Shown in pieces: positions 1-64,000 of a stretch of DNA of 64,000 nt. Source of the stretch: Elusimicrobiota bacterium. Lineage in GTDB: Bacteria > Elusimicrobiota > Elusimicrobia > 2-02-FULL-39-32. The stretch is taken from assembly GCA_016180425.1 (NCBI GenBank), contig JACPBF010000008.1:62001-126000 (forward strand). Reading direction: 5' to 3'. Below the pieces are notes generated by a model. It was not told the origin of the DNA. It saw only the letters and a program-made list of their open reading frames with translations, and made no database searches. A program made the position numbers and the translations under genes. Within the stretch, counting starts at the first letter, position 1, and every line of letters starts with the position of its first letter.

Positions 1-68
1 AAAGGAGAGGAGAAGTAGAGTGTTTTGCTTTTTGCTAGATAAAATGAATGAGCCAGCCACTCACGTGA

Positions 69-482
69 TTATTTGATATCGTGGGTTTGTAAATGTTCTT
101 TTTTTAAAACTTGAGAGATTTTTTTATCAAGAGTTAAAAGAGGTAGATCCAGCGCTTTGGCGCAAGCCAGATAGGTTGAATCATAAAATGTAAGATCATA
201 ATTTTGCGCAATTTCTACAGATTTTTCCCACCACACGTCTTTTTGAATCGTCCGTATTGGAAATTCAAAAATAAAATTTAAAAGTTCTTCTAAAGGCACG
301 CTCTTAAAAGCTGTTCGTTCACCTCTTTTTGCAAATAAAATTCCATTGGCTGCCTCATAATAAATTAATTCCGGCGCCAATAAAGAGTGTTCTCCCAACA
401 AATACTCTATTTGGTTAGATTCTTCTTCTTTTAGTAGAACTGCCAACCATGCGCTCGCATCTAAAATAATAGGATTAGCCAC
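69..482 (-). CDS. PIN-domain toxin, VapC-like
   Basis: Predicted PIN-domain ribonuclease (137 aa), the toxin of a type II toxin-antitoxin pair. Acidic residues expected of the PIN active site are visible: Asp in the N-terminal LDAS motif (about residue 8), Glu in YYEAAN (about 43), Asp in FYDSTYLA (about 100) and Asp in LTLDKK (about 117). The start is GTG and overlaps the stop of the upstream antitoxin gene by 8 nt (GTGGCTAA), the usual translational coupling of such pairs. RNA cleavage as target is inferred from the family. Length is normal for VapC. Confidence 0.85.
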   Translation of the reverse strand: MANPIILDASAWLAVLLKEEESNQIEYLLGEHSLLAPELIYYEAANGILFAKRGERTAFKSVPLEELLNFIFEFPIRTIQKDVWWEKSVEIAQNYDLTFYDSTYLACAKALDLPLLTLDKKISQVLKKEHLQTHDIK

Positions 483-696
483 GATCTCTAATCTGACGAA
501 TAATTCTAGCCGCAGTCCCTTTTTTAGAGTTGGGACTATTTTGAGCTAAATTGTGAAGTTTCTTAAACAAGTTTCGCTTCTTTTGTGATTCTAGCGCTTC
601 ACTAATAGAACTTCTCAAATAATCTGACCAATTAAGAGGAATCTTAGACATTTCTTTTTTCATAGGTTCTGGGATTCTTAGCGCAAACATGCTCAT
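475..696 (-). CDS. VapB-like antitoxin
   Basis: Small protein (73 aa from the chosen start) preceding the PIN toxin in the same operon, so most likely its antitoxin. The N-terminal stretch FALRIPEPMKKEM looks like a short DNA-binding beta-strand/helix segment, and the C-terminus is basic. The open frame extends 18 codons further upstream, but a strong ribosome binding site AAGGAGG (plus-strand positions 705-711) sits 8 nt before the ATG at 696, which decides the start. The family is assigned mainly from position. Confidence 0.7.
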   Translation of the reverse strand: MSMFALRIPEPMKKEMSKIPLNWSDYLRSSISEALESQKKRNLFKKLHNLAQNSPNSKKGTAARIIRQIRDRG

Positions 697-839
697 AGTA
701 TAGACCTCCTTATAATGTGATAGAATAGCAGACGTATTACATATTGTCAATACGGATAAAGATTCGGTAAAATCTCCGTTGATACATCGCCGATAAAATT
801 ATCCATAATAAAAAAATTGTAAATGCTTAATAAACACAT

Positions 840-1625
840 TTATTCTCTGTTTTTGAACTTATCGAAATATTGATCTATTTCAGTTCTCAGTTCTATACCA
901 ACCCTTTCAAAACAGCCCAATAAATCTTGATAAGCACCTTTACCGCCAAGGAAATCCCAGAATTCATCAGCGACCTTCAGTTCATGCTTCAAATCGAGCA
1001 TCCCTCTCATAGTCCAACGATTATAAAGTTGGGGCTCATATGGATTATAGGGGATAGCTATCATTGCATTAACTTTTGCATCTGGATTAGTTGCTAATAC
1101 CACTGCTGTCCATTCCAATAAAGTTCTTTTGAATTCCTTAAAACCGCCTGCATTAGGCTTGGCCGTTTTAATATCGAATAAATAAAGTTCACCATTTTTG
1201 TCTTCTAGCATTACATCTACCATTGTGGTTTTAACTTTTCTCAAAATTCCTTTCTAGCAAACTTTTCTAATTTTTTCTGTTGCTTCAGGTTTATTTGGAG
1301 TTGATACTGCGGTGGAAAGATCATCCATAATTTTTTGAATCTGAAACTGTGCCCCTTCACTTATTGAATCACCAGCTTTTGCGTGAGATAGGGCAACTTT
1401 AAAATTACCCTTTGCCAATTCCAATGCCACCGGTTCAAATATGTTACTGCCAAAATTTGTATTCAACGAATGGATAAATGAAAACAATGCTAATCTGTCC
1501 TTCCCTAAAAGCCTCGTATGAAATGGCATCGAAGCTGGTTCAGGTTTATAACTTTTGAATTTATTTCTTAACCTTTCCTTTAAAACTTCCTCTACTGATT
1601 TGATTTTATCTTTTGGTAGCCCCAT
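840..1625 (-). pseudogene. type II restriction endonuclease (TdeIII-like), interrupted by in-frame TAG
   Basis: Two open segments in the same frame (1254-1625, 123 aa; 840-1244, 134 aa from TTG) are separated only by a TAG stop at 1254-1256 and three sense codons. Joined, they give about 261 aa. The second half has a nuclease-like core (LYLFDIKTAKPN, then KR and LLEW). Together with the adjacent methyltransferase this points to the restriction enzyme of an R-M pair; similarity to the TdeIII/MjaII type is from memory. A nonsense mutation or compensating indels near 1240-1260 would explain the break; a sequencing error or recoding cannot be excluded. Restriction is probably lost. Confidence 0.6.
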
Positions 1626-3228
1626 TGTTCCCTTGTTTTTCCTTTAGGTGAAATATGCTTTCACAATAGGCCGATTTATCTTTTTCTGTCCTATTTAACA
1701 CCGGTCTTTTGTACTGGTTGACTATTTTCATGCCAGACGCTTCTGCTATTTTGGGATAAATATTATATTTATCGTTTGCAACTAAAAAAACATTGTAGTC
1801 AGCTGCTAAAAATCTTCTGCAATTTTTTAACACTTCAGATATTCCCGTAATATAAGAAGCCCTTGCCTCGCTTCCCTGACCTTTGGAAAGAGGACCAATC
1901 TCAAATTCATCCTGTCTTTTAAAACCAAACAACTCATAGGCGTAGGCATGTTGTTCATGATAGTCGATCAGACCCACATAGGGAGGACTTGAAAATATAC
2001 CATTGAACTTCTGTTTGGTTAAGATTTTCCCGAAGTCAGGATTTTCCTTGTCTACTTCTTTTAAAATATTTATAGTTCTGGAATCTCCAGTTAAACAGAT
2101 TTGATGTGTGTTACTTCTGAGTTTATTGAATGCTTCCAGGCGTTCAACGGTATCTGTGCTGTATCGTTCCCACCAACCCATAATAGAAAATAAAGGTTTG
2201 CAAATTTTTCCATGTTTTGAACAATAATAAGTTTGTGTCACTGGATCTTTCAGCGTCGCTAAATCAGCATGGGTAGTTGCCCGGCAAGAGCGAATAGTTC
2301 GACTTAGGATAATATTGATAATCTCTTTTGTTTTTTGGTTTTTAATTTCACTGGTTAAAGTCGCGGCAAAATTAATCTCTTTTCTTATGTGCGGTAAATA
2401 CCATCTATCCAAAAATTGATTGGTTGCGTTGTTTTGGTGCGGTTCTATTTTGTACTTTTTAACAAGCTGTAAAAATATCGGAAAAAATTCTTTTTCTTTT
2501 TCCATACCATATTTAAATTCATCGATAAGGCGCTTATTTACTTTATATCTAAACTCCGGGGATGGAAAATATTTATTGTTAAATTTCCATAGTTGACCCA
2601 GAAGCTCATTTTCGAATTTAACTGTTTCAGAATCTAAAATAAAATTTCTCAACTTAACTGTAATGCTTCGCAAAGCATCTTCCAAATCCTTCTGGCCATA
2701 TTTGCTAATTTTTATATTGCTGATCAAACTATTAAAAATAGAGACATCTACACCTACTGCATGAATCCCTAATTCACTCGCTTGAACCAGCGTCGTTCCA
2801 CTCCCGCAAAAAGGATCTAAAACTATATCGCCCTTCTGAAAATACACCTCCTTCTTGAAATTATCTGTATGAGAATCTAAAAAATATTCAACTAGTTGGG
2901 GTATGAATTTACCTTTGTAAGGATGTAAACGATGAACATGTTTAGTTGTTTCTGCTTCCTTAACATGCTCAAATGACAATGTCCAATTTAAATCCTGTCC
3001 TAGTCGTTCCTTCCAGCTCGCTTCCCTGGTTCCATTAAATGAATGATAATATTTAATGAGATCCTCTTTATTCACTAAAACCGTTCCGTTGCTCCCGATT
3101 TTTTTAATTCTTCCATACTGAACAAGGTAAGAAATATTTGAAGGGGTAACATTTTTCTTTAAATATTGGCTTGCCCACTCACTGGCTTGTTTTATATCTA
3201 ATAAATTTGGTTCTGTGACGGCGATCAT
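1606..3228 (-). CDS. DNA methyltransferase (amino-methylating, alpha-type motif order)
   Basis: SAM-dependent DNA methyltransferase of 540 aa. The SAM-binding motif DPFCGSGTT lies near residue 140 and the catalytic SSPPY near 410, with about 270 residues between them. This order (FGG, target recognition, SPPY) is that of alpha-group enzymes; SPPY favours N4-cytosine methylation. The N-terminus resembles a helix-turn-helix segment (QASEWASQYL...PSNISYLVQYGRIKKIG). It overlaps the broken endonuclease by 20 nt, forming an R-M unit. With the nuclease interrupted it may now act alone. Confidence 0.85.
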   Translation of the reverse strand: MIAVTEPNLLDIKQASEWASQYLKKNVTPSNISYLVQYGRIKKIGSNGTVLVNKEDLIKYYHSFNGTREASWKERLGQDLNWTLSFEHVKEAETTKHVHRLHPYKGKFIPQLVEYFLDSHTDNFKKEVYFQKGDIVLDPFCGSGTTLVQASELGIHAVGVDVSIFNSLISNIKISKYGQKDLEDALRSITVKLRNFILDSETVKFENELLGQLWKFNNKYFPSPEFRYKVNKRLIDEFKYGMEKEKEFFPIFLQLVKKYKIEPHQNNATNQFLDRWYLPHIRKEINFAATLTSEIKNQKTKEIINIILSRTIRSCRATTHADLATLKDPVTQTYYCSKHGKICKPLFSIMGWWERYSTDTVERLEAFNKLRSNTHQICLTGDSRTINILKEVDKENPDFGKILTKQKFNGIFSSPPYVGLIDYHEQHAYAYELFGFKRQDEFEIGPLSKGQGSEARASYITGISEVLKNCRRFLAADYNVFLVANDKYNIYPKIAEASGMKIVNQYKRPVLNRTEKDKSAYCESIFHLKEKQGNNGATKR

Positions 3229-3354
3229 CTTTATTCTCCAAAAAGTTTTGCATTAGCAATGTAGGGAATCAAAATGGCCTCTGCCCACATTATATCTAAA
3301 ATAAACATCGAGTAAATTTAAAACAGAGCTTTTACTCTACTGATATTTTTGAAT

Positions 3355-4524
3355 CTATGTTTTTAAAAGTTGGTAAGATTCTCTGGCAATTTGCAGCTCT
3401 TCATTGGAAGGGATCACTAAGGTTGTCACCTCTGAATCAGGAGTGGAGATAATGGTTTCGTTGGCTTTATTTTTTCGAGAATCTAGTTTTAAAGATAAAT
3501 AGCCAAATGGTTCACAAACCCTTTTTCTTAAATAATAGGCTTTTTCCCCAACTCCTCCGGTAAAGATCAAAATTTCCAAACCGCCTAAAACCGCGCTGTA
3601 AGAACCAATAAATCGTTGAATTCTATAAACAAACATCTCAAACGCGAGCTCGCTTTTAAGATTACCAGACAGTTCATCTTCTCTTAATTCTCTGACATCA
3701 TTAGAAGTTTGAGAAATCCCCTTTAATCCCCCTTTCTTCTGAATCATCTCCTCTACCTCTTCTAATTTATAACCTTTGCGCAATAAGTAGATAATGATCT
3801 CAGGGTCAAATGATCCAGCGCGAGTCCCCATCATCAACCCTTCTAATGGGGTAAAACCCATGGAAATTTCCACGCTTTTACCTTTCAGAATAGCGCATAT
3901 GCTTGCTCCTGCCCCAAGATGGCAGGAAAGAATTTTAAAATCTTTAATGTTTTCCTTTAAAACTTTCATCGCTTCCCGGCTCACATATTGGTGAGAAATT
4001 CCATGAAACCCATATTTTCTAATACGAAATTTCTCATATAATTCGTAAGGAAGTCCATAAAGATAGGCTTTCGCTGGAAGGGTCTGATGAAAAGCTGTGT
4101 CAAAAACCGCAATATTGGGAATGTTGGGAAAAAACTTTTTGCAGCCATAAATTCCGGAAAGGTTTGCCGGATTGTGCAGGGGAGCAAGATCAGACAACTC
4201 CTGAATATCTGTTAGAACTTTATCTGAAACTAGAGTTGCTGTTTTGTACATCTCCCCTCCATGAACAACCCTATGGCCTATGGCATTAATTTTATCTAGC
4301 TGATCATTTTTAAGCTGTGCCAGAACAAGCGCTAAAGCCTCTTCATGATTTGGAACTTTATTATCTAAAACTTGAGATTTACCGTCTTTATGCTCAATCT
4401 TTAAAAAACATTCTTCTTGACCAATTCCATCCACTATCCCTTTAAGAAGCGCTTCCTCTTTAGGCATTTCAAGCGCCTGAAATTTTAAAGAGCTGGAACC
4501 AGAATTCAAAATTAAAAAAAACAT
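3355..4524 (-). CDS. ackA: acetate kinase
   Basis: Acetate kinase (389 aa from the chosen start) converts acetyl phosphate and ADP to acetate and ATP, or the reverse. N-terminal phosphate motif ILNSGSSSLKF, then GHRVVHGG, FDTAFHQTLP, GFHGISHQYVS and GMMGTRAGSFDPE are all present. The frame is open 33 codons further up, but those residues do not belong to the family; the start at MFFLILNSGSSS fits. It begins 4 nt after the stop of the histidine kinase gene, so it ends the rpoN-kinase-ackA operon. No pta is nearby. Confidence 0.92.
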   Translation of the reverse strand: MFFLILNSGSSSLKFQALEMPKEEALLKGIVDGIGQEECFLKIEHKDGKSQVLDNKVPNHEEALALVLAQLKNDQLDKINAIGHRVVHGGEMYKTATLVSDKVLTDIQELSDLAPLHNPANLSGIYGCKKFFPNIPNIAVFDTAFHQTLPAKAYLYGLPYELYEKFRIRKYGFHGISHQYVSREAMKVLKENIKDFKILSCHLGAGASICAILKGKSVEISMGFTPLEGLMMGTRAGSFDPEIIIYLLRKGYKLEEVEEMIQKKGGLKGISQTSNDVRELREDELSGNLKSELAFEMFVYRIQRFIGSYSAVLGGLEILIFTGGVGEKAYYLRKRVCEPFGYLSLKLDSRKNKANETIISTPDSEVTTLVIPSNEELQIARESYQLLKT

Positions 4525-4528
4525 ATTT

Positions 4529-5455
4529 TTATTTAACCAAGGGTAAATGAATGAAAAAAATCGCGCCATCTCCAAGCTTGCTTTTAACCTGAATGGTTCC
4601 TCCATGGTCTTCAACAATTCCATAAGAAACAGAAAGTCCTAGCCCTGTTCCACTCTGTTTAGTAGTGTAAAAAGGATCAAAAATCTTATCTAAGGAGTGC
4701 GGGTGAATCCCTGCCCCTGTGTCTTTTAAAGTTATCAGCGCTTTCTGTTTTACATTGGAAGATAGAGCGGTATGAATTTCTATTTTACCGCCATGAGGCA
4801 TGGCATCCCGGGCATTGGTTAGGAGATTTAAAAGCACTTGCACCAGCTGATTATGCTGCCCAAAAATAATTAAAGCCTGTGGAAAAAGAGTTTTAACTAT
4901 CACGATTTTCAGCTTACTAAATTGCTGCTCAATTAAGGAAACTGCCTCATTCACCACCTCATTCAAATTAATTCTTGTTTTGTCCACTGGATTCCTTTTG
5001 GAAAAAAGAAGAAGGCTCCTTGTGATTTGCGTGATTCGATCCGCCTGATTTTTAATCACATCCAAATCTTTTTTGTCCTGATCAGAAAAACGCGATGACT
5101 CTAAAAACATGGTTTCCACTCTGCCGGAAATAATAGAAGCCGGGGTATTCACTTCATGAGCCACCCCGCCGGCTAATTGTCCCACAGTGGCTAATTTTTC
5201 AGCTTGAATGATTTGCCTTTCCATCTCTGCTCCGCAATTTGAGCAGCGCACCCTGCTTTGAATCATGAAATAAACTGTTATGCCGGCAAAGATAATGGAA
5301 ATCAAAATCCCGCCCAACAAGGTATAAAATTTTGTGCTGTTAGACAAAAGATTGCTTAAGGCTTCCACATCCACCACCCACCAAACCCAGAGCAGCATGC
5401 TTAAAGGGGTGCAAGTACCCATTAAACCTAAATAAAGCAGATATTTATTTTTCAT
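4529..5455 (-). CDS. membrane histidine kinase, NtrB/ZraS-like
   Basis: Sensor histidine kinase of 308 aa. Two hydrophobic segments (about residues 5-28 and 42-65) bracket a very short external loop. They are followed by a CSNCGAE Cys pair, a HisKA dimerisation helix with the phosphorylated His in VAHEVNTPA, and a HATPase domain with NARDAM (N box), DTGAGI (G1) and GTGLGLSVSYGI (G2). The HEVNTP form is typical of kinases that phosphorylate sigma-54 activators. ATGA overlap with rpoN upstream. A plausible partner is the NtrC-like regulator at 44856-46238. The CxxC pair after the second membrane segment could bind metal or sense redox (inference). Confidence 0.88.
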   Translation of the reverse strand: MKNKYLLYLGLMGTCTPLSMLLWVWWVVDVEALSNLLSNSTKFYTLLGGILISIIFAGITVYFMIQSRVRCSNCGAEMERQIIQAEKLATVGQLAGGVAHEVNTPASIISGRVETMFLESSRFSDQDKKDLDVIKNQADRITQITRSLLLFSKRNPVDKTRINLNEVVNEAVSLIEQQFSKLKIVIVKTLFPQALIIFGQHNQLVQVLLNLLTNARDAMPHGGKIEIHTALSSNVKQKALITLKDTGAGIHPHSLDKIFDPFYTTKQSGTGLGLSVSYGIVEDHGGTIQVKSKLGDGAIFFIHLPLVK

Positions 5456-6531
5456 TTGAGTTCATGTCTGTAAAGGTTGATAGTGCGCCTAGAAATCTTA
5501 AGCCGGTAGCGCTTATTCAAGATTTCTTTTAAAAAATTATCGCTTATTTTCTTTTTTGGCTCAACTTTAAACTCATTAATAAGCTTTTGTAAAAATAAAA
5601 GAGCCGCCTTTTTTCTATTTAAAAAAAATTCAGTTAATGGTTTTTCCTCCCCCCAAGGGAGAAAGATAGTTTTATTGCTCACTGCCCTAGAAACCGTAGA
5701 GGGAGCAACCCCAATTCTCCTTGCCGTTTCCCTTTGAGTTAAAGAAAGGAGTTTTGAAGAATCCTGAGCAGTAAAATACAAGGACTGCCTTTCAAGAATT
5801 TCTTTAAAAATTTTTTGAAGCGTATCCTGCCTTAAATTAATCCATTCCAATTTTTTTAAAAGCTCTGGCATGGATTTTCTATCTTTCAAGTCCATCTTCT
5901 TCCTTAATTCAGACAGCCTTTCTCGATTAATCACATATCTTCCCGCGGCAAGGTGAGGAGAAAGATAAGAAACAAAAAATTCCCCATTTTTTTCAATTTC
6001 AATTTTAGCGATCGGGGTATAGTGATGGGGCTCTTGAGGCAGGGTCGTTGGACAAAAAAACTCTGAATGAATAGAAAATTCTAAAAGAAAATTTTGAATT
6101 CGATCCACCTCTTCCAGATTAAGGTTTAAAATTTTAGAGATCTCTTCAGGCGCATAAGCGCTCTCTCTATAAAGAAAATAATTCTCAAAAGAGTTCTTGC
6201 CAATCCTTTGGATCAATTCTTGAACGCCCTTGTGGTTTCCTAGCAGGCGCTCCACATCCACTGCTTTGTCGCCGCTTTTTATTTCCTCATTAATTTCATA
6301 AAAATTCTGATGGATCCTGGTATGCGGAAAACGTTTTCTAAATACTGCTCTTGGGCCAGAATCTTTTGGAAAAGTAAGTTGTAGAAAAACAGGGTCTTTT
6401 TCAATTTCAGCGATGAGCTTGGCAAAAGCAGGCTCAGGCAAATGAAGAATTTCACTGAATTTAAGCCTTGCAATCAGTTTATTTTGTAATTTTGTCTTAG
6501 GGCGAAGAGAAATTTTAATATTAGATTCCAT
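5452..6531 (-). CDS. rpoN: RNA polymerase sigma-54 factor (short form)
   Basis: Sigma-54 factor of 359 aa, shorter than the usual 430-500 aa. C-terminal core-DNA features are clear: helix-turn-helix TRRETARRIGVAPSTVSRAVSNK-like segment (about 265-290) and a C-terminal RpoN box variant SRRTINLYR at the extreme end. The N-terminal activator-responsive region is present but lacks the usual Gln-rich runs (SLRPKTKLQNKLIARLKFS). Its gene starts an operon with a histidine kinase and ackA. Its likely targets in this window are the -24/-12 sites listed separately. Confidence 0.88.
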   Translation of the reverse strand: MESNIKISLRPKTKLQNKLIARLKFSEILHLPEPAFAKLIAEIEKDPVFLQLTFPKDSGPRAVFRKRFPHTRIHQNFYEINEEIKSGDKAVDVERLLGNHKGVQELIQRIGKNSFENYFLYRESAYAPEEISKILNLNLEEVDRIQNFLLEFSIHSEFFCPTTLPQEPHHYTPIAKIEIEKNGEFFVSYLSPHLAAGRYVINRERLSELRKKMDLKDRKSMPELLKKLEWINLRQDTLQKIFKEILERQSLYFTAQDSSKLLSLTQRETARRIGVAPSTVSRAVSNKTIFLPWGEEKPLTEFFLNRKKAALLFLQKLINEFKVEPKKKISDNFLKEILNKRYRLKISRRTINLYRHELK

Positions 6532-6583
6532 TTAAATCTATTGTATCAAAATTTCCTTACAGCCAAGATATTGAATAGAATGT

Positions 6584-7624
6584 TTAGAGAGGCAAAGGGG
6601 TGGGTTCATAGTGGCAATAGGGCTCTTCAGCCATTTCATTGCCATGCGTATAAAAAGCTCTAGCTCTGCAGCCGCCGCATACTTCCTTAAAAAGACATTG
6701 TCCGCATTTACCGGTCAACCGGTTAGAATCGCGCAGCCTTTGAAAAAGAACAGAGTCATTCCAAATTTTAGAAAGCGGCTCATCTTTTATGTTTCCAGCT
6801 GTTATGGGCAAATATCCGCAGGGGAAAACCTCTCCTGTATGGGAGATAAAACAAATATTGATTCCAGCTAAACATCCCATTCTTCTATTATTTTTGCTTG
6901 GATCCTGATTTAAACTTTGAGCTTTTATCCTATAAAATTGAGGCGCGCAAATAGCTCTAACTTCAAGCTTTGATGCTTCTTCCTTTTTATAAACCCACTT
7001 CAAATGTTCCTCTACTTCTTCTTTATTGAGCATGTCGCTCTCTGCTATTTTTACACCGCAACCCACTGGCACTAAAAGAAAAAGATATAGAGCGTTCGCA
7101 TTCAGGTTTAGAGCTAAATCATAGATTTTTTCTAGCTCCCGCACATTTTTTTTAGTCACGGTAAAATTAATCTGCAATTTTATGCCAGCCTCTCTTAAAT
7201 GAGCTATGCCATTCAAGGCTCGCTCAAAATTCCCTTTTCCCCGAAAATAGTCATGCGTTTCAGCCACGGCTCCGTCTAAAGAAACAGAACTATAATAAAC
7301 CCCGGAATCTTTAATTTTTTCAGCTATGGTTTTGGTAACTAATGTTCCATTTGTGGACAAAGCAACCGGCAAACCCTTTTTTGCGGCATAGGAAGCGATC
7401 TCAAAAATATCTTTTCTAAAAAGAGGCTCTCCTCCGGAAAGAATCAAAACAGGTTTTCCATTTGCAGCGCAATCATCAATCAAAGCAAAAGATTGAGATG
7501 TGGATATTTCATTGGAAGAAACATGGTCTAGGAGTTCTATGCGCCTGCAATGCAGGCATCTTAAATTACATCCCGCAGTGGTTTCCCAATAGACACGCCT
7601 TAATGACAACTCCGAGTTAAACAT
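6584..7624 (-). CDS. radical SAM/SPASM protein, NirJ/AhbC/AhbD-like
   Basis: Radical SAM enzyme of 346 aa. The [4Fe-4S]-binding motif CNLRCLHC lies near residue 19, with GGEP at about 66 and a C-terminal SPASM-type cysteine set (CLAGINICF, CGYLP, CGQC, CGGCRARAF, C near the end). The SPASM spacing resembles NirJ and AhbC/AhbD enzymes of heme d1 or alternative heme synthesis, but peptide-modifying relatives look similar. Last gene of the operon starting near 9573, with a TusA-like protein, Rrf2 regulator and DUF1858 protein. Heme-related work would fit the cytochrome-rich setting (inference). Confidence 0.75.
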   Translation of the reverse strand: MFNSELSLRRVYWETTAGCNLRCLHCRRIELLDHVSSNEISTSQSFALIDDCAANGKPVLILSGGEPLFRKDIFEIASYAAKKGLPVALSTNGTLVTKTIAEKIKDSGVYYSSVSLDGAVAETHDYFRGKGNFERALNGIAHLREAGIKLQINFTVTKKNVRELEKIYDLALNLNANALYLFLLVPVGCGVKIAESDMLNKEEVEEHLKWVYKKEEASKLEVRAICAPQFYRIKAQSLNQDPSKNNRRMGCLAGINICFISHTGEVFPCGYLPITAGNIKDEPLSKIWNDSVLFQRLRDSNRLTGKCGQCLFKEVCGGCRARAFYTHGNEMAEEPYCHYEPTPLPL

Positions 7625-7643
7625 GTTATTTTTTCTCCATAAA

Positions 7644-7910
7644 TTATTTTTTTCTAATCCAAATCATAATATTTTCAGGCATCTCTTCCATCTTACTCGT
7701 CTCTTTAATTTTTTCAGTTCGTAAAAGATGATGCCCTAATTTTTTAACTTCCAGGCTAATGCATCCTAAAGGCTCTCCCCCTTCAAGCAGGACCTCTAAA
7801 ATTTCACCGGAATTTATCTCATCTAAAGCGCGCAACACCTTTAGACGATGAAAAGGGCAAATCAACCATCTTACATCCAACGATTTAACAGGTTCTAAAG
7901 AATGTTCCAT
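7644..7910 (-). CDS. TusA/SirA-like sulfur-carrier protein
   Basis: Small TusA-fold protein (88 aa): SLDVRWLICPFHRLKVLRAL matches the family signature around the sulfur-carrying Cys, followed by GEILEVLLEGGEPL. The canonical CPxP is CPFH here, with the Cys kept and the second Pro replaced by His. Located between an Rrf2 regulator and a radical SAM gene, 19 nt upstream of the latter. Could deliver sulfur for cofactor work or take part in redox regulation; not decided by sequence. Confidence 0.75.
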   Translation of the reverse strand: MEHSLEPVKSLDVRWLICPFHRLKVLRALDEINSGEILEVLLEGGEPLGCISLEVKKLGHHLLRTEKIKETSKMEEMPENIMIWIRKK

Positions 7911-7956
7911 TATTTTTTAAACCGAAGCCTCCATTTTCTAATTCAAATTTCCTAAT

Positions 7957-8436
7957 TTAAGCGCGAGAAAACTTTGTTTTAAGCGACAAAAGAAAATCTT
8001 TTTTTTGAAAATCTCCGCTTAAACAAACAGCCAGTGAGTGCAGCGTATATTTATTAAAAATATTTTCTAAACAGTTTTGAGCTTCTATCCACATGGAGTA
8101 AAAAGGACAAACCCTAGAAACAGAGCAAGAGCCTTCGTACTCTAAACAATGATTTAGCTTTACCTGCCCTTTCATGGCTTCCATTACATTTAATGCGGTA
8201 ATTTGAGAAGAGGATTTAGCAAGAAAATAACCCCCTCTTCTTCCCCTAGAAGAACAAACCAGCTTGGCCTTAGATAGATCATTCATAATCTTTGACAAAA
8301 AATTTAAAGGAATTCCAGTGTTTTTAGATATTTCCTCTGCAGCCAATATGGTCTCTGAATTTTTAGAATTCTGATTCATAGCTAAATAGATCATTGCTAA
8401 AAGCGCGTACTCATTCATCATGGAATTGATTAACAT
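7957..8436 (-). CDS. Rrf2-family regulator with cysteine cluster
   Basis: Transcription regulator (159 aa) with the Rrf2 winged helix-turn-helix: EYALLAMIYLA at the N-terminus, a recognition segment ISKNTGIPLNFLSKIMNDLSKA, and a wing GRRGGYFLAK. Three Cys (HCLEYEGSCSVSRVCPF, about 105-120) are placed as in IscR/NsrR, suggesting an iron-sulfur cluster that senses NO, oxygen or iron. Overlaps the upstream DUF1858 gene by 7 nt. SD-like AGGAGTGGAGAG precedes the ATG. Second of three Rrf2 genes in this window. Confidence 0.85.
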   Translation of the reverse strand: MLINSMMNEYALLAMIYLAMNQNSKNSETILAAEEISKNTGIPLNFLSKIMNDLSKAKLVCSSRGRRGGYFLAKSSSQITALNVMEAMKGQVKLNHCLEYEGSCSVSRVCPFYSMWIEAQNCLENIFNKYTLHSLAVCLSGDFQKKDFLLSLKTKFSRA

Positions 8437-9143
8437 CTTATCTCTCCACTCCTAATCTCAAGCAAAAGTTCTTTAACTAACTCTTCGTAATTAATTCCAT
8501 GCGCTTTTGAGGCATCGTCAATCCGATGGGTTCCTCCACAACAAGAATCAATTCCAAATTTTTTAAACACGCTAAGAGCGCAAGGATGGAGCGCAATAAT
8601 TTGATTAATAGTTTGGCTTGCCTGTATGTAAAGAAGCTCAGAACTTAAATGAATCTTAGATTCTTGAATCTTTTTCAAACATTCCTGAGAAAAAAGAATT
8701 GGATCGCACTTATGCATGGAACAGGCAAAAGCAATATCCTCCATGCCAAAACCTGGGCAGGAAAAACAGCCATCTCCAAAAAACTTCACAAATACTGATT
8801 TTAACTGAGGCCAGCGTTCAATTAAAACGCGGATATTAGTATTTAAAATATTATTTACTTGCATGAGCTCTTCTGGGGAAAGGTGCGGCGAAGAAGGGTC
8901 AGCGCCCTTACTTTCCAGAGCTTCAACAGTTTCTGTCAAAGCGCTATTTAAAGATAATAAAAATTCTTCTAACTTTACTTTATGCAGAAAACAGGCTCTC
9001 TCAATGCTTGTAACTTTACCAAATGTTTTTCTTAAGATAGGATTCAACAATGCTCCAAATCCAAACTTTTTAAAAATCCCTTGTGTTTGAGGAAAAGTTT
9101 CAAAAACTTCTGATACTTTCATCTCTTTACTGATCTGCTTCAT
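8430..9143 (-). CDS. DUF1858/ScdA N-domain-like protein
   Basis: Protein of 237 aa that appears to contain three related small helical units: residues about 5-70 (VSEVFETFPQTQGIFKKFGFG), about 90-165 (VLIERWPQLKSVFVKFFGDGCFSCPGFGMED) and about 180-237 (IIALHPCALSVFKKFGIDSCCGG). The last resembles the N-terminal domain of ScdA/RIC iron-sulfur repair proteins; the others resemble DUF1858. An AAGGGGGA ribosome site 7 nt before the ATG at 9143 favours this start over one 10 codons upstream. A role in Fe-S or NO stress is likely but inferred. Confidence 0.7.
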   Translation of the reverse strand: MKQISKEMKVSEVFETFPQTQGIFKKFGFGALLNPILRKTFGKVTSIERACFLHKVKLEEFLLSLNSALTETVEALESKGADPSSPHLSPEELMQVNNILNTNIRVLIERWPQLKSVFVKFFGDGCFSCPGFGMEDIAFACSMHKCDPILFSQECLKKIQESKIHLSSELLYIQASQTINQIIALHPCALSVFKKFGIDSCCGGTHRIDDASKAHGINYEELVKELLLEIRSGEIRC

Positions 9144-9156
9144 CTTCCAGTCCCCC

Positions 9157-9573
9157 TTAAACCCGACTGACAAAAAGTGTTTTTAACATGTTAAAAATAA
9201 AGAGGAGTATGGAAAGCCATTGAATGCTTCCAAAAAAAAATAAAGCCTCTTTCCATCTGCCAGGTTCTAAACGATTTAAAAAGAAAAATAGAGCTAAACC
9301 CAATAAACTGATTTGCGCAAGATAAAAATGAAGCCAAGCGAGTTTTTTAGAATAAAGCTCTTTCCCTGAAAAACGGGGTAGAATATGGTATAAAACACCA
9401 TAAATCATCATTGAAATCCACCCTAATAAATTTAGGTGAACATGGGTTGGAATCATCCTATAGATTAATGCGCCTGAATCAGCAAAAGGAAGAGTCATGA
9501 TCCATCCTAAAAAAGTTCCTACCCCTAAGTATATCAATGCCATTACTACAAAATATCTTGCAAAAGCATCCAT
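9157..9573 (-). CDS. small heme-copper-oxidase subunit I-like membrane protein
   Basis: Four-helix membrane protein (138 aa). The segment THVHLNLLGWISMMIYGVLYHILPRFSG resembles the His-bearing helices of NorB/cbb3-type subunit I, but the protein is only about a quarter of full length, so it cannot be a complete oxidase. Single-domain homologues occur near nitrogen-oxide genes (family knowledge, from memory). First gene of the operon that continues through the DUF1858, Rrf2, TusA and radical SAM genes; a sigma-54-type promoter lies about 30 nt upstream. Possibly a heme-binding sensor or scaffold. Confidence 0.65.
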   Translation of the reverse strand: MDAFARYFVVMALIYLGVGTFLGWIMTLPFADSGALIYRMIPTHVHLNLLGWISMMIYGVLYHILPRFSGKELYSKKLAWLHFYLAQISLLGLALFFFLNRLEPGRWKEALFFFGSIQWLSILLFIFNMLKTLFVSRV

Positions 9574-9604
9574 AAAATTTATCCCCCTATCATTTCTAGT
9601 ATAT

Positions 9605-9619
9605 GCAACAAATTTGCCA
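9605..9619 (-). promoter_or_regulatory. sigma-54 (-24/-12) promoter
   Basis: On the minus strand TGGCAAATTTGTTGC: the GG and GC doublets have exactly the spacing of the sigma-54 consensus TGGCACGNNNNTTGC. The predicted transcript would start about 20 nt before the ATG at 9573. Confidence 0.8.
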
Positions 9620-9730
9620 GAAAATCAGACTAAAATGATGATATTTATATGAGTTTGGGATTTTTAAAAATAGGGCGGGATTAGATTTCCCCAGTTTAAC
9701 CATCTAACACCTTTCTATTGATATTTAGGT

Positions 9731-9790
9731 TAGCCCGAATAATTCACTTGGATTGTCGAATTCCACAATCCAAGTGAATTATTCGGGCTA
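9731..9790. repeat. perfect 26-bp palindromic hairpin, repeat family member
   Basis: Arms 9731-9756 and 9765-9790 are perfect inverted complements around an 8-nt loop (CGAATTCC). The right arm contains the stop codon of the nitrite/sulfite reductase gene. The arm is a variant of the repeat at 31293-31318 and 34091-34116 (shared core of the type CCYGAAYAATTCAYTTRGATTGT). It may serve as transcript end and is probably a small mobile palindrome. Confidence 0.85.
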
Positions 9791-11494
9791 GCACTCGCTT
9801 GGTTTAACTTTTAGTTGAAAATCCGTATCCTCACCCCAGTCATGGAATTCTTCAGGAGCAAGAGGCGAATGTTCTAGATCTATCAGGGATTCAAGAATAT
9901 CCTTAAATGAATGAACCCCTTTACGGCAAATAAAATTTTCCAGAGTTTCCTCCTCTTGTTTTTCCCTTCTATACCAATGAAGGATGCGAGAAATTGCGGA
10001 AACCACTCTTTTTGACGGTATTTTACAAGCTGATTCAGCGAACTTTAAAAAACCATCCTTGATTTGTCCCCCTAAAACCAGCTCATAGGAAGGCACCTGT
10101 TTATCTTTAAATATCTGCATTCTTCCGGAAAGTCCAAGCGCGGCGGTATGATGCTGCCCGCAAGAATTTGGACAACCGCATACTTTTATGGATGCTTGTA
10201 TCTCTTGAAAAGATTTACCTCCATTTTGAAAAAAACGTATCAGCTCAGCGGTAAGAGCTTTAGAATTTGTAATTGCAGATGGGCAGGTGCTAGCTCCGGG
10301 GCAGCTTGTGACATCGCACAAACGGCTGCTGCAAGGCATGGCAAGACCAGCTTTTAAAAGCAGATCATAAAGCGATTTTAAATCAAACGATTTTATCCCA
10401 AAAATAACAAGATTCTGATTATTGGTAGTGCGAATTTTGCCTAAAGAATAGTGATCCGATATCTTAGCTATTTTACGCAGGGCTTCTGAACTGATCTCTC
10501 CTAAAGGCACTATAATATTAATTGAAAAAGTTCCGTTCTTTTTTTCTAAAACGCAATTACTAAAAAACCAACGGTTAAATTCAGGAGATTCCTCTTTAAT
10601 AGAATAGGAACCATCATTGACTGAAGGCGAAAGAGCCTCTTCCTCATAGTCTAAAACAGGAAGGTATTCTGTTTTTATTAGATGATCTCTCACCCGAAAT
10701 ACAGATTTTCTAAATTCTTCAATCCCTATTTCTTCCACTAAAAATTTAAGGCGCGCTCTTAAGCGATTGTTTCTTATCCCTCTTTGGTTAAAAACAGATA
10801 GGATCCCTAGAACTGTTGGGATTAAAAGTTCAAGACCCATAAATTCTTCTAAAACCTGAGCGGTCTTTGGAACAGTACCCAACCCCCCTCCTACAACCAC
10901 TTTAAAACCTTTATTCCCCTTTTGAACCACTGCAATTAATCCTAGATCTTGTATCGCTGTTAATCCGCAATCCATTTGGCAGGCTGAAAAAGAAATTTTA
11001 AATTTTCTAGGTAAATTTTGAAACTCGGAACGCCTAATTAAAAATCTAGTTAAGAAATCAGCATAAGGAGTCACATCAAAACATTCCTTTTGACACACAC
11101 CAGACAAATGGCAAGAGACAATATTTCTAACCACGTTTCCAGAAGCTTCTCTGGAAGTGATGCCTACTTCTGAAAGATAAGTGATCATTTCACAAACCTG
11201 TTTTAAATTCATATTATAAAATTGAAGATTTTGGCGGGTGGTAATATGACATGAACTATCCGAGTAAATATCTGTAAGGTCTGCAATCCGTTCCAACTGT
11301 TGAGAGTTTAGCCCGCCCCAGGGTATTCTAACCCTCAACATGTAGCGATTGGTTTCTCTTTGAACATAAACCCCTTGAATCAACCGAATTTTTTTAAAGG
11401 TCTCCTGATCCATCTCCCCTTTTAAAAATAGTTCTGCTGATTCACGAAAAGAAAATATCTCATTTTTATCCACTAATGAAGTTGCCGTATTCAT
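9788..11494 (-). CDS. siroheme nitrite/sulfite reductase, NirA-like
   Basis: Ferredoxin-type nitrite or sulfite reductase (568 aa) reducing nitrite to ammonia or sulfite to sulfide with siroheme and a [4Fe-4S] cluster. The cluster and siroheme Cys set is visible: TSCPGASTC and, about 40 residues later, GCPNSC. Duplicated ferrodoxin-like halves are present: RVRIPWGGLNSQQL and INIIVPLGEISSEAL. Lies 6 nt after the UPF0016 gene and ends in the 26-bp hairpin. Context with the NXR/NAR operon and amtB favours nitrite, but substrate cannot be settled from motifs alone. Confidence 0.82.
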   Translation of the reverse strand: MNTATSLVDKNEIFSFRESAELFLKGEMDQETFKKIRLIQGVYVQRETNRYMLRVRIPWGGLNSQQLERIADLTDIYSDSSCHITTRQNLQFYNMNLKQVCEMITYLSEVGITSREASGNVVRNIVSCHLSGVCQKECFDVTPYADFLTRFLIRRSEFQNLPRKFKISFSACQMDCGLTAIQDLGLIAVVQKGNKGFKVVVGGGLGTVPKTAQVLEEFMGLELLIPTVLGILSVFNQRGIRNNRLRARLKFLVEEIGIEEFRKSVFRVRDHLIKTEYLPVLDYEEEALSPSVNDGSYSIKEESPEFNRWFFSNCVLEKKNGTFSINIIVPLGEISSEALRKIAKISDHYSLGKIRTTNNQNLVIFGIKSFDLKSLYDLLLKAGLAMPCSSRLCDVTSCPGASTCPSAITNSKALTAELIRFFQNGGKSFQEIQASIKVCGCPNSCGQHHTAALGLSGRMQIFKDKQVPSYELVLGGQIKDGFLKFAESACKIPSKRVVSAISRILHWYRREKQEEETLENFICRKGVHSFKDILESLIDLEHSPLAPEEFHDWGEDTDFQLKVKPSEC

Positions 11495-11500
11495 AATTTT

Positions 11501-11779
11501 TTACCCCAAATCTTTTTTAAATAAAATCCAACAGCCAATAGCTATAAAAAGTATCCCTCCAATAATTCGTAAAGTTTTTGGATGGATGAACTTTGAAAAC
11601 AAAGTGCCAAATAAAACTCCTATAAAACTTGCTAAGGTTAAAGCGCAGGATGCGGCTAAAAAAATTGTAAGAGGGGAACGAGAGGTCGCAGAAAAAGAAA
11701 GAACCCCTAATTGAGTTTTATCCCCTAATTCAGATAAAAAAATAGTTGCAAAAGTCAGCCAGAACAATTTCCAGTCCAT
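11501..11779 (-). CDS. UPF0016/GDT1-family membrane transporter (half-size)
   Basis: Membrane protein of 92 aa with three hydrophobic segments and the family motif ELGDKTQL near residue 18. Members transport Mn or Ca ions; bacterial half-size forms are thought to pair as dimers (family knowledge). Only one copy of the ELGDKTQ motif is present, as expected of a half-size protein. Sits between tatA and the nitrite/sulfite reductase gene. Confidence 0.8.
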   Translation of the reverse strand: MDWKLFWLTFATIFLSELGDKTQLGVLSFSATSRSPLTIFLAASCALTLASFIGVLFGTLFSKFIHPKTLRIIGGILFIAIGCWILFKKDLG

Positions 11780-11848
11780 TTTTATCCAAAAACCTCTAAA
11801 CGATTTATAAAAAACATGAAATCCGCTTAAATATAATTATTCTCTTAT

Positions 11849-12028
11849 TTAAGAATTTTTGTTTTCTGGATCATTTTTTATTTCTTTCTCCACATCTTTT
11901 AAGCCTTCTTTAAATGCGCTCAAACTTCTGCCAACGCTTCTGCCAAGTTCTGGCAATCTTTTTGCTCCAAAAAGTAGAAGCACAATTCCCACAATAATAA
12001 TCCAATCCCAAACTCCAATATTAGGCAT
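11849..12028 (-). CDS. tatA: Sec-independent translocase subunit TatA/E
   Basis: Tat pore protein of 59 aa: one N-terminal membrane helix (WDWIIIVGIVLLLFGAKRLPELGRSVG) with the FGAKRLPELGR hinge, then an amphipathic helix and charged tail. GAGGAGG lies 8 nt before the ATG at 12028, so this start is preferred over an in-frame GTG three codons upstream. Placement in the NXR/NAR operon fits export of the folded alpha subunit, which has a twin-arginine signal. Confidence 0.9.
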   Translation of the reverse strand: MPNIGVWDWIIIVGIVLLLFGAKRLPELGRSVGRSLSAFKEGLKDVEKEIKNDPENKNS

Positions 12029-12095
12029 TAGAACCACCTCCTCTATTATTTATCCATCCCATCCCAAACCCATTGTTACAACTTTATGCATATTC

Positions 12096-13241
12096 TTATT
12101 TCCACTCTTCTACACTAGTCTGAAGACTAAAAAGATATTCCATTAAGTCATGAACTTCCTCCTGACTCATAACACTTCCCCACCCATTCATTTTAAATGG
12201 AGGAGGTCCTGCCCTGGGATCAGCTTTTTCCGGTTCTCTGCCATTAAAAATTACTTTTTGCAGCTCCTCTTGAGTAAAAGTCTCTTTCACTTGATTTAAT
12301 GAGGGTATTGGATCTAGTTGAGAGTTAGGATTATGAATTCCGCCTAAAGCTCCTTTTCCATGGCACGTTCCGCATCCATAGCGGAGATAAACCATCTCTC
12401 CTTTTGAAACTTGTGAACTCTTATTCTTAGGGTTCTTCCCATCTAAAACAAGCCGATACCAGATAGAAAAAGATTTTATTCCATCTCTTTCTTGGTTTTG
12501 TCCATCCCAGACAGCAACTGCAAAAGGAATTTCAGATTCCAGCCAATGTTTAATAGGTTCATCCAATTTTTTTTCTAAAACAACATGCCAACGCTCATTC
12601 CGCCAAACGCCTTTACCCTTTACAGAAGAATCATCCAGAATCGTCAAAGTGCCAAATCCTTTAGCAGCTAAAGTCTCAATCGGAGTTTCCCTCTTACGTT
12701 TTGAAATAATATTTCCCGCGTTTTCACCTGCTCTAAAGGTAATTTCTCCATCAAAAGGGTAAATGTCCGCTGTTTTATTTGGATGAGTGATCTCCCCAGA
12801 CTGAAACCCTTGATCTAAATCTTTTTGCGCGCTTGCAGACCATCTCCAAATCAAAATTGGATTTTCTAAATCCCCCATAAATGGAGAAGGCCAAGACCCG
12901 GAATTCTCTGGAAACTCCAAGGCAACCGCATCTGTAAAAGATTCAGCAGCAGTTGGATTCTCATTAAGAGTTGGATCCTCCCATTCCAAACGGAAAAAAA
13001 TCTCATTTTTATTCTGTAGAGCTTTGATCCAGATCTTTGCAACGCTCCCGCCTCCTCCAGGAGGCGCAATGACTTGCGGCATCAAAGGAATTTCAACGCT
13101 TTTAACTTTATTCCAAATAGAATCAAATGGATCTAAAGAAACTTTTTTTCCAATTTTTTTAGTTTTTAGCTCTAAATCAGCAGAATTTGCCGCTCTAATA
13201 AAAATAAAAATTAAACAAAGAAGCCATTTTAATTTCTTCAT
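12096..13241 (-). CDS. nxrC: NXR/NAR-type gamma subunit with heme b domain and cytochrome c domain
   Basis: Secreted protein of 381 aa with signal peptide (residues 1-20). The central part (about 60-270) resembles the heme b-binding gamma subunit of ethylbenzene dehydrogenase and related type II molybdoenzymes. A C-terminal cytochrome c domain has CGTCH near residue 295 and a possible distal Met in KMNGW. This two-heme architecture is that of NxrC-like subunits that pass electrons from the periplasmic alpha/beta pair to c-type cytochromes. Starts 3 nt after the chaperone stop. Confidence 0.78.
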   Translation of the reverse strand: MKKLKWLLCLIFIFIRAANSADLELKTKKIGKKVSLDPFDSIWNKVKSVEIPLMPQVIAPPGGGGSVAKIWIKALQNKNEIFFRLEWEDPTLNENPTAAESFTDAVALEFPENSGSWPSPFMGDLENPILIWRWSASAQKDLDQGFQSGEITHPNKTADIYPFDGEITFRAGENAGNIISKRKRETPIETLAAKGFGTLTILDDSSVKGKGVWRNERWHVVLEKKLDEPIKHWLESEIPFAVAVWDGQNQERDGIKSFSIWYRLVLDGKNPKNKSSQVSKGEMVYLRYGCGTCHGKGALGGIHNPNSQLDPIPSLNQVKETFTQEELQKVIFNGREPEKADPRAGPPPFKMNGWGSVMSQEEVHDLMEYLFSLQTSVEEWK

Positions 13242-13244
13242 TCC

Positions 13245-13937
13245 TTAAATTCCTCCAAGGCAGGATGAACAATAATCTTCAGGATCCTCTTTTCTAACTG
13301 TCTCTGATTCATTGACGTTAAGTTCAATTCCCAAAGATTTTGCGTCCCATAAAATAAATGCCAATAAACTTTTTGATAGACCGGCATAATAACTTCCAGA
13401 CGCTTTTTGACATAAAGACTCTGTAAAAAAAGGAATCCACTGACAAAGATGTTCAGATAAAAATTTTGAGCGAGCGTTTCTAGAAATTTCCGAATTTTCC
13501 AGTTCTTCTCGTTCTAGGGCAAGCGCTTCTTTTAAACAAAGAAAAGAGATAAATTCTAATTCTATCGGGAGATGGTCAGGCCTTCTATCTCCTGCCTGTG
13601 GCTCTAAACCAAATGCTCTATAAAATCCAGAGAGGTTCGCTAATTTTTGCGTGGAACGGAATACGTCTAACCTGCCGTAATGGGTTTCATAAGGAGGGAC
13701 ATCCGGTGAAAGATTGTGTCCAAACACTGAATGGATTTCAGTGCTTGGGTCAGATGCGGGGATTGGAGGCAAAGGGATCTCTCCAATATTAGAAAGTTCA
13801 GCTAAGAGCATCTCTAATTCGCGATGCATTACAAAAATAGGATTCGGCTCTCTAAAAGATTCAGCGAAGAGGCGATAGATAACGCCTCTGACTTTGATCT
13901 CTTTTAATTTCACCTTCTCTTTATTTTCTCTAATCAT
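13245..13937 (-). CDS. TorD/NarJ-family molybdoenzyme chaperone
   Basis: Helical protein of 230 aa placed between the beta and gamma genes, where type II molybdoenzyme operons carry their dedicated chaperone. Features are YRLFAESFREPNP at the N-terminus and a conserved middle portion VPPYETHYGR, typical of the TorD/DmsD/NarJ group. It ends in a CSSCLGG Cys pair, which is less usual. AGGAGG lies 4 nt before the ATG. Expected role: loading of molybdenum cofactor and proofreading of the Tat signal of the alpha subunit. Confidence 0.82.
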   Translation of the reverse strand: MIRENKEKVKLKEIKVRGVIYRLFAESFREPNPIFVMHRELEMLLAELSNIGEIPLPPIPASDPSTEIHSVFGHNLSPDVPPYETHYGRLDVFRSTQKLANLSGFYRAFGLEPQAGDRRPDHLPIELEFISFLCLKEALALEREELENSEISRNARSKFLSEHLCQWIPFFTESLCQKASGSYYAGLSKSLLAFILWDAKSLGIELNVNESETVRKEDPEDYCSSCLGGI

Positions 13938-14006
13938 AGTTCCTCCTGATATGATTCTACCTGAACATTCTATTTTCTATCGAATTCTGATAATCTTTGA
14001 TTTACG

Positions 14007-15260
14007 CTAAACCGCATTGGTCCTTTCTTTTCCTCTGATATAAAAAGGTTCTTCCACCTTAACTTTAAACAATTCCTGATTCTCTTTTCCATAAGCTGTA
14101 ATGGTATCGTCATAGATAGTTCTTTTTTTACCTCTTAAACTGATTTCATGCGCTTTTTCTCCCTGTTCTATGCCGTAATGAAAAATAATCCTTCGATCTT
14201 TGCGAAAAAGCTGCAAAACAGCAAGCAATTCACGGCTTGGATTTTGATAAGTTTCAATCGCTTGGTCCACTCCAGGGCCAAACATCTGATGCAAATAGTC
14301 CCTTGGCACCCAACGCGGAGGAATATAATAGATATTTGGTTCTGTTCCAAACTGAGGATAAAGCGGCAAAGCTACTTTTGCGATTCGAACTAAATAATAT
14401 AAAGGATTCTTAGGATCAGACTTCCAATCTTTTGTTTTAGGATCAACTGGAACTAATCCTTGTAAACGAATCTGGCCAACACAGGAAGCCATGCAGCGAG
14501 TTTCAGTGGGAACGCCTCCTGTAAGGGGCTCCTGTCCTTGTACTCTAGGGTAACAACCAATACATTTTTCAGTAATTCTGGTTTCAATATTGTGCATGGT
14601 CTTTTTGTAAGGACAGGCTTCCATGCACTTGCGATATCCACGGCAGCGGCTTTGATCCACCAATACAATTCCATCTTCTTTACGTTTATAGATCGCTTTA
14701 CGCGGACATGCGGCTAAACAAGCGGGATAGGTGCAATGATTGCAGATTCTTTGCAGATAAAAAAACCAAGCCTTATGCTCCGGCAGAGAGGCGCCTGTTT
14801 TTGAAATTCCAAGACTATCACCCGCATATTTTGTTGAGGTATCTTCATGAATATTAGGAAAACGCCAATCCTGATCTTTAGGAAGATAACCTAAAACAGG
14901 ATTTCTGCCCGGAGCTGCTTCAAAAATTGTTTTTCCCTCATATTCTCCGTAAGGAGCTTTCCCTCCTTTTTCCTGAGCTTCCCAAATCTGTTTGCCCGGA
15001 TTAGCTTCTTCCAATAGTTTTAGAGTTTTAACATCCCAGCCTTGGGGGTATCCGCCATAAGGTTTTGTCTCAACATTGTTCCACCACATATGTTCCTGTC
15101 CTCTGGAAAATGTCCAGGTTGACTTGCATGCCATGGTGCAGGTTTGGCAGGCGATGCAGCGGTTAATATTAAAAACTGCTGCGAACTGCCACTCGGGATG
15201 AGCCTCTTCATAAGGATAGTGCATCTCCCTGCCCAACTGCCAATTATAAACTTTAGCCAT
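14007..15260 (-). CDS. nxrB: NXR/NAR-type iron-sulfur beta subunit
   Basis: Electron-transfer subunit of 417 aa with four Cys groups for iron-sulfur clusters: CIACQTCTMACKSTW (about 35), CNHCTYPACLAACP (about 175), CRGYRKCMEACP (about 207) and CIGCYPRV with a later CMASC (about 235-255). The N-terminus VYNWQLGRE, NVETKPYGGYP and LPLYPQFG match, as I remember them, NxrB of Nitrospira more closely than membrane-bound NarH. No signal peptide; it would be co-exported with the alpha subunit. GAAGGAGG precedes the ATG, and the start overlaps the preceding stop (TAATG). Confidence 0.88.
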   Translation of the reverse strand: MAKVYNWQLGREMHYPYEEAHPEWQFAAVFNINRCIACQTCTMACKSTWTFSRGQEHMWWNNVETKPYGGYPQGWDVKTLKLLEEANPGKQIWEAQEKGGKAPYGEYEGKTIFEAAPGRNPVLGYLPKDQDWRFPNIHEDTSTKYAGDSLGISKTGASLPEHKAWFFYLQRICNHCTYPACLAACPRKAIYKRKEDGIVLVDQSRCRGYRKCMEACPYKKTMHNIETRITEKCIGCYPRVQGQEPLTGGVPTETRCMASCVGQIRLQGLVPVDPKTKDWKSDPKNPLYYLVRIAKVALPLYPQFGTEPNIYYIPPRWVPRDYLHQMFGPGVDQAIETYQNPSRELLAVLQLFRKDRRIIFHYGIEQGEKAHEISLRGKKRTIYDDTITAYGKENQELFKVKVEEPFYIRGKERTNAV

Positions 15261-15529
15261 TACGCTCCTCCTTCGCCGTTTAAAACTTTATAAACCATTT
15301 TTTGCACATAAAGTTCCCCGCGAGTCTGAAAAATCTCGTAAGGCGCTTGATAAAATGGATCTTTAAATATTTCTAAAATCTGTTGCGCGCTAAACCCCAT
15401 GCAAAAATATTCTTCAATGAAACATGAAACCATGGTTTCTTCAGCCTTAAGCCCCTCTTCCTTAGAAAGAGGTAAGACCATTCCTGTAAGAGACATGGGA
15501 TCATCTTGTTCAAATTCTTTTTTTTCCAT
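15260..15529 (-). CDS. small conserved protein between NXR alpha and beta genes
   Basis: Protein of 89 aa with no recognised domain. Acidic N-terminus, then a segment FSAQQILEIFKDPFYQAPYEIFQTRGELYVQ and a C-terminal EGGA. It sits 1 nt after the alpha subunit stop and overlaps the beta start by 1 nt, so it is made in step with the complex. No signal peptide or membrane helix. Possible roles are assembly factor or small subunit (inference). Confidence 0.7.
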   Translation of the reverse strand: MEKKEFEQDDPMSLTGMVLPLSKEEGLKAEETMVSCFIEEYFCMGFSAQQILEIFKDPFYQAPYEIFQTRGELYVQKMVYKVLNGEGGA

Positions 15530-15530
15530 T

Positions 15531-18500
15531 TTAAGATTTGACCACTCGAACTAAATTTCCAAGAAGATATTGATTCATAAAAGCATCTTCATTTCCCGGA
15601 GACCTGTTAGCTTCAGATGGATTCCACACTCCCTCTTTATTGATTCCTCCAGCTTCTGCTTTAACAATACGAACCAAGGTTTCTTTGGGCACAGTATTAA
15701 TCATGTGGTTATCTGCTTCGCCGCCAGATATAAATTTCATCGCTATCTTTGATTTATGAAATAGATGGTCGGTTTGATGCATGGGCATTTGCCATTCCCT
15801 GGTAATGGATTGCTGCGAACCATAACGAAAATTCGCCTGATAACCTGAATTGGAAATAGCCTGGCCATCAGATCTAGTTTCATGACCTTTCACTGTTTTT
15901 TCCGTAGCGATCCATGTTCCGTGCTTCATCATCACCACATGATAAGGATAGGCTGGGTTGTATTTAACTCTTAACATAAGACGCGCTACTTTAAAAAAAG
16001 GATCTTTTGGATTGGCTCCTATGTAAGGACGATCCGCAGGGTTAGAATCCACATAAACATAATCTCCCTCATGAATGCCTAAATCCTTAGCTGCTTGGGG
16101 GTTCATATGAACTTGATGATCTCCTAAACCAGGGTTTCTTTTATCGCTTCTCCAAGGATCCCCAAAATTAGAAGACCATAAAAGGTGCCAATCCACGCTT
16201 GACCACTGAGAATGGACTGTATGACGACTCTTGGGCGTTAAACAATAAAAATGAAAACCATTTTCCCAAAGAAAATTTTTTGTGTTTTTAACCTCTGCCC
16301 AAGCCATCCGCACATTTCTTACGGTGCGAGCATCCGCATCTTCTTCATTCAAGGAAATTCCATAATCTTCAGGCCGCACATAAGGATTCGTGCTCACAAT
16401 CACATTTGGCAAATAGGGAGTTGCTTCCGGCCCTTCTCTATGAACAATAAAGTTCTCCCCATACTCAATCGCTTCCGGAATGTCGCAATACGCATTTAAT
16501 CTTCCGGTATCTGTAAAAAATGGGATACTCTCATGGATCTGTTCGTAAAAGGGGATTCGCGGATAGGTTCTAAAAAGAACTAAGGCTGCGCCCGGTTCTC
16601 CAAATTTACCATTTAAAATATCCTCAGTTTTGTATCCGCGCAAAGTTACAGAAGCATCTAAAAGACGCTGAATATAAACTTTGGACTGCTTAGCATAAAT
16701 AAATTTCCAATAATCTTCAAAACGAGAATCTTTAAGATGTTCGCCTAACTTCTTAGCCATTTCAGCTAAAATTACAGCATCGTCTTTTGTATCATAAATT
16801 GGAGGAATGCCCCCTTTCCAAACTTGCAAAAAAGGGTTAGAACAAGAAGCGGTAATTTCATAATCTTCAAACTCTAGCCAGGAATTAGCTGGCAGAGCGA
16901 TATCCGCATACTCCACTGAACCAGTCAACTCAATATCAGTTGTAATAATTAATTCTGTTTTAGGAAGGGAATGTTTAATCACATTGTAAGCCCATTTTGC
17001 GTTGTTTACATGATTCACATTCGTGTACCAAAGCACTTTTGACGGGGTTGGCATGTGAGATTTTCCTGTAAAAACTTTGCGTCCATATTTAGGAGTTTTT
17101 ACAACTAAAGGACGATCCACATGAGCCCAATAAGCAGCGGACTCATCAGAAGCATAATTTTTTACAGGGATTTGAGCTCCATCTTTCTTTTCATCCAACT
17201 CTGGATGAAAAGGGTCTTCTGCGACCCAGCAGCCAAGCCCTTTCCCAGCTTCCTTCCCAGCCTGAAAAATAGCTGACTTATAATTCCCAGCCCAGGTAAA
17301 GGATCCAGCCCCTTTTTTTCCAATATTCCCTGTTAAGATCAATGGCAAATAAGTAGCGCGATTTACCTGAGTTGCATGAAACCAATGATTGATCCCTTCC
17401 CCAATATGAATCGCAACTGGTTTAATTGCAGCTATATCCTCCGCTAAATTTTTTAGTAAATCTTTAGGAGCATGTGTGATTTCACACACGGACTCTAAAT
17501 CATAATCCTTTAAATGCAGCTTATACATTTCAAAAAGAGTCATCACTTCTATTTTTTTACCGTCCGTCAATGTGATGGTCCATTTTCCCTCTAACGCGGG
17601 ATCTAAATTAACTGACTCCAATGTTTCGCCAACCTGATCTCTGGTTAAAGCTTTAAAAGAATTGCTCTTTAAGTCAAAAATAACAAAATCTCCAATCTTT
17701 TGACGTTGTTCTTGAGTCATATTTTGCAGTTTCATGCTTGGCCCGAGCTTAAGATCAGGCAAAACATAATCTTTAAAACATTCATCTGCTTTTAGTCTTT
17801 GCAAAGTATCGGTTCTAACCAGCAAGGGCATGTCTGTAAATCTTTTTAAAAAAACCTCATCATATTGTTTCTGGTCAATGATTATTTTTGATATGGCTAA
17901 AAAAATAGCGGCATCGCTTCCCGGACGGACTCCAATCCAATAATCCGCCTTAGTTGCCGGAGGGCTGTACTCTGGGGTAATCGCCACAATTTTTCCGCCT
18001 CTTTCCATTGACTCAATAAACCAATGAGAATCCGGCATCTTATTTTCAACCAAATTCTTGCCAACCTGAATATGCAGTTTGGTGCTGCGCAAATCGCAAA
18101 AATCAGTGTCTGAGGTCTGCAATCCATGAACAAAAGGATGTCCCGGAGCTTGATCTCCATGCTCGGTATAGTTATCCCAGCTGCGTCCTCCTTGCGCATC
18201 CTTTTCGCTCACGCCTCTCACATGGCTGTCTAAAAGAGCCATCATGTTGCTAAAACGATACATCCCAAATTTTCCAACCACTCCCAAAAGTCCCATACCT
18301 CCTCTAAATTTCATGGTTCTAGTCCCAGCTCCTTGCACATGCTCCACAACTTCTGGTTCATAACCCTGTTCCAACAAACGTTTTTTACCCTCTTCGCCAG
18401 AATAAATTTTAGCGATCGCAATCATCCCTTTAGCCGCATAATCATAAACCTCATCCCAGGAAGCAGCCATAAGGTCATCAGTTCCACGGCTGTCAAACTT

Positions 18501-18998
18501 ATATTTTTTTATATTCTCTGGGTTTAAATAAGGGAAACCTGCATCAGCCCACTCTTTCCAACCTTTACGAATTAAAGGATAGCGCAGACGATGCGGACCA
18601 TAAATACGCCGATGAATCGTATATCCCTTTGAACACATGCGCGGATTCCAGTTATTGGTAGCTTTGTTCCCATAAAGATCACTGTAACGTCCCACATCAT
18701 AATTCTGCTCAGTGCGGATCACAATCCCATTGCGTAAAAATCCCCTTACACGGCAAGCATGCGTATCGTTTGGGGAACAGACATAAGTAAAGGAACTATC
18801 GTATTTGTATTGATCTAAATAAATTTTCTCCCAATCTCTATTAGGATAAAAATCTAAAGGATTATTTACATCCAAGATAGGTTTAAGAAGGCCAAATCCC
18901 ATTTCCTTAAGCAAGAGAAGGCTGGCAGTTGTTCCAGAAGCCTTTAAAAAATCTCTGCGGCTTAAATTGTGATTCAATAAATCCTTAAAATGGCCCAT
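15531..18998 (-). CDS. nxrA: NXR/NAR-type molybdopterin alpha subunit (periplasmic, Tat-exported)
   Basis: Molybdenum bis-MGD oxidoreductase of 1155 aa interconverting nitrite and nitrate. Twin-arginine signal SRRDFLKASG at residues 13-22. FS0 iron-sulfur region CSPNDTHACRVRGF...NPRMCSKGYTIHRR, then LYGNKATNNWNPR, LRYPLIRKGWKEWADAGFP, and the C-terminal MGD-binding part (VMMKHGTWIATEKTVKG). These sequences resemble, from memory, periplasmic NXR of Nitrospira and anammox bacteria and related Tat-exported nitrate reductases. Direction in the cell cannot be told from sequence. GGGGAGGAA ribosome site 8 nt before ATG. Follows an Rrf2 gene by 41 nt. Confidence 0.87.
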   Translation of the reverse strand: MGHFKDLLNHNLSRRDFLKASGTTASLLLLKEMGFGLLKPILDVNNPLDFYPNRDWEKIYLDQYKYDSSFTYVCSPNDTHACRVRGFLRNGIVIRTEQNYDVGRYSDLYGNKATNNWNPRMCSKGYTIHRRIYGPHRLRYPLIRKGWKEWADAGFPYLNPENIKKYKFDSRGTDDLMAASWDEVYDYAAKGMIAIAKIYSGEEGKKRLLEQGYEPEVVEHVQGAGTRTMKFRGGMGLLGVVGKFGMYRFSNMMALLDSHVRGVSEKDAQGGRSWDNYTEHGDQAPGHPFVHGLQTSDTDFCDLRSTKLHIQVGKNLVENKMPDSHWFIESMERGGKIVAITPEYSPPATKADYWIGVRPGSDAAIFLAISKIIIDQKQYDEVFLKRFTDMPLLVRTDTLQRLKADECFKDYVLPDLKLGPSMKLQNMTQEQRQKIGDFVIFDLKSNSFKALTRDQVGETLESVNLDPALEGKWTITLTDGKKIEVMTLFEMYKLHLKDYDLESVCEITHAPKDLLKNLAEDIAAIKPVAIHIGEGINHWFHATQVNRATYLPLILTGNIGKKGAGSFTWAGNYKSAIFQAGKEAGKGLGCWVAEDPFHPELDEKKDGAQIPVKNYASDESAAYWAHVDRPLVVKTPKYGRKVFTGKSHMPTPSKVLWYTNVNHVNNAKWAYNVIKHSLPKTELIITTDIELTGSVEYADIALPANSWLEFEDYEITASCSNPFLQVWKGGIPPIYDTKDDAVILAEMAKKLGEHLKDSRFEDYWKFIYAKQSKVYIQRLLDASVTLRGYKTEDILNGKFGEPGAALVLFRTYPRIPFYEQIHESIPFFTDTGRLNAYCDIPEAIEYGENFIVHREGPEATPYLPNVIVSTNPYVRPEDYGISLNEEDADARTVRNVRMAWAEVKNTKNFLWENGFHFYCLTPKSRHTVHSQWSSVDWHLLWSSNFGDPWRSDKRNPGLGDHQVHMNPQAAKDLGIHEGDYVYVDSNPADRPYIGANPKDPFFKVARLMLRVKYNPAYPYHVVMMKHGTWIATEKTVKGHETRSDGQAISNSGYQANFRYGSQQSITREWQMPMHQTDHLFHKSKIAMKFISGGEADNHMINTVPKETLVRIVKAEAGGINKEGVWNPSEANRSPGNEDAFMNQYLLGNLVRVVKS

Positions 18999-19039
18999 AT
19001 CTATTGTTCCTCCCCTTCAACCCAAAGTTTAATTTGACT

Positions 19040-19474
19040 TTAACAGCGCTGCTGTTTGCCATTAACTAAATCTAAAAGAGTCCAGTCTTCAAGTAATTTT
19101 TCAATCTCTTTTTCTGTAGTCTTTACCACCCCATGTATGGGACAGTGCGCAACCTCTCCACAAGCTCCCAAACCAAAAAGGCATTCTCTTTCTTCCCCAT
19201 CATAACTCATTAAACTATTTGCCACTTCTAAAAGGTGTACCTCTTCCGGCCTTTTTAAAAGAATATAGCCTCCGCCTGGCCCTCTTTTAGAATCTAAAAT
19301 ATTAGAAAGCACTAAACGCTGAAAAATTTTTCCCAAAAAATGAGACGGCAAATTTTCTATTTCAGCTATGTCCTGAACATTAATGATTTTCCCCGCAGAA
19401 TTTTTAGCAATAAAAACCAAGCCTTTAAAGGCGTACTGGAGGGTCAAAGGAAAAGCGATCATGCTATGATTCAT
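19040..19474 (-). CDS. Rrf2-family regulator of the NXR operon
   Basis: Regulator of 144 aa from the chosen start. Rrf2 helix-turn-helix (LQYAFKGLVFIAK, IAEIENLPSHFLGKIFQRL), wing GPGGGYILLKRP, and a cluster of three Cys (CLFGLGACGEVAHC) suited to an iron-sulfur cluster. The frame is open 22 codons further up, but the sigma-54-type promoter at 19525-19539 would start transcription near 19513, so a start at 19540 would not be transcribed; ATG 19474 is the first fitting Met. Stop lies 41 nt before nxrA, implying one transcript with the NXR genes. Confidence 0.8.
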   Translation of the reverse strand: MNHSMIAFPLTLQYAFKGLVFIAKNSAGKIINVQDIAEIENLPSHFLGKIFQRLVLSNILDSKRGPGGGYILLKRPEEVHLLEVANSLMSYDGEERECLFGLGACGEVAHCPIHGVVKTTEKEIEKLLEDWTLLDLVNGKQQRC

Positions 19475-19524
19475 AAATATAGTTTCAGAGTTGAAATTCC
19501 GAAATTTAATTAATTTACAAATAT

Positions 19525-19539
19525 GCAATAGATTTGCCA
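19525..19539 (-). promoter_or_regulatory. sigma-54 (-24/-12) promoter of Rrf2-nxr unit
   Basis: Minus-strand TGGCAAATCTATTGC has the exact GG/GC spacing of the sigma-54 consensus. Together with neighbouring bases it is almost the same as the site at 9605-9619 (both continue TTGCATAT), which supports a shared regulon. Confidence 0.82.
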
Positions 19540-19749
19540 AAAATAGATTTTTAAACCAGCCTTTTGAGAAAGGAATGAGACAAAGAGAACTAAAAGTGGG
19601 TCAAATTTGTCCAAAAACTAACTGAATGATTCGGTTTAACACACCCGCTACAATCAGGCAAGATAAATTTTATGAGCTAAAAAGCTCCTTTTATCAGGAA
19701 CTTTGGATCAAACCTAGATTTTGGCTATGTGAAAGTCAAGCAATGCGGG

Positions 19750-20496
19750 TTAAAAAGAGATGTAAAATAATTTAAAAGCAGCGATCAGAAGCACAAATCC
19801 TAATAATCGTCTTAAAGTTAAATGAGACCATTGATATGCGCCAAATCTAGATCCTAAAAGACCGCCCAAAAAAGCAGAAATAATCAATGGCAAAAGGCCG
19901 GCATAAACAATAGGACTTATATGAGATAACCTGCCAAGAATCCCAGCTGTTGAGTTCACCCAAATAAAAAGCGCGGAGATGGCGGCTGCTTCTTTTACAT
20001 CTGCCCAACCAGACAAAATTAGAATGGGGCTTAAAAATATGCCCCCGCCAATACCAATCAATCCGGAGAGAAAGCCAATGATCCCTCCTAAAACAAGAGC
20101 TAAAAAAACAAAAAATTCCTTTTTCTTTTCAGGCTGATTTATTTTTCCATTGAACTTTATTAAGCGATAAGCTGCAAAAATAAGAATGGAAGAAAGCAGG
20201 ATATTATAAACTTTGTCAGAAACAGGCAATAAACTGCCTAGGAATGAGAATGGAATGGAACTAAGAGCAAAAGGCCAAAAAAGATTAAATCTAAAACTGC
20301 CAGAAGATCTAAATGCGATAAAGGAAACAGCAGAAACTAATAGGTTTAAAATCAACGCGCTCAATGCCATTTCTGAAGGAATAAAACCAAAAATAGAGAG
20401 CACTGCCAAATATCCAGATGCTCCTCCATGCCCAACAGAAGAATAAAGCAAGGCTACAAAAAAAATAGCCAAATAGATTAAACAGTGCTCAAGCAT
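19750..20496 (-). CDS. TSUP (TauE/SafE) family membrane exporter
   Basis: Membrane protein of 248 aa with about eight hydrophobic segments and the family hallmark glycine motifs SSVGHGGASGYLAVL near the N-terminus and GFLSGLIGIGGGIFLSPIL in the middle. TSUP proteins export sulfite or organosulfonates or serve as anion channels; the substrate here is unknown. A TusA-like protein and a siroheme reductase in the window make sulfur anions possible. Confidence 0.85.
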   Translation of the reverse strand: MLEHCLIYLAIFFVALLYSSVGHGGASGYLAVLSIFGFIPSEMALSALILNLLVSAVSFIAFRSSGSFRFNLFWPFALSSIPFSFLGSLLPVSDKVYNILLSSILIFAAYRLIKFNGKINQPEKKKEFFVFLALVLGGIIGFLSGLIGIGGGIFLSPILILSGWADVKEAAAISALFIWVNSTAGILGRLSHISPIVYAGLLPLIISAFLGGLLGSRFGAYQWSHLTLRRLLGFVLLIAAFKLFYISF

Positions 20497-20581
20497 AAAT
20501 TTTCACACTCTTGAAAAAAAATTGTTGAATTTTTCGTTAAATTCCATTTTCCAATGCAAAATCCGGGTTTAATCTAAAGGG

Positions 20582-21814
20582 TTACTTAAGCCATCGAAAA
20601 AAAAGAGTTTCTCCAACTTTAATCTTGTCTAATCCTACTGGGCCAAGGGCTAAAGCATTGGCGCTGGAAGCCATGCCCATCATGGCTGAACCTTGGGGTT
20701 GAATAATTTCTAATTCATAAGAGCCATTATTTTCTCTAGCCTTACAAAAAATATATTGCTGTCTATCCTTAGGCTTAAAATAAGAGTTCACTGTTTTACC
20801 CTGTAAATGGTAACTTGGGTGTTTGGGCGAGAAACCAGACATTTTTTCAATAGCCGGGCGGACAAATTCTTCTAAACAAACTAAGGCTGAAATGGGATTC
20901 CCCGGCAAACCAAAAACAGCTTTTTCAGTTTTATATTTTTCATGGGCGAGTATGCCAAAAAAAAGAGGTTTTCCGGGTTTAATCGCTACTTTCCAAAAAA
21001 TAGTTTTGATTCCTACTTTTTCTAAAACTGTTTTTGTAAAATCAAAATCCCCAACAGAGACTCCTCCTGAAATAATAATAAGATCGCTTACCAAAAGAGA
21101 TTTCCTTAAAATTTTCTCAATTTTTTTAGGATCATCTTTTACAATCCCACAATCTTTTACTCTAACGCTCCATCGAGTGAGAGCAGCGTCAATGCTTGGC
21201 CCATTGCTATTTCTAATTTTTCCAAAAGTTAAGGGAGATGAAACTTTAACCAGTTCATCCCCTGTAGAAAAAACAGTTGCTCTTACCTGACGGACTACAG
21301 GAACCCGGGTCACTCCTTGGGATGCAAGCAGAGCGATTTCATAAGGACGAATTAAAATTCCTTTTTTTAAAAAAAGATCCCCTTTATGCACATCTTCCCC
21401 CTTGGAACGAATATGATCCCCTGCCTTTGGAGCAAAATAAATTTTAACCTGATCACACTTACAGGGTTCTGTAAATTCTTTCATAACTACAGCATCGCAG
21501 CCAAAAGGAATGGGAGAACCAGTCATTATTTTTATGGCTTGACCCTTTTTGATTTTCTTTTTTAATGAACTTCCTGCTTTTTGCACACCAACAACTTGCA
21601 TCACTAGAGGTTTTGCATGACTAGCATCCTGAAGATACTGGGTTTGAACCGCATAACCATCCATGGCGGAATTATTATAAGGAGGAAGATCGCAAACCGC
21701 AAACATGTCCACGGCTGTAACCCTTCCCAAAGACTTTTCCAAAGGAACCCCTTCAGAGGGCAATGTAAAAATATTTTTAAATATTTTTTCTAAAGCTGTT
21801 TTTGAATCATCCAT
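20582..21814 (-). CDS. moeA: molybdopterin molybdenumtransferase MoeA
   Basis: Inserts molybdate into adenylated molybdopterin (410 aa). Motifs: DLPPYNNSAMDGYAV (N-terminal), IMTGSPIPFGCDAVVMKE, SKGEDVHKGD, FSTGDELV, NSNGPSI, ISGGVSVGDFDF and FGLPGNPISALV near residue 300. Overlaps moaE by 8 nt. Clustered with moaD and moaE and serving the NXR/NAR enzyme. Confidence 0.95.
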   Translation of the reverse strand: MDDSKTALEKIFKNIFTLPSEGVPLEKSLGRVTAVDMFAVCDLPPYNNSAMDGYAVQTQYLQDASHAKPLVMQVVGVQKAGSSLKKKIKKGQAIKIMTGSPIPFGCDAVVMKEFTEPCKCDQVKIYFAPKAGDHIRSKGEDVHKGDLFLKKGILIRPYEIALLASQGVTRVPVVRQVRATVFSTGDELVKVSSPLTFGKIRNSNGPSIDAALTRWSVRVKDCGIVKDDPKKIEKILRKSLLVSDLIIISGGVSVGDFDFTKTVLEKVGIKTIFWKVAIKPGKPLFFGILAHEKYKTEKAVFGLPGNPISALVCLEEFVRPAIEKMSGFSPKHPSYHLQGKTVNSYFKPKDRQQYIFCKARENNGSYELEIIQPQGSAMMGMASSANALALGPVGLDKIKVGETLFFRWLK

Positions 21815-22232
21815 TTTTTTTATGAAATTTTACTTTCCAAATTGGAACTTTAGACTTAATTTGATGAATAACGAATTGCGAGGCTTTAAAAGTTTCCTGA
21901 CGGTGTTTTCCAGAACAAACCACAATTAAACTGTTTTCCCCCACAAGAATTTTTCCTAAGCGGTGAAACACCTTAATTGTGACATCCCATTTTTTCCTGG
22001 CAATCTCAACAATCTTAAATATCTCTTTTTCCGCCATCTTAAGATAAGCTTCATAGGTAATGGCTCTAATTTCCACTCCATTCTCCTTATTGCGCACAAC
22101 TCCGCAAAAAAGCGCGATTGCGCCATGCTTTGGATTGGAAAAATGTCTTATGGCTTTTTTTATAGAAAGAGGATTGCGGGTAATAAAAACGGATTTAACC
22201 GCCGCTAACCGGCGGGAGGAAAGCGATTTCAT
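21807..22232 (-). CDS. moaE: molybdopterin synthase catalytic subunit MoaE
   Basis: Large subunit of molybdopterin synthase (141 aa): GAIALFCGVVRN, YEAYLKMAEKE, VFHRLGKILVGENSLIVVCSGKHRQ and the C-terminal KVPIWKVKFHKKNG with the conserved WKxE/K region. It overlaps the end of moaD by 38 nt. No better start exists downstream, and AGGACTCAG before ATG 22232 can act as ribosome site inside moaD. Confidence 0.92.
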   Translation of the reverse strand: MKSLSSRRLAAVKSVFITRNPLSIKKAIRHFSNPKHGAIALFCGVVRNKENGVEIRAITYEAYLKMAEKEIFKIVEIARKKWDVTIKVFHRLGKILVGENSLIVVCSGKHRQETFKASQFVIHQIKSKVPIWKVKFHKKNG

Positions 22233-22431
22233 CTGAGTCCTGAATCTCCGTTTGAAAATTTATAAATTCCTGATTTTTTGAAACTTTAATGATTTTTTTG
22301 TGTTTAAGAATGGGATCGAGCTTAGGGATTTTTTTAATAAATTCTTCCAAACTTAAAGGGCTCTTAAGATGAATTTCCAACTTTTTGGTTCCAACCCAAT
22401 CCGCAGCCTGCGCAAAAAATAAAAGCTTCAT
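22195..22431 (-). CDS. moaD: molybdopterin synthase sulfur carrier MoaD
   Basis: Ubiquitin-fold sulfur carrier (78 aa) ending in the required C-terminal Gly-Gly (FLPPVSGG), which is thiocarboxylated by MoeB (54145-55296). N-terminal strand KLLFFAQAADWVG fits the family. Overlap with moaE suggests coupled synthesis of the two subunits. Confidence 0.92.
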   Translation of the reverse strand: MKLLFFAQAADWVGTKKLEIHLKSPLSLEEFIKKIPKLDPILKHKKIIKVSKNQEFINFQTEIQDSDEIAFLPPVSGG

Positions 22432-22455
22432 TGTTAAAAATTATACTACTTTCTT

Positions 22456-23097
22456 CTATAAATTATTCTGTTTAGCTTTTACAGCTGTTTCAAAAAGCAT
22501 TTCAAAAAAATCAGCGTACCCTTTTGCCTCCACCCAATCCTTTCCCCAAAAATAGGCTCCGTGTCCTTCCACTAAAAGAGCATGAATATTCCTATTCTTT
22601 TTGAAAGATTCTTGGATATTTTCAATCAGTTTTTCCTCATTGGAACTATTTTCAACAATAGGAACTCTGCAAGCATCTAGTTCCGTTAAACCCGGAAAAT
22701 AAAGAGACATGAGTTCATTGGAAAGCATAAAATCCTTTTGATAGAGCCATGTGACCAGCATGGCATTCATGGAATGAGTATGGATGACTGATCCCGCATT
22801 AAATAAATTATAGAATAAAATCATTAAAGATTTTTGTTCTAAAAATTCAAAATCCTTAATTTTTGTTTCTAGAAATTTCCCTTTATCCTCAAAAAGAAAA
22901 AACTCCAATGGGCAAGACTGTTCTACTTTAGTGCCAATGGGTCCCATGTATATCTTATTTCCATCACGAATGGATATGCTCCCTCCAATGGCATTCAACC
23001 AGCCCTCTAAATATAGAACCCTGCAAAGATCGCATAAAGTTTTTTGCGTCTCATTCTGTTTTTCTGAAAAATTTTTATTTAAAGGACAATCGTACAT
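22456..23097 (-). CDS. class II aldolase family, MtnB-like
   Basis: Zn-dependent class II aldolase/adducin-fold protein (213 aa). Zn-ligand motif HTHSMNAML (about 105) and a third His in LLVEGHGAYFWG (about 180) resemble methylthioribulose-1-phosphate dehydratase of methionine salvage; GWLNAIGGSISIR is the N-terminal family motif. No other salvage genes are near, so the exact substrate is uncertain. First gene upstream of moaD in the same direction; a weak sigma-54-like site lies about 125 nt upstream. Confidence 0.72.
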   Translation of the reverse strand: MYDCPLNKNFSEKQNETQKTLCDLCRVLYLEGWLNAIGGSISIRDGNKIYMGPIGTKVEQSCPLEFFLFEDKGKFLETKIKDFEFLEQKSLMILFYNLFNAGSVIHTHSMNAMLVTWLYQKDFMLSNELMSLYFPGLTELDACRVPIVENSSNEEKLIENIQESFKKNRNIHALLVEGHGAYFWGKDWVEAKGYADFFEMLFETAVKAKQNNL

Positions 23098-23165
23098 GTG
23101 AATGAAATAAAAACTTCTTTACAAAATTTTCTTAAGCTTTAAGCCGCAAAGCGCATCTTTTTCTG

Positions 23166-23189
23166 AAGAGCTTGCTCCCGCAAGCTCTT
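23166..23189. other. hairpin in the leader of the aldolase-moaDE-moeA unit
   Basis: AAGAGCTTGC and GCAAGCTCTT form a perfect 10-bp stem with a 4-nt loop. It lies between the -24/-12-like site at 23221-23235 and the start codon at 23097. On the minus strand it is followed by CAGAAAAAG rather than a T run, so it is not a clear terminator in the gene direction. Confidence 0.6.
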
Positions 23190-23220
23190 TTAGGACATCA
23201 TTATCAATACTTTTTATTTT

Positions 23221-23235
23221 GCACTAAGATTGCCA
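23221..23235 (-). promoter_or_regulatory. possible sigma-54 promoter (weak)
   Basis: Minus-strand TGGCAATCTTAGTGC keeps GG and GC at the right spacing but has GTGC in place of TTGC. It stands upstream of the aldolase and Moco genes. Confidence 0.4.
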
Positions 23236-23347
23236 TATTATTTGAATAGGGTAGGATAAAGTGGGACAAATTGTAATAAACGGGACTTCTTTGCCGTTTT
23301 AAGTTAATCCTAATTTTCTAAAAAACAGGAGTTAAATTTAACCTGGA

Positions 23348-23390
23348 TTTTGCAATCTTGACGTTGGATCCGACACGCAAGATTACAAAA
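23348..23390 (-). terminator. inverted repeat at the end of the cox operon
   Basis: TTTTGCAATCTTG (23348-23360) and CAAGATTACAAAA (23378-23390) form a 13-bp stem with one G-U pair and a 17-nt loop. It overlaps the coxA stop codon. AT-rich flanks but no long T run; probably the operon's 3' end structure. Confidence 0.5.
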
Positions 23391-25155
23391 TACGGTTTGG
23401 AATCCTACCATACTCATAAGGCAGGCTTTTAATTTCAGGCAATTGTTCAAAATTCTCTTTGGGCGGCGGAGAAGGTATCTGCCATTCTAAAGAATGAGCT
23501 TGCCAAGGATTAGATTCTGCAGTAGTTCCTTTAATTGAGGATTGGACCATGTTATATAGAAAAGTGATAACCCCGCACATGATGAGTATTGCGGCTAGAC
23601 TAACCCACAATTGAACATTCCCAAGTTCTGGAGGATAGTCTGCCACTCGCCGCCTCATTCCTCTTGTTCCCAGCCAAAACATTGGCAGAAAAGTGGAATT
23701 GAAACCAATGAAGATCAGCCAAAAATGAATTTTTCCAAGAGTCTCATTGAACATTTTGCCTGTTATTTTTGGAAACCAGTGATAGATGCCGGCAAAAAGC
23801 GCGAAAATGACCCCTCCAAAAAGGGTGTAGTGAAAATGAGCCACAACAAAATAGGTGTCGTGCAAGTGCAGGTCAGTGGGAACATCCGCGTTAAAAATTC
23901 CAGTAAGCCCTCCAATCAAAAAATTAAAAATAAAGCCAAGGGCGAATAACATGGGCGCTTTTAGTCTGATCTGTCCCATCCATAAAGTGCCTAAAGCGCT
24001 TAAAAAAACAACGCCTGTAGGAACAGAAATGAGTTCGGTTGTAATCATAAAGGGGATGGTCAACAAATCCCACATGCCGCTGGTAAAAATATGATGAGCC
24101 CAAACCACAAAACTTAAAATCACAATTCCAATAAAAGAAAAAGCTGTAATTTTATAAGCGAATAAAGGTTTTCTGGAAAAAACAGGCAATATTTCAAGGA
24201 TAATGCCAAACCCGGGAAGAATCATGATATAAACAGCTGGATGGGAATAAAACCAAAAAAGATGTTGGTACAGCAAAGCGTTCCCTCCCCTGGAAGGATC
24301 AAAAAATGAAGTTCCCATGGCCCTGTCAAAAACCACAAGAATCAGAGAACTCGCTACAACAGATGTGGCTAAAAGCACAATAATGCCAGCGGAAAAAACA
24401 GACCAAACAAAAATTGGCAATTTAAAAAAATCCATGCCCTTAGCTCTTAAACGTAAAATAGTAGTCATGAAGTTTACCCCGCCAAAAATTGAAGAAAATC
24501 CAACAGTAATAAATGCTAAAAGAAAGGAGAGTTTGCCTAAAGGACCCTGTACGCTTAAAGGAGGATAAGCAGTCCAGCCAAAGTCAAAACCTCCAAAAAA
24601 CAGACTTGAAACTAAAAGAATCACAGCTGGAGGAAGAATCCAATAACTTAAAGCATTTAGCCGTGGAAAAGCCATATCCTTTGCGCCAATCATAATTGGA
24701 ACAAAATAGTTGCCTAAACCTCCTAGAATAGCGATTAAGGCCACTACAATCATGCTGATTCCATGCATACCCATAATAGTGTGATATTGCTCAAAACTTA
24801 AAAATTGCATTTCCGGACGAGCAAGCTCTAACCTCATGATTGAAGCCATTGTTACAGCGATGATAAAAATCACAAAACTGGTAACTAAATATTGAACTCC
24901 AATGACCTTGTGGTCCAAAGTAAATTGAAAATATCGTTTCCAGCCTATTTCCTCTTTGTGAGTCTCTGCATCTTTTTCTCCATACAGCCATTGTTTAAAA
25001 CAACGATATGCTCCAATCCCAACCAAAAACGCTACAATTCCAGAAAAATATGCCAAAGCCATGGCCGCTTGCGTTGTTATTTTAAAACTCAAACAAAACA
25101 TAATAATGGAAAAAGTCGCTGATGCAAAAATTAAGCCTCTTAAAAAATAAAACAT
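23383..25155 (-). CDS. coxA: cytochrome c oxidase subunit I (A2-type)
   Basis: Heme-copper oxidase catalytic subunit of 590 aa, reducing oxygen to water and pumping protons. Two N-terminal membrane helices and a charged loop precede the core, which starts near DHKVIGVQYL. Heme and Cu ligands appear in HTIMGMHG, WFYSHPAVYIMILPGFG, HHIFTSGM and HDTYFVVAHFHY. In the K/D-channel region the usual HPEVY Glu is replaced: YSHPAVY, the mark of A2-type enzymes. Follows coxB by 28 nt; last gene of the cox operon. Confidence 0.93.
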   Translation of the reverse strand: MFYFLRGLIFASATFSIIMFCLSFKITTQAAMALAYFSGIVAFLVGIGAYRCFKQWLYGEKDAETHKEEIGWKRYFQFTLDHKVIGVQYLVTSFVIFIIAVTMASIMRLELARPEMQFLSFEQYHTIMGMHGISMIVVALIAILGGLGNYFVPIMIGAKDMAFPRLNALSYWILPPAVILLVSSLFFGGFDFGWTAYPPLSVQGPLGKLSFLLAFITVGFSSIFGGVNFMTTILRLRAKGMDFFKLPIFVWSVFSAGIIVLLATSVVASSLILVVFDRAMGTSFFDPSRGGNALLYQHLFWFYSHPAVYIMILPGFGIILEILPVFSRKPLFAYKITAFSFIGIVILSFVVWAHHIFTSGMWDLLTIPFMITTELISVPTGVVFLSALGTLWMGQIRLKAPMLFALGFIFNFLIGGLTGIFNADVPTDLHLHDTYFVVAHFHYTLFGGVIFALFAGIYHWFPKITGKMFNETLGKIHFWLIFIGFNSTFLPMFWLGTRGMRRRVADYPPELGNVQLWVSLAAILIMCGVITFLYNMVQSSIKGTTAESNPWQAHSLEWQIPSPPPKENFEQLPEIKSLPYEYGRIPNRIL

Positions 25156-25183
25156 TTTTAAAGTCCCCCCTAAATTTTAAGTT

Positions 25184-25891
25184 CTACCAAGATTCTTCTT
25201 TAATGCTTTCTTCAAATTGTCCTTTTTCAACCACTCTCACAGGAGCGGTCATGGTGGTATGGCCTGTTCCGCATAACTCTGAACATAAAAGCGTATATTT
25301 CCCCAGTTTGTTTGGCGTAAATAGGAGTTTAACCACCTTGCCTGGCAACAAATCCTGTTTTAATCGGAATTCAGGAACCCAAAAAGAATGCACCACATCT
25401 TCAGAACTTAAAAGCAGCCGCACTCTTTTGCCTTCCGGAAGAATAAGTTCAGGAGAAAATATATTTTGTTCCGGATAATAAAATTCCCAAGAAAATTGCG
25501 AGGCTTTAACTTGAATATTTAAATCCGCTTGGTCATTTCCCCTAATCGCAAACAATTCTTTGGTTCCTAAAGCCGCTAATCCTAAGGTAAGAATTAAACT
25601 TAAAAAAATCCATGCAGCCTCCACAATTCCATTTCCTGAACCATAAAATTTAATTCCCTCAGATTGCTCCTTCCCCGCTGAATATCGAAAAAGAGTATAG
25701 ACGACAAATGTGATCACCAAAGCAAAAATAGGAACTGTAACCGCTAACATGGCATTAAAAGCTCCATCCACATGCTCTGCTTCATAAGATGCGGCCAGAG
25801 GCATAATCTTTGTATAACTTATAAGAACCCAGAGGATTAACGTTAAAACCATTGAAAAAAAAGTAAGGTATAAAAAATCTTTATATTTCAT
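25184..25891 (-). CDS. coxB: cytochrome c oxidase subunit II
   Basis: CuA subunit of 235 aa. Two N-terminal membrane helices (about 8-30 and 45-68, with a third hydrophobic stretch near 95), then a periplasmic cupredoxin domain. CuA ligands are His in VVHSFWVPEF and CSELCGTGHTTM. No fused cytochrome c domain, so electrons come from a separate cytochrome. Start overlaps the sco stop by 4 nt. Confidence 0.93.
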   Translation of the reverse strand: MKYKDFLYLTFFSMVLTLILWVLISYTKIMPLAASYEAEHVDGAFNAMLAVTVPIFALVITFVVYTLFRYSAGKEQSEGIKFYGSGNGIVEAAWIFLSLILTLGLAALGTKELFAIRGNDQADLNIQVKASQFSWEFYYPEQNIFSPELILPEGKRVRLLLSSEDVVHSFWVPEFRLKQDLLPGKVVKLLFTPNKLGKYTLLCSELCGTGHTTMTAPVRVVEKGQFEESIKEESW

Positions 25892-26499
25892 AAATGCTTT
25901 TCCTCCAAAATTTTTAAAACATCTTTTTTCACTTTTTTTAAAGAAGCAGGATCAGTGCCGTCATAAAAACCTCGAATCATCCCATCTTTATCCACAAGCG
26001 CTAACTTAGTTGTGTGAGTAATACGAAACTCTGGTTTATTTTTAGGCTCCTCTAAAATTGGCAATTTAAATCCTTCATATAAAAGATCATAAATCTCCTT
26101 TTTAGCGCCTGTAAGAAAAAACCATTGGTTTAAATCAGCATGGATATTCTTAGCGTATCGCGCTAATACTTCGGGTGTATCCCAATCCGGATCAACTGTA
26201 AAAGTAACCAAAAAAATTCCAGGAGGCAATTGTTTTTGTAATCGAGACATGTTTAAACTGATGATTGGGCAAGGGCCTGAGCAGCGAGTAAAAATAAAAC
26301 CAGCGATCCAGACTTTTCCCAATAAATCCGCTTTCCTCATGGGTTTTCCAGAATGCGCATTAATCATTGAAAAAGAAGGAAGCGAGCTGATTCTCTCTAA
26401 ATCATTTGGTTTATGCACTGTTCTTATAAACCAAAACCAATAGGCGAAAAACAAAAAAAGAGCAAGGGACAAAAGCAATAAATCTCTATTTATTTTCAT
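25888..26499 (-). CDS. SCO1/SenC copper chaperone
   Basis: Membrane-anchored thioredoxin-fold protein (203 aa) that delivers copper to the CuA site of subunit II. One N-terminal helix (about 8-26), CSGPC copper-binding Cys pair near residue 79, conserved VDPDWDTPEVL, and the His ligand in ITHTTKLALVDKDG. Located directly upstream of coxB, where it acts. Confidence 0.9.
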   Translation of the reverse strand: MKINRDLLLLSLALFLFFAYWFWFIRTVHKPNDLERISSLPSFSMINAHSGKPMRKADLLGKVWIAGFIFTRCSGPCPIISLNMSRLQKQLPPGIFLVTFTVDPDWDTPEVLARYAKNIHADLNQWFFLTGAKKEIYDLLYEGFKLPILEEPKNKPEFRITHTTKLALVDKDGMIRGFYDGTDPASLKKVKKDVLKILEEKHL

Positions 26500-26576
26500 G
26501 AATCATGCGCTTTAAAAATAATTTTCACTTTTAGAATGCCAGACTAAACTCCAATTTCATTCATCTAAAATTTAAT

Positions 26577-26852
26577 TTATAATCCTATTGCAATGTCTGG
26601 AAAAATCCCAACTGCGAGGATGAATACAGTCACGATTCCTATTAAAACAATAAAATAAATAAGCGGCTTTTCAGTGCGCAAATGCATATAATAAAGCGCG
26701 ATCAGACTGGATTTAATCAATGCGATTGAGAGAGCGATGAGTATGGTTAAACTTCTCGCAAAATCCATCTGGGCAGAAAGAACCGTTAAAACAGTAAGCG
26801 CTATTAAAACTAGATAAATAATTCCATAAAATTTATCACAAATTTTCTCCAT
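26577..26852 (-). CDS. cytochrome c oxidase subunit IV (CoxD/CyoD-like)
   Basis: Small membrane protein (91 aa) with three hydrophobic segments and the family sequence ALIKSSLIALYYMHLRTEK. Encoded between sco and subunit III; an accessory subunit of the oxidase. Confidence 0.85.
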   Translation of the reverse strand: MEKICDKFYGIIYLVLIALTVLTVLSAQMDFARSLTILIALSIALIKSSLIALYYMHLRTEKPLIYFIVLIGIVTVFILAVGIFPDIAIGL

Positions 26853-26873
26853 AAAACCCTCCTATTTTGGACG

Positions 26874-27500
26874 CTAAATTAAATAAAACAGAGGAAAAAG
26901 AAAGACCCAAATAATATCCACAAAGTGCCAGTAGATCCCAGCATATTCCAATTTAGAAGTTAACTGGCCGCTAAAACCAGAAACTTTAAAGGATCGAAAT
27001 AAAAAAGAGTTCCAACATACTCCGATCATCACATGCAGAGCATGCAGTCCAGTTAACATAAAATAAAAAGAAAAAAAGATGGTAAGTCCTGGATTTGTTT
27101 CAAGAAATGAGCTTCCGGGGAAATAGCCATGATGAATTTTTAGAGCATACTCAAAAGATTTAATCAATAAAAAAAGAATGCCTAAAAGAATGGTTGCCAA
27201 AAGGTACTTCTTAAAAAAACTTTCGTCTCTATTGCCAGAACCCGCATAGGCTCTTACCATGGTAAAAGAGCTTGTGATCAGAATCACTGTATTGAGTAAA
27301 GCCAGAATTAAACCTTGTTTAAAACCTGTTTGAGGCCAGGCTGTTCTTCCCAAAGCGCAAACAGAGCTTCCCCAGCGAATCATCACGTAACTTGAAAAAA
27401 AAGCTCCAAAAAGCATAATTTCTGTTAGAATAAAAAACCAAATTCCAATCTTGCCAATTTCTACATTATCCCAGGAATCGCTAGAATTAACTTCTTCCAT
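26874..27500 (-). CDS. coxC: cytochrome c oxidase subunit III
   Basis: Membrane protein (208 aa), five helices expected. Family motifs: KIGIWFFILTEIMLFGAFFSSYVMIRW (helix 1), FYFMLTGLHALHVMIGV and the C-terminal YWHFVDIIWVFLFPLFYL. First structural gene after the Rrf2 regulator. Confidence 0.92.
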   Translation of the reverse strand: MEEVNSSDSWDNVEIGKIGIWFFILTEIMLFGAFFSSYVMIRWGSSVCALGRTAWPQTGFKQGLILALLNTVILITSSFTMVRAYAGSGNRDESFFKKYLLATILLGILFLLIKSFEYALKIHHGYFPGSSFLETNPGLTIFFSFYFMLTGLHALHVMIGVCWNSFLFRSFKVSGFSGQLTSKLEYAGIYWHFVDIIWVFLFPLFYLI

Positions 27501-27585
27501 AAACTTAGTCTCCTCTTATAATCAATTAGGCTGCAACGAGTCAGTAAGAAATTATAGTCGCAGCCATATTTTTCTTAAAATTCGC

Positions 27586-28044
27586 TTACCCCCTCCGGGG
27601 ATGCGCCTTTAGAGAACACGCTAATTCTTCTAAAGAAATATTTTTTAGTTCCAATCTCAACTTTTCTTCGATTTTTCTTAAAGGACAAAATAAGGAACAT
27701 TTTTTTCCTGCGCAGGGGGTTTCAGGATAAAAAATACAATTGGACCGCTCGTAACTTCCTTCACAAGTTTCTACAATCTCTAAAGTTGAAATATCCTCTG
27801 GATGACGATTTAATCTTACTCCTCCATTTTTTCCTTTTTTAGAAAGAATCAGACCTTTTTTAACAAGGGGTTGTATGATTTTTGCCAAAAAAGGCGCGGG
27901 GATATGCTGTTCTTCCGCAAGATCACCTAAACAAAAGAAAGGAATAGTTTTTTTTTCTGATTTAGGAAATTTCCAAACCAGGGCCACAGCAAAGGAGAGA
28001 GCATACCTTCCAGCTAAACTTAGTTTTAAGCAGCCATCCATCAA
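27586..28044 (-). CDS. Rrf2-family regulator of the cox operon
   Basis: Regulator of 152 aa with the Rrf2 fold: GRYALSFAVALVWK, LAEEQHIPAPFLAKIIQPLVKKG, wing GKNGGVRLNRHP, and Cys residues in SNCIFYPETPCAGKKCSLFCPL (four, more than usual) for a likely iron-sulfur cluster. It precedes coxC by 85 nt in the same direction and has its own sigma-54-type site. Third Rrf2 gene of the window; it probably tunes oxidase expression to oxygen, NO or iron. Confidence 0.83.
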   Translation of the reverse strand: MMDGCLKLSLAGRYALSFAVALVWKFPKSEKKTIPFFCLGDLAEEQHIPAPFLAKIIQPLVKKGLILSKKGKNGGVRLNRHPEDISTLEIVETCEGSYERSNCIFYPETPCAGKKCSLFCPLRKIEEKLRLELKNISLEELACSLKAHPRRG

Positions 28045-28090
28045 TATAAAAAGATAAAAGAGACCATTTTTGTCATATAAGCTTTCTATA

Positions 28091-28105
28091 GCAATGAATT
28101 TGCCA
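28091..28105 (-). promoter_or_regulatory. sigma-54 (-24/-12) promoter of Rrf2-cox unit
   Basis: Minus-strand TGGCAAATTCATTGC, exact consensus spacing. The predicted transcript start is about 35 nt before the Rrf2 ATG at 28044. Confidence 0.8.
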
Positions 28106-28183
28106 AAATAAAAAATTTTGTTATTGGATTTCTTCTCTTGGTGGGATAATTAAATTAAAAGATGGGGTCTATTTGTCTCAATC

Positions 28184-28261
28184 GTAACCGTTTAGATGAG
28201 GGATGTGAATTTTTTTCCCAACCTATCAACCCCAGCCGTAATCCCTCGTCTAAACGGTTAC
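28184..28261. repeat. inverted repeat with 21-nt arms
   Basis: GTAACCGTTTAGATGAGGGAT (28184-28204) is complementary to 28241-28261 except for one base, with a 36-nt spacer. It lies between the methyltransferase stop and the Rrf2-cox promoter. It may be a transcript end structure or a small mobile palindrome. Confidence 0.75.
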
Positions 28262-28312
28262 TCTCAATCTAACCAAGAGTTCGGTTGGATTTTTAGATCA
28301 TCTATATTTTGG

Positions 28313-28939
28313 TTAAATCTTTTGCACAACAACAAGACGGATAATATCTTTATATAGAAATTGGTCTGTCTCCAATTTCCACATATTGCTTAACTTTAAA
28401 AAATCCATTGTGATGCGGTTAAATCCAGCTTTATAAACTAGCGCCAGATAAGGGGAAAGAATTTTCATCCACAGTTTCCTAAAAAAATTATTAGAATAAG
28501 TGTACTCTAGCAAAATAAGCCGTCCTCCTGTTTTTAGAACTCTGCAACACTCATGCAGCGCTTGTAATTGGTATTCATTAGGCAGCACGCAAAACATGAA
28601 AGTGGAAACAATGGAATCAAAAGAATTGTCTGAAAAGTTTAAGGCGGTTGCATCCATCTGATAAAACTCCACAGATTTCCCAGATAGGGACGCTCTTTTT
28701 TTGGCGCGAAGAATCATGCCCTCACTTAAATCCACACCCACAGTCTTAGCAAAATGGTTGGGGTAATAAGGTATGTTCTGTCCAGTTCCCACGCCTAAAT
28801 CCAGTGTTTTTCCTCGCGCGTGGGACCAAACAATTGGACGAATCTGCTTGTAACGAAATTTTTCAAAAAACCAATCAGAGAGATCGTAAAATCTGGAAAG
28901 AAAATTATAATGAGTTTTAAGTAAATGAAGCTGATTCAT
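28313..28939 (-). CDS. class I SAM-dependent methyltransferase
   Basis: Methyltransferase of 208 aa with Rossmann motifs KTLDLGVGTGQNIPYY (motif I, near 44), VGVDLSEGMILRAKKR (motif II), and post-motifs FDSIVSTFMFCVLPN and VLKTGGRLILLEY. Resembles UbiE-like quinone or small-molecule methyltransferases. Stands just downstream of moaA; substrate unknown. Confidence 0.82.
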   Translation of the reverse strand: MNQLHLLKTHYNFLSRFYDLSDWFFEKFRYKQIRPIVWSHARGKTLDLGVGTGQNIPYYPNHFAKTVGVDLSEGMILRAKKRASLSGKSVEFYQMDATALNFSDNSFDSIVSTFMFCVLPNEYQLQALHECCRVLKTGGRLILLEYTYSNNFFRKLWMKILSPYLALVYKAGFNRITMDFLKLSNMWKLETDQFLYKDIIRLVVVQKI

Positions 28940-29001
28940 TCTTCTCCTTTAACCTACTACTAACATTCAGTTTAGACCTAATAGGATGAGACTTTATCTC
29001 A

Positions 29002-29972
29002 TCATCCGCCTAAAGAACACATAAAAATTTCGCGCGCATTTGCATTTTTCGATTCCATGCAGTGGCGCTCTGGTTTAATTAAAACCGCCTGTTGAATCAA
29101 ATTACAAAGTTCCCCATCGCTGCCTCCAGACCTAATTAGATTTTTAAGATCCACTCCCTTTTCAGAAGCTAAACAAGGAACTAAAATCCCTTTTGCAGTT
29201 AAGCGCAACCGGTTGCATCGCCTGCAAAAATTAGAAGACAATGCGCTAATAAAACCAATGGTTCCCAAAGCCCCTGGGGATTTAAAGTAAGTTGCAGGCC
29301 CAAACCCAAGTGGAGACTCGTCTTGAGATAAAGGAACAAGCTCTCCACAAGCCTGCATAATATCTGAAAGTCCCATCCAATGCTCCCTGCTAAAATAACC
29401 TGTTTCCCCAATAGGCATAAGTTCTACAAAACGAACATGAATTGGAAATTTATGGGTAAGAGCTACAAAATCTCTAATCTCATTGGAATTAATCCCTTTA
29501 ATAACAACCATGTTAATTTTAAGAGGATCAAAACCAACAGCTAAACCAGCGCGAATACCTTCTAAAACTTTTTCTAAACTCCCAAAACGGGCAATGGTTT
29601 GAAAATGTTCCGGCCGCAGCGTATCTAAACTAACATTTACTCTTTTTAAACCAGCTTGGAATAAATCATTCGCCATTTGAGATAAAAGAAGACCATTAGT
29701 GGATAAAGAAATATCTCCGATCCCAGCAAGGCTGGAAACTCTTTTTATCAATGAACAAATCCCTGGACGGACCAAAGGTTCTCCCCCAGTGATCCGAATC
29801 TTATTAATTCCTAAACTACAATGCGTTCAATTTCATCATCTGAAAGAATTTCTTCGGGTTTGGAAAATGAGAAACCTTGAATTGGCAAGCAGTAAAGACA
29901 TCGCAAGTTGCAATGATCTGTTACTGATACACGCAAATAATCAATTCTTCTGCCAAATGAATCGCTTATCAT
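29002..29972 (-). pseudogene. moaA: GTP 3',8-cyclase MoaA, frameshifted by a small internal deletion
   Basis: The first 53 codons (29811-29972) encode the radical SAM start of MoaA with CNLRCLYC near residue 21. The frame then ends in TAG where DDEIERIV should run into the [12 protein letters not shown] region. The rest (GGEPLVRPG... to the C-terminal second cluster NFCRRCNRLRL and LVPCLAS) continues in another frame to 29002. About 25 nt appear to be missing near 29818; the partial copy at 31319-31447 keeps them ([12 protein letters not shown]). Without the repair no active MoaA would be made, though all other Moco genes are present, so a second moaA elsewhere or an assembly error is possible. 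Confidence 0.75.
29708..29818. repeat. 111-bp direct repeat, copy A (inside moaA)
   Basis: Nearly identical (one difference noticed) to 31319-31429, same orientation, 1.6 kb away. It covers the moaA GGEP region. The end of this copy is exactly where the moaA frame breaks. Confidence 0.9.
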
Positions 29973-29986
29973 AAAATTATTGTGCC

Positions 29987-30054
29987 CCTGAATTTTTTAA
30001 ATAAATCATGCGTTTCCATATGAATAGGAATATCCTTCAATTACAAAATTCAGG
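29987..30054 (-). other. structured leader of moaA
   Basis: CCTGAATTTT (29987-29996) and AAAATTCAGG (30045-30054) form a 10-bp closing stem around 48 nt in the 5' leader predicted from the sigma-54 site at 30074-30088. I do not recognise it as the known Moco riboswitch. Confidence 0.4.
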
Positions 30055-30073
30055 TTCTATTTTTTATTTCTTA

Positions 30074-30088
30074 GCAACAAACTTGCCA
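30074..30088 (-). promoter_or_regulatory. sigma-54 (-24/-12) promoter of moaA
   Basis: Minus-strand TGGCAAGTTTGTTGC, exact consensus spacing, about 90 nt of leader before the moaA ATG at 29972. Confidence 0.78.
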
Positions 30089-30192
30089 AGATTACTCTAG
30101 TTTAGTTATTTTATGACTATAGGTGAGACTATTAAACGCCTAAATGAGATATTACTGCCTCAATACGATATTGAAAGCAGGTCGGGCACCTA

Positions 30193-31194
30193 CTAAACTA
30201 GGCTGGCAAGGCCTCTTGCATGGACATTTTTGGCAAGAGGGAAAGACTGGTTCCCTGGAAAAATGACAGTGAGTTGGTTAAGCTTTAAATCTTGCATGGC
30301 GATATGCATTGATTTAGATAGTTTTGGGGAATCGCTGAATTTAATTTCATAGCCAAGCCTCTTGCCGTCCTTGATAATTAAAAGGTCAAGTTCAGCTTTG
30401 TTATGGGTTCCCCAGAAATAGGATTCTTCCGGCGCTGCTTTGGAAAGGCGAACGATCTCTTCTAACGCAAATCCCTCCCACGATGCCCCTAATTTCGGGT
30501 GATGCAGAATGTCTGTTTCGTTCTGAATCCCGAGCAGGGCATGAAAAATCCCGGAATCCCGGAAGAAAATTTTAGGTGATTTTATTTGCCTCTTTGCTAT
30601 GTTTTCCCTCCAAGGATAGAGCTGGCGGATCATAAATGTGCCGCTTAAGATATCGAGATAACGTTTAACGGTTGTATCCGCGATTCCTAACGAACTGCCG
30701 ATCTCAGAGGCGTTGAAAATCTGCCCATGATAATGAGTGAGCATCATCCAAAACCGTCTCAAAGAGTTAGAAGGAATTTGAATTCCCAATGCGGGGATAT
30801 CTCGTTCAAGGTAAGAGGCAATAAAGGACTTACGCCATGCGCTGCTCATTGAAGAGGTTCTGGCAAGGAACGATTTGGGGAATCCCCCGCGCAGCCACAA
30901 TTTACGAATCCCAGAGATTCCTGTTTCGTTTATGTTAAATGGAGTTAGCTCGATGAATTGAATTCTGCCCGCGAGCGATTCGGAGCTTTGTTTGATAAGA
31001 TCCCGCGAAGCGCTTCCTAAAATAAGAAATTTCGTTTTGATTTTTGGGCGGTCCGGACTAGAAAAATGTTTATGATCCGCAGCGATCATCCGGGCTAATG
31101 TTGTTTTACCGCATTGGCGGGGACCTAAGATGCCGACAACGGAATGGATACGAAATGCCTGCCTAATCTCTCTTATAAATTCTGGACGCTCCAT
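30193..31194 (-). CDS. AAA-type ATPase with DUF4143-like C-terminus, internally deleted
   Basis: Protein of 333 aa resembling the widespread ATPases that end in a DUF4143 nuclease-like domain. Walker A GPRQCGKTTLAR is present near residue 24. However, the sequence passes directly from about residue 45 to PKIKTKFLILGSASRDLI, skipping the roughly 50 residues that normally hold Walker B and the DEIQ motif. The C-terminus has FWGTHNKAELDLLI...GYEIKFS, which matches the nuclease-like core. Probably inactive as ATPase. It lies between the two moaA fragments and came in with the rearrangement. Confidence 0.7.
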   Translation of the reverse strand: MERPEFIREIRQAFRIHSVVGILGPRQCGKTTLARMIAADHKHFSSPDRPKIKTKFLILGSASRDLIKQSSESLAGRIQFIELTPFNINETGISGIRKLWLRGGFPKSFLARTSSMSSAWRKSFIASYLERDIPALGIQIPSNSLRRFWMMLTHYHGQIFNASEIGSSLGIADTTVKRYLDILSGTFMIRQLYPWRENIAKRQIKSPKIFFRDSGIFHALLGIQNETDILHHPKLGASWEGFALEEIVRLSKAAPEESYFWGTHNKAELDLLIIKDGKRLGYEIKFSDSPKLSKSMHIAMQDLKLNQLTVIFPGNQSFPLAKNVHARGLASLV

Positions 31195-31260
31195 GCCAAG
31201 ATAGTACCATGAAAATTCTTTATTGTCAACCGAAATTTCATGGAATTCGTAATTAAAAAA

Positions 31261-31318
31261 ATCATTAGGATCATGACATTCGACGAAAAATTAACAATCT
31301 AAATGAATTGTTCAGGTT
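31261..31318. repeat. inverted-repeat partner of 34091-34198
   Basis: Carries TTAGGATCATG...TTCGACGA and then the 26-nt core 31293-31318, the exact reverse complement of 34091-34116. It lacks about 45 nt present in the other copy. It abuts the moaA fragment at 31319. Confidence 0.85.
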
Positions 31319-31447
31319 GAAATATCTCCAATCCCAGCAAGGCTGGAAACTCTTTTTATCAATGAACAAATCCCTGGACGGACCAAAGGTTCTCCCCCAG
31401 TGATCCGAATCTTATTAATTCCTAAACTATTATTAATTCCTAAACTA
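31319..31447 (-). pseudogene. moaA fragment (111-bp repeat, copy B)
   Basis: Second copy of the moaA GGEP region with the codons missing from copy A ([13 protein letters not shown]) and an internal 18-bp tandem duplication (31412-31429 and 31430-31447). It joins directly to the 3' end of the radical SAM gene at 31466. No function is expected. Confidence 0.8.
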
Positions 31448-31465
31448 ATGGCTAGAGCTACTTCC

Positions 31466-32791
31466 TCAATAACTCTTTTTTAAACCCTTATCCCAATGGT
31501 CCCAAAGGTAAGATTTTTCTTTTCCATCTGCGATCACTCTAAATGCGTAATGTACCTGCTCCTTATAAAATTCGCAAAAAGCGCCTTTTTTACGCATGCT
31601 CCCATTCATTTCATAAACCTCTGCGGGACAGGGTGAACCGCAAAAATTACGAATAACGCAACTCTGGCATGATTCAACATCCTCTACTTTTCTCTTAGTC
31701 ACTAGATTGAAAGGCTGACTCATCAGAATATTAGAAAGCTCATTCTTAAAAATGTTCCCACCTTTAAACATAGGAAGACCAATGAATTCACTACAAGGGA
31801 ATATATCCCCGTTTGGCGCTAAAGCAAAAAAACATCTGCCCCCGCCGCAAGGCGAAATATCGCACATCAATCGTCTGGCTGTAGGAGCAATGATTGCAAG
31901 AAGGATATTAGCAAAATTAGCTACAAGCAGCTTTCTCCCTGTTTCTTTATAAAGTTCATAAGTACGGTCTAAAGCAGCTAAAAAATATTTTGATGCGATC
32001 TGATCTCCAGGCTTTAATTTTCGAGAATATGACATAGTGCAGCGCAAAACATTTAAAAGACAATTCGGAACCTCGTGACTATGAAAAAACTCGACTAGCT
32101 CTACAAGATAACGCATATTTTTACTTGTAATGGTTGAGATCACACTCCAGTTCGGATAACCTCTTAAACATTCCATAGAATCTACAATTTTCTTATAAAC
32201 CCCCTGGCCGCTCCAGTTTTTGCGGGTGAGATCAGCAATTCCCTCAATCGCCGCATCCAGAGAAATCCCAATACTAATATGATGACTGATTAGGAATTCC
32301 ACTGATCTCTTATCCAATAGGGTGGCATTAGTTTGAATTCCAAAACGAAAATCATTCTTATATCTTTCAATAGCGGCAAAGACCGGTTTTTGATTAAGCA
32401 TTGGTTCTGCTCCATGAAAAACAATTTCCCCTAACATTCCTTTAGGCAAGGTTTGCTTAAAATATCTTTTCAAAATTTCTAATGCTTCCAGGATGCGTTC
32501 CTCACTCATAGAATCACCATTTCTTCGCATCTTTTCAGGAAGGTAACAATAGGAACAGTTTAAATTACATTTTTCAGTAGGATTAAAATAAACAGCAGAA
32601 GGTTTTTGGGTAAACCGTAATGCGTCCATTTCCTTTTTAAACTTCCAAGATTTCTTGGCAAAGGATTGAAAAATTCCTCTTTGAGATAAGGTTTTCTCAA
32701 TCTGATCCTGTTGAACCAAAGCCCAAAAAGCAGTATCAGGCTCTATGAAACAGTTATATTTGGAATGTCCTATGTCTAAAAGCTGAAACAT
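31466..32791 (-). CDS. peptide-modifying radical SAM/SPASM enzyme (CbpB-like)
   Basis: Radical SAM protein of 441 aa from ATG 32791 (a TTG lies one codon upstream). The [4Fe-4S] motif CNLNCSYC is at residues 76-83, with [12 protein letters not shown] as the SAM-binding GGEP equivalent. The C-terminal SPASM Cys set is [35 protein letters not shown] and FCEFY. SPASM enzymes of this size commonly cross-link or modify short peptides. A 38-aa basic peptide gene ends 23 nt upstream, and both lie behind a cobalamin riboswitch. From memory this matches a predicted family pair named CbpA/CbpB; no product is known to me. Confidence 0.8.
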
Positions 32792-32814
32792 CAAACTGTC
32801 TATAAATCTTTAGA

Positions 32815-32931
32815 TCACTTGGTTTTATTATTTATTGATATGTAATGAGTTAGACCTGTGCCTTGAATATTAGATGTTTTCCTAACTGCAATAATTTTTT
32901 TTTGATTTCTTACTTTTTTTGATTTTTTCAT
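32815..32931 (-). CDS. 38-aa candidate precursor peptide (CbpA-like)
   Basis: Small gene with an excellent ribosome site (AAGGAG, 6 nt before ATG). The peptide is very basic in its first half (MKKSKKVRNQKK, then IIAVRK) and ends in a Gly/Thr/His/Tyr core, GTGLTHYISINN. No Cys. It begins about 55 nt after the riboswitch terminator, and its stop is 23 nt before the radical SAM/SPASM gene. The layout is that of a ribosomally made, post-translationally modified peptide. Likely leader is the basic half and likely core the GTGLTHY part (inference). Confidence 0.75.
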   Translation of the reverse strand: MKKSKKVRNQKKIIAVRKTSNIQGTGLTHYISINNKTK

Positions 32932-32986
32932 TGATTTCTCCTTTTAACCTGGCTTTCACATCTAGTTTAACCTCATTTGTAAATAA

Positions 32987-33027
32987 AAAAGGGTTCTAAC
33001 AAAGTTTATGTTTGTTAGAACCCTTTT
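32987..33027 (-). terminator. intrinsic terminator of the cobalamin riboswitch
   Basis: Perfect inverted repeat with 17-nt arms (core GGGTTCTAACAAA, 32991-33003, and its complement 33011-33023) and a 7-nt loop. On the minus strand it is followed by TTTTTTATTT. It lies between the riboswitch and the peptide gene, so it is the expression platform. Confidence 0.88.
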
Positions 33028-33082
33028 CCATCAGATTCCATCGCGCACTAATTTCTACAGCAAAAACAACTAAAACAAATCT

Positions 33083-33247
33083 TTCAGCAGGTCTTCTGGC
33101 TTTCCTTCTTTTTTAAACCTTCCCATCCAGTTTTAGACTAGACAGTGGCATTCCTTAAAAAAGTTTTCTTTTCATTCTTAAAAAAGAAAAGAACATGGAT
33201 TACAGCGGCGGGACCGCCACGGACTCTAACCGTGTTCCTTATTGCTG
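33083..33247 (-). ncRNA. cobalamin riboswitch
   Basis: On the minus strand the element opens with CAGCAATAAGGAA, continues with GAGTCCGTGGCGGTCCCGCC and GCTGTAATCC, then GCCACTG, GGGAAGG, and closes with the B12 box AGCCAGAAGACCTGCTG (33085-33101). CAGCA and TGCTG form the closing stem. All main conserved blocks of the AdoCbl riboswitch are present. With the terminator 56 nt on, high cobalamin should switch off the peptide/radical SAM genes. Confidence 0.93.
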
Positions 33248-33262
33248 AAAATTTATGATGAT

Positions 33263-33290
33263 ATTATATTTCTCTCGTATAACCGTTAAA
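33263..33290 (-). promoter_or_regulatory. sigma-70-type promoter of the riboswitch transcript
   Basis: Minus-strand -35 TTTAAC (33285-33290), 16-nt spacer, -10 TATAAT (33263-33268), about 16-20 nt before the riboswitch begins. Unlike the nitrogen and respiratory units, this cassette uses no -24/-12 site. Confidence 0.6.
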
Positions 33291-33358
33291 TTTTAAATTT
33301 CTCAACTTTTTTAGCATATCTTATACAAATCTTATAAAATTATTAAGCCTGCTCGTAA

Positions 33359-33949
33359 TTATTTTGGAAAAATGGTTTCAATCTTTTGAATGCGTTTTTC
33401 ATGATCTATAAAATGATTCTCAAGATAGAGCAGACGTTTATCCTGAACAACTGTTTTTCCATCATAAGTTTCTACGCGCCTGGCAAACTCATCAATATGT
33501 TCAATAATTTTTTGTCCATCTTCTTTATTTAACATTGTTTCTTTAATGAATTTTACTTCTTCCTTAAGATGCACAACTTCGATGGCAACTTTTTCAATCT
33601 TTTGATTAAGCTTATCATGGACAGAATCAATCTTCTGATTTAACTCATCATGAACTGAATCAATCTTTCTATCAAGCGCATCAATCTTCTGGTCAAGTTC
33701 ATTATGAACTGAATCAATCCGATCAGACAACTTCTTGAAATTATCATCTACTTTTTGATCCAGCGAATCAATCCGATCAGATAACTTCTTGAAATTATCA
33801 TCTACTTTCCGATCCAACAAATCAATCTGATCAGACAAGTTATTCACTTTCTGATCCAGCGAATGAATGCTAGCAGATAATTCCTTATAAGGAGTGAGCG
33901 ACTTTTGATTCAATTTTTGAACTTGGTATTCTTTTTTAGGCTTCTTCAT
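33359..33949 (-). CDS. coiled-coil repeat protein
   Basis: Protein of 196 aa that is almost entirely heptad repeats: units of the type SLDQKVDDNFKKLSDRID occur at least twice, followed by SVHDELNQKID units. A charged C-terminus (HEKRIQKIETIFPK) follows. DNA of the repeat units is nearly identical, so it can expand or contract by recombination. No membrane helix or signal. Function unknown; a scaffolding or filament role is possible. Confidence 0.75.
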   Translation of the reverse strand: MKKPKKEYQVQKLNQKSLTPYKELSASIHSLDQKVNNLSDQIDLLDRKVDDNFKKLSDRIDSLDQKVDDNFKKLSDRIDSVHNELDQKIDALDRKIDSVHDELNQKIDSVHDKLNQKIEKVAIEVVHLKEEVKFIKETMLNKEDGQKIIEHIDEFARRVETYDGKTVVQDKRLLYLENHFIDHEKRIQKIETIFPK

Positions 33950-34090
33950 TTTAATTCCTTTGATATTAGCAGATTTATTAAAAAAATAAAAATTTATTTT
34001 TTTATATTATAGCTGCAAAATAAAAATGGATAACAATTGAATATGTTCAATCCATGCAGGAATTTTATTAACTAAAAAAGAAGCTATTTT

Positions 34091-34198
34091 AACCTGAACA
34101 ATTCATTTAGATTGTTAATTTTTCATAGATACCCTAAGGGCAAGCCCGCAGCACGCCCTCCTTCGGGTTCTCGTCGAACGCCATGATCCTAATAATTT
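34091..34198. repeat. inverted-repeat partner of 31261-31318
   Basis: Its 26-nt core (34091-34116) is the exact reverse complement of 31293-31318, and its far end (TTCGAC/ATGATCCTAATAA) also matches. About 45 nt in between (GC-rich, containing GGGCAAGCCCGC) are extra. The pair brackets the riboswitch, peptide, radical SAM and coiled-coil genes. Right end lies 3 nt from the cytochrome bc gene stop. Confidence 0.85.
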
Positions 34199-34200
34199 GA

Positions 34201-35160
34201 TTAATTTCCTTTTTGCGCGGATAAGTAACGCGCTAAATCTTCTATTTGAACATCAGTTAATTGTCCTTTATAACCGGGCATGTTAGAAGTTGGGTTCAAT
34301 TTGGAGGGGTCTTCAATATATTTTCTAATATAATTTTTATCCCGAGCTGTTCCAATTAAACTTAAATCTGGACCGACTTCTGCTCCTTCCTTCCCAATCT
34401 TATGGCACATGGCGCAATTTTCCGCAAAAACTTTTGGAGCTTCCTCTGTAAAACCTTCTCCACCGCCCAAAGATTTTATAAAAGCAACTAATACCTTAAT
34501 TTCATCGTCTAAAAGATTCAATTTAGGCATGGCAGAACCGGGAGAAACAGATTGGGGTTCACGGAAATGTTTTTCTAGCCAATCTTCAGTCTCTCCGCTT
34601 GCGACCTTATCTAGTTCAGGTCCCACAGTTCCCCCTTTACCCCCAATCTTGTGGCAATAAGAACAATTTAAGCTCACATACAGCCTTTGACCCGCAAACA
34701 CCAAAGGATCTTTTTCTACAATTGGATTAGTTAAAGGGCTTACAGTTCCCTGATAGGTTAGATAGCCAATCCCTGCTAAAGTTCCAACTCCTAATAAAGT
34801 AAAAAAAGGACGTTTTAGGAAATGCCGTTCTGGACCCCTGTCAAGAAATGGCAAAAGAAAAAGAAATGTAACTCCTAAACCAGGCAAAAGAACCGCTGCC
34901 ACTGATTCCAAATTTCCAGGAAAAAGTTTCAAAGCTTGAAATAAAAAAAGAAAGTACCATTCTGGTCTTGGATTATAATTAGAATCTGTTGGGTCAGCTG
35001 GGTCCTCAAGCGCAGCGCCAAAATGATAAGCGAACCAACAAAGCAACCCTAAGATAAAAAATGCCATGATCGTATCTTTTAAAACAGCGTAAGGGAAAAA
35101 AGATTTTCCTTGCTCTTTTAATTTTTTATATCGCTCTATATAATCTTGATGCCAATTCAT
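34201..35160 (-). CDS. cytochrome b C-terminal half fused to diheme cytochrome c
   Basis: Subunit of a bc-type quinol-cytochrome c reductase (319 aa). The N-terminal part has about three membrane helices with the PEWYFLFLFQALK motif of the Qo site (about 65-80). Two cytochrome c modules follow with CSYCH (about 168) and CAMCH (about 250). Split cytochrome b with cytochrome c fused to the second half is known from several phyla. Operon order is Rieske, cytochrome b, this gene, with 2-3 nt gaps. Confidence 0.88.
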   Translation of the reverse strand: MNWHQDYIERYKKLKEQGKSFFPYAVLKDTIMAFFILGLLCWFAYHFGAALEDPADPTDSNYNPRPEWYFLFLFQALKLFPGNLESVAAVLLPGLGVTFLFLLPFLDRGPERHFLKRPFFTLLGVGTLAGIGYLTYQGTVSPLTNPIVEKDPLVFAGQRLYVSLNCSYCHKIGGKGGTVGPELDKVASGETEDWLEKHFREPQSVSPGSAMPKLNLLDDEIKVLVAFIKSLGGGEGFTEEAPKVFAENCAMCHKIGKEGAEVGPDLSLIGTARDKNYIRKYIEDPSKLNPTSNMPGYKGQLTDVQIEDLARYLSAQKGN

Positions 35161-35162
35161 AT

Positions 35163-35855
35163 TTAAGCGCCTTCCTTTTTATCTGATCCTTTATTTTTCT
35201 GGGGAGGTTCAGAAATTCCATGCCAAACCACTAAAAATAAATGAATAAGAATCGCAACTAATATTAATCCCGGAAGGACCAAAGTATGGATCGCGTAAAA
35301 CCTAGTGAGAGTGACAGCGCCCATCTCATCCCCGCCTTTAAGGATTTTTGCAACATAACTGCCTATGATCGGCGTTTGCGAAGCTATATTTGCGCCAACC
35401 ATTGTGGCCCAGTAAGATTTTTGGTCCCAGGGCAAAAGATACCCTGTAAAACTAAAGCCCATCACTAATAAAAATAAAATCACACCCACGATCCATGTGG
35501 CTTCACGTGGATATTTATAAGAGCCCATAAAATAAACCCGCAGCATGTGAAGAGAAACCAGAACCACCATAAAAGTCGCTCCCCAATGGTGCAAAGCTCT
35601 AATCCATTTTCCAAAAATCACCTGTTCATTAATAAACCGTATGGAGTCGTAAGCATGATCCGGAGAAGGAACATAATTCATTGCCAAAAGCGAGCCTGTA
35701 ATCACCTGAATAAAAAAAACAAATAAAGAGGCGCTGCCTAAAGTGTAGAGCCACCCCGCCCAGCCCTCTGCTTCCGGCACATGACGGCTAAAAAGCGCAT
35801 TCCAAATTTCTTGAAGAGCAAGCCTTGATTTCATCCATTCCCAAATTAAGTTCAT
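35163..35855 (-). CDS. cytochrome b N-terminal half
   Basis: Diheme cytochrome b6-like subunit (230 aa), four membrane helices. Heme ligands are His pairs in RALHHWGATFMVVLVSLHMLRVY and in the later FYAIHTLVLPGLILVAILIHLFLVVWHG. The GYLLPWDQKSYWA segment belongs to the Qo site. Works with the Rieske protein and the downstream subunit in quinol oxidation. Confidence 0.92.
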   Translation of the reverse strand: MNLIWEWMKSRLALQEIWNALFSRHVPEAEGWAGWLYTLGSASLFVFFIQVITGSLLAMNYVPSPDHAYDSIRFINEQVIFGKWIRALHHWGATFMVVLVSLHMLRVYFMGSYKYPREATWIVGVILFLLVMGFSFTGYLLPWDQKSYWATMVGANIASQTPIIGSYVAKILKGGDEMGAVTLTRFYAIHTLVLPGLILVAILIHLFLVVWHGISEPPQKNKGSDKKEGA

Positions 35856-35858
35856 TTT

Positions 35859-36368
35859 TTATACCTCTTTTCCCTTGCCAACTACTTGCGGCAGAATCAA
35901 CAGATGTCCGCCCACCACCTTGGTTGGATAACGATCCAAAGCTCTGGGCGGAGGGCCTGAAACTACTTTCCCGTCAACAGAAAATGTCGCTGTGTGGCAA
36001 GGGCATAAGAACTGCCTTTTCTCCACACTCCAACGATACGGGCACCCTAAGTGAGTGCATTTAGGATCAAACGCTATAAAATCTTTTTGGTTAGCGGTAA
36101 TGATCCAAGCTGAAGATTTACTTTCAATGGTTGACCAGGCATCTCTCTTCCTTACAGTAAAATCTATCTTTATAGGCTCACCCTCTATAAAATCTTTAAC
36201 TAAGCCCAAATCAATCCAAGAATCTTCTTTTTTTCTCCAAATCGGAGAGAGAAAATAGCCGCATCCTAAGCCTGTGAGAATCGCTCCCATAAGCCCGCCA
36301 AGGGAAACAATGACATAAGTTAAAAAAGAACGTCTTGAAATTTTATTGTTTAGATTTTTTTCTTCCAT
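35859..36368 (-). CDS. Rieske iron-sulfur protein
   Basis: 2Fe-2S protein of the bc complex (169 aa). Tat-like N-terminus SRRSFLTYVIVSLGG with a membrane helix. Cluster motifs are CTHLGCPYRW (about 112) and CPCHTATFSVDGKVVSGP (about 131), giving the required Cys and His ligands. Confidence 0.93.
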   Translation of the reverse strand: MEEKNLNNKISRRSFLTYVIVSLGGLMGAILTGLGCGYFLSPIWRKKEDSWIDLGLVKDFIEGEPIKIDFTVRKRDAWSTIESKSSAWIITANQKDFIAFDPKCTHLGCPYRWSVEKRQFLCPCHTATFSVDGKVVSGPPPRALDRYPTKVVGGHLLILPQVVGKGKEV

Positions 36369-36371
36369 TTT

Positions 36372-37184
36372 TTACTCCTTAATCACATGGCCTTTTAACC
36401 TAAGTTCATGCATTGCGTTCCGAACTTGATGATTCAATTCTTGCGCAACTTCCAATACTTTTTCCATGTTAAAAGTATGCCAAATTTTAAGCGCTTCCTG
36501 ATAATTTTTTTCAGACTGGATAAGAGTAGCAGCTTGCGCTTCTGTTTCTATTTTTTTAATCTTAGCCTCCTGAATGCGATTTCGCAATTGGTCAATGGCT
36601 TTACGCGAACTCTGCAAACTTAATAAAGCAGCATAAGCTTTTGTAGGACGGCGATGGCACAAGGTGCAGACAGATTCTAGTTCTCGCGGAGTCATCACAT
36701 GTGAAGCCATGGAGCTGTGACAAGTAACGCAATTTGGCCCCTTGCCTGAACGGTTTAATTCTTTATAGTGATCTGAATTTTTAAAACCTTCTAATTCCTG
36801 AGCATGACAGCTGCCGCAAGAGTCTGGAATTTTGTCAAAATAGATGCTGCTGCCAGTATCCATGGAGCGAGAAATATTTTTGTGAGCTAGAGCCGCATCT
36901 TTTGAGGATGGGTTTCCCCCATGGCAAGCATCGCAATTAATCCCTTTTTTAGCATGGATTGAATTTTGCCATTCTATAAAACTATGCGCTGGATGGGAAG
37001 GATCAGACTTTCCAATCTTGGAATGGCATTCAACGCAACTATTGGATTCTGCTAAAACTAAACCTCTGCTCAAACCAAAAAATAAAAATGTTAAAAGAGC
37101 CCAATGCAAAATATCAAACCTGCTGCTTATCTTAACTACCATTGGAACTTTTATGGCGCCTAAACTAAAATCAGTTCTAATCAT
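36372..37184 (-). CDS. pentaheme c-type cytochrome
   Basis: Periplasmic cytochrome (270 aa from chosen start) with five CXXCH sites: CVECH, CDACH, CGSCH, CVTCH, CTLCH, all in the N-terminal two thirds. A helical Lys/Glu-rich tail follows. An N-terminal hydrophobic segment serves as signal or anchor. AAGGGGGA 4 nt before ATG 37184 decides the start; an ATG 7 codons upstream overlaps the preceding stop. The heme spacing resembles parts of multiheme nitrite or hydroxylamine enzymes, but no catalytic CX2CK is present. Sits between the 15-heme protein and the Rieske gene. Confidence 0.85.
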   Translation of the reverse strand: MIRTDFSLGAIKVPMVVKISSRFDILHWALLTFLFFGLSRGLVLAESNSCVECHSKIGKSDPSHPAHSFIEWQNSIHAKKGINCDACHGGNPSSKDAALAHKNISRSMDTGSSIYFDKIPDSCGSCHAQELEGFKNSDHYKELNRSGKGPNCVTCHSSMASHVMTPRELESVCTLCHRRPTKAYAALLSLQSSRKAIDQLRNRIQEAKIKKIETEAQAATLIQSEKNYQEALKIWHTFNMEKVLEVAQELNHQVRNAMHELRLKGHVIKE

Positions 37185-37194
37185 TTTTTCCCCC

Positions 37195-38895
37195 TTATAA
37201 TTCATGGCACGCCTGACAATCCTCAGTTTTAAATTTCATCTTTATCTGTTTATGCGAACCAAATTCATGACATTTAACGCAAGGCATCATTTCCGTATGA
37301 GCAATATGCGGCATTTTTTTCCCTTTATAATTCACAAACTCCGGAGGAACCTTAACGCCTACTTTTTGATGGCACATGGTTGCGCAAAAACCACCGCTCA
37401 TCAAAGGATGTTCTGAAAGGTCAGGAAGAGGAACTCCAATATTTTCCCCTAATCTTGAGAGCACGCTATCCATCTTTCTTAAAATTTGGGCTGCATAATA
37501 AATATTGTGCACCGCGTGGCTGTTCTCAATAAAGGCAAGGTTATACTCCACATCGTTTAATTCTTTTTGAACCTTTCTTTTTTCTTCTGGCTTTAAGGAC
37601 GAGGCAGCAAGCAAAGATTTTGCTTTTAGCCATTTATTGTTAACTTCACTTAATTCTTCGGCAATCACTTTTTTAGCCTGAGCTGTTATGCCCCGAAACT
37701 TCTCCCCATGACATTTTACGCAACTTGCCTCATGAGATCCTTTAAAAGTTTTTCCCTTAAAATGAGACTCCATACTCTCCACTGGTTTAGAAATATGGCA
37801 GCCCACACAGTCAACATTCGCTAAATACATGGGACTTGGAGATTGGGGAACGTCTTTAGCTCCAATCCCTCTATAAAAATCTTTCTGGCCAGTATGTTGG
37901 TCTAAATGACAAACAGAACAATCATAGGAAAGTTCCTTTTTCCCAGGAATGGAGACCTTATGCTGCATTTCAGTATGGCAATGAAAACAGGCCACATTAT
38001 GTTTTGTAATATGGTTCTCATGTATAAAAGGCAAATCGCCAATCTTCTCTAATTTTTCAGGCTGGTTATGGCAAGTGAAACATCTTTCTTGCGAAGCATT
38101 TCCCTTTCCTTGAATAACATCCTGATGACAGTCTGAGCAGGCAACACCGCGCTTTCCAGAAAAATCCTTATGGTTATAATTCATGTTCCCAATCTTAAAA
38201 TCTTTTTCAGGAAGTTTGTGGCAGGCTGTGCATCCGCCTACAGGATGGAGCTCTCTTCCTTCCACCATTCCCTTAAAGTGACAAAGATAACAAGTGTTCC
38301 AAGTAACCTCCATGTGGTTGCCAACCACCATTTGAGCATGACAAGAAGTGCAAACTAATTTTCGATCTTTGCGCGTAGTTGTCAGGTGAACTTTATGATC
38401 AAACTGAATTCCTTTTTCCGTTACCAATCTCCCTTCCAGCAAACGAGTTGAATGGCATTGTAAGCAGGATGAATCCTCCACTTCCGCAAATGGTTTTGAG
38501 GAATAAGTTCTTGTAACATACTTAGCCACTTGAGACAAAGCCTGAAATTTCTTCCAAAGAATTGTTTTTGGGGAACCTGGAGGATAATGGCATTCAACAC
38601 AGGCAACATGACTATGTTTGGAACTTTTCCAGGCTTTATAATAAGGCTCCATAATGTGGCAAGAATGGCAAAACCTAGGACTTTCAGAATATTTTGCAAG
38701 TCCGATTAAAGATATAAATATAAATAATGCAACGCCTCCAGCGATATAAAAAAATCTCTTCCTAAAATAAATGAGAAACTTTCTTGGGGAGCCGGGAACA
38801 ATATCAATCCCAGCTTTATATAGAATTTTCCACCACCATTTCCGCTGATAATCTAAATTGTCCATTTTTTTGACCGCACCCTTCCAATGAGCCAT
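37195..38895 (-). CDS. 15-site multiheme cytochrome c with NapC/NirT-like N-terminus
   Basis: Membrane-anchored cytochrome of up to 566 aa. One helix at about 46-66 is followed by SPRFCHSCHIMEPYYKAWKSSKH, the NapC/NirT quinol-dehydrogenase start. There are 14 CXXCH sites (CHSCH, CVECH, CLQCH, CTSCH, CYLCH, CTACH, CSDCH, CFTCH, CFHCH, CSVCH, CVGCH, CVKCH, CVKCH, CQACH) plus one CX3CH (CATMCH near 510). A long helical spacer (about 410-490) splits the heme chain. An in-frame ATG 10 codons on is an alternative start. Likely carries electrons between the quinone pool or bc complex and periplasmic or outer-membrane partners. Confidence 0.87.
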   Translation of the reverse strand: MAHWKGAVKKMDNLDYQRKWWWKILYKAGIDIVPGSPRKFLIYFRKRFFYIAGGVALFIFISLIGLAKYSESPRFCHSCHIMEPYYKAWKSSKHSHVACVECHYPPGSPKTILWKKFQALSQVAKYVTRTYSSKPFAEVEDSSCLQCHSTRLLEGRLVTEKGIQFDHKVHLTTTRKDRKLVCTSCHAQMVVGNHMEVTWNTCYLCHFKGMVEGRELHPVGGCTACHKLPEKDFKIGNMNYNHKDFSGKRGVACSDCHQDVIQGKGNASQERCFTCHNQPEKLEKIGDLPFIHENHITKHNVACFHCHTEMQHKVSIPGKKELSYDCSVCHLDQHTGQKDFYRGIGAKDVPQSPSPMYLANVDCVGCHISKPVESMESHFKGKTFKGSHEASCVKCHGEKFRGITAQAKKVIAEELSEVNNKWLKAKSLLAASSLKPEEKRKVQKELNDVEYNLAFIENSHAVHNIYYAAQILRKMDSVLSRLGENIGVPLPDLSEHPLMSGGFCATMCHQKVGVKVPPEFVNYKGKKMPHIAHTEMMPCVKCHEFGSHKQIKMKFKTEDCQACHEL

Positions 38896-38898
38896 GAT

Positions 38899-39090
38899 AA
38901 GTTCATTGGGTAAACATCCGAATCAAAAATCGCGCAATAAGCGATCTGATGGCAAATCAAATTTAGGTATGATCTTTTCTGAATCGCGGCATCTGGAAAA
39001 AGATTTGAAGAGCGCGAAATTACTTGAGGTTCCACATGGCAAGAAATGCATGGATTCTTGCCATGAATAGAATTTTCAAATAAGTCTCCA
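38899..39090 (-). pseudogene. possible remnant of another cytochrome
   Basis: The interval between two cytochrome genes is open in one frame and reads ENSIHGKNPCISCHVEPQ..., holding one heme site (CISCH), but it has no usable start codon other than an internal GTG. It overlaps the neighbouring genes in another frame. It looks like a leftover of a multiheme gene; chance cannot be ruled out. Confidence 0.35.
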
Positions 39091-39091
39091 G

Positions 39092-39421
39092 TTATTTTTT
39101 TGGAGCAAGTCCCCTGATATATTGAAGAACGGATTTTTGTTGTTCAGCCTTTAACTGTTTGCCATAAGCAGGCATCTTATTTTTTCCTTCGGCAATAATT
39201 TTTAAGAGCTCTTCATCTTTTTTATCTGTAATGGTGCTGGAGGTAAGATCTAAAGCCGCAGGCTCTACCTTAAATACCTTTGCCATTGCTTTATTTCCTT
39301 TTCCATCCTTTCCATGACAAGAAGCGCACTTCGTATCGTAAATTTTTTTATCAGCGAATGATAAGGAACAAAAAATTGCCATGCTCACAATACTCATCAC
39401 AAACCATCTTAATTTTCTCAT
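39092..39421 (-). CDS. small monoheme cytochrome c
   Basis: Secreted class I cytochrome (109 aa): signal peptide with cleavage near SLSFA-DKK, heme site CASCH at about 32, distal Met in KNKMPAYGKQL. A soluble periplasmic carrier suited to connect NXR, the bc complex and the oxidase. Encoded between the porin-like and 15-heme genes. Confidence 0.9.
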   Translation of the reverse strand: MRKLRWFVMSIVSMAIFCSLSFADKKIYDTKCASCHGKDGKGNKAMAKVFKVEPAALDLTSSTITDKKDEELLKIIAEGKNKMPAYGKQLKAEQQKSVLQYIRGLAPKK

Positions 39422-39508
39422 AAACTTTTCCTCCTCGGATATTATCGGAATGCCGCTAAGGCATAGAGAGCCGTGATTACGACCGTTTCTTTCTTTTTTT
39501 CTTTATAG

Positions 39509-39568
39509 GGCTGGCGGTAGATTTACGCAAACAAGGAGGTTGTCTTGAAAACGTTCTTTCCGCCAGCC
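39509..39568 (-). terminator. inverted repeat after the heme porin gene
   Basis: GGCTGGCGG (39509-39517) pairs with CCGCCAGCC (39560-39568) across a 42-nt loop. It lies between the 451-aa porin gene and the monoheme cytochrome gene. The long loop makes it a weak terminator candidate or a regulatory structure. Confidence 0.4.
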
Positions 39569-39599
39569 GCTTTTAAATTGACCAATACCAATCCCTTAT

Positions 39600-40946
39600 T
39601 TAGAACATAAACTGCGCTTCCAAAGTAACTGTATTTTGTTTTGTATCTTTATAATTTACCGCAGAAGTATCTTCGTGTTTTGATACGTTGTTATATTCAA
39701 GGACAAATCTGCCAAAAGTAAACGGTTTCCAATTGATTCCAACACTTGCCACATCAGTCGCTTGTTTGTCATTCAAAGCGCCTCTGTCCGGATCGTAATT
39801 AATCAATTCATACCTCACATAAGGTCCAAGCAAATCCCCTTGCAGGTACCCTTGGAGTTCTACAAACATAGTAGAAGCGCCGTAAGTGGTATCGCTTGTT
39901 CCTCCAACTTTCCTATACCCTCCTTCCTGGAAGTAATAGGAAGCTATGATAGCTCCTTTAGGTATCGTATAATTCCCTACCACACCTAAAGAATAAAAGT
40001 CGTCTGGCCCAGCGCCCTTTGGAGTTTTCAGCTTTTGTAATGGGAATTTTCCTTTGTAATAGTAAAGACCGAGCATGCTTCCCTGATCTCCCAAAGAGTA
40101 ATCTCCTGTCAGCCATATATCCTTTTCAGTATCGCCCTCAATCTCAACTGAATTTTCATATTTTCCTGTGCCGTTGACAAGTCCCGCTTCAAAGAAGGCA
40201 TCTTTTATTCCAGCTCCAGCCGTAACTCCGAACTGACGCGAGAATGGGCGGTATGGATTGTCCCCAAAGTTAGTGCTAATAGCTGTAGGTCTTGAATAGG
40301 CAAGTCTGGCTCCAAGATTATGAAAATGAAGCAAGGAGGGAGCAACTCTCCCAAATTTTGTAGTAAAATAGCTATCCTCTCCGGCGCTATTCCATTGCAA
40401 ATAGGTTTCCGCAAGTTTTGATCTTCCCCAGTCACCCATATCGGATTCGGTTGTTTCATCATTTGCCCCAGGATTTTTCTTCTCGTTTTCATGCAGATAC
40501 ATTTCTGCAAAGTAGGAAAAACCTTTGTCCAAAGGTCCTCCCGCATAAAGAGACAAGGCATGCTCTTCAAAAGAATTTTTGTTTGTGTTTGTTGCAGGTT
40601 TTCCTTTTTCATCCACCCTGCTTGTGTCCGACCATACACGAATCTTTGCAGTCAAGGAAAGATGGTCAGATAAATTAGTATCTTTTTCTGTCCCTGACAT
40701 GGTGTGACCGCGTCTTAAGAACTGTTGTCCTGGACTGGTCAATTTGTAGCCGTTCATATGGCACACATTGCAACTGACACCATATCTCCTACCCCAAGCA
40801 GCTATCGCTTGCGCTTCCTGAATGCCGTTCGATCTAACTGGACAAAGATGTCTTATCTTTTGAACCACCGGCGGAACAATCCAGCTCAATAGCAACGTGA
40901 GCAGAACAATTCCAACTGAACTTCCATACTTCTTTAACTTACTCAT
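39600..40946 (-). CDS. outer-membrane beta-barrel protein with N-terminal heme c site
   Basis: Protein of 448 aa. An N-terminal hydrophobic signal (about 8-28) is followed by a single CNVCH heme site near residue 60 (GVSCNVCHMNGYKLTSPGQQFLRRGH). The rest has alternating strands rich in aromatic and Gly residues, and it ends in Phe (VTLEAQFMF), as beta-barrel porins do. Similar heme-tagged porins may take part in electron transfer or substrate uptake across the outer membrane (inference). AAGGAGG 8 nt before ATG 40946 decides the start over a GTG three codons earlier. Confidence 0.75.
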   Translation of the reverse strand: MSKLKKYGSSVGIVLLTLLLSWIVPPVVQKIRHLCPVRSNGIQEAQAIAAWGRRYGVSCNVCHMNGYKLTSPGQQFLRRGHTMSGTEKDTNLSDHLSLTAKIRVWSDTSRVDEKGKPATNTNKNSFEEHALSLYAGGPLDKGFSYFAEMYLHENEKKNPGANDETTESDMGDWGRSKLAETYLQWNSAGEDSYFTTKFGRVAPSLLHFHNLGARLAYSRPTAISTNFGDNPYRPFSRQFGVTAGAGIKDAFFEAGLVNGTGKYENSVEIEGDTEKDIWLTGDYSLGDQGSMLGLYYYKGKFPLQKLKTPKGAGPDDFYSLGVVGNYTIPKGAIIASYYFQEGGYRKVGGTSDTTYGASTMFVELQGYLQGDLLGPYVRYELINYDPDRGALNDKQATDVASVGINWKPFTFGRFVLEYNNVSKHEDTSAVNYKDTKQNTVTLEAQFMF

Positions 40947-41003
40947 AAATAACACCTCCTTGGATTATTAACCTCAAATTCTTCTTTAAAACCAAATGAA
41001 AAT

Positions 41004-41813
41004 TTACGCGTAGCTATGCAGCCCGCTTAAAAGATAGTTCACGCCAAAATAAGTAAAAAGCACGATTATAAAACCAGTAAGTGAAAGCCATGCAAATTTT
41101 TCATTTTTCCAATTACGGCTTTTCCTCAAATGAAGCGCTACAGCATAAAAAAACCATGTGACAAGAGACCATGTTTCTTTGGGATCCCAGGACCAGTAAG
41201 ATCCCCAGGCAGAGTTTGCCCAAACAGAGCCTAAAATAATGCCAATAGTTAAAAATAAAAATCCAAAAATAACAGTTCTTTCCATTAACCCATCAAAAGC
41301 ATAAGATTTTTCTTCCTCTGGTTTTTTTCGAAAACAAACAAGATAAAGAGCTGCTCCTAAAAAAGAGAGCGCAAAAGAAGCATAGCCAATCATGATGGTT
41401 GTGACATGAAATAAAAGCCAGTTGGATTGCAAGGCAGGCATTAGGGATTGGATAGAACGATCATTAAGGCTCGCAATTCCAAGCAAGATTAAAGAAAAAA
41501 GAGATACCCAAAACCCAAGACCAAGCAAAGGAAATTTTTTTTCAGAAGAATTTATGGCGTAAAGAAACCAAAAATAAAATAAAGAAACCAGCCAAACTAA
41601 TAAGGTAAGAGATTCATACATATTCGACATGGGCGCATAACTGCCATGGAACCACCGCCATCCCATATAAAATGCCTGCACAATAAATGCCCAAAGCATA
41701 AAAGTTAACCCAATCCATTCAAAGGATTTCTTTTTAATAATGTATCCCAGCCCATAACTTAAGATGGATAGAATATAAACCGCAAAAGAAAAATTAATTG
41801 CAAAGGTTTGCAT
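41004..41813 (-). CDS. ccsA: cytochrome c synthesis protein CcsA (system II)
   Basis: Membrane protein of 269 aa, about eight helices, with the heme-handling WWD-type motif WGSYWSWDPKETWSL near residue 210 and conserved His residues. Partner of ResB: it forms the system II synthase that attaches heme to CXXCH proteins outside the cytoplasm. Needed for the roughly 25 heme c sites encoded nearby. Start overlaps the resB stop. Confidence 0.92.
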   Translation of the reverse strand: MQTFAINFSFAVYILSILSYGLGYIIKKKSFEWIGLTFMLWAFIVQAFYMGWRWFHGSYAPMSNMYESLTLLVWLVSLFYFWFLYAINSSEKKFPLLGLGFWVSLFSLILLGIASLNDRSIQSLMPALQSNWLLFHVTTIMIGYASFALSFLGAALYLVCFRKKPEEEKSYAFDGLMERTVIFGFLFLTIGIILGSVWANSAWGSYWSWDPKETWSLVTWFFYAVALHLRKSRNWKNEKFAWLSLTGFIIVLFTYFGVNYLLSGLHSYA

Positions 41814-42895
41814 TACGCGCTCCTTTTTACGCCCTTACCATAATAAGAAATCGTCAATCCCAAAGGAAGAAGAAAAAATCCAGTATAAACTAAAAGTACG
41901 CCCGGATCCTTTACAACTTGAAAGGATGAGTAAGAAGGATCCTCTGGATTATAGCCAGACTGATAAAATGTGTAACCCCCGTACTTAAAAGGATGATTCA
42001 CTGATGTTTCAGAAACTGCCAAAATCTGGGATTCCTTTAGAATCTCAATCTTGCTTTTAAACTGTTTAATTCTCCCTGGAACATATTGGTAAAGCAAATC
42101 CAAATGTTTTTCCACACTATTGGCTCCATTGGAAAGATGGGAGAGTTCAGGAAACTTTGCAAAGAGCCATACTCGTTTAGTTGGGGAAGCGGTTACCTCC
42201 ACTTGTAAAGCTGGATTATTAGGGAAGGAAGAAGCAGAGTAAGCTTTCCATCCTCCACTTGCAGGATCTTTTTCAACTCTCAAATCCGGTTCATAGCGCA
42301 GCACATTTAGTTTTACGGTTTTCTTAAAATTATAATCTTTTCCTGGCTCTACCTCTACAATTTCACTCCAACCCTCTTTTAAATTTTTAACCTGAATAAA
42401 ATGTTGTCCTGAGTTATAATAATCAATATTAAAATTTTCCAACCGAACTTGAAATGGAAGATGAATAGTGTTTCCATTGCTAGCGCTAGATGGCACACAA
42501 CAGTTAGCTTCCTTAACTTTTAGCTCTAAAACTCCTTTTTCAGCCAATAAAGCGCTGGTAACTCCGCCGGCTAAAATAACTAATATGGCTGTGTGGCTAA
42601 TGAGAGCGCCCCAAGGCAAACTTTTATATTTTTTTTCTTGAATGCGCATCAGTATGCAGGCGGAAGTGTTTAAACCAAGCAAAACTAAAAGTCCTATAAA
42701 CCATGCTGAATGAAAAAGATTAAAAAATCCAAGATTGGATAAAATTTTATAGGCGCTGGGTGAGAAAATTTGTTGAACTTTTTCTCCAGGCAAATTTTGA
42801 GGGACTAAGGTTCCAGAGATCATGGAAACAATTAGTATTAAGGAAAGGACAAAAAAAAGTTGTAGAGAAGCAAATTTTTTAATCATATTTTTCAT
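41813..42895 (-). CDS. resB: cytochrome c synthesis protein ResB (Ccs1)
   Basis: System II partner of CcsA (360 aa): helices at about 8-28, 60-78, 92-112 and near the C-terminus, with a large periplasmic domain (about 115-325). Family motif SGTLVPQN and the C-terminal YQSGYNPEDPSY...KDPGVLLVYTGFFLLPLGL are visible. The tRNA-like gene lies directly upstream. Confidence 0.9.
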   Translation of the reverse strand: MKNMIKKFASLQLFFVLSLILIVSMISGTLVPQNLPGEKVQQIFSPSAYKILSNLGFFNLFHSAWFIGLLVLLGLNTSACILMRIQEKKYKSLPWGALISHTAILVILAGGVTSALLAEKGVLELKVKEANCCVPSSASNGNTIHLPFQVRLENFNIDYYNSGQHFIQVKNLKEGWSEIVEVEPGKDYNFKKTVKLNVLRYEPDLRVEKDPASGGWKAYSASSFPNNPALQVEVTASPTKRVWLFAKFPELSHLSNGANSVEKHLDLLYQYVPGRIKQFKSKIEILKESQILAVSETSVNHPFKYGGYTFYQSGYNPEDPSYSSFQVVKDPGVLLVYTGFFLLPLGLTISYYGKGVKRSA

Positions 42896-42908
42896 AACCT
42901 TTTTAGTT

Positions 42909-43033
42909 TGGCAACGCTATCAGGATTTGAACCTGAATTTCCGTTCTTTAGATGAATACGAAATTTATCTCTCCCCATTTCAATATTTTTTCGCATTCTT
43001 AAAACAGCGTCCTTGCCGTTAGACGATAGCGTC
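42909..43033 (-). tRNA. tRNA-like gene (Glu/Gln type) with a 57-nt anticodon loop
   Basis: Read on the minus strand: acceptor GACGCTA pairs with TAGCGTT (7 bp, one G-U). The D arm is GTCT-AACGGCAA-GGAC, the anticodon stem CTGTT/AACGG, the variable loop AAAT, and the T arm TCAGG-TTCAAAT-CCTGA. Discriminator G and an encoded CCA follow. TC at 8-9, the GTCTAACGG D arm, the 4-nt variable loop and G73 point to tRNA-Glu or Gln. The anticodon loop is 57 nt (42946-43002), 50 more than normal, and contains its own 10-bp hairpin (42989-42998 with 42954-42963). No splice gives a clear Glu or Gln anticodon. Could be an interrupted tRNA, a specialised tRNA-like RNA or a decayed gene. Confidence 0.7.
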
Positions 43034-43043
43034 AAAAAATTTA

Positions 43044-43628
43044 TTATTTCACCCCCACATAAGGCGTTTCTTTTTTTGGCAATCCTAAAGTCTCTTTCTC
43101 TTTTAAACTATCTCGCTCTTTTGAAACTTCCTCAAACAGTTTGTTTAGTTCCTGAGCCTTGGCGTCAAACTCATCTTTCTTGTCTATTTTTCTGATTTTA
43201 GAATCATAGACCAGAAACTCCACAATTCTTTTTTCCTCTTTTGGGTCCAAGGCATATCCTCTAGTGCCCATTTTTATATGCATCCTTTTTATAAACCGTT
43301 TCCAATCATAAGCTTTAATATAAGGAGAATTTAAAGGACGGCTAGAGGTATGGCATGAAGAACAAACTGCTAAAAATAGCTTATAGCTTTCTTGAATATT
43401 CAATGGATAACTGGAAACATCCACTGTGGCAGGTCCCAAATCATAAGAAAAATGCGCGGTGAGTTGTGTTGAACTGAATTTTGATTTTAAAGCAGCTGTC
43501 TCCTCCTCTTTTTTCTCACAAGAAGTTAAAGATAATAGTATGAATAATCCAGAAATTAGATAAACTAATCTGAATAATTTATTTATTCGCGCACATTTAA
43601 AAAACGGGTTTAAATTCATAGGGTTCAC
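43044..43628 (-). CDS. monoheme c-type lipoprotein
   Basis: Protein of 194 aa. A lipoprotein-type signal (LFILLSLTSCEKK) is followed by one heme site CSSCH near residue 90 and a long charged coiled C-terminus. Resembles membrane-tethered cytochromes. Start at 43628, or 3 codons later at a second Met. Ends just before the tRNA-like gene and heads the resB-ccsA direction. A near-consensus sigma-54 site lies immediately upstream. Confidence 0.8.
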   Translation of the reverse strand: MNPMNLNPFFKCARINKLFRLVYLISGLFILLSLTSCEKKEEETAALKSKFSSTQLTAHFSYDLGPATVDVSSYPLNIQESYKLFLAVCSSCHTSSRPLNSPYIKAYDWKRFIKRMHIKMGTRGYALDPKEEKRIVEFLVYDSKIRKIDKKDEFDAKAQELNKLFEEVSKERDSLKEKETLGLPKKETPYVGVK

Positions 43629-43642
43629 CTACCCATTCAAAT

Positions 43643-43657
43643 GCAACAAAATTACCA
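43643..43657 (-). promoter_or_regulatory. possible sigma-54 promoter (one deviation)
   Basis: Minus-strand TGGTAATTTTGTTGC has correct GG/GC spacing but TGGT in place of TGGC. The transcript start would fall only a few bases from the start codon. Confidence 0.45.
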
Positions 43658-43757
43658 AAAATGAGAAAATGAGGAAGTTAAAAATGAATTGTTTGAGGTA
43701 TTATAAGGCTAACGGTGGGTTTAAAATGTCCCTATCTTTCAGCTTCTAATAAGAGAT

Positions 43758-44849
43758 TCAATCTCCGAAGGCAACTCCGGTAGCTTTAGCGGTTTGAACT
43801 TCTTCGCTATCAGGTAAGACTAAATGCAATGAGCCAATCGCTTCTTTAATAGGAACACTGCCAATTTTTGTTCCGCGCAAAGATACCATGCTTCCAGTCT
43901 CTCCTTTATTAAGGAGTTCAGCAGCTTTTACTCCATAGCGGGTTGCAAGCCACCGGTCAAAAGCAGTAGGCGTACCTCCGCGCTGAAGGTGTCCTAAAAT
44001 AGTAACCCGTGTCTCTATGCCCAATGCTTCTTCAATCGCTTCCGCAATCTTATAACTAACGCCTCCTAAACGAATGGTATCATGAGACCCTTCTACTTTT
44101 CTTTGAATCACAAATTCCCCTCCAACTGCTTTTGCCCCTTCAGAAACAACTAAAATTGTAAATTCCTTTCCCCATCTAATCCTTTGTTCTATGGCTGAAA
44201 TCACATTTTCAATTTTATAAGGAATTTCTGGAATTAAAATCACATCCCCACCGCCGGCAATTCCTGCTCTTAAAGGAATCCATCCCGCATATCGCCCCAT
44301 GGTTTCCAGCAAAATAACTCGATGATGAGATTCTGCGGTGGAATGCAAGCGATCCACGGCATCTGTTGCAACTGAAAGCGCGGAATCAAAACCAAAAGTA
44401 ACATCTGTCCCGCTTAAATCATTGTCTATAGTTTTAGGAACTCCCACTATTGGAACCCCTGCCTCAAAAAATTTCTGAGATATGCTTAAAGTGCCATCTC
44501 CGCCAATCGCAATAAAACCATCAATCTGATTTTTTTTCAAATTCAATATCGCGTCTTTGGAACGATCCAGAGGAGCAATTGTTTTACCAGAACTGTCATA
44601 AGTATAAGCAAAAGGATTAGCTCGATTATTGGTCCCTAAAATAGTTCCGCCCCGGGTTAAAATGCCGGAGACAGTCTGTTCAGTTAAAGGAATATGCCAA
44701 TCTTCTACTAAACCGCGAAATCCATCCATAAAACCAATCACTTCCCAGCTGTACTCTCTCACAGCTGATTTTACTACAGCACGGATCACTGCATTGAGCC
44801 CAGGACAGTCCCCCCCGCCAGTTAAGATTCCAATCTTTTTTATTTTCAT
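43758..44849 (-). CDS. pfkA: 6-phosphofructokinase
   Basis: Phosphofructokinase of 363 aa. GGGDCPGLNAVIRAVVK at the N-terminus, GGDGTLSI near 105, and PKTIDNDLSGTD near 137 with MGRYAGW. The Gly in GGDGT together with Lys in PKTIDND is the combination expected of ATP-using members of the group with intermediate features; PPi use is less likely. Ends the operon with the NtrC-like regulator (6 nt gap). Confidence 0.9.
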   Translation of the reverse strand: MKIKKIGILTGGGDCPGLNAVIRAVVKSAVREYSWEVIGFMDGFRGLVEDWHIPLTEQTVSGILTRGGTILGTNNRANPFAYTYDSSGKTIAPLDRSKDAILNLKKNQIDGFIAIGGDGTLSISQKFFEAGVPIVGVPKTIDNDLSGTDVTFGFDSALSVATDAVDRLHSTAESHHRVILLETMGRYAGWIPLRAGIAGGGDVILIPEIPYKIENVISAIEQRIRWGKEFTILVVSEGAKAVGGEFVIQRKVEGSHDTIRLGGVSYKIAEAIEEALGIETRVTILGHLQRGGTPTAFDRWLATRYGVKAAELLNKGETGSMVSLRGTKIGSVPIKEAIGSLHLVLPDSEEVQTAKATGVAFGD

Positions 44850-44855
44850 CTCATT

Positions 44856-46238
44856 TTATTTTTCGATCTCAATTTTATAACGATTCAAAAGACGGTGAAT
44901 GGTTTTTCGGTCAATCTTAGCTTCTTCTGCTGCCTCTGAAATATTGCCATTATGTTTTTCCAAAAGACGCTTAAAATAATCTCTATAAAAAACTCTTAAC
45001 GCTTCAGTTTTTGCTCCCCTAAAACTGCTCAATAAAATATTTTCCTTTTCTTTATGGCTCAAACGTATATTGTCTGGGATATCTTCTGATTGGATCATTA
45101 AAGAATTTGTTAAAGAAACAGCCCTCTCTATAATATTCTCCAATTCTCTCACATTTCCCGGCCAGCTATAGTTTTTTAAAAGACTAAGCGCTGAGGAAGA
45201 AATCCCCTTTACGGAATTATGAGATTTTTGAATAAATTTATGTAAAAAATGATTTGCTAAAAGCTCAACATCCCCTTCCCGCTCTCTTAAAGGCGGGATA
45301 TTTAAAGTTATCACGTTTAAGCGATAGTATAGATCTTCTCTAAACTTTTTCTCTTGAACTGCTTTGGCTAGATCTCGATTTGTTGCAGCCACGATCCTTA
45401 CATCCACTACAATCAGCCGGTTAGATCCCAACCTGCGAAACTCTTTTTCCTGTAAAACTCTTAAAAGTTTAGCTTGCAAACTAAGAGGAATTTCTCCAAT
45501 CTCATCTAAAAAAATAGTTCCGCCGTCCGCGAATTCAAAAATGCCGGGCCTTGAATTTTGAGCATCTGTAAAAGCTCCTTTTTCATGGCCAAAAAGTTCA
45601 GACTCAAGCAAATTTTCTGGAAGGCTTGCGCAATCCACAGGAACAAACCTCCCGCCCCCTTGCCCGCGGCTAGAATTGCGATGCACTGCTCTGGCAACCA
45701 ACTCTTTCCCTGTGCCGGATTCCCCTTGAATTAAAATATTCGCTTCCGTGGAAGCGATTTTTTTTACAGTTGTTAAAATCCCTTTAAGTTGAGGGCTTGA
45801 ACCAATGAGCTGGTCAAAACCAAAAGCCAGACCTAATTCTTGTTTAAGCCTTTGATTTTCCTCAATCAGCCTCTGTTCTCTTAAAGCTTTTTCAATCAAA
45901 GTTAAAAGAAGTTCTGCTGAAATAGGTTTTGCCAAATAATCAAAAGCCCCTTCCTTAATAGCTTGCACAGCGGTTTCCCAAGCAGCATGAGCCGTAAAAA
46001 GAATCACTGGAATCCTTGAGTCCACAGATTTAATTTCCCGCAGAACTTCAATTCCATTTTTATGAGCCATTTTTAAATCCGTAAAAACCAAATCTGGTTT
46101 TTCCCTTGCCACTAGATCTAATATGGAGTCGGTCTGGCTGGTGGTAAGGCAGCGATAGCCCGCATGCTCTAAAATTCTTTTGCAGTTTTCTAGGATTTCT
46201 ATTTCATCATCAATGACTAATATGGTTTCTTTAGACAT
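44856..46238 (-). CDS. NtrC-type sigma-54 response regulator
   Basis: Regulator of 460 aa: receiver domain (IDDEIEILENC, phospho-Asp in PDLVFTDLKM near 54), AAA+ domain with GESGTGKELVARAVH (Walker A), ELFGHEKGAFTDA (the sigma-54 contact loop, D replacing the second G of GAFTGA), FLDEIGEIPL (Walker B) and WPGNVREL. The C-terminal Fis-like HTH is GNISEAAEEAKIDRKTIHRLLNRY. Partner kinase may be the NtrB-like protein at 4529-5455. Candidate activator for the -24/-12 promoters of this window. Confidence 0.92.
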   Translation of the reverse strand: MSKETILVIDDEIEILENCKRILEHAGYRCLTTSQTDSILDLVAREKPDLVFTDLKMAHKNGIEVLREIKSVDSRIPVILFTAHAAWETAVQAIKEGAFDYLAKPISAELLLTLIEKALREQRLIEENQRLKQELGLAFGFDQLIGSSPQLKGILTTVKKIASTEANILIQGESGTGKELVARAVHRNSSRGQGGGRFVPVDCASLPENLLESELFGHEKGAFTDAQNSRPGIFEFADGGTIFLDEIGEIPLSLQAKLLRVLQEKEFRRLGSNRLIVVDVRIVAATNRDLAKAVQEKKFREDLYYRLNVITLNIPPLREREGDVELLANHFLHKFIQKSHNSVKGISSSALSLLKNYSWPGNVRELENIIERAVSLTNSLMIQSEDIPDNIRLSHKEKENILLSSFRGAKTEALRVFYRDYFKRLLEKHNGNISEAAEEAKIDRKTIHRLLNRYKIEIEK

Positions 46239-46297
46239 AGCTTTTTTTAGATTGGGAAGGAAAATTTTATTTTACTGATACAAATTTTTTAAAAGTT

Positions 46298-46361
46298 TGG
46301 TGCCGGGGGGCGGCCGATTTCTTATTCCCTTATTTTTAAGGAATCGGCACTTCCCCGGCAT
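46298..46361 (-). other. hairpin region downstream of tRNA-Phe with a 12-nt tRNA match
   Basis: GCCGGGGGGCGG repeats the 3' end of the tRNA-Phe gene, and GCCGATT/AATCGGC with inner CTTA/TAAG pairs form a hairpin. It may be the tRNA transcript end, or the trace of an earlier duplication of the tRNA 3' end. Confidence 0.4.
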
Positions 46362-46384
46362 TCTTATGAACTTCTAATAAAGTT

Positions 46385-46457
46385 TGCCGGGGGGCGGAAT
46401 CGAACCGTCGACACACGGTTTTTCAGACCGTTGCTCTACCGACTGAGCTACCCCGGC
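46385..46457 (-). tRNA. tRNA-Phe (GAA)
   Basis: Minus strand: acceptor GCCGGGG/CCCCGGC, D arm GCTC-AGTCGGTA-GAGC, anticodon stem ACGGT/ACCGT with loop CTGAAAA (anticodon GAA), and T loop TTCGATT. One A-C mismatch in the T stem. 73 nt, no encoded CCA, unlike the tRNA-like gene at 42909. Its 5' 42 nt are duplicated at 49247. Confidence 0.93.
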
Positions 46458-46551
46458 ACTACTACAGAATAAAAATCGGCACAACATACAAATTTAGAAT
46501 GAAACGATCTCCATTATACTTTTTTCATTTTAGTTTTTCACAATTTTTTTC
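46416..46551. repeat. direct repeat of tRNA-Phe 5' half and upstream flank, copy 1
   Basis: About 136 bp, highly similar to 49247-49385 in the same orientation. It contains tRNA positions 1-42 and about 94 bp upstream. It marks the left edge of the decayed island; the truncated transposase runs into it. Confidence 0.88.
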
Positions 46552-47057
46552 TTCTTCGTCTTCTTGATCTCCCCAGTCACTCTATCTACAATCTCTAATC
46601 CATCACAATAATCCACAAAAAGTTTCTCACCGCCTCGATGTTCTTGTCTCATACAATAGTGTTGCTTTCCCTTCCAGGCTCGATATAAATTGCAGTATTG
46701 CACATACTCATACCCATCACTATATTGCTCTTTATACTCTTGCCATAAAAGTATCAAGGTCACATGTTTGTTTCTCAGCTCCTCTTGTATCTTTGCATAC
46801 TCCGGTATGGGCTTAATCGCTTTAACATTCACCAACTCTTTACTCAACTTTAATTTCTTCTTTAACTCCTCTTCACTCATTCCCTCTATTTCTGACCAAC
46901 TTAACACTCCTGCTGCCTCTGCTTTCTTCACATATTCAGATACTGCGGTACGCGAAACTTTACAGCTCCTTGCGATTTGCCTATAACTCAATCCAAAGCT
47001 TAATCCCAATCTCAAAATCTCTCGTATCTTTTTCATAATTAGCCTTTCTTTTGCCAT
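46530..47057 (-). pseudogene. truncated IS21-family transposase (IstA N-terminal part)
   Basis: 175 aa of about 400-500 expected. N-terminal helix-turn-helix LSYRQIARSCKVSRTAVSEYV, the linker, and the beginning of the DDE domain (EKLFVDYCDGLEIVD, first catalytic Asp) are present. The frame then enters the direct repeat and ends in a Lys-rich tail. No istB follows. Not active. Confidence 0.82.
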
Positions 47058-47216
47058 AGAACCTCCTTGTTCTTGTTTCTATACACAAAAAAAGATACAT
47101 CCTTTCTAGTGTAAAAAACTTAAGAAAGATCCTATTTTAGTCTATGTGAATCTGATTTGAAATTCGATTTTAATCCATTCCTGCCACCAATTTAATCACT
47201 ATCAAAATATGGCAGC

Positions 47217-47297
47217 AATGGATTAAACGGGTGGCAGGATTGGTTTAAATGGGTGGCAACTTTCGATTAAATCAGTGGCAACTTTGCATTAAATTTC
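47217..47297. mobile_element. IS21-type terminal repeats
   Basis: Three spaced copies of a unit of the form ATTAAAnnnGTGGCA (47217-47237, 47238-47259, 47260-47280) and a fourth partial one. They lie upstream of the istA fragment, as at the left end of IS21 elements, where the transposase binds repeated sites. With the istA fragment, the remnant spans about 46530-47297. Confidence 0.65.
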
Positions 47298-47403
47298 GCA
47301 TTGTGGCTCGATCCAACCCCTTCTTACGTGTATAAACGCCTTTCCTCGAGGAGATGCTTAAGATTGATGAGCGTTTCGTTTGGCATAGGGTTTGTTTCCT
47401 TAT

Positions 47404-48207
47404 CTAACCTGTTTTTAAAACTTGAATCAAAGGACGAAACACAGTTTCAATTTCCAGGTCAACTTTCTTCGGTTCCACTAGAGTGGCTACGTGTTTTTTT
47501 AAGGCAACATATCCAGCTCCGCGATTGGTCCCAACGTGCTTCAAAATATTCTTCCTGAAGGCATGGAAATATTCATTGTTTCTAAATTCTTTTACCTTCT
47601 CCAATAAATCTTCCAGATTGGGACAAGACCTGAGGATATGAAAAACATAGTACAAGTCTTTGTCTCTTTTTTCCTTATTCGAACGACTTACAAACGTAAT
47701 TCCTTTGTGGAATAAAAACGTTGCCGGACTCACAATTTTTACTAATAAATTCTTCCCGTCCACTTCAATTGGAATCCTCAATAGATCAGAACGAAGAAGA
47801 ATATCAAAAGCCTCAATCCTATGACATGCCACCTGTGACCCAAGAAACCTCTGAAGAGTATCGTCAGACACTTCAAACGAGGTGATAAATTCGATTTTCA
47901 TCTGAACTTTACCTCTGTTATAGATGATTTCGACAGGAAGTTTCTCATCCTTGTAAAATCTTTCTGTTGCGTAGCCCGCATTGATAAGCCGCTCAAAAAG
48001 TGTGGGTGAATATCTCTTGCTCCCAGTTTCTGTAATACCGATATCTATATCGGTCGTTCTAGGAAAGGAACCGAAAGGAATTTTCCAGAGGCATTTAGCG
48101 TATAGGTAAGGACACCAACCCCCAACAATCACTAAATGGTTTAAATCATTTTTTAGAATACGAAGAACATCTACTAGAGCTTGCGCGTAAGAATCACTTT
48201 CAAACAA
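47404..48207 (-). CDS. nucleotidyltransferase toxin, AbiEii-like
   Basis: Protein of 267 aa with a nucleotidyltransferase core: VIVGGWCPYLYAKCLW (GG helix) and the metal-binding TTDIDIGI about 30 residues later; a third Asp/Lys region is near 145-170. This layout, with the winged-helix partner upstream overlapping by 8 nt, is that of type IV AbiE toxin-antitoxin pairs. The longer N-terminus and modified C-terminus leave the subfamily open. Confidence 0.75.
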   Translation of the reverse strand: MFESDSYAQALVDVLRILKNDLNHLVIVGGWCPYLYAKCLWKIPFGSFPRTTDIDIGITETGSKRYSPTLFERLINAGYATERFYKDEKLPVEIIYNRGKVQMKIEFITSFEVSDDTLQRFLGSQVACHRIEAFDILLRSDLLRIPIEVDGKNLLVKIVSPATFLFHKGITFVSRSNKEKRDKDLYYVFHILRSCPNLEDLLEKVKEFRNNEYFHAFRKNILKHVGTNRGAGYVALKKHVATLVEPKKVDLEIETVFRPLIQVLKTG

Positions 48208-48880
48208 AGGAGGTTCCCTTCTTCTTAAAAAAACTCGTCAAATGCTTTGCTTCCTCTGAGCCAGCTGGATAAGAAATAAGATCCAAGTACAATTGCAGAT
48301 TAGACACACAAGGATGTCCCCGAATGACCTGTCTATCACGAAAAATAGAGCTTTTGTAAATTGGCAAAGAAACAGTAACATTTCCGCCCGATTTCAATTC
48401 TAAAAGGCCCAACTGGTTTTTTAGATTTTCTACGAAGCCCATAAATTTTTCAGGAGGAACATCCACATATACAAAATGATCTTCAACCAAAACATAAGGG
48501 GATATAAGCCGTGATGCGCTAAACAGTGTTAATGCGTATTGGATACGGGAGCGCTGAATGAAAACGTCCCAGTCTTTGTAGAATGACTTGCCTTTATAAT
48601 GCAACCGAATAGAGAGATTATCAGAAAATGAATAACTCTTACTCCACAGCTTAAGAAGCCCTTTGCGGTCCCTAAGGACAGAAAAACTATTCCGCCCCTT
48701 CTTAACTCTAGCAACAAGTCCTAACTCCCAAGCCCGGTTTAAGACACGGTTAGCCAGAGCAAAGGAAACGCCAACCCTCACAAAATCGCGTATTTTCCAT
48801 TCCCTTCCTGGATTCTCGAGAATGGCTTTAATAACGATAGAGGATTTGTCGCTAAAGATATTCTTAAGATGTTTTCTCAT
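48200..48880 (-). CDS. AbiEi-like winged-helix antitoxin
   Basis: Protein of 226 aa. The N-terminal winged helix (WKIRDFVRVGVSFALANRVLNRAWELGLVARVKKGRN) is followed by a larger C-terminal domain as in AbiEi antitoxins that repress their own promoter. The overlap with the toxin gene supports the pair. The upstream region has short palindromes (48909-48951) suited as operator. Confidence 0.7.
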   Translation of the reverse strand: MRKHLKNIFSDKSSIVIKAILENPGREWKIRDFVRVGVSFALANRVLNRAWELGLVARVKKGRNSFSVLRDRKGLLKLWSKSYSFSDNLSIRLHYKGKSFYKDWDVFIQRSRIQYALTLFSASRLISPYVLVEDHFVYVDVPPEKFMGFVENLKNQLGLLELKSGGNVTVSLPIYKSSIFRDRQVIRGHPCVSNLQLYLDLISYPAGSEEAKHLTSFFKKKGTSFV

Positions 48881-48908
48881 GGCCGCAGTTTATGTTTAAA
48901 AATGTATT

Positions 48909-48951
48909 GTGTATTATAAAGTACACTAATTATTGTGGTACACATAAATTA
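48909..48951. promoter_or_regulatory. possible operator of the AbiE-like pair
   Basis: Imperfect inverted pieces GTGTATTATAAAGTACAC and TGTGGTACACA lie about 30-70 nt upstream of the antitoxin start, overlapping AT-rich promoter-like sequence (TATAAT-like). Confidence 0.4.
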
Positions 48952-49246
48952 TACAGGCCACTGATCTTTTTGTCAAATCGCGTAAAATATATTTTTAACT
49001 TTAGCTATAATCGTGAAAATTTATGTCAGTCATTTGGCATGGAATTTTGAAACAGTTTTTGCTCAGAAGTTCAATCTAAAATTTAAGACAAAAAGTTTGT
49101 CCGCTTTTCTGTCCGCTTTTGGGCAAAAAATGGCAATATTCAGCAACGTTCAGCAATCCAAATGGGCTGTGGATAACTTTTATTCTATCGTCGGAAAATG
49201 TGGGTTTATGAGGGTGGGGTTATGCACTTACCAAAAAGTGTAGCAT

Positions 49247-49385
49247 CGGTTTTTCAGACCGTTGCTCTAGCCGCCTCGAGCTACCCCGGCACTACTACAG
49301 AATAAAAATCGGCACAACATACAAATTTAGAATGAAACGATCTCCATTATACTTTTTTCGTTTTAGTTTTTCACAAATTTTTTTC
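49247..49385. repeat. direct repeat of tRNA-Phe 5' half and upstream flank, copy 2
   Basis: Matches 46416-46551 but has a short insertion in the D-arm region (CTAGCCGCCTCGAG in place of CTACCGACTGAG), so this half-tRNA is decayed. Right edge of the 2.7-kb segment with the IS21 remnant and AbiE-like pair. Confidence 0.88.
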
Positions 49386-49388
49386 CTC

Positions 49389-49530
49389 AACAAAATTTAC
49401 GCTGATCCACTCCTCTATTTTCGAAACATCAAACTTCGTAGAGCGCCCCAGTTTCAGATGCGGAAAAAATGATATTTTTTTCCCTAGTTTATCTATCCTA
49501 AAAAAGCTAAAATTCTGTCTATTGATGATT
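49389..49530 (-). pseudogene. fragment of an excisionase-like HTH protein
   Basis: A minus-strand frame without clear start ends in LKLGRSTKFDVSKIEEWI and a stop at about 49389, the typical end of small helix-turn-helix (excisionase/AlpA-like) proteins. The upstream half is degenerate. Suggests former mobile DNA. Confidence 0.35.
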
Positions 49531-49789
49531 TATTAATGAGGAAGAGGGGTCAGAAGGTTATATCAACTTAGGGAAAAATCTGTGGCTATGAGTGAAAAAG
49601 ATTGGAATAAATTTAAAACTCGCAAAGAGTTCATTGACCGACTGTTTTTGGATTCGCAGCGGAAATCTATAAAGTTCCAGAGTTCCAGCGTAAAATGCTA
49701 AGTTCAAAAAATAAGTAAGCTGTCCCCGCAATTTTCTTTTGCTTTTGAGAAACAGTCGTTAGTGTCTTTACAGTCTGTCCACTAAAGAG

Positions 49790-49903
49790 AGGAAGATCAA
49801 TATAAGAAAGATTGGGGGCGGCAAGGTAAATGTTACTCTGGTTGTTTTAGAGAAGTTCGCCAATGCGCTTGATGTTTCGGTTGATGAGTTATTTGAGTAA
49901 ATT
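49790..49903 (+). pseudogene. C-terminal fragment of an XRE-type HTH protein
   Basis: Plus-strand frame reading ERKINIRKIGGGKVNVTL, LEKFANALDVSVDELFE and stop, the usual end of XRE regulators (the KxNxTLxxLEKIAxALxVSxxELF pattern). The first half of the domain is missing upstream. It ends 1-2 nt before the chosen start of the nuclease gene. Confidence 0.5.
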
Positions 49904-49904
49904 T

Positions 49905-50396
49905 ATGAAAAAAGGCAAAGACAACCAAAAAGAAGAAAATCATAGAGTTGCTTATAATATTACCGGAGTGGCCGGAGAGTATTTTGTTGCTGCCGAACTT
50001 TCAAGGCGTGGATGGATTACCACCATGACGCTAAAAAATACCCCAAACATTGATGTTATCGCAACTACCCCGGACGGTTTAAGAACTCTTAACATACAAG
50101 TAAAAACAAGGTCAATCGAAAACAGGCAAGGATGGATTTTGAATAAGAGGATAGAAACGCTTGTGCCAGGCAATAACTTTTTTATTGCATTTGTTGATTT
50201 GAAAGATAGGGACGAAAAGCCAGATTATTTTTTAATCCCTAAAAATCTATTTGCAAAATGGGTTACAAAACGCCATCAAGATTGGCTAGTCAGTCCAGGG
50301 CGTTTGGGCCGGGCTCATGTAGATAACCCAATAAGAACATTCGATAAACCGCAGTTCGACGTGTTTGAGAAATATCACAATAATTGGGATATCTAA
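49905..50396 (+). CDS. PD-(D/E)XK nuclease-like protein
   Basis: Protein of 163 aa from MKKGKDNQ (an upstream extension of 14 codons lies inside the XRE fragment). Nuclease-fold signature: GEYFVAAELSRRGW (Glu), NIDVIATTPDG (Asp) and LNIQVKTR (QxK). Such small proteins are widespread in accessory regions, often next to XRE regulators as here. Role unknown; defence or toxin functions are possible. Confidence 0.65.
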   Translation: MKKGKDNQKEENHRVAYNITGVAGEYFVAAELSRRGWITTMTLKNTPNIDVIATTPDGLRTLNIQVKTRSIENRQGWILNKRIETLVPGNNFFIAFVDLKDRDEKPDYFLIPKNLFAKWVTKRHQDWLVSPGRLGRAHVDNPIRTFDKPQFDVFEKYHNNWDI

Positions 50397-50423
50397 AAAA
50401 TGAAGTATGGAAAATTTCGGGGG

Positions 50424-50500
50424 AAAGTTCTGGGGACACCATGAGCTGACCCGTGTTTAACGGACACCAAAATAAGTGTAATATAGAAATGTAGGTGTCC
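50424..50500. repeat. inverted GGGGACACC/GGTGTCCCC pair
   Basis: TGGGGACACC near 50424 and GGTGTCCCCA near 50491 face each other across about 57 nt. Palindromes of this type surround REP-associated or IS200-like elements (from memory). No transposase is present. Confidence 0.5.
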
Positions 50501-50505
50501 CCAAA

Positions 50506-50808
50506 TCAAATTGCATTATACTCCTGACGGATTGCCTGACAAACTTTGGCCACTAAATCCAAAGATGGCACGACTTTCCTGCTAAGGAGATTATACGTGG
50601 TTCTACGAGGAATATGATAATGCTTTTCAAGCTGTGATTTATTCAGGTGACGTAAGCTTGCCGCTAGGACTTCTCGCGCGGATTTAGAATCCCCCTCCTC
50701 CAAACATTCCATAAAGGTTTTAAACACTAATCTTGGGTTGCTAAGAGTGACCGACGTATCATGATCCATTAGTTTACGCTTTTTATTATTTTTTGAGTTC
50801 ATATTCAT
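50506..50808 (-). CDS. HigA-like antitoxin / XRE-type regulator
   Basis: Protein of 100 aa with a C-terminal helix-turn-helix (LNKSQLEKHYHIPRRTTYNLLSRKVVPSLDLVAKVCQAI), in a form common in antidotes of RelE/HigB-type toxins. Overlaps the toxin gene by 23 nt. A second Met two codons in is an alternative start. The toxin-first order is like HigBA. Confidence 0.75.
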   Translation of the reverse strand: MNMNSKNNKKRKLMDHDTSVTLSNPRLVFKTFMECLEEGDSKSAREVLAASLRHLNKSQLEKHYHIPRRTTYNLLSRKVVPSLDLVAKVCQAIRQEYNAI

Positions 50809-51094
50809 ACCTCGCCTTTAGCCGACGTGCTTTGGATATATCTGTCTTTTGTGTTGCTTTAAAACCACCCCAAAGAACTATCGTGTCTATATCCTTAATT
50901 CTTTTTCGAGAGTAGTATCCCCTCATCCCATTCTTCCATTTCAATTCAAAAAGTCCATCTCCTAAACTTCGTGAATCACCAAAAAATCCAGAGATCAAAT
51001 TATCCAAACGCGCATCCACTCGAGTTTTTTCTGTGGGAGTAATCGAGTCATACCAATCAGCAAACTCTTCCGTTTTCTTTAGTTTAAGTTTCAT
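50786..51094 (-). CDS. RelE/HigB-like (Gp49-type) toxin
   Basis: Protein of 102 aa of the addiction-module killer group: FADWYDSITPTEKTRVDARLDNL at the N-terminus, GLFELKWKNGMRGYYSRKR in the middle, and LWGGFKATQKTDISKARRLKARYEY at the end, which contains the basic residues for mRNA cleavage. It is followed by its antitoxin gene and preceded by a perfect palindrome. Confidence 0.83.
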   Translation of the reverse strand: MKLKLKKTEEFADWYDSITPTEKTRVDARLDNLISGFFGDSRSLGDGLFELKWKNGMRGYYSRKRIKDIDTIVLWGGFKATQKTDISKARRLKARYEYELKK

Positions 51095-51115
51095 CTCACC
51101 GATACGTTATAATTA

Positions 51116-51129
51116 TGCCATATATGGCA
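51116..51129. promoter_or_regulatory. operator palindrome of the HigBA-like pair
   Basis: TGCCATATATGGCA is a perfect 14-bp palindrome 22 nt before the toxin start, next to TATAAC/CATAAT-like -10 sequence; the expected place for autorepression by the antitoxin. Confidence 0.65.
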
Positions 51130-51375
51130 CACTCTGTCAAGGGTAACAAACAGGGTGTGCTAGTTTATAACCAATCTATCTCTTGAATTCTCACTTCTCA
51201 GGTAAATCTTTGCGGGATAGGGTTTCTACCATCCTAACCTGCCGGCAAGGAAAATCAAGATAAATCAAATTACTCCATAATCCCTTTTAGTGAGACATTT
51301 TTGACCTTTTCATTCTTTTTTTGCCTCCATCCTGCTCATGATATGATCTCAAACTAATTTTTGATTATGATTATC

Positions 51376-51390
51376 TGGCAACCTTGTTGC
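51376..51390 (+). promoter_or_regulatory. sigma-54 (-24/-12) promoter of amtB-glnK
   Basis: TGGCAACCTTGTTGC has exact sigma-54 spacing. Transcription would start near 51402, about 20 nt before the first leader hairpin. amtB-glnK is a classic sigma-54/NtrC target. Confidence 0.85.
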
Positions 51391-51420
51391 TATAAAAAAT
51401 TTAACAAAATAGTCTTAATC

Positions 51421-51498
51421 GTTCATACAATGGTGTATGAACTTTTTCCGAACATAGGCGTTCGCATGGTTCCATTAAAAAGTGGCGAACGCTTTTTT
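51421..51498 (+). ncRNA. ANTAR-type dual-hairpin antitermination leader
   Basis: First hairpin GTTCATAC-AATGGT-GTATGAAC (51421-51442), 6-nt linker, second hairpin CGAAC-ATAGGC-GTTCG (51449-51464). Both have hexanucleotide loops with A at position 1 and G at position 4, the mark of ANTAR-protein targets. An intrinsic terminator follows (GCGTTCGC 51458-51465 with GCGAACGC 51485-51492, then TTTTTT) that shares bases with the second hairpin, so the two are mutually exclusive. An ANTAR protein, not encoded in this window, would be needed. Confidence 0.72.
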
Positions 51499-51555
51499 AT
51501 TTTTCCGCGTTATCGTTCCCACCTTTTTTAACTTTTTCATCTGGAGGCAAATAAT

Positions 51556-52791
51556 ATGAATATTAACACCGGAGATACCGCGTGGATGCTGATAAGTTCA
51601 GCCCTTGTATTTTTAATGACGCCTGGACTTGCATTCTTTTATGGAGGATTGGTTAGGAAAAAGAATGTCCTGTCTGTTTTAATGCAATGTTTTATTGTAA
51701 TTTGTCTGGTAAGCTTACAATGGATTCTTTTTGGTTACTCCCTTGCTTTTGGTCCTGATATTAAAGGATTCATAGGAGACCTTTCTTGGGCAGGCTTAAA
51801 AGGAGTTGGATTTGATCCATTCCCTGATTATTCAGCTACAATCCCGCACCAACTCTACATGATTTATCAGGCAATGTTTGCAATCATTACGCCCGCATTA
51901 ATTCTGGGCGCTTTTGCTGAAAGAATGAAATTTTCTGCTTTCTGCCTGTTTTCAATTCTATGGACTACATTAGTGTACGATCCGGTTGCTCACTGGGTCT
52001 GGGGAATTGGAGGATTTCTTAGAACCAGCGGCGCATTAGACTTTGCTGGAGGAACAGTCGTTCATATTAACGCGGGCATTGCCGCATTGGTTACAGCTTT
52101 GGTGATAGGTAAACGTACCGGATACCCTGCCCATACTCCTCACCCTCACAATCTTCCTTTTGCTGTGCTGGGAGCAGGGATTTTGTGGTTTGGATGGTTT
52201 GGTTTTAATGCCGGCAGCGCCTTAACTGCTGGAAATTTGGCGGTGAGCGCATTCATAGTCACTCACATTTCCGCATCCACAGCTGGTCTTACATGGGCAA
52301 TCCTTGATTGGATTTTTAATTCTCGACCAACAATGCTTGGAATGATTACGGGTGTGGTTGCTGGACTTGTCGCTATTACCCCTGCATCCGGTTTTGTAAC
52401 TATTTTTGGAGCGATTTGGATAGGATTGGGAGCCGCTGTTATTTGTTATATTTCAGTGGCAGTCATGAAGTCAAAATTCGGGTATGATGATTCGCTAGAT
52501 GCTTTTGGCGTGCATGGAATCGGCGGGATTTGGGGCTCAGTAGCAACCGGCATTTGGGCAACAAAAAGCGTGAATTCTCTGGGAGCTGATGGTTGGTGGT
52601 ATGGCAATCCTCACCAATTCTTTATCCAAGTTAAAGCATCTCTCATCACAATTCTTTATGCTTTTATTGTAACTTACCTTCTACTCAAGATCGTGCATGC
52701 AACAATGGCAATCCGCGTCCGCGAACAAGAGGAAAGAATTGGATTGGATTTAACCCAGCACAGAGAAGACGCTTATACTGTAATCGAATAG
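51556..52791 (+). CDS. amtB: ammonium transporter AmtB
   Basis: Ammonium channel of 411 aa with about 11 helices: LVFLMTPGLAFFYGGLVRKKNVLS at the start, DFAGGTVVHINAGIAAL (first pore His), GWFGFNAGSAL, and DAFGVHGIGGIWG (second pore His). GGAGG ribosome site 8 nt before ATG. Opens the pore for ammonium uptake and is closed by its GlnK partner, encoded 21 nt downstream. Confidence 0.95.
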   Translation: MNINTGDTAWMLISSALVFLMTPGLAFFYGGLVRKKNVLSVLMQCFIVICLVSLQWILFGYSLAFGPDIKGFIGDLSWAGLKGVGFDPFPDYSATIPHQLYMIYQAMFAIITPALILGAFAERMKFSAFCLFSILWTTLVYDPVAHWVWGIGGFLRTSGALDFAGGTVVHINAGIAALVTALVIGKRTGYPAHTPHPHNLPFAVLGAGILWFGWFGFNAGSALTAGNLAVSAFIVTHISASTAGLTWAILDWIFNSRPTMLGMITGVVAGLVAITPASGFVTIFGAIWIGLGAAVICYISVAVMKSKFGYDDSLDAFGVHGIGGIWGSVATGIWATKSVNSLGADGWWYGNPHQFFIQVKASLITILYAFIVTYLLLKIVHATMAIRVREQEERIGLDLTQHREDAYTVIE

Positions 52792-52812
52792 TAACCTTTA
52801 GGAGGAAAAATC

Positions 52813-53154
52813 ATGAAATATATTGTATCCATTATTCAACCTGATCGTTTAGAAGATGTGTTAAAAAAACTGGATGAGAAAGAAATTCATTTGGTTACTG
52901 TCTCGAACGTTCTTGGACGCGGCAGGCAGAAAGGCATTTCAGAGGTTTACCGCAGCCATAAAGAGGTTGGCAGCCTTTTAAAAAAAATAAAACTTGAAAT
53001 TGCGGTGAACGAAGATTACGTCAAAAAAACTATTGAAGCAGTCACCCTTGGAGCAAGAACAGGCCAAATCGGAGATGGAAAAATATTTGTTCTCGACCTT
53101 CAAGACTGCATTCGGATAAGAACTGGAGAAAAAGGGAGCATGGCGATCGGATAA
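52813..53154 (+). CDS. glnK: PII signal protein GlnK
   Basis: PII protein of 113 aa. The C-terminal signature TGQIGDGKIFVLDL and the B-loop are standard, and GRGRQKGISEVYR begins the T-loop. The usual uridylylated Tyr-51 region (YRGAEY) reads YRSHKEVG, so the Tyr is replaced by Glu. AGGAGG precedes the ATG. Binds AmtB in nitrogen-rich cells; control must rely on ATP/ADP/2-oxoglutarate rather than uridylylation. Confidence 0.93.
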   Translation: MKYIVSIIQPDRLEDVLKKLDEKEIHLVTVSNVLGRGRQKGISEVYRSHKEVGSLLKKIKLEIAVNEDYVKKTIEAVTLGARTGQIGDGKIFVLDLQDCIRIRTGEKGSMAIG

Positions 53155-53204
53155 AAAATTACAAAACCAATTTTTAACTTCATTTTTTATTATAATGAGA
53201 TTTA

Positions 53205-53510
53205 ATGAAATCTAAACGTAAAATATCTAAAAGTATTATATGTTTACTCCTTGCGCTGCTTTACATGGATACAACGATCACTTTTCAATTCCCAACCCTA
53301 GACACCATAGATATCTCCGATTATTTTTTTAATGTTGATTTAGATGAAAAAAGCATCAATAAGTTTTCTAAATTAAAAAACAATCCATTTGTTTTAAAAC
53401 ATGATTCATACTCAAGCTCTTTTACCAGAGAATTCCTAGCGACTCTTCCGATTTTTCAATTTGCCTTTTTTAGCGTTATCACTAAAAAAGGCTGCAGGTC
53501 TCCCCCCTAA
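53205..53510 (+). CDS. hypothetical secreted or membrane-anchored protein
   Basis: 101 aa with a basic N-terminus and hydrophobic segment (SIICLLLALLYMDTTITF), then an acidic stretch and a second hydrophobic stretch (FLATLPIFQFAFFSVI). A TATAAT-like -10 sits about 15 nt upstream, but no strong ribosome site is seen. Family not recognised; may not be expressed. Confidence 0.45.
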   Translation: MKSKRKISKSIICLLLALLYMDTTITFQFPTLDTIDISDYFFNVDLDEKSINKFSKLKNNPFVLKHDSYSSSFTREFLATLPIFQFAFFSVITKKGCRSPP

Positions 53511-53554
53511 AAGTTTTTCTGCTTAATTAGTTACTCAAAAAATAAACTATTCTT

Positions 53555-53574
53555 GATTAGAATTTATTCTAATC
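53555..53574. other. 20-bp palindrome
   Basis: GATTAGAATTTATTCTAATC, 37 nt before the start of the next gene. It could be an operator or the end structure of the 101-aa gene. Confidence 0.5.
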
Positions 53575-53610
53575 TAAATTAATTCATCTATTTATTAAAG
53601 GAGATTCAAA

Positions 53611-53814
53611 ATGAAAAAATATATTTTAGTATTTGCATTTGCTGTAATGCCATTAGTTTCTAGCTTTGCTGAAGAAGCGGCAAAACCCCAAACCACACCA
53701 GCACAAACCGGGACTGTTGCGGCTCCTAAAGAAACTGGGAAAAAGGATATGCAAAAAACAGATGCGTCTAAACCAGTAATAAAAAAAGCTAGAAAAAAAG
53801 TTAAAAAGATGTAA
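53611..53814 (+). CDS. small secreted Lys-rich protein
   Basis: 67 aa: clear signal peptide (KKYILVFAFAVMPLVSSFA-EEA), then low-complexity Thr/Pro/Ala/Lys sequence ending in KKARKKVKKM. Strong ribosome site AAGGAG 7 nt before the ATG. Family not recognised; the basic tail could bind nucleic acid or acidic polymers. Confidence 0.65.
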   Translation: MKKYILVFAFAVMPLVSSFAEEAAKPQTTPAQTGTVAAPKETGKKDMQKTDASKPVIKKARKKVKKM

Positions 53815-53868
53815 TCTGCAACTCAAATAATTCTACCTAAATTGAATTATAAGGGTTAAGCAAAATAA

Positions 53869-53902
53869 GTTAGCGGCCTGTTTTTTTTAACAGGCTGCTA
53901 AC
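53869..53902. terminator. 14-bp hairpin, terminator-like
   Basis: GTTAGCGGCCTGTT and AACAGGCTGCTAAC pair (one G-U) around a T6 loop, between the 67-aa gene and a convergent region. No T run follows, only TTTAAAATTT. Confidence 0.55.
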
Positions 53903-53918
53903 TTTAAAATTTATAACT

Positions 53919-54203
53919 GTGATAGATTTATTTACAGTAGGTTTGGTTGGAACAAAATTTTTTCATGCAGGGCTTTTTATCTTTTACAGAATTGCGGTTT
54001 GGTCTGGCTCTGTATATTTTTATAAAAAATTTAAAAAAACACACAATTTATTCTTTCTTATACTCTCTATCTTTATCTATATCACTTCCTGGGCATTAGT
54101 CTTTATACTCTCATCTAAAGTTTGGAAATTCCTAACAGACTATTTCAATAACGGGGTAAAGATGGGTCTATCTCTCTTGCCCACGCATCAATCCCGCCCT
54201 TAA
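53919..54203 (+). CDS. possible small membrane protein
   Basis: 94 aa from GTG with two hydrophobic segments (FFHAGLFIFYRIAVWSGSVYF; LFFLILSIFIYITSWALVFILSS). Its 3' end overlaps the convergent moeB-like gene by about 59 nt, and no ribosome site is evident. Family not recognised. Confidence 0.35.
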   Translation: MIDLFTVGLVGTKFFHAGLFIFYRIAVWSGSVYFYKKFKKTHNLFFLILSIFIYITSWALVFILSSKVWKFLTDYFNNGVKMGLSLLPTHQSRP

Positions 54204-55296
54204 CATTCTTTACTTTTTTAAACCCAAAAGTTTTTAAAATTCTAACAGCCTGAGCGCTGCGCCCTCCTAACTTACAATGAACATAAATTTCATCCGCAGT
54301 ATCCAGCTCATTCACCCGGGTTGCTAAGGTTCCTAAAGGAATTAAACGGGACTCTTTTAAATGCACAATCTGATATTCCTCTGGTTCCCTCACATCCACC
54401 AGCACAATTTTATTCCCTTTAGAGTCAAGCAAAGATTTTAATTCCTTTACACTCACCTCTTCTAGTCCGCCAGCAGGCTGAGGAGCTTCCTCTGATTTTT
54501 TTAATCCGCAAAATTGTTCATAATCTATTAATTGTTTTATGGTTGGATGATCTCCGCAAACAGGGCACTCTGGATCGCGCGCAATTTTTACCTCTCTAAA
54601 ACGCATCTCCATTGCGTTAAAAAGGAGTAAACGTCCAATTAAAGGCTCCCCTTTCCCTAAAATTAATTTAATCGCCTCAGTTGCCTGCATAACGCCAATA
54701 ATGCCGGGAAGTATTCCTAAAACTCCTCCTTCAGCGCAAGAAGGCACCATTCCCGGAGGAGGCGGTTCCGGATACAAACAACGGTAGCAGGGTCCCTCAG
54801 GAGTTTTAAAAACTGTGGACTGACCATCAAACCTATAAATGCTCCCATAAATTAAAGGCTTTTTAGTAAATACGCAAGCATCATTGACTAAGTAACGGGT
54901 TGGAAAATTATCTGTCCCATCAATCACAATGTCATAATTTTCAATAATCTTCATAATATTTTCACTGGTTAGTTTTTCCGTGTAAATATTCACTTTTGTC
55001 TCTGGATTAATAGAGAGAATCCGTTCCTTGGCAGACTCTACTTTTGGCCTGCCCACATCTTCTGTGCGGTGAATAATCTGCCTTTGCAAATTAGAAAAAT
55101 CCACCAGATCAAAATCAACCAGTCCTAAAGTTCCTACACCTGCAGCTGAAAGATAGAGCCCTAAAGGAGATCCTAAACCTCCAGCTCCAATCAAAAGTAT
55201 GCGGGCTTTGAGGAGTTTTTCCTGGCCATCCACTCCCACCTCTGGCATAATTAAATGCCTGGAATATCTTTGAATTTGTTCGTTAGTTAAAGTCAT
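54145..55296 (-). CDS. moeB: MoeB/ThiF-type adenylyltransferase with rhodanese domain
   Basis: Activates the C-terminus of MoaD (and possibly ThiS) for sulfur transfer (383 aa). E1-like domain: GAGGLGSPLGLYLSAAGVGTLGLVDFD, NLQRQIIH, DGTDNFPTRYLVND, Zn Cys pairs CYRCLYP and CPVCGD. The C-terminal rhodanese domain (about 275-383) has active-site Cys in VHCKLGGRSAQA. Completes Moco sulfur transfer with moaD/moaE. Confidence 0.9.
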   Translation of the reverse strand: MTLTNEQIQRYSRHLIMPEVGVDGQEKLLKARILLIGAGGLGSPLGLYLSAAGVGTLGLVDFDLVDFSNLQRQIIHRTEDVGRPKVESAKERILSINPETKVNIYTEKLTSENIMKIIENYDIVIDGTDNFPTRYLVNDACVFTKKPLIYGSIYRFDGQSTVFKTPEGPCYRCLYPEPPPPGMVPSCAEGGVLGILPGIIGVMQATEAIKLILGKGEPLIGRLLLFNAMEMRFREVKIARDPECPVCGDHPTIKQLIDYEQFCGLKKSEEAPQPAGGLEEVSVKELKSLLDSKGNKIVLVDVREPEEYQIVHLKESRLIPLGTLATRVNELDTADEIYVHCKLGGRSAQAVRILKTFGFKKVKNVKGGIDAWAREIDPSLPRY

Positions 55297-55367
55297 GAAT
55301 TTTTTACCTTCCTAAATAATTTTAATGCAAAAGTCGCTTCTACTCCGATTTTGGCTTGCAGCTTAAA

Positions 55368-56012
55368 CTAAACAATAATTTTTTCTAGATCTTGCAATTT
55401 ATCAATAAAAAAATCTGGTTTAAATTTCTCTAACTCTTTTTTAGGACGATACCCGTAAGTGACGGCGCAAGTCTTCATTCCTGCGGCATGCCCCCCCTCC
55501 ATATCTGTGGTGCCGTCCCCAATCACTAAAGTGCGGCTTGGAGAAACGCTCATTTTTTTTATAGCTTCCAAAAAAGGCTGGGGGTGAGGTTTTTTTTGTT
55601 CAGTGGACTCTGCTCCTAAAACAACGGCAAACACATGTTCTAAAGAAAAATGTTGCAGGGTTTTGATCACCATGGAATAAGGTTTATTGCTCACCATTCC
55701 TAACTTTTTTTCTTTATATTTCTTCAAGACCTCTTTAACTCCGGGGTAAAGGGCTGTTCTATCCACGCAATGATGAAGATAATATTCTTTAAAAATTTTA
55801 ATTGCTTTTTCCAAGATAAGATCATCTTTTTTGCCAATGGCTCTGCCCATTAAAATTCTAACCCCATCGCCCACAATGCTTTGAACTTCTAAAAGTGATT
55901 TTTCAGGAAGCCCTAACTGCTTTAAAGCGTAATTTAAAGCAAAGGCGATATCCTCTGAAGAATCTATTAAAGTTCCGTCTAAATCAAAAATTAACCCTTC
56001 CATTTTTATCAT
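55368..56012 (-). CDS. HAD-family phosphatase, Gph-like
   Basis: Phosphoglycolate phosphatase-like hydrolase (214 aa). HAD motifs: LIFDLDGTLIDS (catalytic Asp), MVSNKPYSM, KPHPQPF (Lys) and VIGDGTTDMEGGHAAG. Removes phosphate from phosphoglycolate or another small molecule. Confidence 0.87.
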   Translation of the reverse strand: MIKMEGLIFDLDGTLIDSSEDIAFALNYALKQLGLPEKSLLEVQSIVGDGVRILMGRAIGKKDDLILEKAIKIFKEYYLHHCVDRTALYPGVKEVLKKYKEKKLGMVSNKPYSMVIKTLQHFSLEHVFAVVLGAESTEQKKPHPQPFLEAIKKMSVSPSRTLVIGDGTTDMEGGHAAGMKTCAVTYGYRPKKELEKFKPDFFIDKLQDLEKIIV

Positions 56013-56099
56013 TATATCACCATTTAATTATTGACTGCAAACCAAGGAATCCTGCCGCAGTAAAACTTTTAGAATGCTTAAGTTGCCCAAACCCTTGAC

Positions 56100-56891
56100 C
56101 TATCTTTTTGGTTCCGCATAAAAACGAATCCAGCTTAAAATTTTTTCTTCTAGGATGGAGGGGGTCTCTGGTTTTCCTCTACGGAACATTCCCACCCCAT
56201 GTCCAAAAATCTCCGTATCAGAAAAAACATAAAGAGAAACTTTATGATTCCCTAAATTACGGTTCTCTATTTGCAGCATCCGAACACTTTGAAAAGCATA
56301 GCTGTCCGCAGGGCTTACCGCAATCAATAAAGGACGTCTTCCATAAATAGAAAGTAGTTCGTCAATTTTTATCCCTTGATAATTGATCCCGGGTGAAAGT
56401 AAGATTGAAAAAGGGATTTCCGGGTGATGTGCCGCATACTGAAAAGCGATATTAGCTCCAATGCTTGCTCCTCCAACAGCAATCTGAGCAGGTAGAATTC
56501 CATATTTTTCATTTAAAAATTGAATGGCAAAACCTAGATCTTTTATCATTTTTCCCCACTCAGACTCCAACCCTTGGTCATTAAACTCTTCAAATCTGAT
56601 TAACTTTCCAGAAATGGTTTTTATGCTTTTTCCATGTCCCCTTAAATCATAGATCAGAACGCCAAATCCTTTAGCATGCAGAAATTGAGAAAAATTTTTC
56701 CACTCCTCTTTTACGCTCGCAACTCCATGAAGAAAAATAAAAGTTAGTTTCTTATTCTTTGGCTTATAGAACTCGCCAACTATTTTTACCCCATCTTGCC
56801 CTGTAAAATAAACTTTTTCTTCTATTGCATGAAGAGGAGCAATAAAAAGAAAACTAATAAAAAATAAAAAGTTTTTCCTATAAAATTTCAT
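56100..56891 (-). CDS. secreted alpha/beta hydrolase
   Basis: 263 aa with a signal peptide (FLFFISFLFIAPLHA). Fold motifs: FIFLHGVASVKEEW (oxyanion region), nucleophile elbow GGASIGANI (Ser near 143), catalytic Asp candidate in VSPADSYAF and His in FGHGVGMF. Carboxylesterase or peptidase-like; substrate unknown. Confidence 0.8.
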   Translation of the reverse strand: MKFYRKNFLFFISFLFIAPLHAIEEKVYFTGQDGVKIVGEFYKPKNKKLTFIFLHGVASVKEEWKNFSQFLHAKGFGVLIYDLRGHGKSIKTISGKLIRFEEFNDQGLESEWGKMIKDLGFAIQFLNEKYGILPAQIAVGGASIGANIAFQYAAHHPEIPFSILLSPGINYQGIKIDELLSIYGRRPLLIAVSPADSYAFQSVRMLQIENRNLGNHKVSLYVFSDTEIFGHGVGMFRRGKPETPSILEEKILSWIRFYAEPKR

Positions 56892-56959
56892 TGTTTTGAA
56901 AATTCCCTCTATAAAACTTGAAACGAATCGCTAAACTCTTTAAAAAAAATAGTCCCACA

Positions 56960-57535
56960 TTAAAAATATTTTAAAATTATTGCCTTAAAAAAAGAAAAAA
57001 TTAGTTTGCAAAAATATTTTAAAAAATGCGGGCGAAAAATTTCTTTAGATTCCCTGTCTCCCACAAACCGCCAATGCCAAGGCTCATAACCAATATGCTG
57101 CCAATTATTTTTAGGGAAAGAGAGTTCAAAGCCAAAGTTTAAAGCATGTTTGATAAGCCAATCAAAAGCTTGAGTAGATTCAAAACTAGGTTCATCATCT
57201 GTTTCCGGCTTTTTTTTGTCTGCAAAATCAAAAACAGATCCTGTGTGGTGTTCTGAATAGCCTGCTGGAGCGACCCACTCAATCCCCTGTCCCTTTCCAT
57301 GCTTCTCTTCTGCTTTTTTAAAAAGCTCTTTCTGTTCTTCATAAGTGCGGTAAGAAGAAAGCACTACAATCTCAACCCCCTCATTTCTTGCAGTTTCAAG
57401 CAACTTTTGAAGTTGAGGAAAAACAGTTTTTCTAACCTTACAAATCTGGGAAGGATCGCGCAGCCAATCTGAAGGGAACTTGATTAAAAGTTCATCCTCA
57501 GGTTCTGGATAAGGCAGATGAAAAATCAAGCTCAT
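56960..57535 (-). CDS. D-alanyl-D-alanine carboxypeptidase, VanY-like
   Basis: Peptidase M15B fold (191 aa): SSYRTYEEQKELF, Zn ligands in YSEHHTGSVFDFAD and the catalytic/ligand EPWHWRFVG. No N-terminal signal peptide, but a hydrophobic C-terminal tail (FCKLIFSFFKAIILKYF) may tether it. Trims cell-wall peptides. Start is adjacent to the permease stop. Confidence 0.85.
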   Translation of the reverse strand: MSLIFHLPYPEPEDELLIKFPSDWLRDPSQICKVRKTVFPQLQKLLETARNEGVEIVVLSSYRTYEEQKELFKKAEEKHGKGQGIEWVAPAGYSEHHTGSVFDFADKKKPETDDEPSFESTQAFDWLIKHALNFGFELSFPKNNWQHIGYEPWHWRFVGDRESKEIFRPHFLKYFCKLIFSFFKAIILKYF

Positions 57536-58858
57536 TTAAAAAAGTTGGTTTTTAGATCTTTGGCTGAATTTGTTCCAAAGAAAATAGATGGGTATTCCTA
57601 AAAGCACCATGCCTAAACCCCAAAATGAATCTTTGGGCTGTTTAAGAATAGTGCTTACAATAATCCAGGTCATGGCGATCACAAAAAGAATTGGGATCAA
57701 AGGATATCCCGCAGTAGAATAAACTGGATGCGTATGATCAGCATGATTTCTTTTACGCAATACAAATAAGCCTAAAACACTTAAAGTTTGAAAAAAAATA
57801 GCAGGCACTGTGGCATAATCTAAAAGCTGATCAAAAGTTCCTGAAACTGCTAAGATTGAAGCGAGCATCCCTTGAAAAAAAATCGCTTTAGTAGGGGAGG
57901 CAAAAGAAGCATGAACTTCGCTTAAAGCCACTGGAAAAAGCCCATCTTTTGCCATGGCATAAAGTATTCTTGGTCCAGTTAAAATTGTGGCGGATAAACA
58001 ACCCAAAATAGAAACAGCCACTAACCCGCCAATAACTTGTCCAATCGCATCCCCAAAAAATATTTTAGAAGCTACCGTCACAATCTTTGTTTTATTTTCC
58101 GGAGAATTGACCGGCACAGCATAGATATAAAGGGAAGCAAGCGCAAGATAAATTAAAGTTACAAGTAAGGCTCCAAAAAAAAGAGAAACAGGTATGTTTT
58201 TAGATGGATTTTTTACTTCCCCTGCAACATAGACTGTTGCATCCCAGCCAGAATAGGTGTAAAGGATTGGAACCATGGCTAAAGGAAGCGCGCCCCAAAA
58301 AGAATGTGAAGATTCTTGAGAAACAAAAAAATTAGAAAATGATCCATTGCCAGATAAAAAACCAGCTAAGATCAAGATAAAGATTAATAATAGTTTTAAT
58401 ACCATAAAACCATCTTGTAATCCTGCGCCCCATTTTACTCCTAAATAGTTGATAATAGAGATGGCGCTAATCAAAAGAAGAGCTACTCCTTTTGCGGTCC
58501 ATGGATCTTGAATGCCGGCATATTTTGTAAATCCAATAGCAAGAAATGCCGATGCTCCGGGCAAAGTAACAAGGCTGGATGAAAAACCAGAAAGAAATCC
58601 CATTAAAGGGCCAAAAGCTTCTCTTAAATAAACATACCCTCCGCCAGCGCGAGGGAATCGAGTGCCTAATTCCGCATAGGATAGAGCCCCTGCTAAAGAA
58701 AGGAGACCTCCAAAAAACCAGGCCAATAAAATATAAGATGGATTAGGCAGAATGAATGAAATGCGGCCAGCAGTTACAAAAATGCCAATTCCAATCATGT
58801 TTCCAGCTACAAGCATGGTGCAGGAAAAAGCGCCAAGTTCTCTTCTTAATTCAGTCAA
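57536..58858 (-). CDS. APC-family amino acid permease
   Basis: 12-helix transporter of 440 aa. GNMIGIGIFVTAG and FGPLMGFLSGF in helices 1 and 3, PILYTYSGWDATVYVAGEVKNPSKNIP in helix 6. The LAT/APC type exchanges or imports amino acids. TTG start supported by GGGGGTGAT 7 nt upstream. Followed without a gap by the VanY-like gene, perhaps taking up released peptide amino acids. Confidence 0.87.
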   Translation of the reverse strand: MTELRRELGAFSCTMLVAGNMIGIGIFVTAGRISFILPNPSYILLAWFFGGLLSLAGALSYAELGTRFPRAGGGYVYLREAFGPLMGFLSGFSSSLVTLPGASAFLAIGFTKYAGIQDPWTAKGVALLLISAISIINYLGVKWGAGLQDGFMVLKLLLIFILILAGFLSGNGSFSNFFVSQESSHSFWGALPLAMVPILYTYSGWDATVYVAGEVKNPSKNIPVSLFFGALLVTLIYLALASLYIYAVPVNSPENKTKIVTVASKIFFGDAIGQVIGGLVAVSILGCLSATILTGPRILYAMAKDGLFPVALSEVHASFASPTKAIFFQGMLASILAVSGTFDQLLDYATVPAIFFQTLSVLGLFVLRKRNHADHTHPVYSTAGYPLIPILFVIAMTWIIVSTILKQPKDSFWGLGMVLLGIPIYFLWNKFSQRSKNQLF

Positions 58859-59003
58859 CTCTTATATCACCCCCTTTGAAAAAACAGACAAGCCCGTGTC
58901 ACTCTACCCTTCGGGTTTTTGTCATCATTGGATTATGGAATTCAACATAGATACAGGCAAGTCCATTAGAACCCTTTCCTTTTTAGTTTCCATCAGTTTT
59001 AGA

Positions 59004-59696
59004 TTAATCCTTTTTTTGCGCAAGAATCAGGATGTGCCTTGATCCATATTTTCCTAAAAGCCTGGCTGGCATTCGTAAAATTTTAACAATTGTAATTGAA
59101 GAAATCAGTTTCTTTACCCAAAAAAAATTTCGTATCCCTTTAAACCATGATTCAAATTGATACCAGACGCGATCATATAATGGATAAATAAAAACAATTT
59201 TAAAATGGCTGCTCTCAATTAATTCAAGGAAACGATTGTAATCCTTGGTCTTTAAATAATCGCTAAAAAGACAAATCCCATCTTTTTTTAAGCTCATATG
59301 AATTTCAGCAAGCGCTTTCTTTCTCTTTTCCTTTAGCACAAATTCATGAATCCCATCTGAAACTACAATTAAATCAAATGTCTCTTGCAAAAATGGAAGA
59401 CCGGGCAAGGCTGCGACTAAAAATTTAGCGTGAGACATTGGACAATTTAAACTGGCAGTCTTTACCGCTAAAGAAGATACGTCAAATCCAACTAATCGTT
59501 TACTTAAAGGTAAAAGTTTCCGCGTAAGCTGACCAAGACTTGTGCCAATATCTAGGACATTTTCAAAGGTTCCTTTAAATCCAAAAAGAAGGTCTGGAAT
59601 TTCCTCATGCCGTAAAATTTCAGCCCCTCTTGCGCGATAATTCCAGGGTTCTTTATGCTCTTGATAAATCTTCTGATAATAAGCCTGCGTGGCCAT
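59004..59696 (-). CDS. class I SAM-dependent methyltransferase
   Basis: 230 aa: NVLDIGTSLGQLTRKLLPL (motif I), VGFDVSSLAVKTA (motif II), FDLIVVSDGIHEF, then EIHMSLKKDGICLFSDY. NodS-like small-molecule methyltransferases have this design. AAGGATAG ribosome site before the ATG. Ends in basic residues with a hydrophobic section (LISSITIVKILRMP). Substrate unknown. Confidence 0.78.
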   Translation of the reverse strand: MATQAYYQKIYQEHKEPWNYRARGAEILRHEEIPDLLFGFKGTFENVLDIGTSLGQLTRKLLPLSKRLVGFDVSSLAVKTASLNCPMSHAKFLVAALPGLPFLQETFDLIVVSDGIHEFVLKEKRKKALAEIHMSLKKDGICLFSDYLKTKDYNRFLELIESSHFKIVFIYPLYDRVWYQFESWFKGIRNFFWVKKLISSITIVKILRMPARLLGKYGSRHILILAQKKD

Positions 59697-59763
59697 TTTC
59701 TATCCTTTTAAACCGAGATTATGCATTAGAAAATGAAAACAAAATCTCTCTTCTAATTCAGAG

Positions 59764-60798
59764 TTAATTCCAATTCTTAATAGGCAAAGATGGATTTACT
59801 TCCAAGGGTTCCTGATTCTTTGCGTCATAAAATCCTTTTTTAAATTTATAATATCCTGTCAACGCTACCATGGCTCCATTGTCTGTGCTATAAGGCAAGG
59901 AAGGAAAATAAACCTTTAATTTATTTTCTTTCCCTTTTTTAATAAGCTCACTCCTTAAAAATGAATTTGCGGAAACACCGCCGCCCACTGCTATTTTTTT
60001 TAAACCAAATTTTTTTGCCGCCGAAATAGTTTTTCTAACTAAAACATCCACAACCGCAGACTGAAATGAAGCGCAAATATCCGCGACAGTCTTCAATGGA
60101 AGAGGAAGGGATTCTATTTTTAATCCCCCCTTGTTCGTAAGATTTTGTAAAAAATAAAGCACAGCGGTTTTTAATCCAGAAAAAGAAAAATCCCAGGAGC
60201 CGGGAAGATGAGCTCTTGGAAAAGGGATCGCTGTTGGATCCCCTTTTTTTGCAAGCCGATCAATGATGGGCCCGCCGGGATAATCTAATCCCAATAATTT
60301 TGCCACTTTGTCATAAGCTTCTCCCGCAGAATCATCCCTTGTTCTCCCTAAAACTTTATACTTCCCAAAATCTTCCACTAAAACTAAGTGGGTATGTCCT
60401 CCAGAAACAATCGCCCCCATAAATGGGGGTTTAAGTTCTTTGTGCTCTAAAAAAGAAGAATACAAATGCGCTTCTAAATGATTAATGCCAACTACAGGCA
60501 CATCCCAAACCCAGCCTAGCGCTTCAGCAGTCATCTTGCCAATCAATAAAGATCCCACTAATCCAGGACCAATGGTGACTGCTATGCCATCTATTTTTTG
60601 ATTTCCTTGAATCATTTGCTCCACAAGTTCATTGATCTTTTCCAAATGGGACCTGGAAGCAATTTCTGGAACAACCCCTTTAAAAGTTTGATGGAGCTCG
60701 GTTTGAGAAAATAGCGCCTGCCTTACCAAGCGGCCGCCCTCCTTTATAAGAGCGCAAGAAGTTTCATCGCAGGAAGTTTCAATGCCTAAGATCATCAT
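59764..60798 (-). CDS. tsaD: tRNA t6A synthase subunit TsaD
   Basis: Transfers threonylcarbamoyl to A37 of ANN-decoding tRNAs (344 aa from chosen start). ILGIETSCDETSCAL at the start, iron/Zn ligands in INHLEAHLYS, then VSGGHTHLVLV, FSFSGLKTAV, GGVSANSFLR and YSTDNGAMVAL. Nine residues of open frame upstream are not part of the family. Confidence 0.95.
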   Translation of the reverse strand: MMILGIETSCDETSCALIKEGGRLVRQALFSQTELHQTFKGVVPEIASRSHLEKINELVEQMIQGNQKIDGIAVTIGPGLVGSLLIGKMTAEALGWVWDVPVVGINHLEAHLYSSFLEHKELKPPFMGAIVSGGHTHLVLVEDFGKYKVLGRTRDDSAGEAYDKVAKLLGLDYPGGPIIDRLAKKGDPTAIPFPRAHLPGSWDFSFSGLKTAVLYFLQNLTNKGGLKIESLPLPLKTVADICASFQSAVVDVLVRKTISAAKKFGLKKIAVGGGVSANSFLRSELIKKGKENKLKVYFPSLPYSTDNGAMVALTGYYKFKKGFYDAKNQEPLEVNPSLPIKNWN

Positions 60799-60861
60799 TT
60801 TGATTTTAGAATTAGAGCGAACCAACTACATCTTAAAGAAAAACCATTGGGGGTTTCTCTC

Positions 60862-61989
60862 TTACTGAATAAGTTTGGATAGATAAACAAATTCAATCCC
60901 CTCTTTTTTAAATTCTGGAATGTTATTTTTCAATGTTTCAACCAGAACTTTTCTTTGCACATGCCCTATGGCTATGGCGCTTCCATTTTTTAAAGCTAAA
61001 TGTTTTAAAACATTTAACTGTTTTTGGATATAGCCGCTTTCATCTTCATTATCTAAAAAAATGTCATTCACCAAAAGTTTTAATTCTATTTCATCCGCAA
61101 TTTTACCGCTCACTATTTTTTGAGTGGTTCTGGAATCTAAAAAAAATAGTTTAAGCTCTTTTAAAGATTCTAATAGAGCGCGCATGGCCCTGGGATCTCC
61201 TGTAAATCTAGAACCCATGTGGTTAGAAACCCCTTTGGCGAAAGGAACAGAGTTAAAATTTTTTTTCATCTTTTCATTAATTTCTCTATTGCTCATCTTA
61301 TTAAAGAGAGCTGCCGCGCCGGGATCGTTATGAGCTAAGTCCTCAGGCTCCATGGGTTGATGCACAATAATCTCATCCCCTTTTTTATCTATTTTTTTTG
61401 AAACTGCTTTAGAAAGTTTTTCTCCGGGCAAAACCGCATAAGTTATAGGAATCCCTAAACTAAAAAAATCTTCTAAACTTTTTAAATCTCTATATCTTCC
61501 TCCCACATCATCAATCACAAGCGCTACTTTCGCATATGAAATCTCTTTTGTGAATAGTCGGAGCCTTTGAAAGACTTGTTCTTTTCTGCCGTATTCCAAA
61601 ATTAATTGATGCGGCAATCGCTTTTGATTCAGCAATTCCATTTTAAATTGAGACCGAGCAGGTTCAATTTTTTGAACTAGATGATTTAAAGAGAGATTGG
61701 AGGGGATGTGAAACTCTCTATCAGTTTCAATCCAACTGGTAGAAAGAGGACGAAATTTTTTTTGCTCTTTTCTAATAACTTTATGAATATAACTATCTTT
61801 TATCCCAAAATCGCTTAAACTTTTATTTAAAGCGCTCTCAAACTCGCCTGAAAGTTTAGACTGATCGTTTAAAACCCCGGTTTTGTAATAACGCCAACCA
61901 TAAAAGCTAAAAAGAATTAAAAATAGTAAAAATAGTAAACTGCTGAAGCCGTCTAAAACGCCTTTGCCAGCTTTGGCGTAAATTTTCAT
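60862..61989 (-). CDS. divergent polysaccharide deacetylase family protein
   Basis: Membrane-anchored protein of 375 aa. One N-terminal helix (SSLLFLLFLILFSFYGWRYY), then a NodB-like deacetylase fold: ALVIDDVGGRYRDLKS (paired Asp), IIVHQPMEPED (His), GVSNHMGSRFTGDP and LFFLDSRTT. The Zn ligands are altered compared with standard deacetylases. Commonly encoded next to envC and ctpA, as here; role in cell-wall remodelling inferred. Confidence 0.85.
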   Translation of the reverse strand: MKIYAKAGKGVLDGFSSLLFLLFLILFSFYGWRYYKTGVLNDQSKLSGEFESALNKSLSDFGIKDSYIHKVIRKEQKKFRPLSTSWIETDREFHIPSNLSLNHLVQKIEPARSQFKMELLNQKRLPHQLILEYGRKEQVFQRLRLFTKEISYAKVALVIDDVGGRYRDLKSLEDFFSLGIPITYAVLPGEKLSKAVSKKIDKKGDEIIVHQPMEPEDLAHNDPGAAALFNKMSNREINEKMKKNFNSVPFAKGVSNHMGSRFTGDPRAMRALLESLKELKLFFLDSRTTQKIVSGKIADEIELKLLVNDIFLDNEDESGYIQKQLNVLKHLALKNGSAIAIGHVQRKVLVETLKNNIPEFKKEGIEFVYLSKLIQ

Positions 61990-63270
61990 TTAGGGAGATG
62001 GGTTCAGTAAAGCTCTGGCCTTTAAAAATTCCACCGCGCGCGCTAAAGCAGTATCCTCAACTTGCTCTTCTTTTTTAATAACAGATTTTGGCGCTCGATC
62101 CTTTCCATAAATCTCTTCCTGCTGGCGCCTAATCTTTATTTCCATTTCTCTGGGAACTGCCACCAAAATATCCGGCGCAATTCCTCCCTTGCCATTTTTT
62201 TCATCTCTTTGAATGGCTCTTCCCGCAGGGGTATAGTACTTTGCAGTGGTTAAACGCAAACCAGAACCATCTGAAAGCGGGATTACAGATTGAACTGAAG
62301 CTTTTCCAAAAGTTGTGGTTCCAAGAATTAAAGCCCGATGGTGATCCTGCAATGCTCCAGCCACAATTTCTGAGCCAGAAGCAGAACCGCCATTTACTAA
62401 CACAACCAGTGGAAGTTTTGCGTAAGGGGACTGGGGATCAGCCTTATATTCCACTCTATTAGCTTTTCTTCCTTCTGTATAGACAATCAACTTTTGGTCC
62501 CCAATAAAACTTTTTACTACGTTTACCGCAACATTCAAAAGTCCCCCAGGATTATATCTTAGATCTAAAACCAAAGCCTCCATCCCTTCGTTTAGCAGGT
62601 TCTGAATCGCTCTATTCATGTCCTTATCTGTTTTAGCGCTAAATTCAATCAGTTGCAGATAACCTATTTTACCATCCACCATCCGACTCCTTACAGACTC
62701 AATCTTAATAATCTCACGAATTAAAGAGATCTCCAGCGGTTCTTTTAGACCTTCATGCACAATGCTGATCTTAACTATGGTGCCAGGCTGACCTCTTAAT
62801 TTTCTAACAGCATCTTGCAAACTAATCCCCTGCGTGCTCACCCCTTCGATCTTGACGATTTTATCTCCAGGAAGAATGCCTGCTCTATAAGCCGGGGTAT
62901 CTGGAATAGGGGTCATCACTGTCAGCCACTCATCCCGAATTTCTATCCGAATCCCAAGCCCGCCAAACTGGCCCTCAGTTTCTGTCTGCATCTCTTTATG
63001 CGTTTCAGGCTCTAAAAATTGGCTAAAAGGATCTAAAGTTCTCACCATCCCATGAGCAGCTCCATTCAAAAGATCCTTAGCATCCTTTTCCTCTACGTAG
63101 TGTTGTTGAATATAATCAAAAACTTCTATTAAAATTTTAAGCTGTTCTAAAGTTTTATCAACATTGGAAGTGGCTGCTTTTAGAGTTGAGATTTTATCGC
63201 TGGAAAATAGTCCCAATGAAACAAATAGTAAAACAGTTAAAATTATTTTTCTCCGTCCAAATTTTCTCAT
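61990..63270 (-). CDS. ctpA: C-terminal processing peptidase, S41 family
   Basis: Periplasmic serine protease of 426 aa. Signal peptide, PDZ domain (about 95-175: GGLGIRIEIRDEWLTVMTPI, SVRSRM), catalytic Ser in NGGSASGSEIVAGAL and Lys in TFGKASVQSV about 25 residues later. DLRYNPGG is the family motif. Trims or activates envelope proteins such as murein hydrolase regulators. Overlap-free arrangement (1-nt contact) with the deacetylase gene. Confidence 0.92.
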   Translation of the reverse strand: MRKFGRRKIILTVLLFVSLGLFSSDKISTLKAATSNVDKTLEQLKILIEVFDYIQQHYVEEKDAKDLLNGAAHGMVRTLDPFSQFLEPETHKEMQTETEGQFGGLGIRIEIRDEWLTVMTPIPDTPAYRAGILPGDKIVKIEGVSTQGISLQDAVRKLRGQPGTIVKISIVHEGLKEPLEISLIREIIKIESVRSRMVDGKIGYLQLIEFSAKTDKDMNRAIQNLLNEGMEALVLDLRYNPGGLLNVAVNVVKSFIGDQKLIVYTEGRKANRVEYKADPQSPYAKLPLVVLVNGGSASGSEIVAGALQDHHRALILGTTTFGKASVQSVIPLSDGSGLRLTTAKYYTPAGRAIQRDEKNGKGGIAPDILVAVPREMEIKIRRQQEEIYGKDRAPKSVIKKEEQVEDTALARAVEFLKARALLNPSP

Positions 63271-63292
63271 TTTTTTTAGCTCCTTGAAAGGT

Positions 63293-63997
63293 TCATCTTG
63301 GTTTTAGCCAAAGCAATGGATCCTGCGCTTCCCCATGGCTTCTTAATTCAAAATAAATTTGAGAATTCGCATACCTAAAAGCCTTACCTACGATTTCCCC
63401 AACGCTCACCCTATTCCCTTCTTTCACTAAAATCTCTCCCAATGTCCCATAAATAGAATAAAATTCGCCTCCATGATCTATGACCACTGTTTTTCCATAA
63501 GAACGAAAGTTGGAAGCAAAAATAACTTTACCTTTTTCAATGGCTCGAACAAGGGTTGAACTTGCAGTATTTATTTTAATCCCATTGTTAATAATAAGCA
63601 CATCTAATTCTTTATCTCTCTGCCTACCAAAGGGAGAAACTACACGACCTTCAGCGGGCCAGTTTAAAAATCCTTTTTTTCCTATAAAAGATTTTTTTAA
63701 ATTTTCATCCTCCTTCTTTTCCGCTAAACTCCTTTCCTTCTTTTTTATAAGATCAAAAATCAATTTTTCTAAGGCAATGGAATTCTCTTCAAGTTGTTCT
63801 CTCTCTTTTTCTAAAGCGATCCTTCTTTCTTTTTTAGAAAGAACTATTTTACTTTTCTCTATTTTTAGCTCTTTTTGCTTTTCTATTTGGAGCGCGACTT
63901 TTTTTTCAAGCAAAGAAAGATTTGTCTTTTCTACCGCTATCTTTTTTTGCGTTTTAAGGGATAAATCCCTTTCTTTTTCAGCATTTTGCATATTCAA
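63293..63997 (-). CDS. EnvC-like murein hydrolase activator (partial, runs off the window)
   Basis: C-terminal 234 aa. A long Lys/Glu-rich coiled coil (KTQKKIAVEKTNLSLLEKK..., about 1-95) leads into a LytM/M23 domain (GRVVSPFGRQR; GKVIFASNFRSYGKTVVIDHG; VKEGNRVSVGE). The Zn-binding positions of active M23 peptidases are replaced (INNGIKI and YSIYGTL in place of HxGxD and HxH), as in EnvC proteins that activate amidases rather than cut. The N-terminus lies beyond the right edge. Confidence 0.85.
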   Translation of the reverse strand: MNMQNAEKERDLSLKTQKKIAVEKTNLSLLEKKVALQIEKQKELKIEKSKIVLSKKERRIALEKEREQLEENSIALEKLIFDLIKKKERSLAEKKEDENLKKSFIGKKGFLNWPAEGRVVSPFGRQRDKELDVLIINNGIKINTASSTLVRAIEKGKVIFASNFRSYGKTVVIDHGGEFYSIYGTLGEILVKEGNRVSVGEIVGKAFRYANSQIYFELRSHGEAQDPLLWLKPR

Positions 63998-64000
63998 ATT

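Follow-up and report, generated by a model that had tools for sequence, protein, structure and literature searches.

The stretch of DNA analysed here (the window; 64,000 nucleotides from an Elusimicrobiota bacterium) carries on its minus strand a cobalamin riboswitch, an intrinsic terminator, a 38-codon gene and a gene for a radical SAM/SPASM enzyme. On balance these probably constitute a B12-repressed cassette, cbpAB, in which CbpB modifies the small peptide CbpA and the resulting product helps the cell in acquiring, assembling or handling corrinoid or cobalt. The pair has been known by name for some years, through the NCBIfam families TIGR04164 (CbpA) and TIGR04163 (CbpB), and these names already appear in NCBI annotation, as they do for Methylovirgula sp. 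HY1 and its plasmid pHY1. As far as could be found it has neither a described product nor a paper of its own, since a search of the open-licence literature on CbpA/CbpB, radical SAM enzymes with cobalamin riboswitches, cobalophore and cblX/Y/Z returned none on the cbpAB system.

The cbpAB locus and its leader RNA

Riboswitch, terminator and cbpA, up to where cbpB begins, occupy positions 32791-33290 of the window, and the earlier note, which had described this set of elements from the letters and their open reading frames, was right in both respects. The aptamer (33069..33264, minus strand) is matched by RF00174 in cmscan from 33264 to 33069 with 61.8 bits (E 6.9e-13), well past the Rfam gathering cut-off of 31.5 bits and over the full length of the model (1-189), and it contains the B12 box AGCCAGAAGACCTGCT (33101 to 33086, minus strand). 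The element had been called an AdoCbl riboswitch; the riboswitch stands, whereas the ligand was specified too closely, the match being to the general cobalamin family. Downstream lies the terminator (32985..33027, minus strand), a 17-bp stem (33027-33011 with 33003-32987) closed by a 7-nt loop (33010-33004) and followed by a T-tract, as strong as the earlier description had it. A simple terminator scan of the window made no call at this hairpin; the folding energy of the 301-nt leader lies 4.6 sd below that of dinucleotide-shuffled sequences.

The leader is conserved well beyond the window. That of the sister species (L010) is 96% identical, including the aptamer, and the same hairpin stands at the same place in relatives, a ten-sequence alignment of which reveals two-sided compensatory changes in 9 of 16 terminator pairs and a nearly invariant GGAATCYGATGG directly 5' of the hairpin. 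Between aptamer and terminator, the element GGAATCTGATGG (33028..33039, minus strand) is near-identical in relatives from other phyla; its GGAATC is, as judged by eye, complementary to the 5' strand of the terminator stem, which makes it a candidate antiterminator half.

The gene cbpA (32815..32931, minus strand) runs from an ATG at 32931 to a stop at 32815, is preceded by the ribosome binding site AGGAG (32942-32938, minus strand) and encodes a putative precursor peptide of 38 aa, MKKSKKVRNQKKIIAVRKTSNIQGTGLTHYISINNKTK. Its stop is separated by 23 nt from the start of cbpB (31466..32791, minus strand), exactly the arrangement first reported, and the enzyme begins at an ATG at 32791 or a TTG at 32794, giving 441-442 aa that end at 31466. 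CbpB has the Pfam domains Radical_SAM and SPASM and scores 677.4 bits against TIGR04163 (cut-off 375) over the entire model (1-428 of 428). Its radical SAM motif CxxxCxxC (C75/C79/C82, ATG numbering) and its SPASM cysteines (C310, C315, C333, C375, C378, C384, C388 and C406) are intact, as had been noted, and these cluster cysteines are invariant in 84 sequences, the window included.

The peptide is a more divergent family member. It reaches 26.8 bits against TIGR04164 (E 2.6e-6), below the cut-off of 35, in large part because a Cys typical of the family is replaced by Ser; the peptide of the sister species scores 22.9 and six typical members score 42.6-56.9. Its GTGLTHY core nevertheless matches the motif GTGL[S/T]H[Y/F], and gene order and cobalamin riboswitch setting are those of the family. 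The names CbpA and CbpB, which the earlier note had given for this arrangement, prove correct. A further difference is that the window CbpB is devoid of the N-terminal stretch G-x-[YF]-x-N-[TS]-G-x-GP present in most members. A truncation unique to this genus was considered and rejected, the same stretch being missing in a proteobacterial clade. The four elements are found in the same order in the sister species and, beyond it, in dozens of loci of other phyla, so that their co-occurrence is more than chance.

The peptide core and a natural Cys-to-Ser change

Across 81 CbpA peptides the core follows the consensus R[K/R]xCxxxGTGL[S/T]H[Y/F], or in its longer form VIAxR[K/R]xCxxxGTGL[S/T]H[Y/F]. 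Counting from the first Gly of GTG, R at -7, K/R at -6, G at 0 and +2, L at +3 and H at +5 are fixed; +4 is S/T/A and +6 is Y/F. The Cys at -4, four residues before GTG, is kept in 79 peptides; the two in which it is Ser are those of the window (position 20) and its sister species, that is, one genus only. The earlier interpretation, which holds for the identity of the genes, their pairing and B12 repression as the direction to be expected, is therefore to be amended on one point: a core without Cys describes the window peptide and not the family. Acquisition of the Cys-less form from a neighbouring family was rejected, the only other member found (family 9 genomes, class 235) being the Cys-type locus L008.

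Conservation of CbpA at the protein level is strongest across phyla in the C-terminal 25 residues, and the N-termini are variable and Lys-rich. Between the window and the sister species cbpA has 2 synonymous and 6 non-synonymous changes, too few to judge constraint, with GTGLTHY unchanged. Searched against the PDB, CbpA matched only by chance, through tag-like sequence at its N-terminus. At another locus (L011, 1330-1402, upstream of cbpB) the peptide gene seems to be degenerate or to carry a frameshift at an A-run, and its alternative frame reads KKCKANGTIKYLH to a stop.

The enzyme has not decayed along with the loss of the Cys. Comparison of the window cbpB with that of the sister species gives a dN/dS of ~0.15 (22 non-synonymous and 35 synonymous codon changes), a value that resembles those of neighbouring respiratory genes, and cbpB is on these comparisons under purifying selection. 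Departures from nearly fixed residues that are specific to the genus include P121G, Q122E, H382N, A392V and R414H (ATG numbering). Since the Ser lineage keeps CbpB under selection without the Cys, either sulfur is not essential, or oxygen replaces it, or the function has shifted.

Structure and likely chemistry of CbpB

The AF2 model of CbpB (pLDDT 92, pTM 0.91) begins with three strands and two helices in the first 60 residues, which could be a small leader-binding module. The nearest solved structures are the SCIFF maturase CteB (5WGG/5WHY; TM 0.74), the closest full-length one, and then the sulfatase maturase anSME (4K36-4K39). Both of these enzymes act on peptide Cys or Ser.

The resemblance to CteB bears on what CbpB makes. 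It is conceivable, with a substantial though less than even chance, that CbpB forms a thioether in the manner of ranthipeptide or sactipeptide maturases, joining the conserved Cys to a residue of GTGLSHY, and that in the present genus this activity has been lost, leaving the enzyme drifting or recruited to another reaction. CteB, itself a thioether maturase, is closest to CbpB in both solved fold and sequence, and shares with it N-terminal beta-strands and helices before the radical SAM barrel and the form PCxxF[IV]G after the SPASM Gx4C; however, identity is ~20%, the substrate of CteB is a six-Cys peptide and CbpB scores 101.6 against TIGR03974, where 425 is required. The best non-self NCBIfam match, at 148.7 bits (cut-off 340), is another thioether maturase, PapB of the ranthipeptide system PapA/PapB (NF047865), which joins the Cys of a Cys-X3-Asp/Glu motif to its Asp/Glu (PMC9413430). 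In typical CbpA the Cys-X3-Gly is spaced like this Cys-X3-acceptor arrangement of PapA, and the Cys is invariant in almost all CbpA peptides. On the other hand, CbpA has a single Cys and no Cys-X3-Asp/Glu, the window peptide has no Cys whatever, and loss of the Cys has not been accompanied by decay of CbpB, whose cluster cysteines and low dN/dS persist, while both Ser-type species retain the riboswitch, the terminator and GTGLTHY.

The natural substitution of Ser for Cys would also fit if CbpB, like anSME, oxidised or abstracted hydrogen from a Cys or Ser side chain, the two residues being interchangeable. anSME naturally uses Cys or Ser substrates, and is close to CbpB by profile as well as by structure. 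This chemistry is nonetheless improbable for CbpB, which scores 126.2 bits against TIGR03942 (cut-off 349.45) and in the alignment has PCSEF where anSME has its PCD-F, so that the Asp beside the SPASM Cys, which we take to be catalytic in anSME, is unmatched. Interchangeability, moreover, would rest on a single event, the swap having occurred in one lineage only. The substrate of anSME is a folded enzyme and not a small peptide. That CbpA is instead a small regulatory or leader peptide, with the substrate of CbpB elsewhere, is very unlikely: modification of CbpA is a prediction and its gene lies between riboswitch and enzyme, a setting in which leader peptides are found, but the gene has its own ribosome site, its protein-level conservation peaks at the C-terminus across phyla, and CbpB falls in a peptide-modifying subfamily by profile and fold.

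Occurrence of cbpAB across phyla

A scan of genome contigs identified 226 relatives of CbpB, of which 80 were fetched, giving the 80 loci analysed here. The pair is rare in the host's phylum (5 of 295 genomes over the cut-off), and among the ~80 relatives, spread over 14 labelled phylum-level groups, every one with sufficient upstream sequence has cbpA ahead of cbpB. Absence of the small open reading frame from homologous loci had been named as evidence that would speak against the pairing; the frame is present at 77 of 80, and the contigs of the other three end at or inside the peptide gene, the C-terminal part of CbpA still being visible in one of them (L101).

The CbpB tree mixes phyla, requiring 29 changes for the 14 labelled groups where the minimum is 13, which suggests that cbpAB has been transferred between phyla, with the caveat that binning and names can mimic such a tree. 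The CbpB of genome G018 (L009), from the host's phylum, is identical to that of L078, named Elusimicrobia. In the isolate Methylovirgula sp. HY1, the pair (NZ_CP073765.1:140838-142417, L123) is on the 278-kb plasmid pHY1, near pqqA/D/E.

Regulation across relatives

Cobalamin riboswitches precede most cbpAB relatives. Of the 80 loci, 47 show the B12-box pattern in the 1.5 kb upstream, a count that includes L084, where it was judged spurious. Among the pattern-positive loci scanned with Rfam, RF00174 was found just upstream on the cbpA strand in 17 of 18, the remaining contig being cut off there, and it was found just upstream in 5 of 9 pattern-negative loci scanned; at L088, L097 and L107 it heads the operon, several kilobases ahead of the pair. 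A terminator between B12 box and cbpA was detected in 32 of 48 loci, as against 0.8% of shuffled regions, and several of the misses are terminators by eye.

Variations on this arrangement exist. At L063 (7871-8299) and L110 (836-1539), where cbpAB stands back to back with a cob operon or btuB, there are two back-to-back cobalamin riboswitches, one for each side. In a proteobacterial clade (L083, L099, L108, L110, L114 and L116) the terminator has no T-run and a CCGATGG can pair with the CATCGG beside the ribosome site, a pattern in the leader suggesting that control has moved from transcription to translation. A riboswitch and corrinoid genes are both missing from the surroundings of some cbpAB loci, pHY1 among them, where no RF00174 was detected at the Rfam threshold in 25 kb around the pair.

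Corrinoid gene neighbourhoods and the host genome

Collection of the genes that lie behind cobalamin riboswitches had been proposed as a check, and the neighbourhoods of the cbpAB loci point to a corrinoid context. Corrinoid genes occur within +-1.5 kb in 24 of 80 cbpAB loci and in 0 of 25 control loci, a rough comparison in which the controls were loci with other radical SAM genes from other genomes of the host's phylum; within 5 kb, 22 of the 80 loci have them, contig ends having shortened many of these loci. Pfam searches with representatives of the neighbour clusters identified CbiB, CobS, CobT, CobU, CbiC, CbiD, CbiQ, CbiM, CbiX, BtuR and FecCD/BtuC among others. At L088, L097 and L107, cbpAB belongs to a single long operon with a riboswitch at its head and stands there between cobUTS/cbiB/cobD and btuFC(D)/btuB; several omnitrophote-like loci have the order cobU-cobT-cobS-cbiB-cobD-[AsnB-like]-cbpA-cbpB-[Dph6-like]-[radical SAM]-btuF-btuC-ABC ATPase-btuB. 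In L008, from the host's class, a nitroreductase (Pfam Nitroreductase) that we take to be BluB-like is directly upstream of cbpA, and cbiE/cbiT-like genes are downstream.

In several corrinoid operons, at L078, L081, L088, L097, L098, L107 and others, cbpAB has as neighbours genes for an asparagine-synthase-like PP-loop protein and a Dph6-like ATP pyrophosphatase, together with one or two more radical SAM proteins, and these could be additional tailoring enzymes. No recurrent exporter or protease was found beside cbpAB among the loci examined, which leaves a secreted scavenger without direct support.

The host of the window possesses a large cob/cbi cluster, two more cobalamin riboswitches that go with it, corrin genes for CbiD, CbiC, CbiX, a CobQ-like protein, CobT, BtuR and tetrapyrrole methylases, and several B12-binding proteins; FecCD matches number one, and that weak. 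From its gene content it looks like a B12 maker rather than a salvager. PF13353, run against the host, yielded nothing further. A role in B12 salvage alone is accordingly less likely for the cassette: if the host makes its own B12, uptake alone cannot explain cbpAB.

Three other features of the window were recorded. moaA (29002-29985, minus strand) has a frameshift caused by a 13-nt deletion, which may reflect recent loss of the gene or a mistake in the assembly, and an intact copy is present in the sister species (L118:6136-7119). Between cbpB and moaA lies an AAA ATPase with DUF4143 (30193-31194, minus strand), absent at this place from the sister genome (L010, L118), which implies insertion on one side or loss on the other. 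A 122-nt tRNA match (42912-43033, minus strand) of only 39.5 bits suggests either a tRNA that carries a long insertion or an unreliable prediction.

A probable B12-repressed cassette and what it may make

Taken with the behaviour of known terminator-type cobalamin switches, the riboswitch and terminator ahead of cbpA point to a cassette that is off with B12, the direction expected from the outset. With corrinoid plentiful, the aptamer would bind it and the terminator at 33027-32985 would form, halting transcription before cbpA; with corrinoid scarce, readthrough would allow synthesis of CbpA, with its Lys-rich leader and conserved core, and of CbpB. We infer that CbpB then modifies the core of CbpA, using SAM and three iron-sulfur clusters, and that the product derived from CbpA serves the cell in obtaining, making or handling corrinoid or cobalt. 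The product of the earlier proposal, a natural product or cofactor, can be narrowed in this way because of shared control and the gene neighbourhoods, which would tie it to corrinoid or cobalt handling. The carriers comprise both B12 makers and salvagers, and a common role in cobalt supply, corrinoid assembly, adenosylation or carriage therefore appears likelier than uptake alone. In the Ser-type genus the product could be altered, for instance with an oxygen where the sulfur link would stand, or the sulfur of the residue may play no part in the chemistry; ether links made by radical SAM enzymes are known in darobactin (PMC9055067).

A short peptide with an adjacent SPASM enzyme yields a small molecule for metabolism in mycofactocin and PQQ, which offer an analogy only, since cbpAB is not accompanied by a conserved PqqD or MftB partner, a protease or further enzymes. 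More tentatively, it is possible that CbpA and CbpB represent a new class of peptide-derived corrinoid or cobalt factor, such as a carrier or a redox or assembly cofactor, that has moved across phyla as a riboswitch-cbpAB unit and of which this genus would have an oxygen-for-sulfur version.

The lasting link of cbpAB to genes for B12 uptake and synthesis across phyla suggests a previously unrecognised, peptide-derived helper of B12 metabolism. The lineage with Ser in place of Cys amounts to a natural experiment: should its CbpB still modify CbpA, a sulfur crosslink is not essential, and the reaction that the enzyme may catalyse is narrowed.
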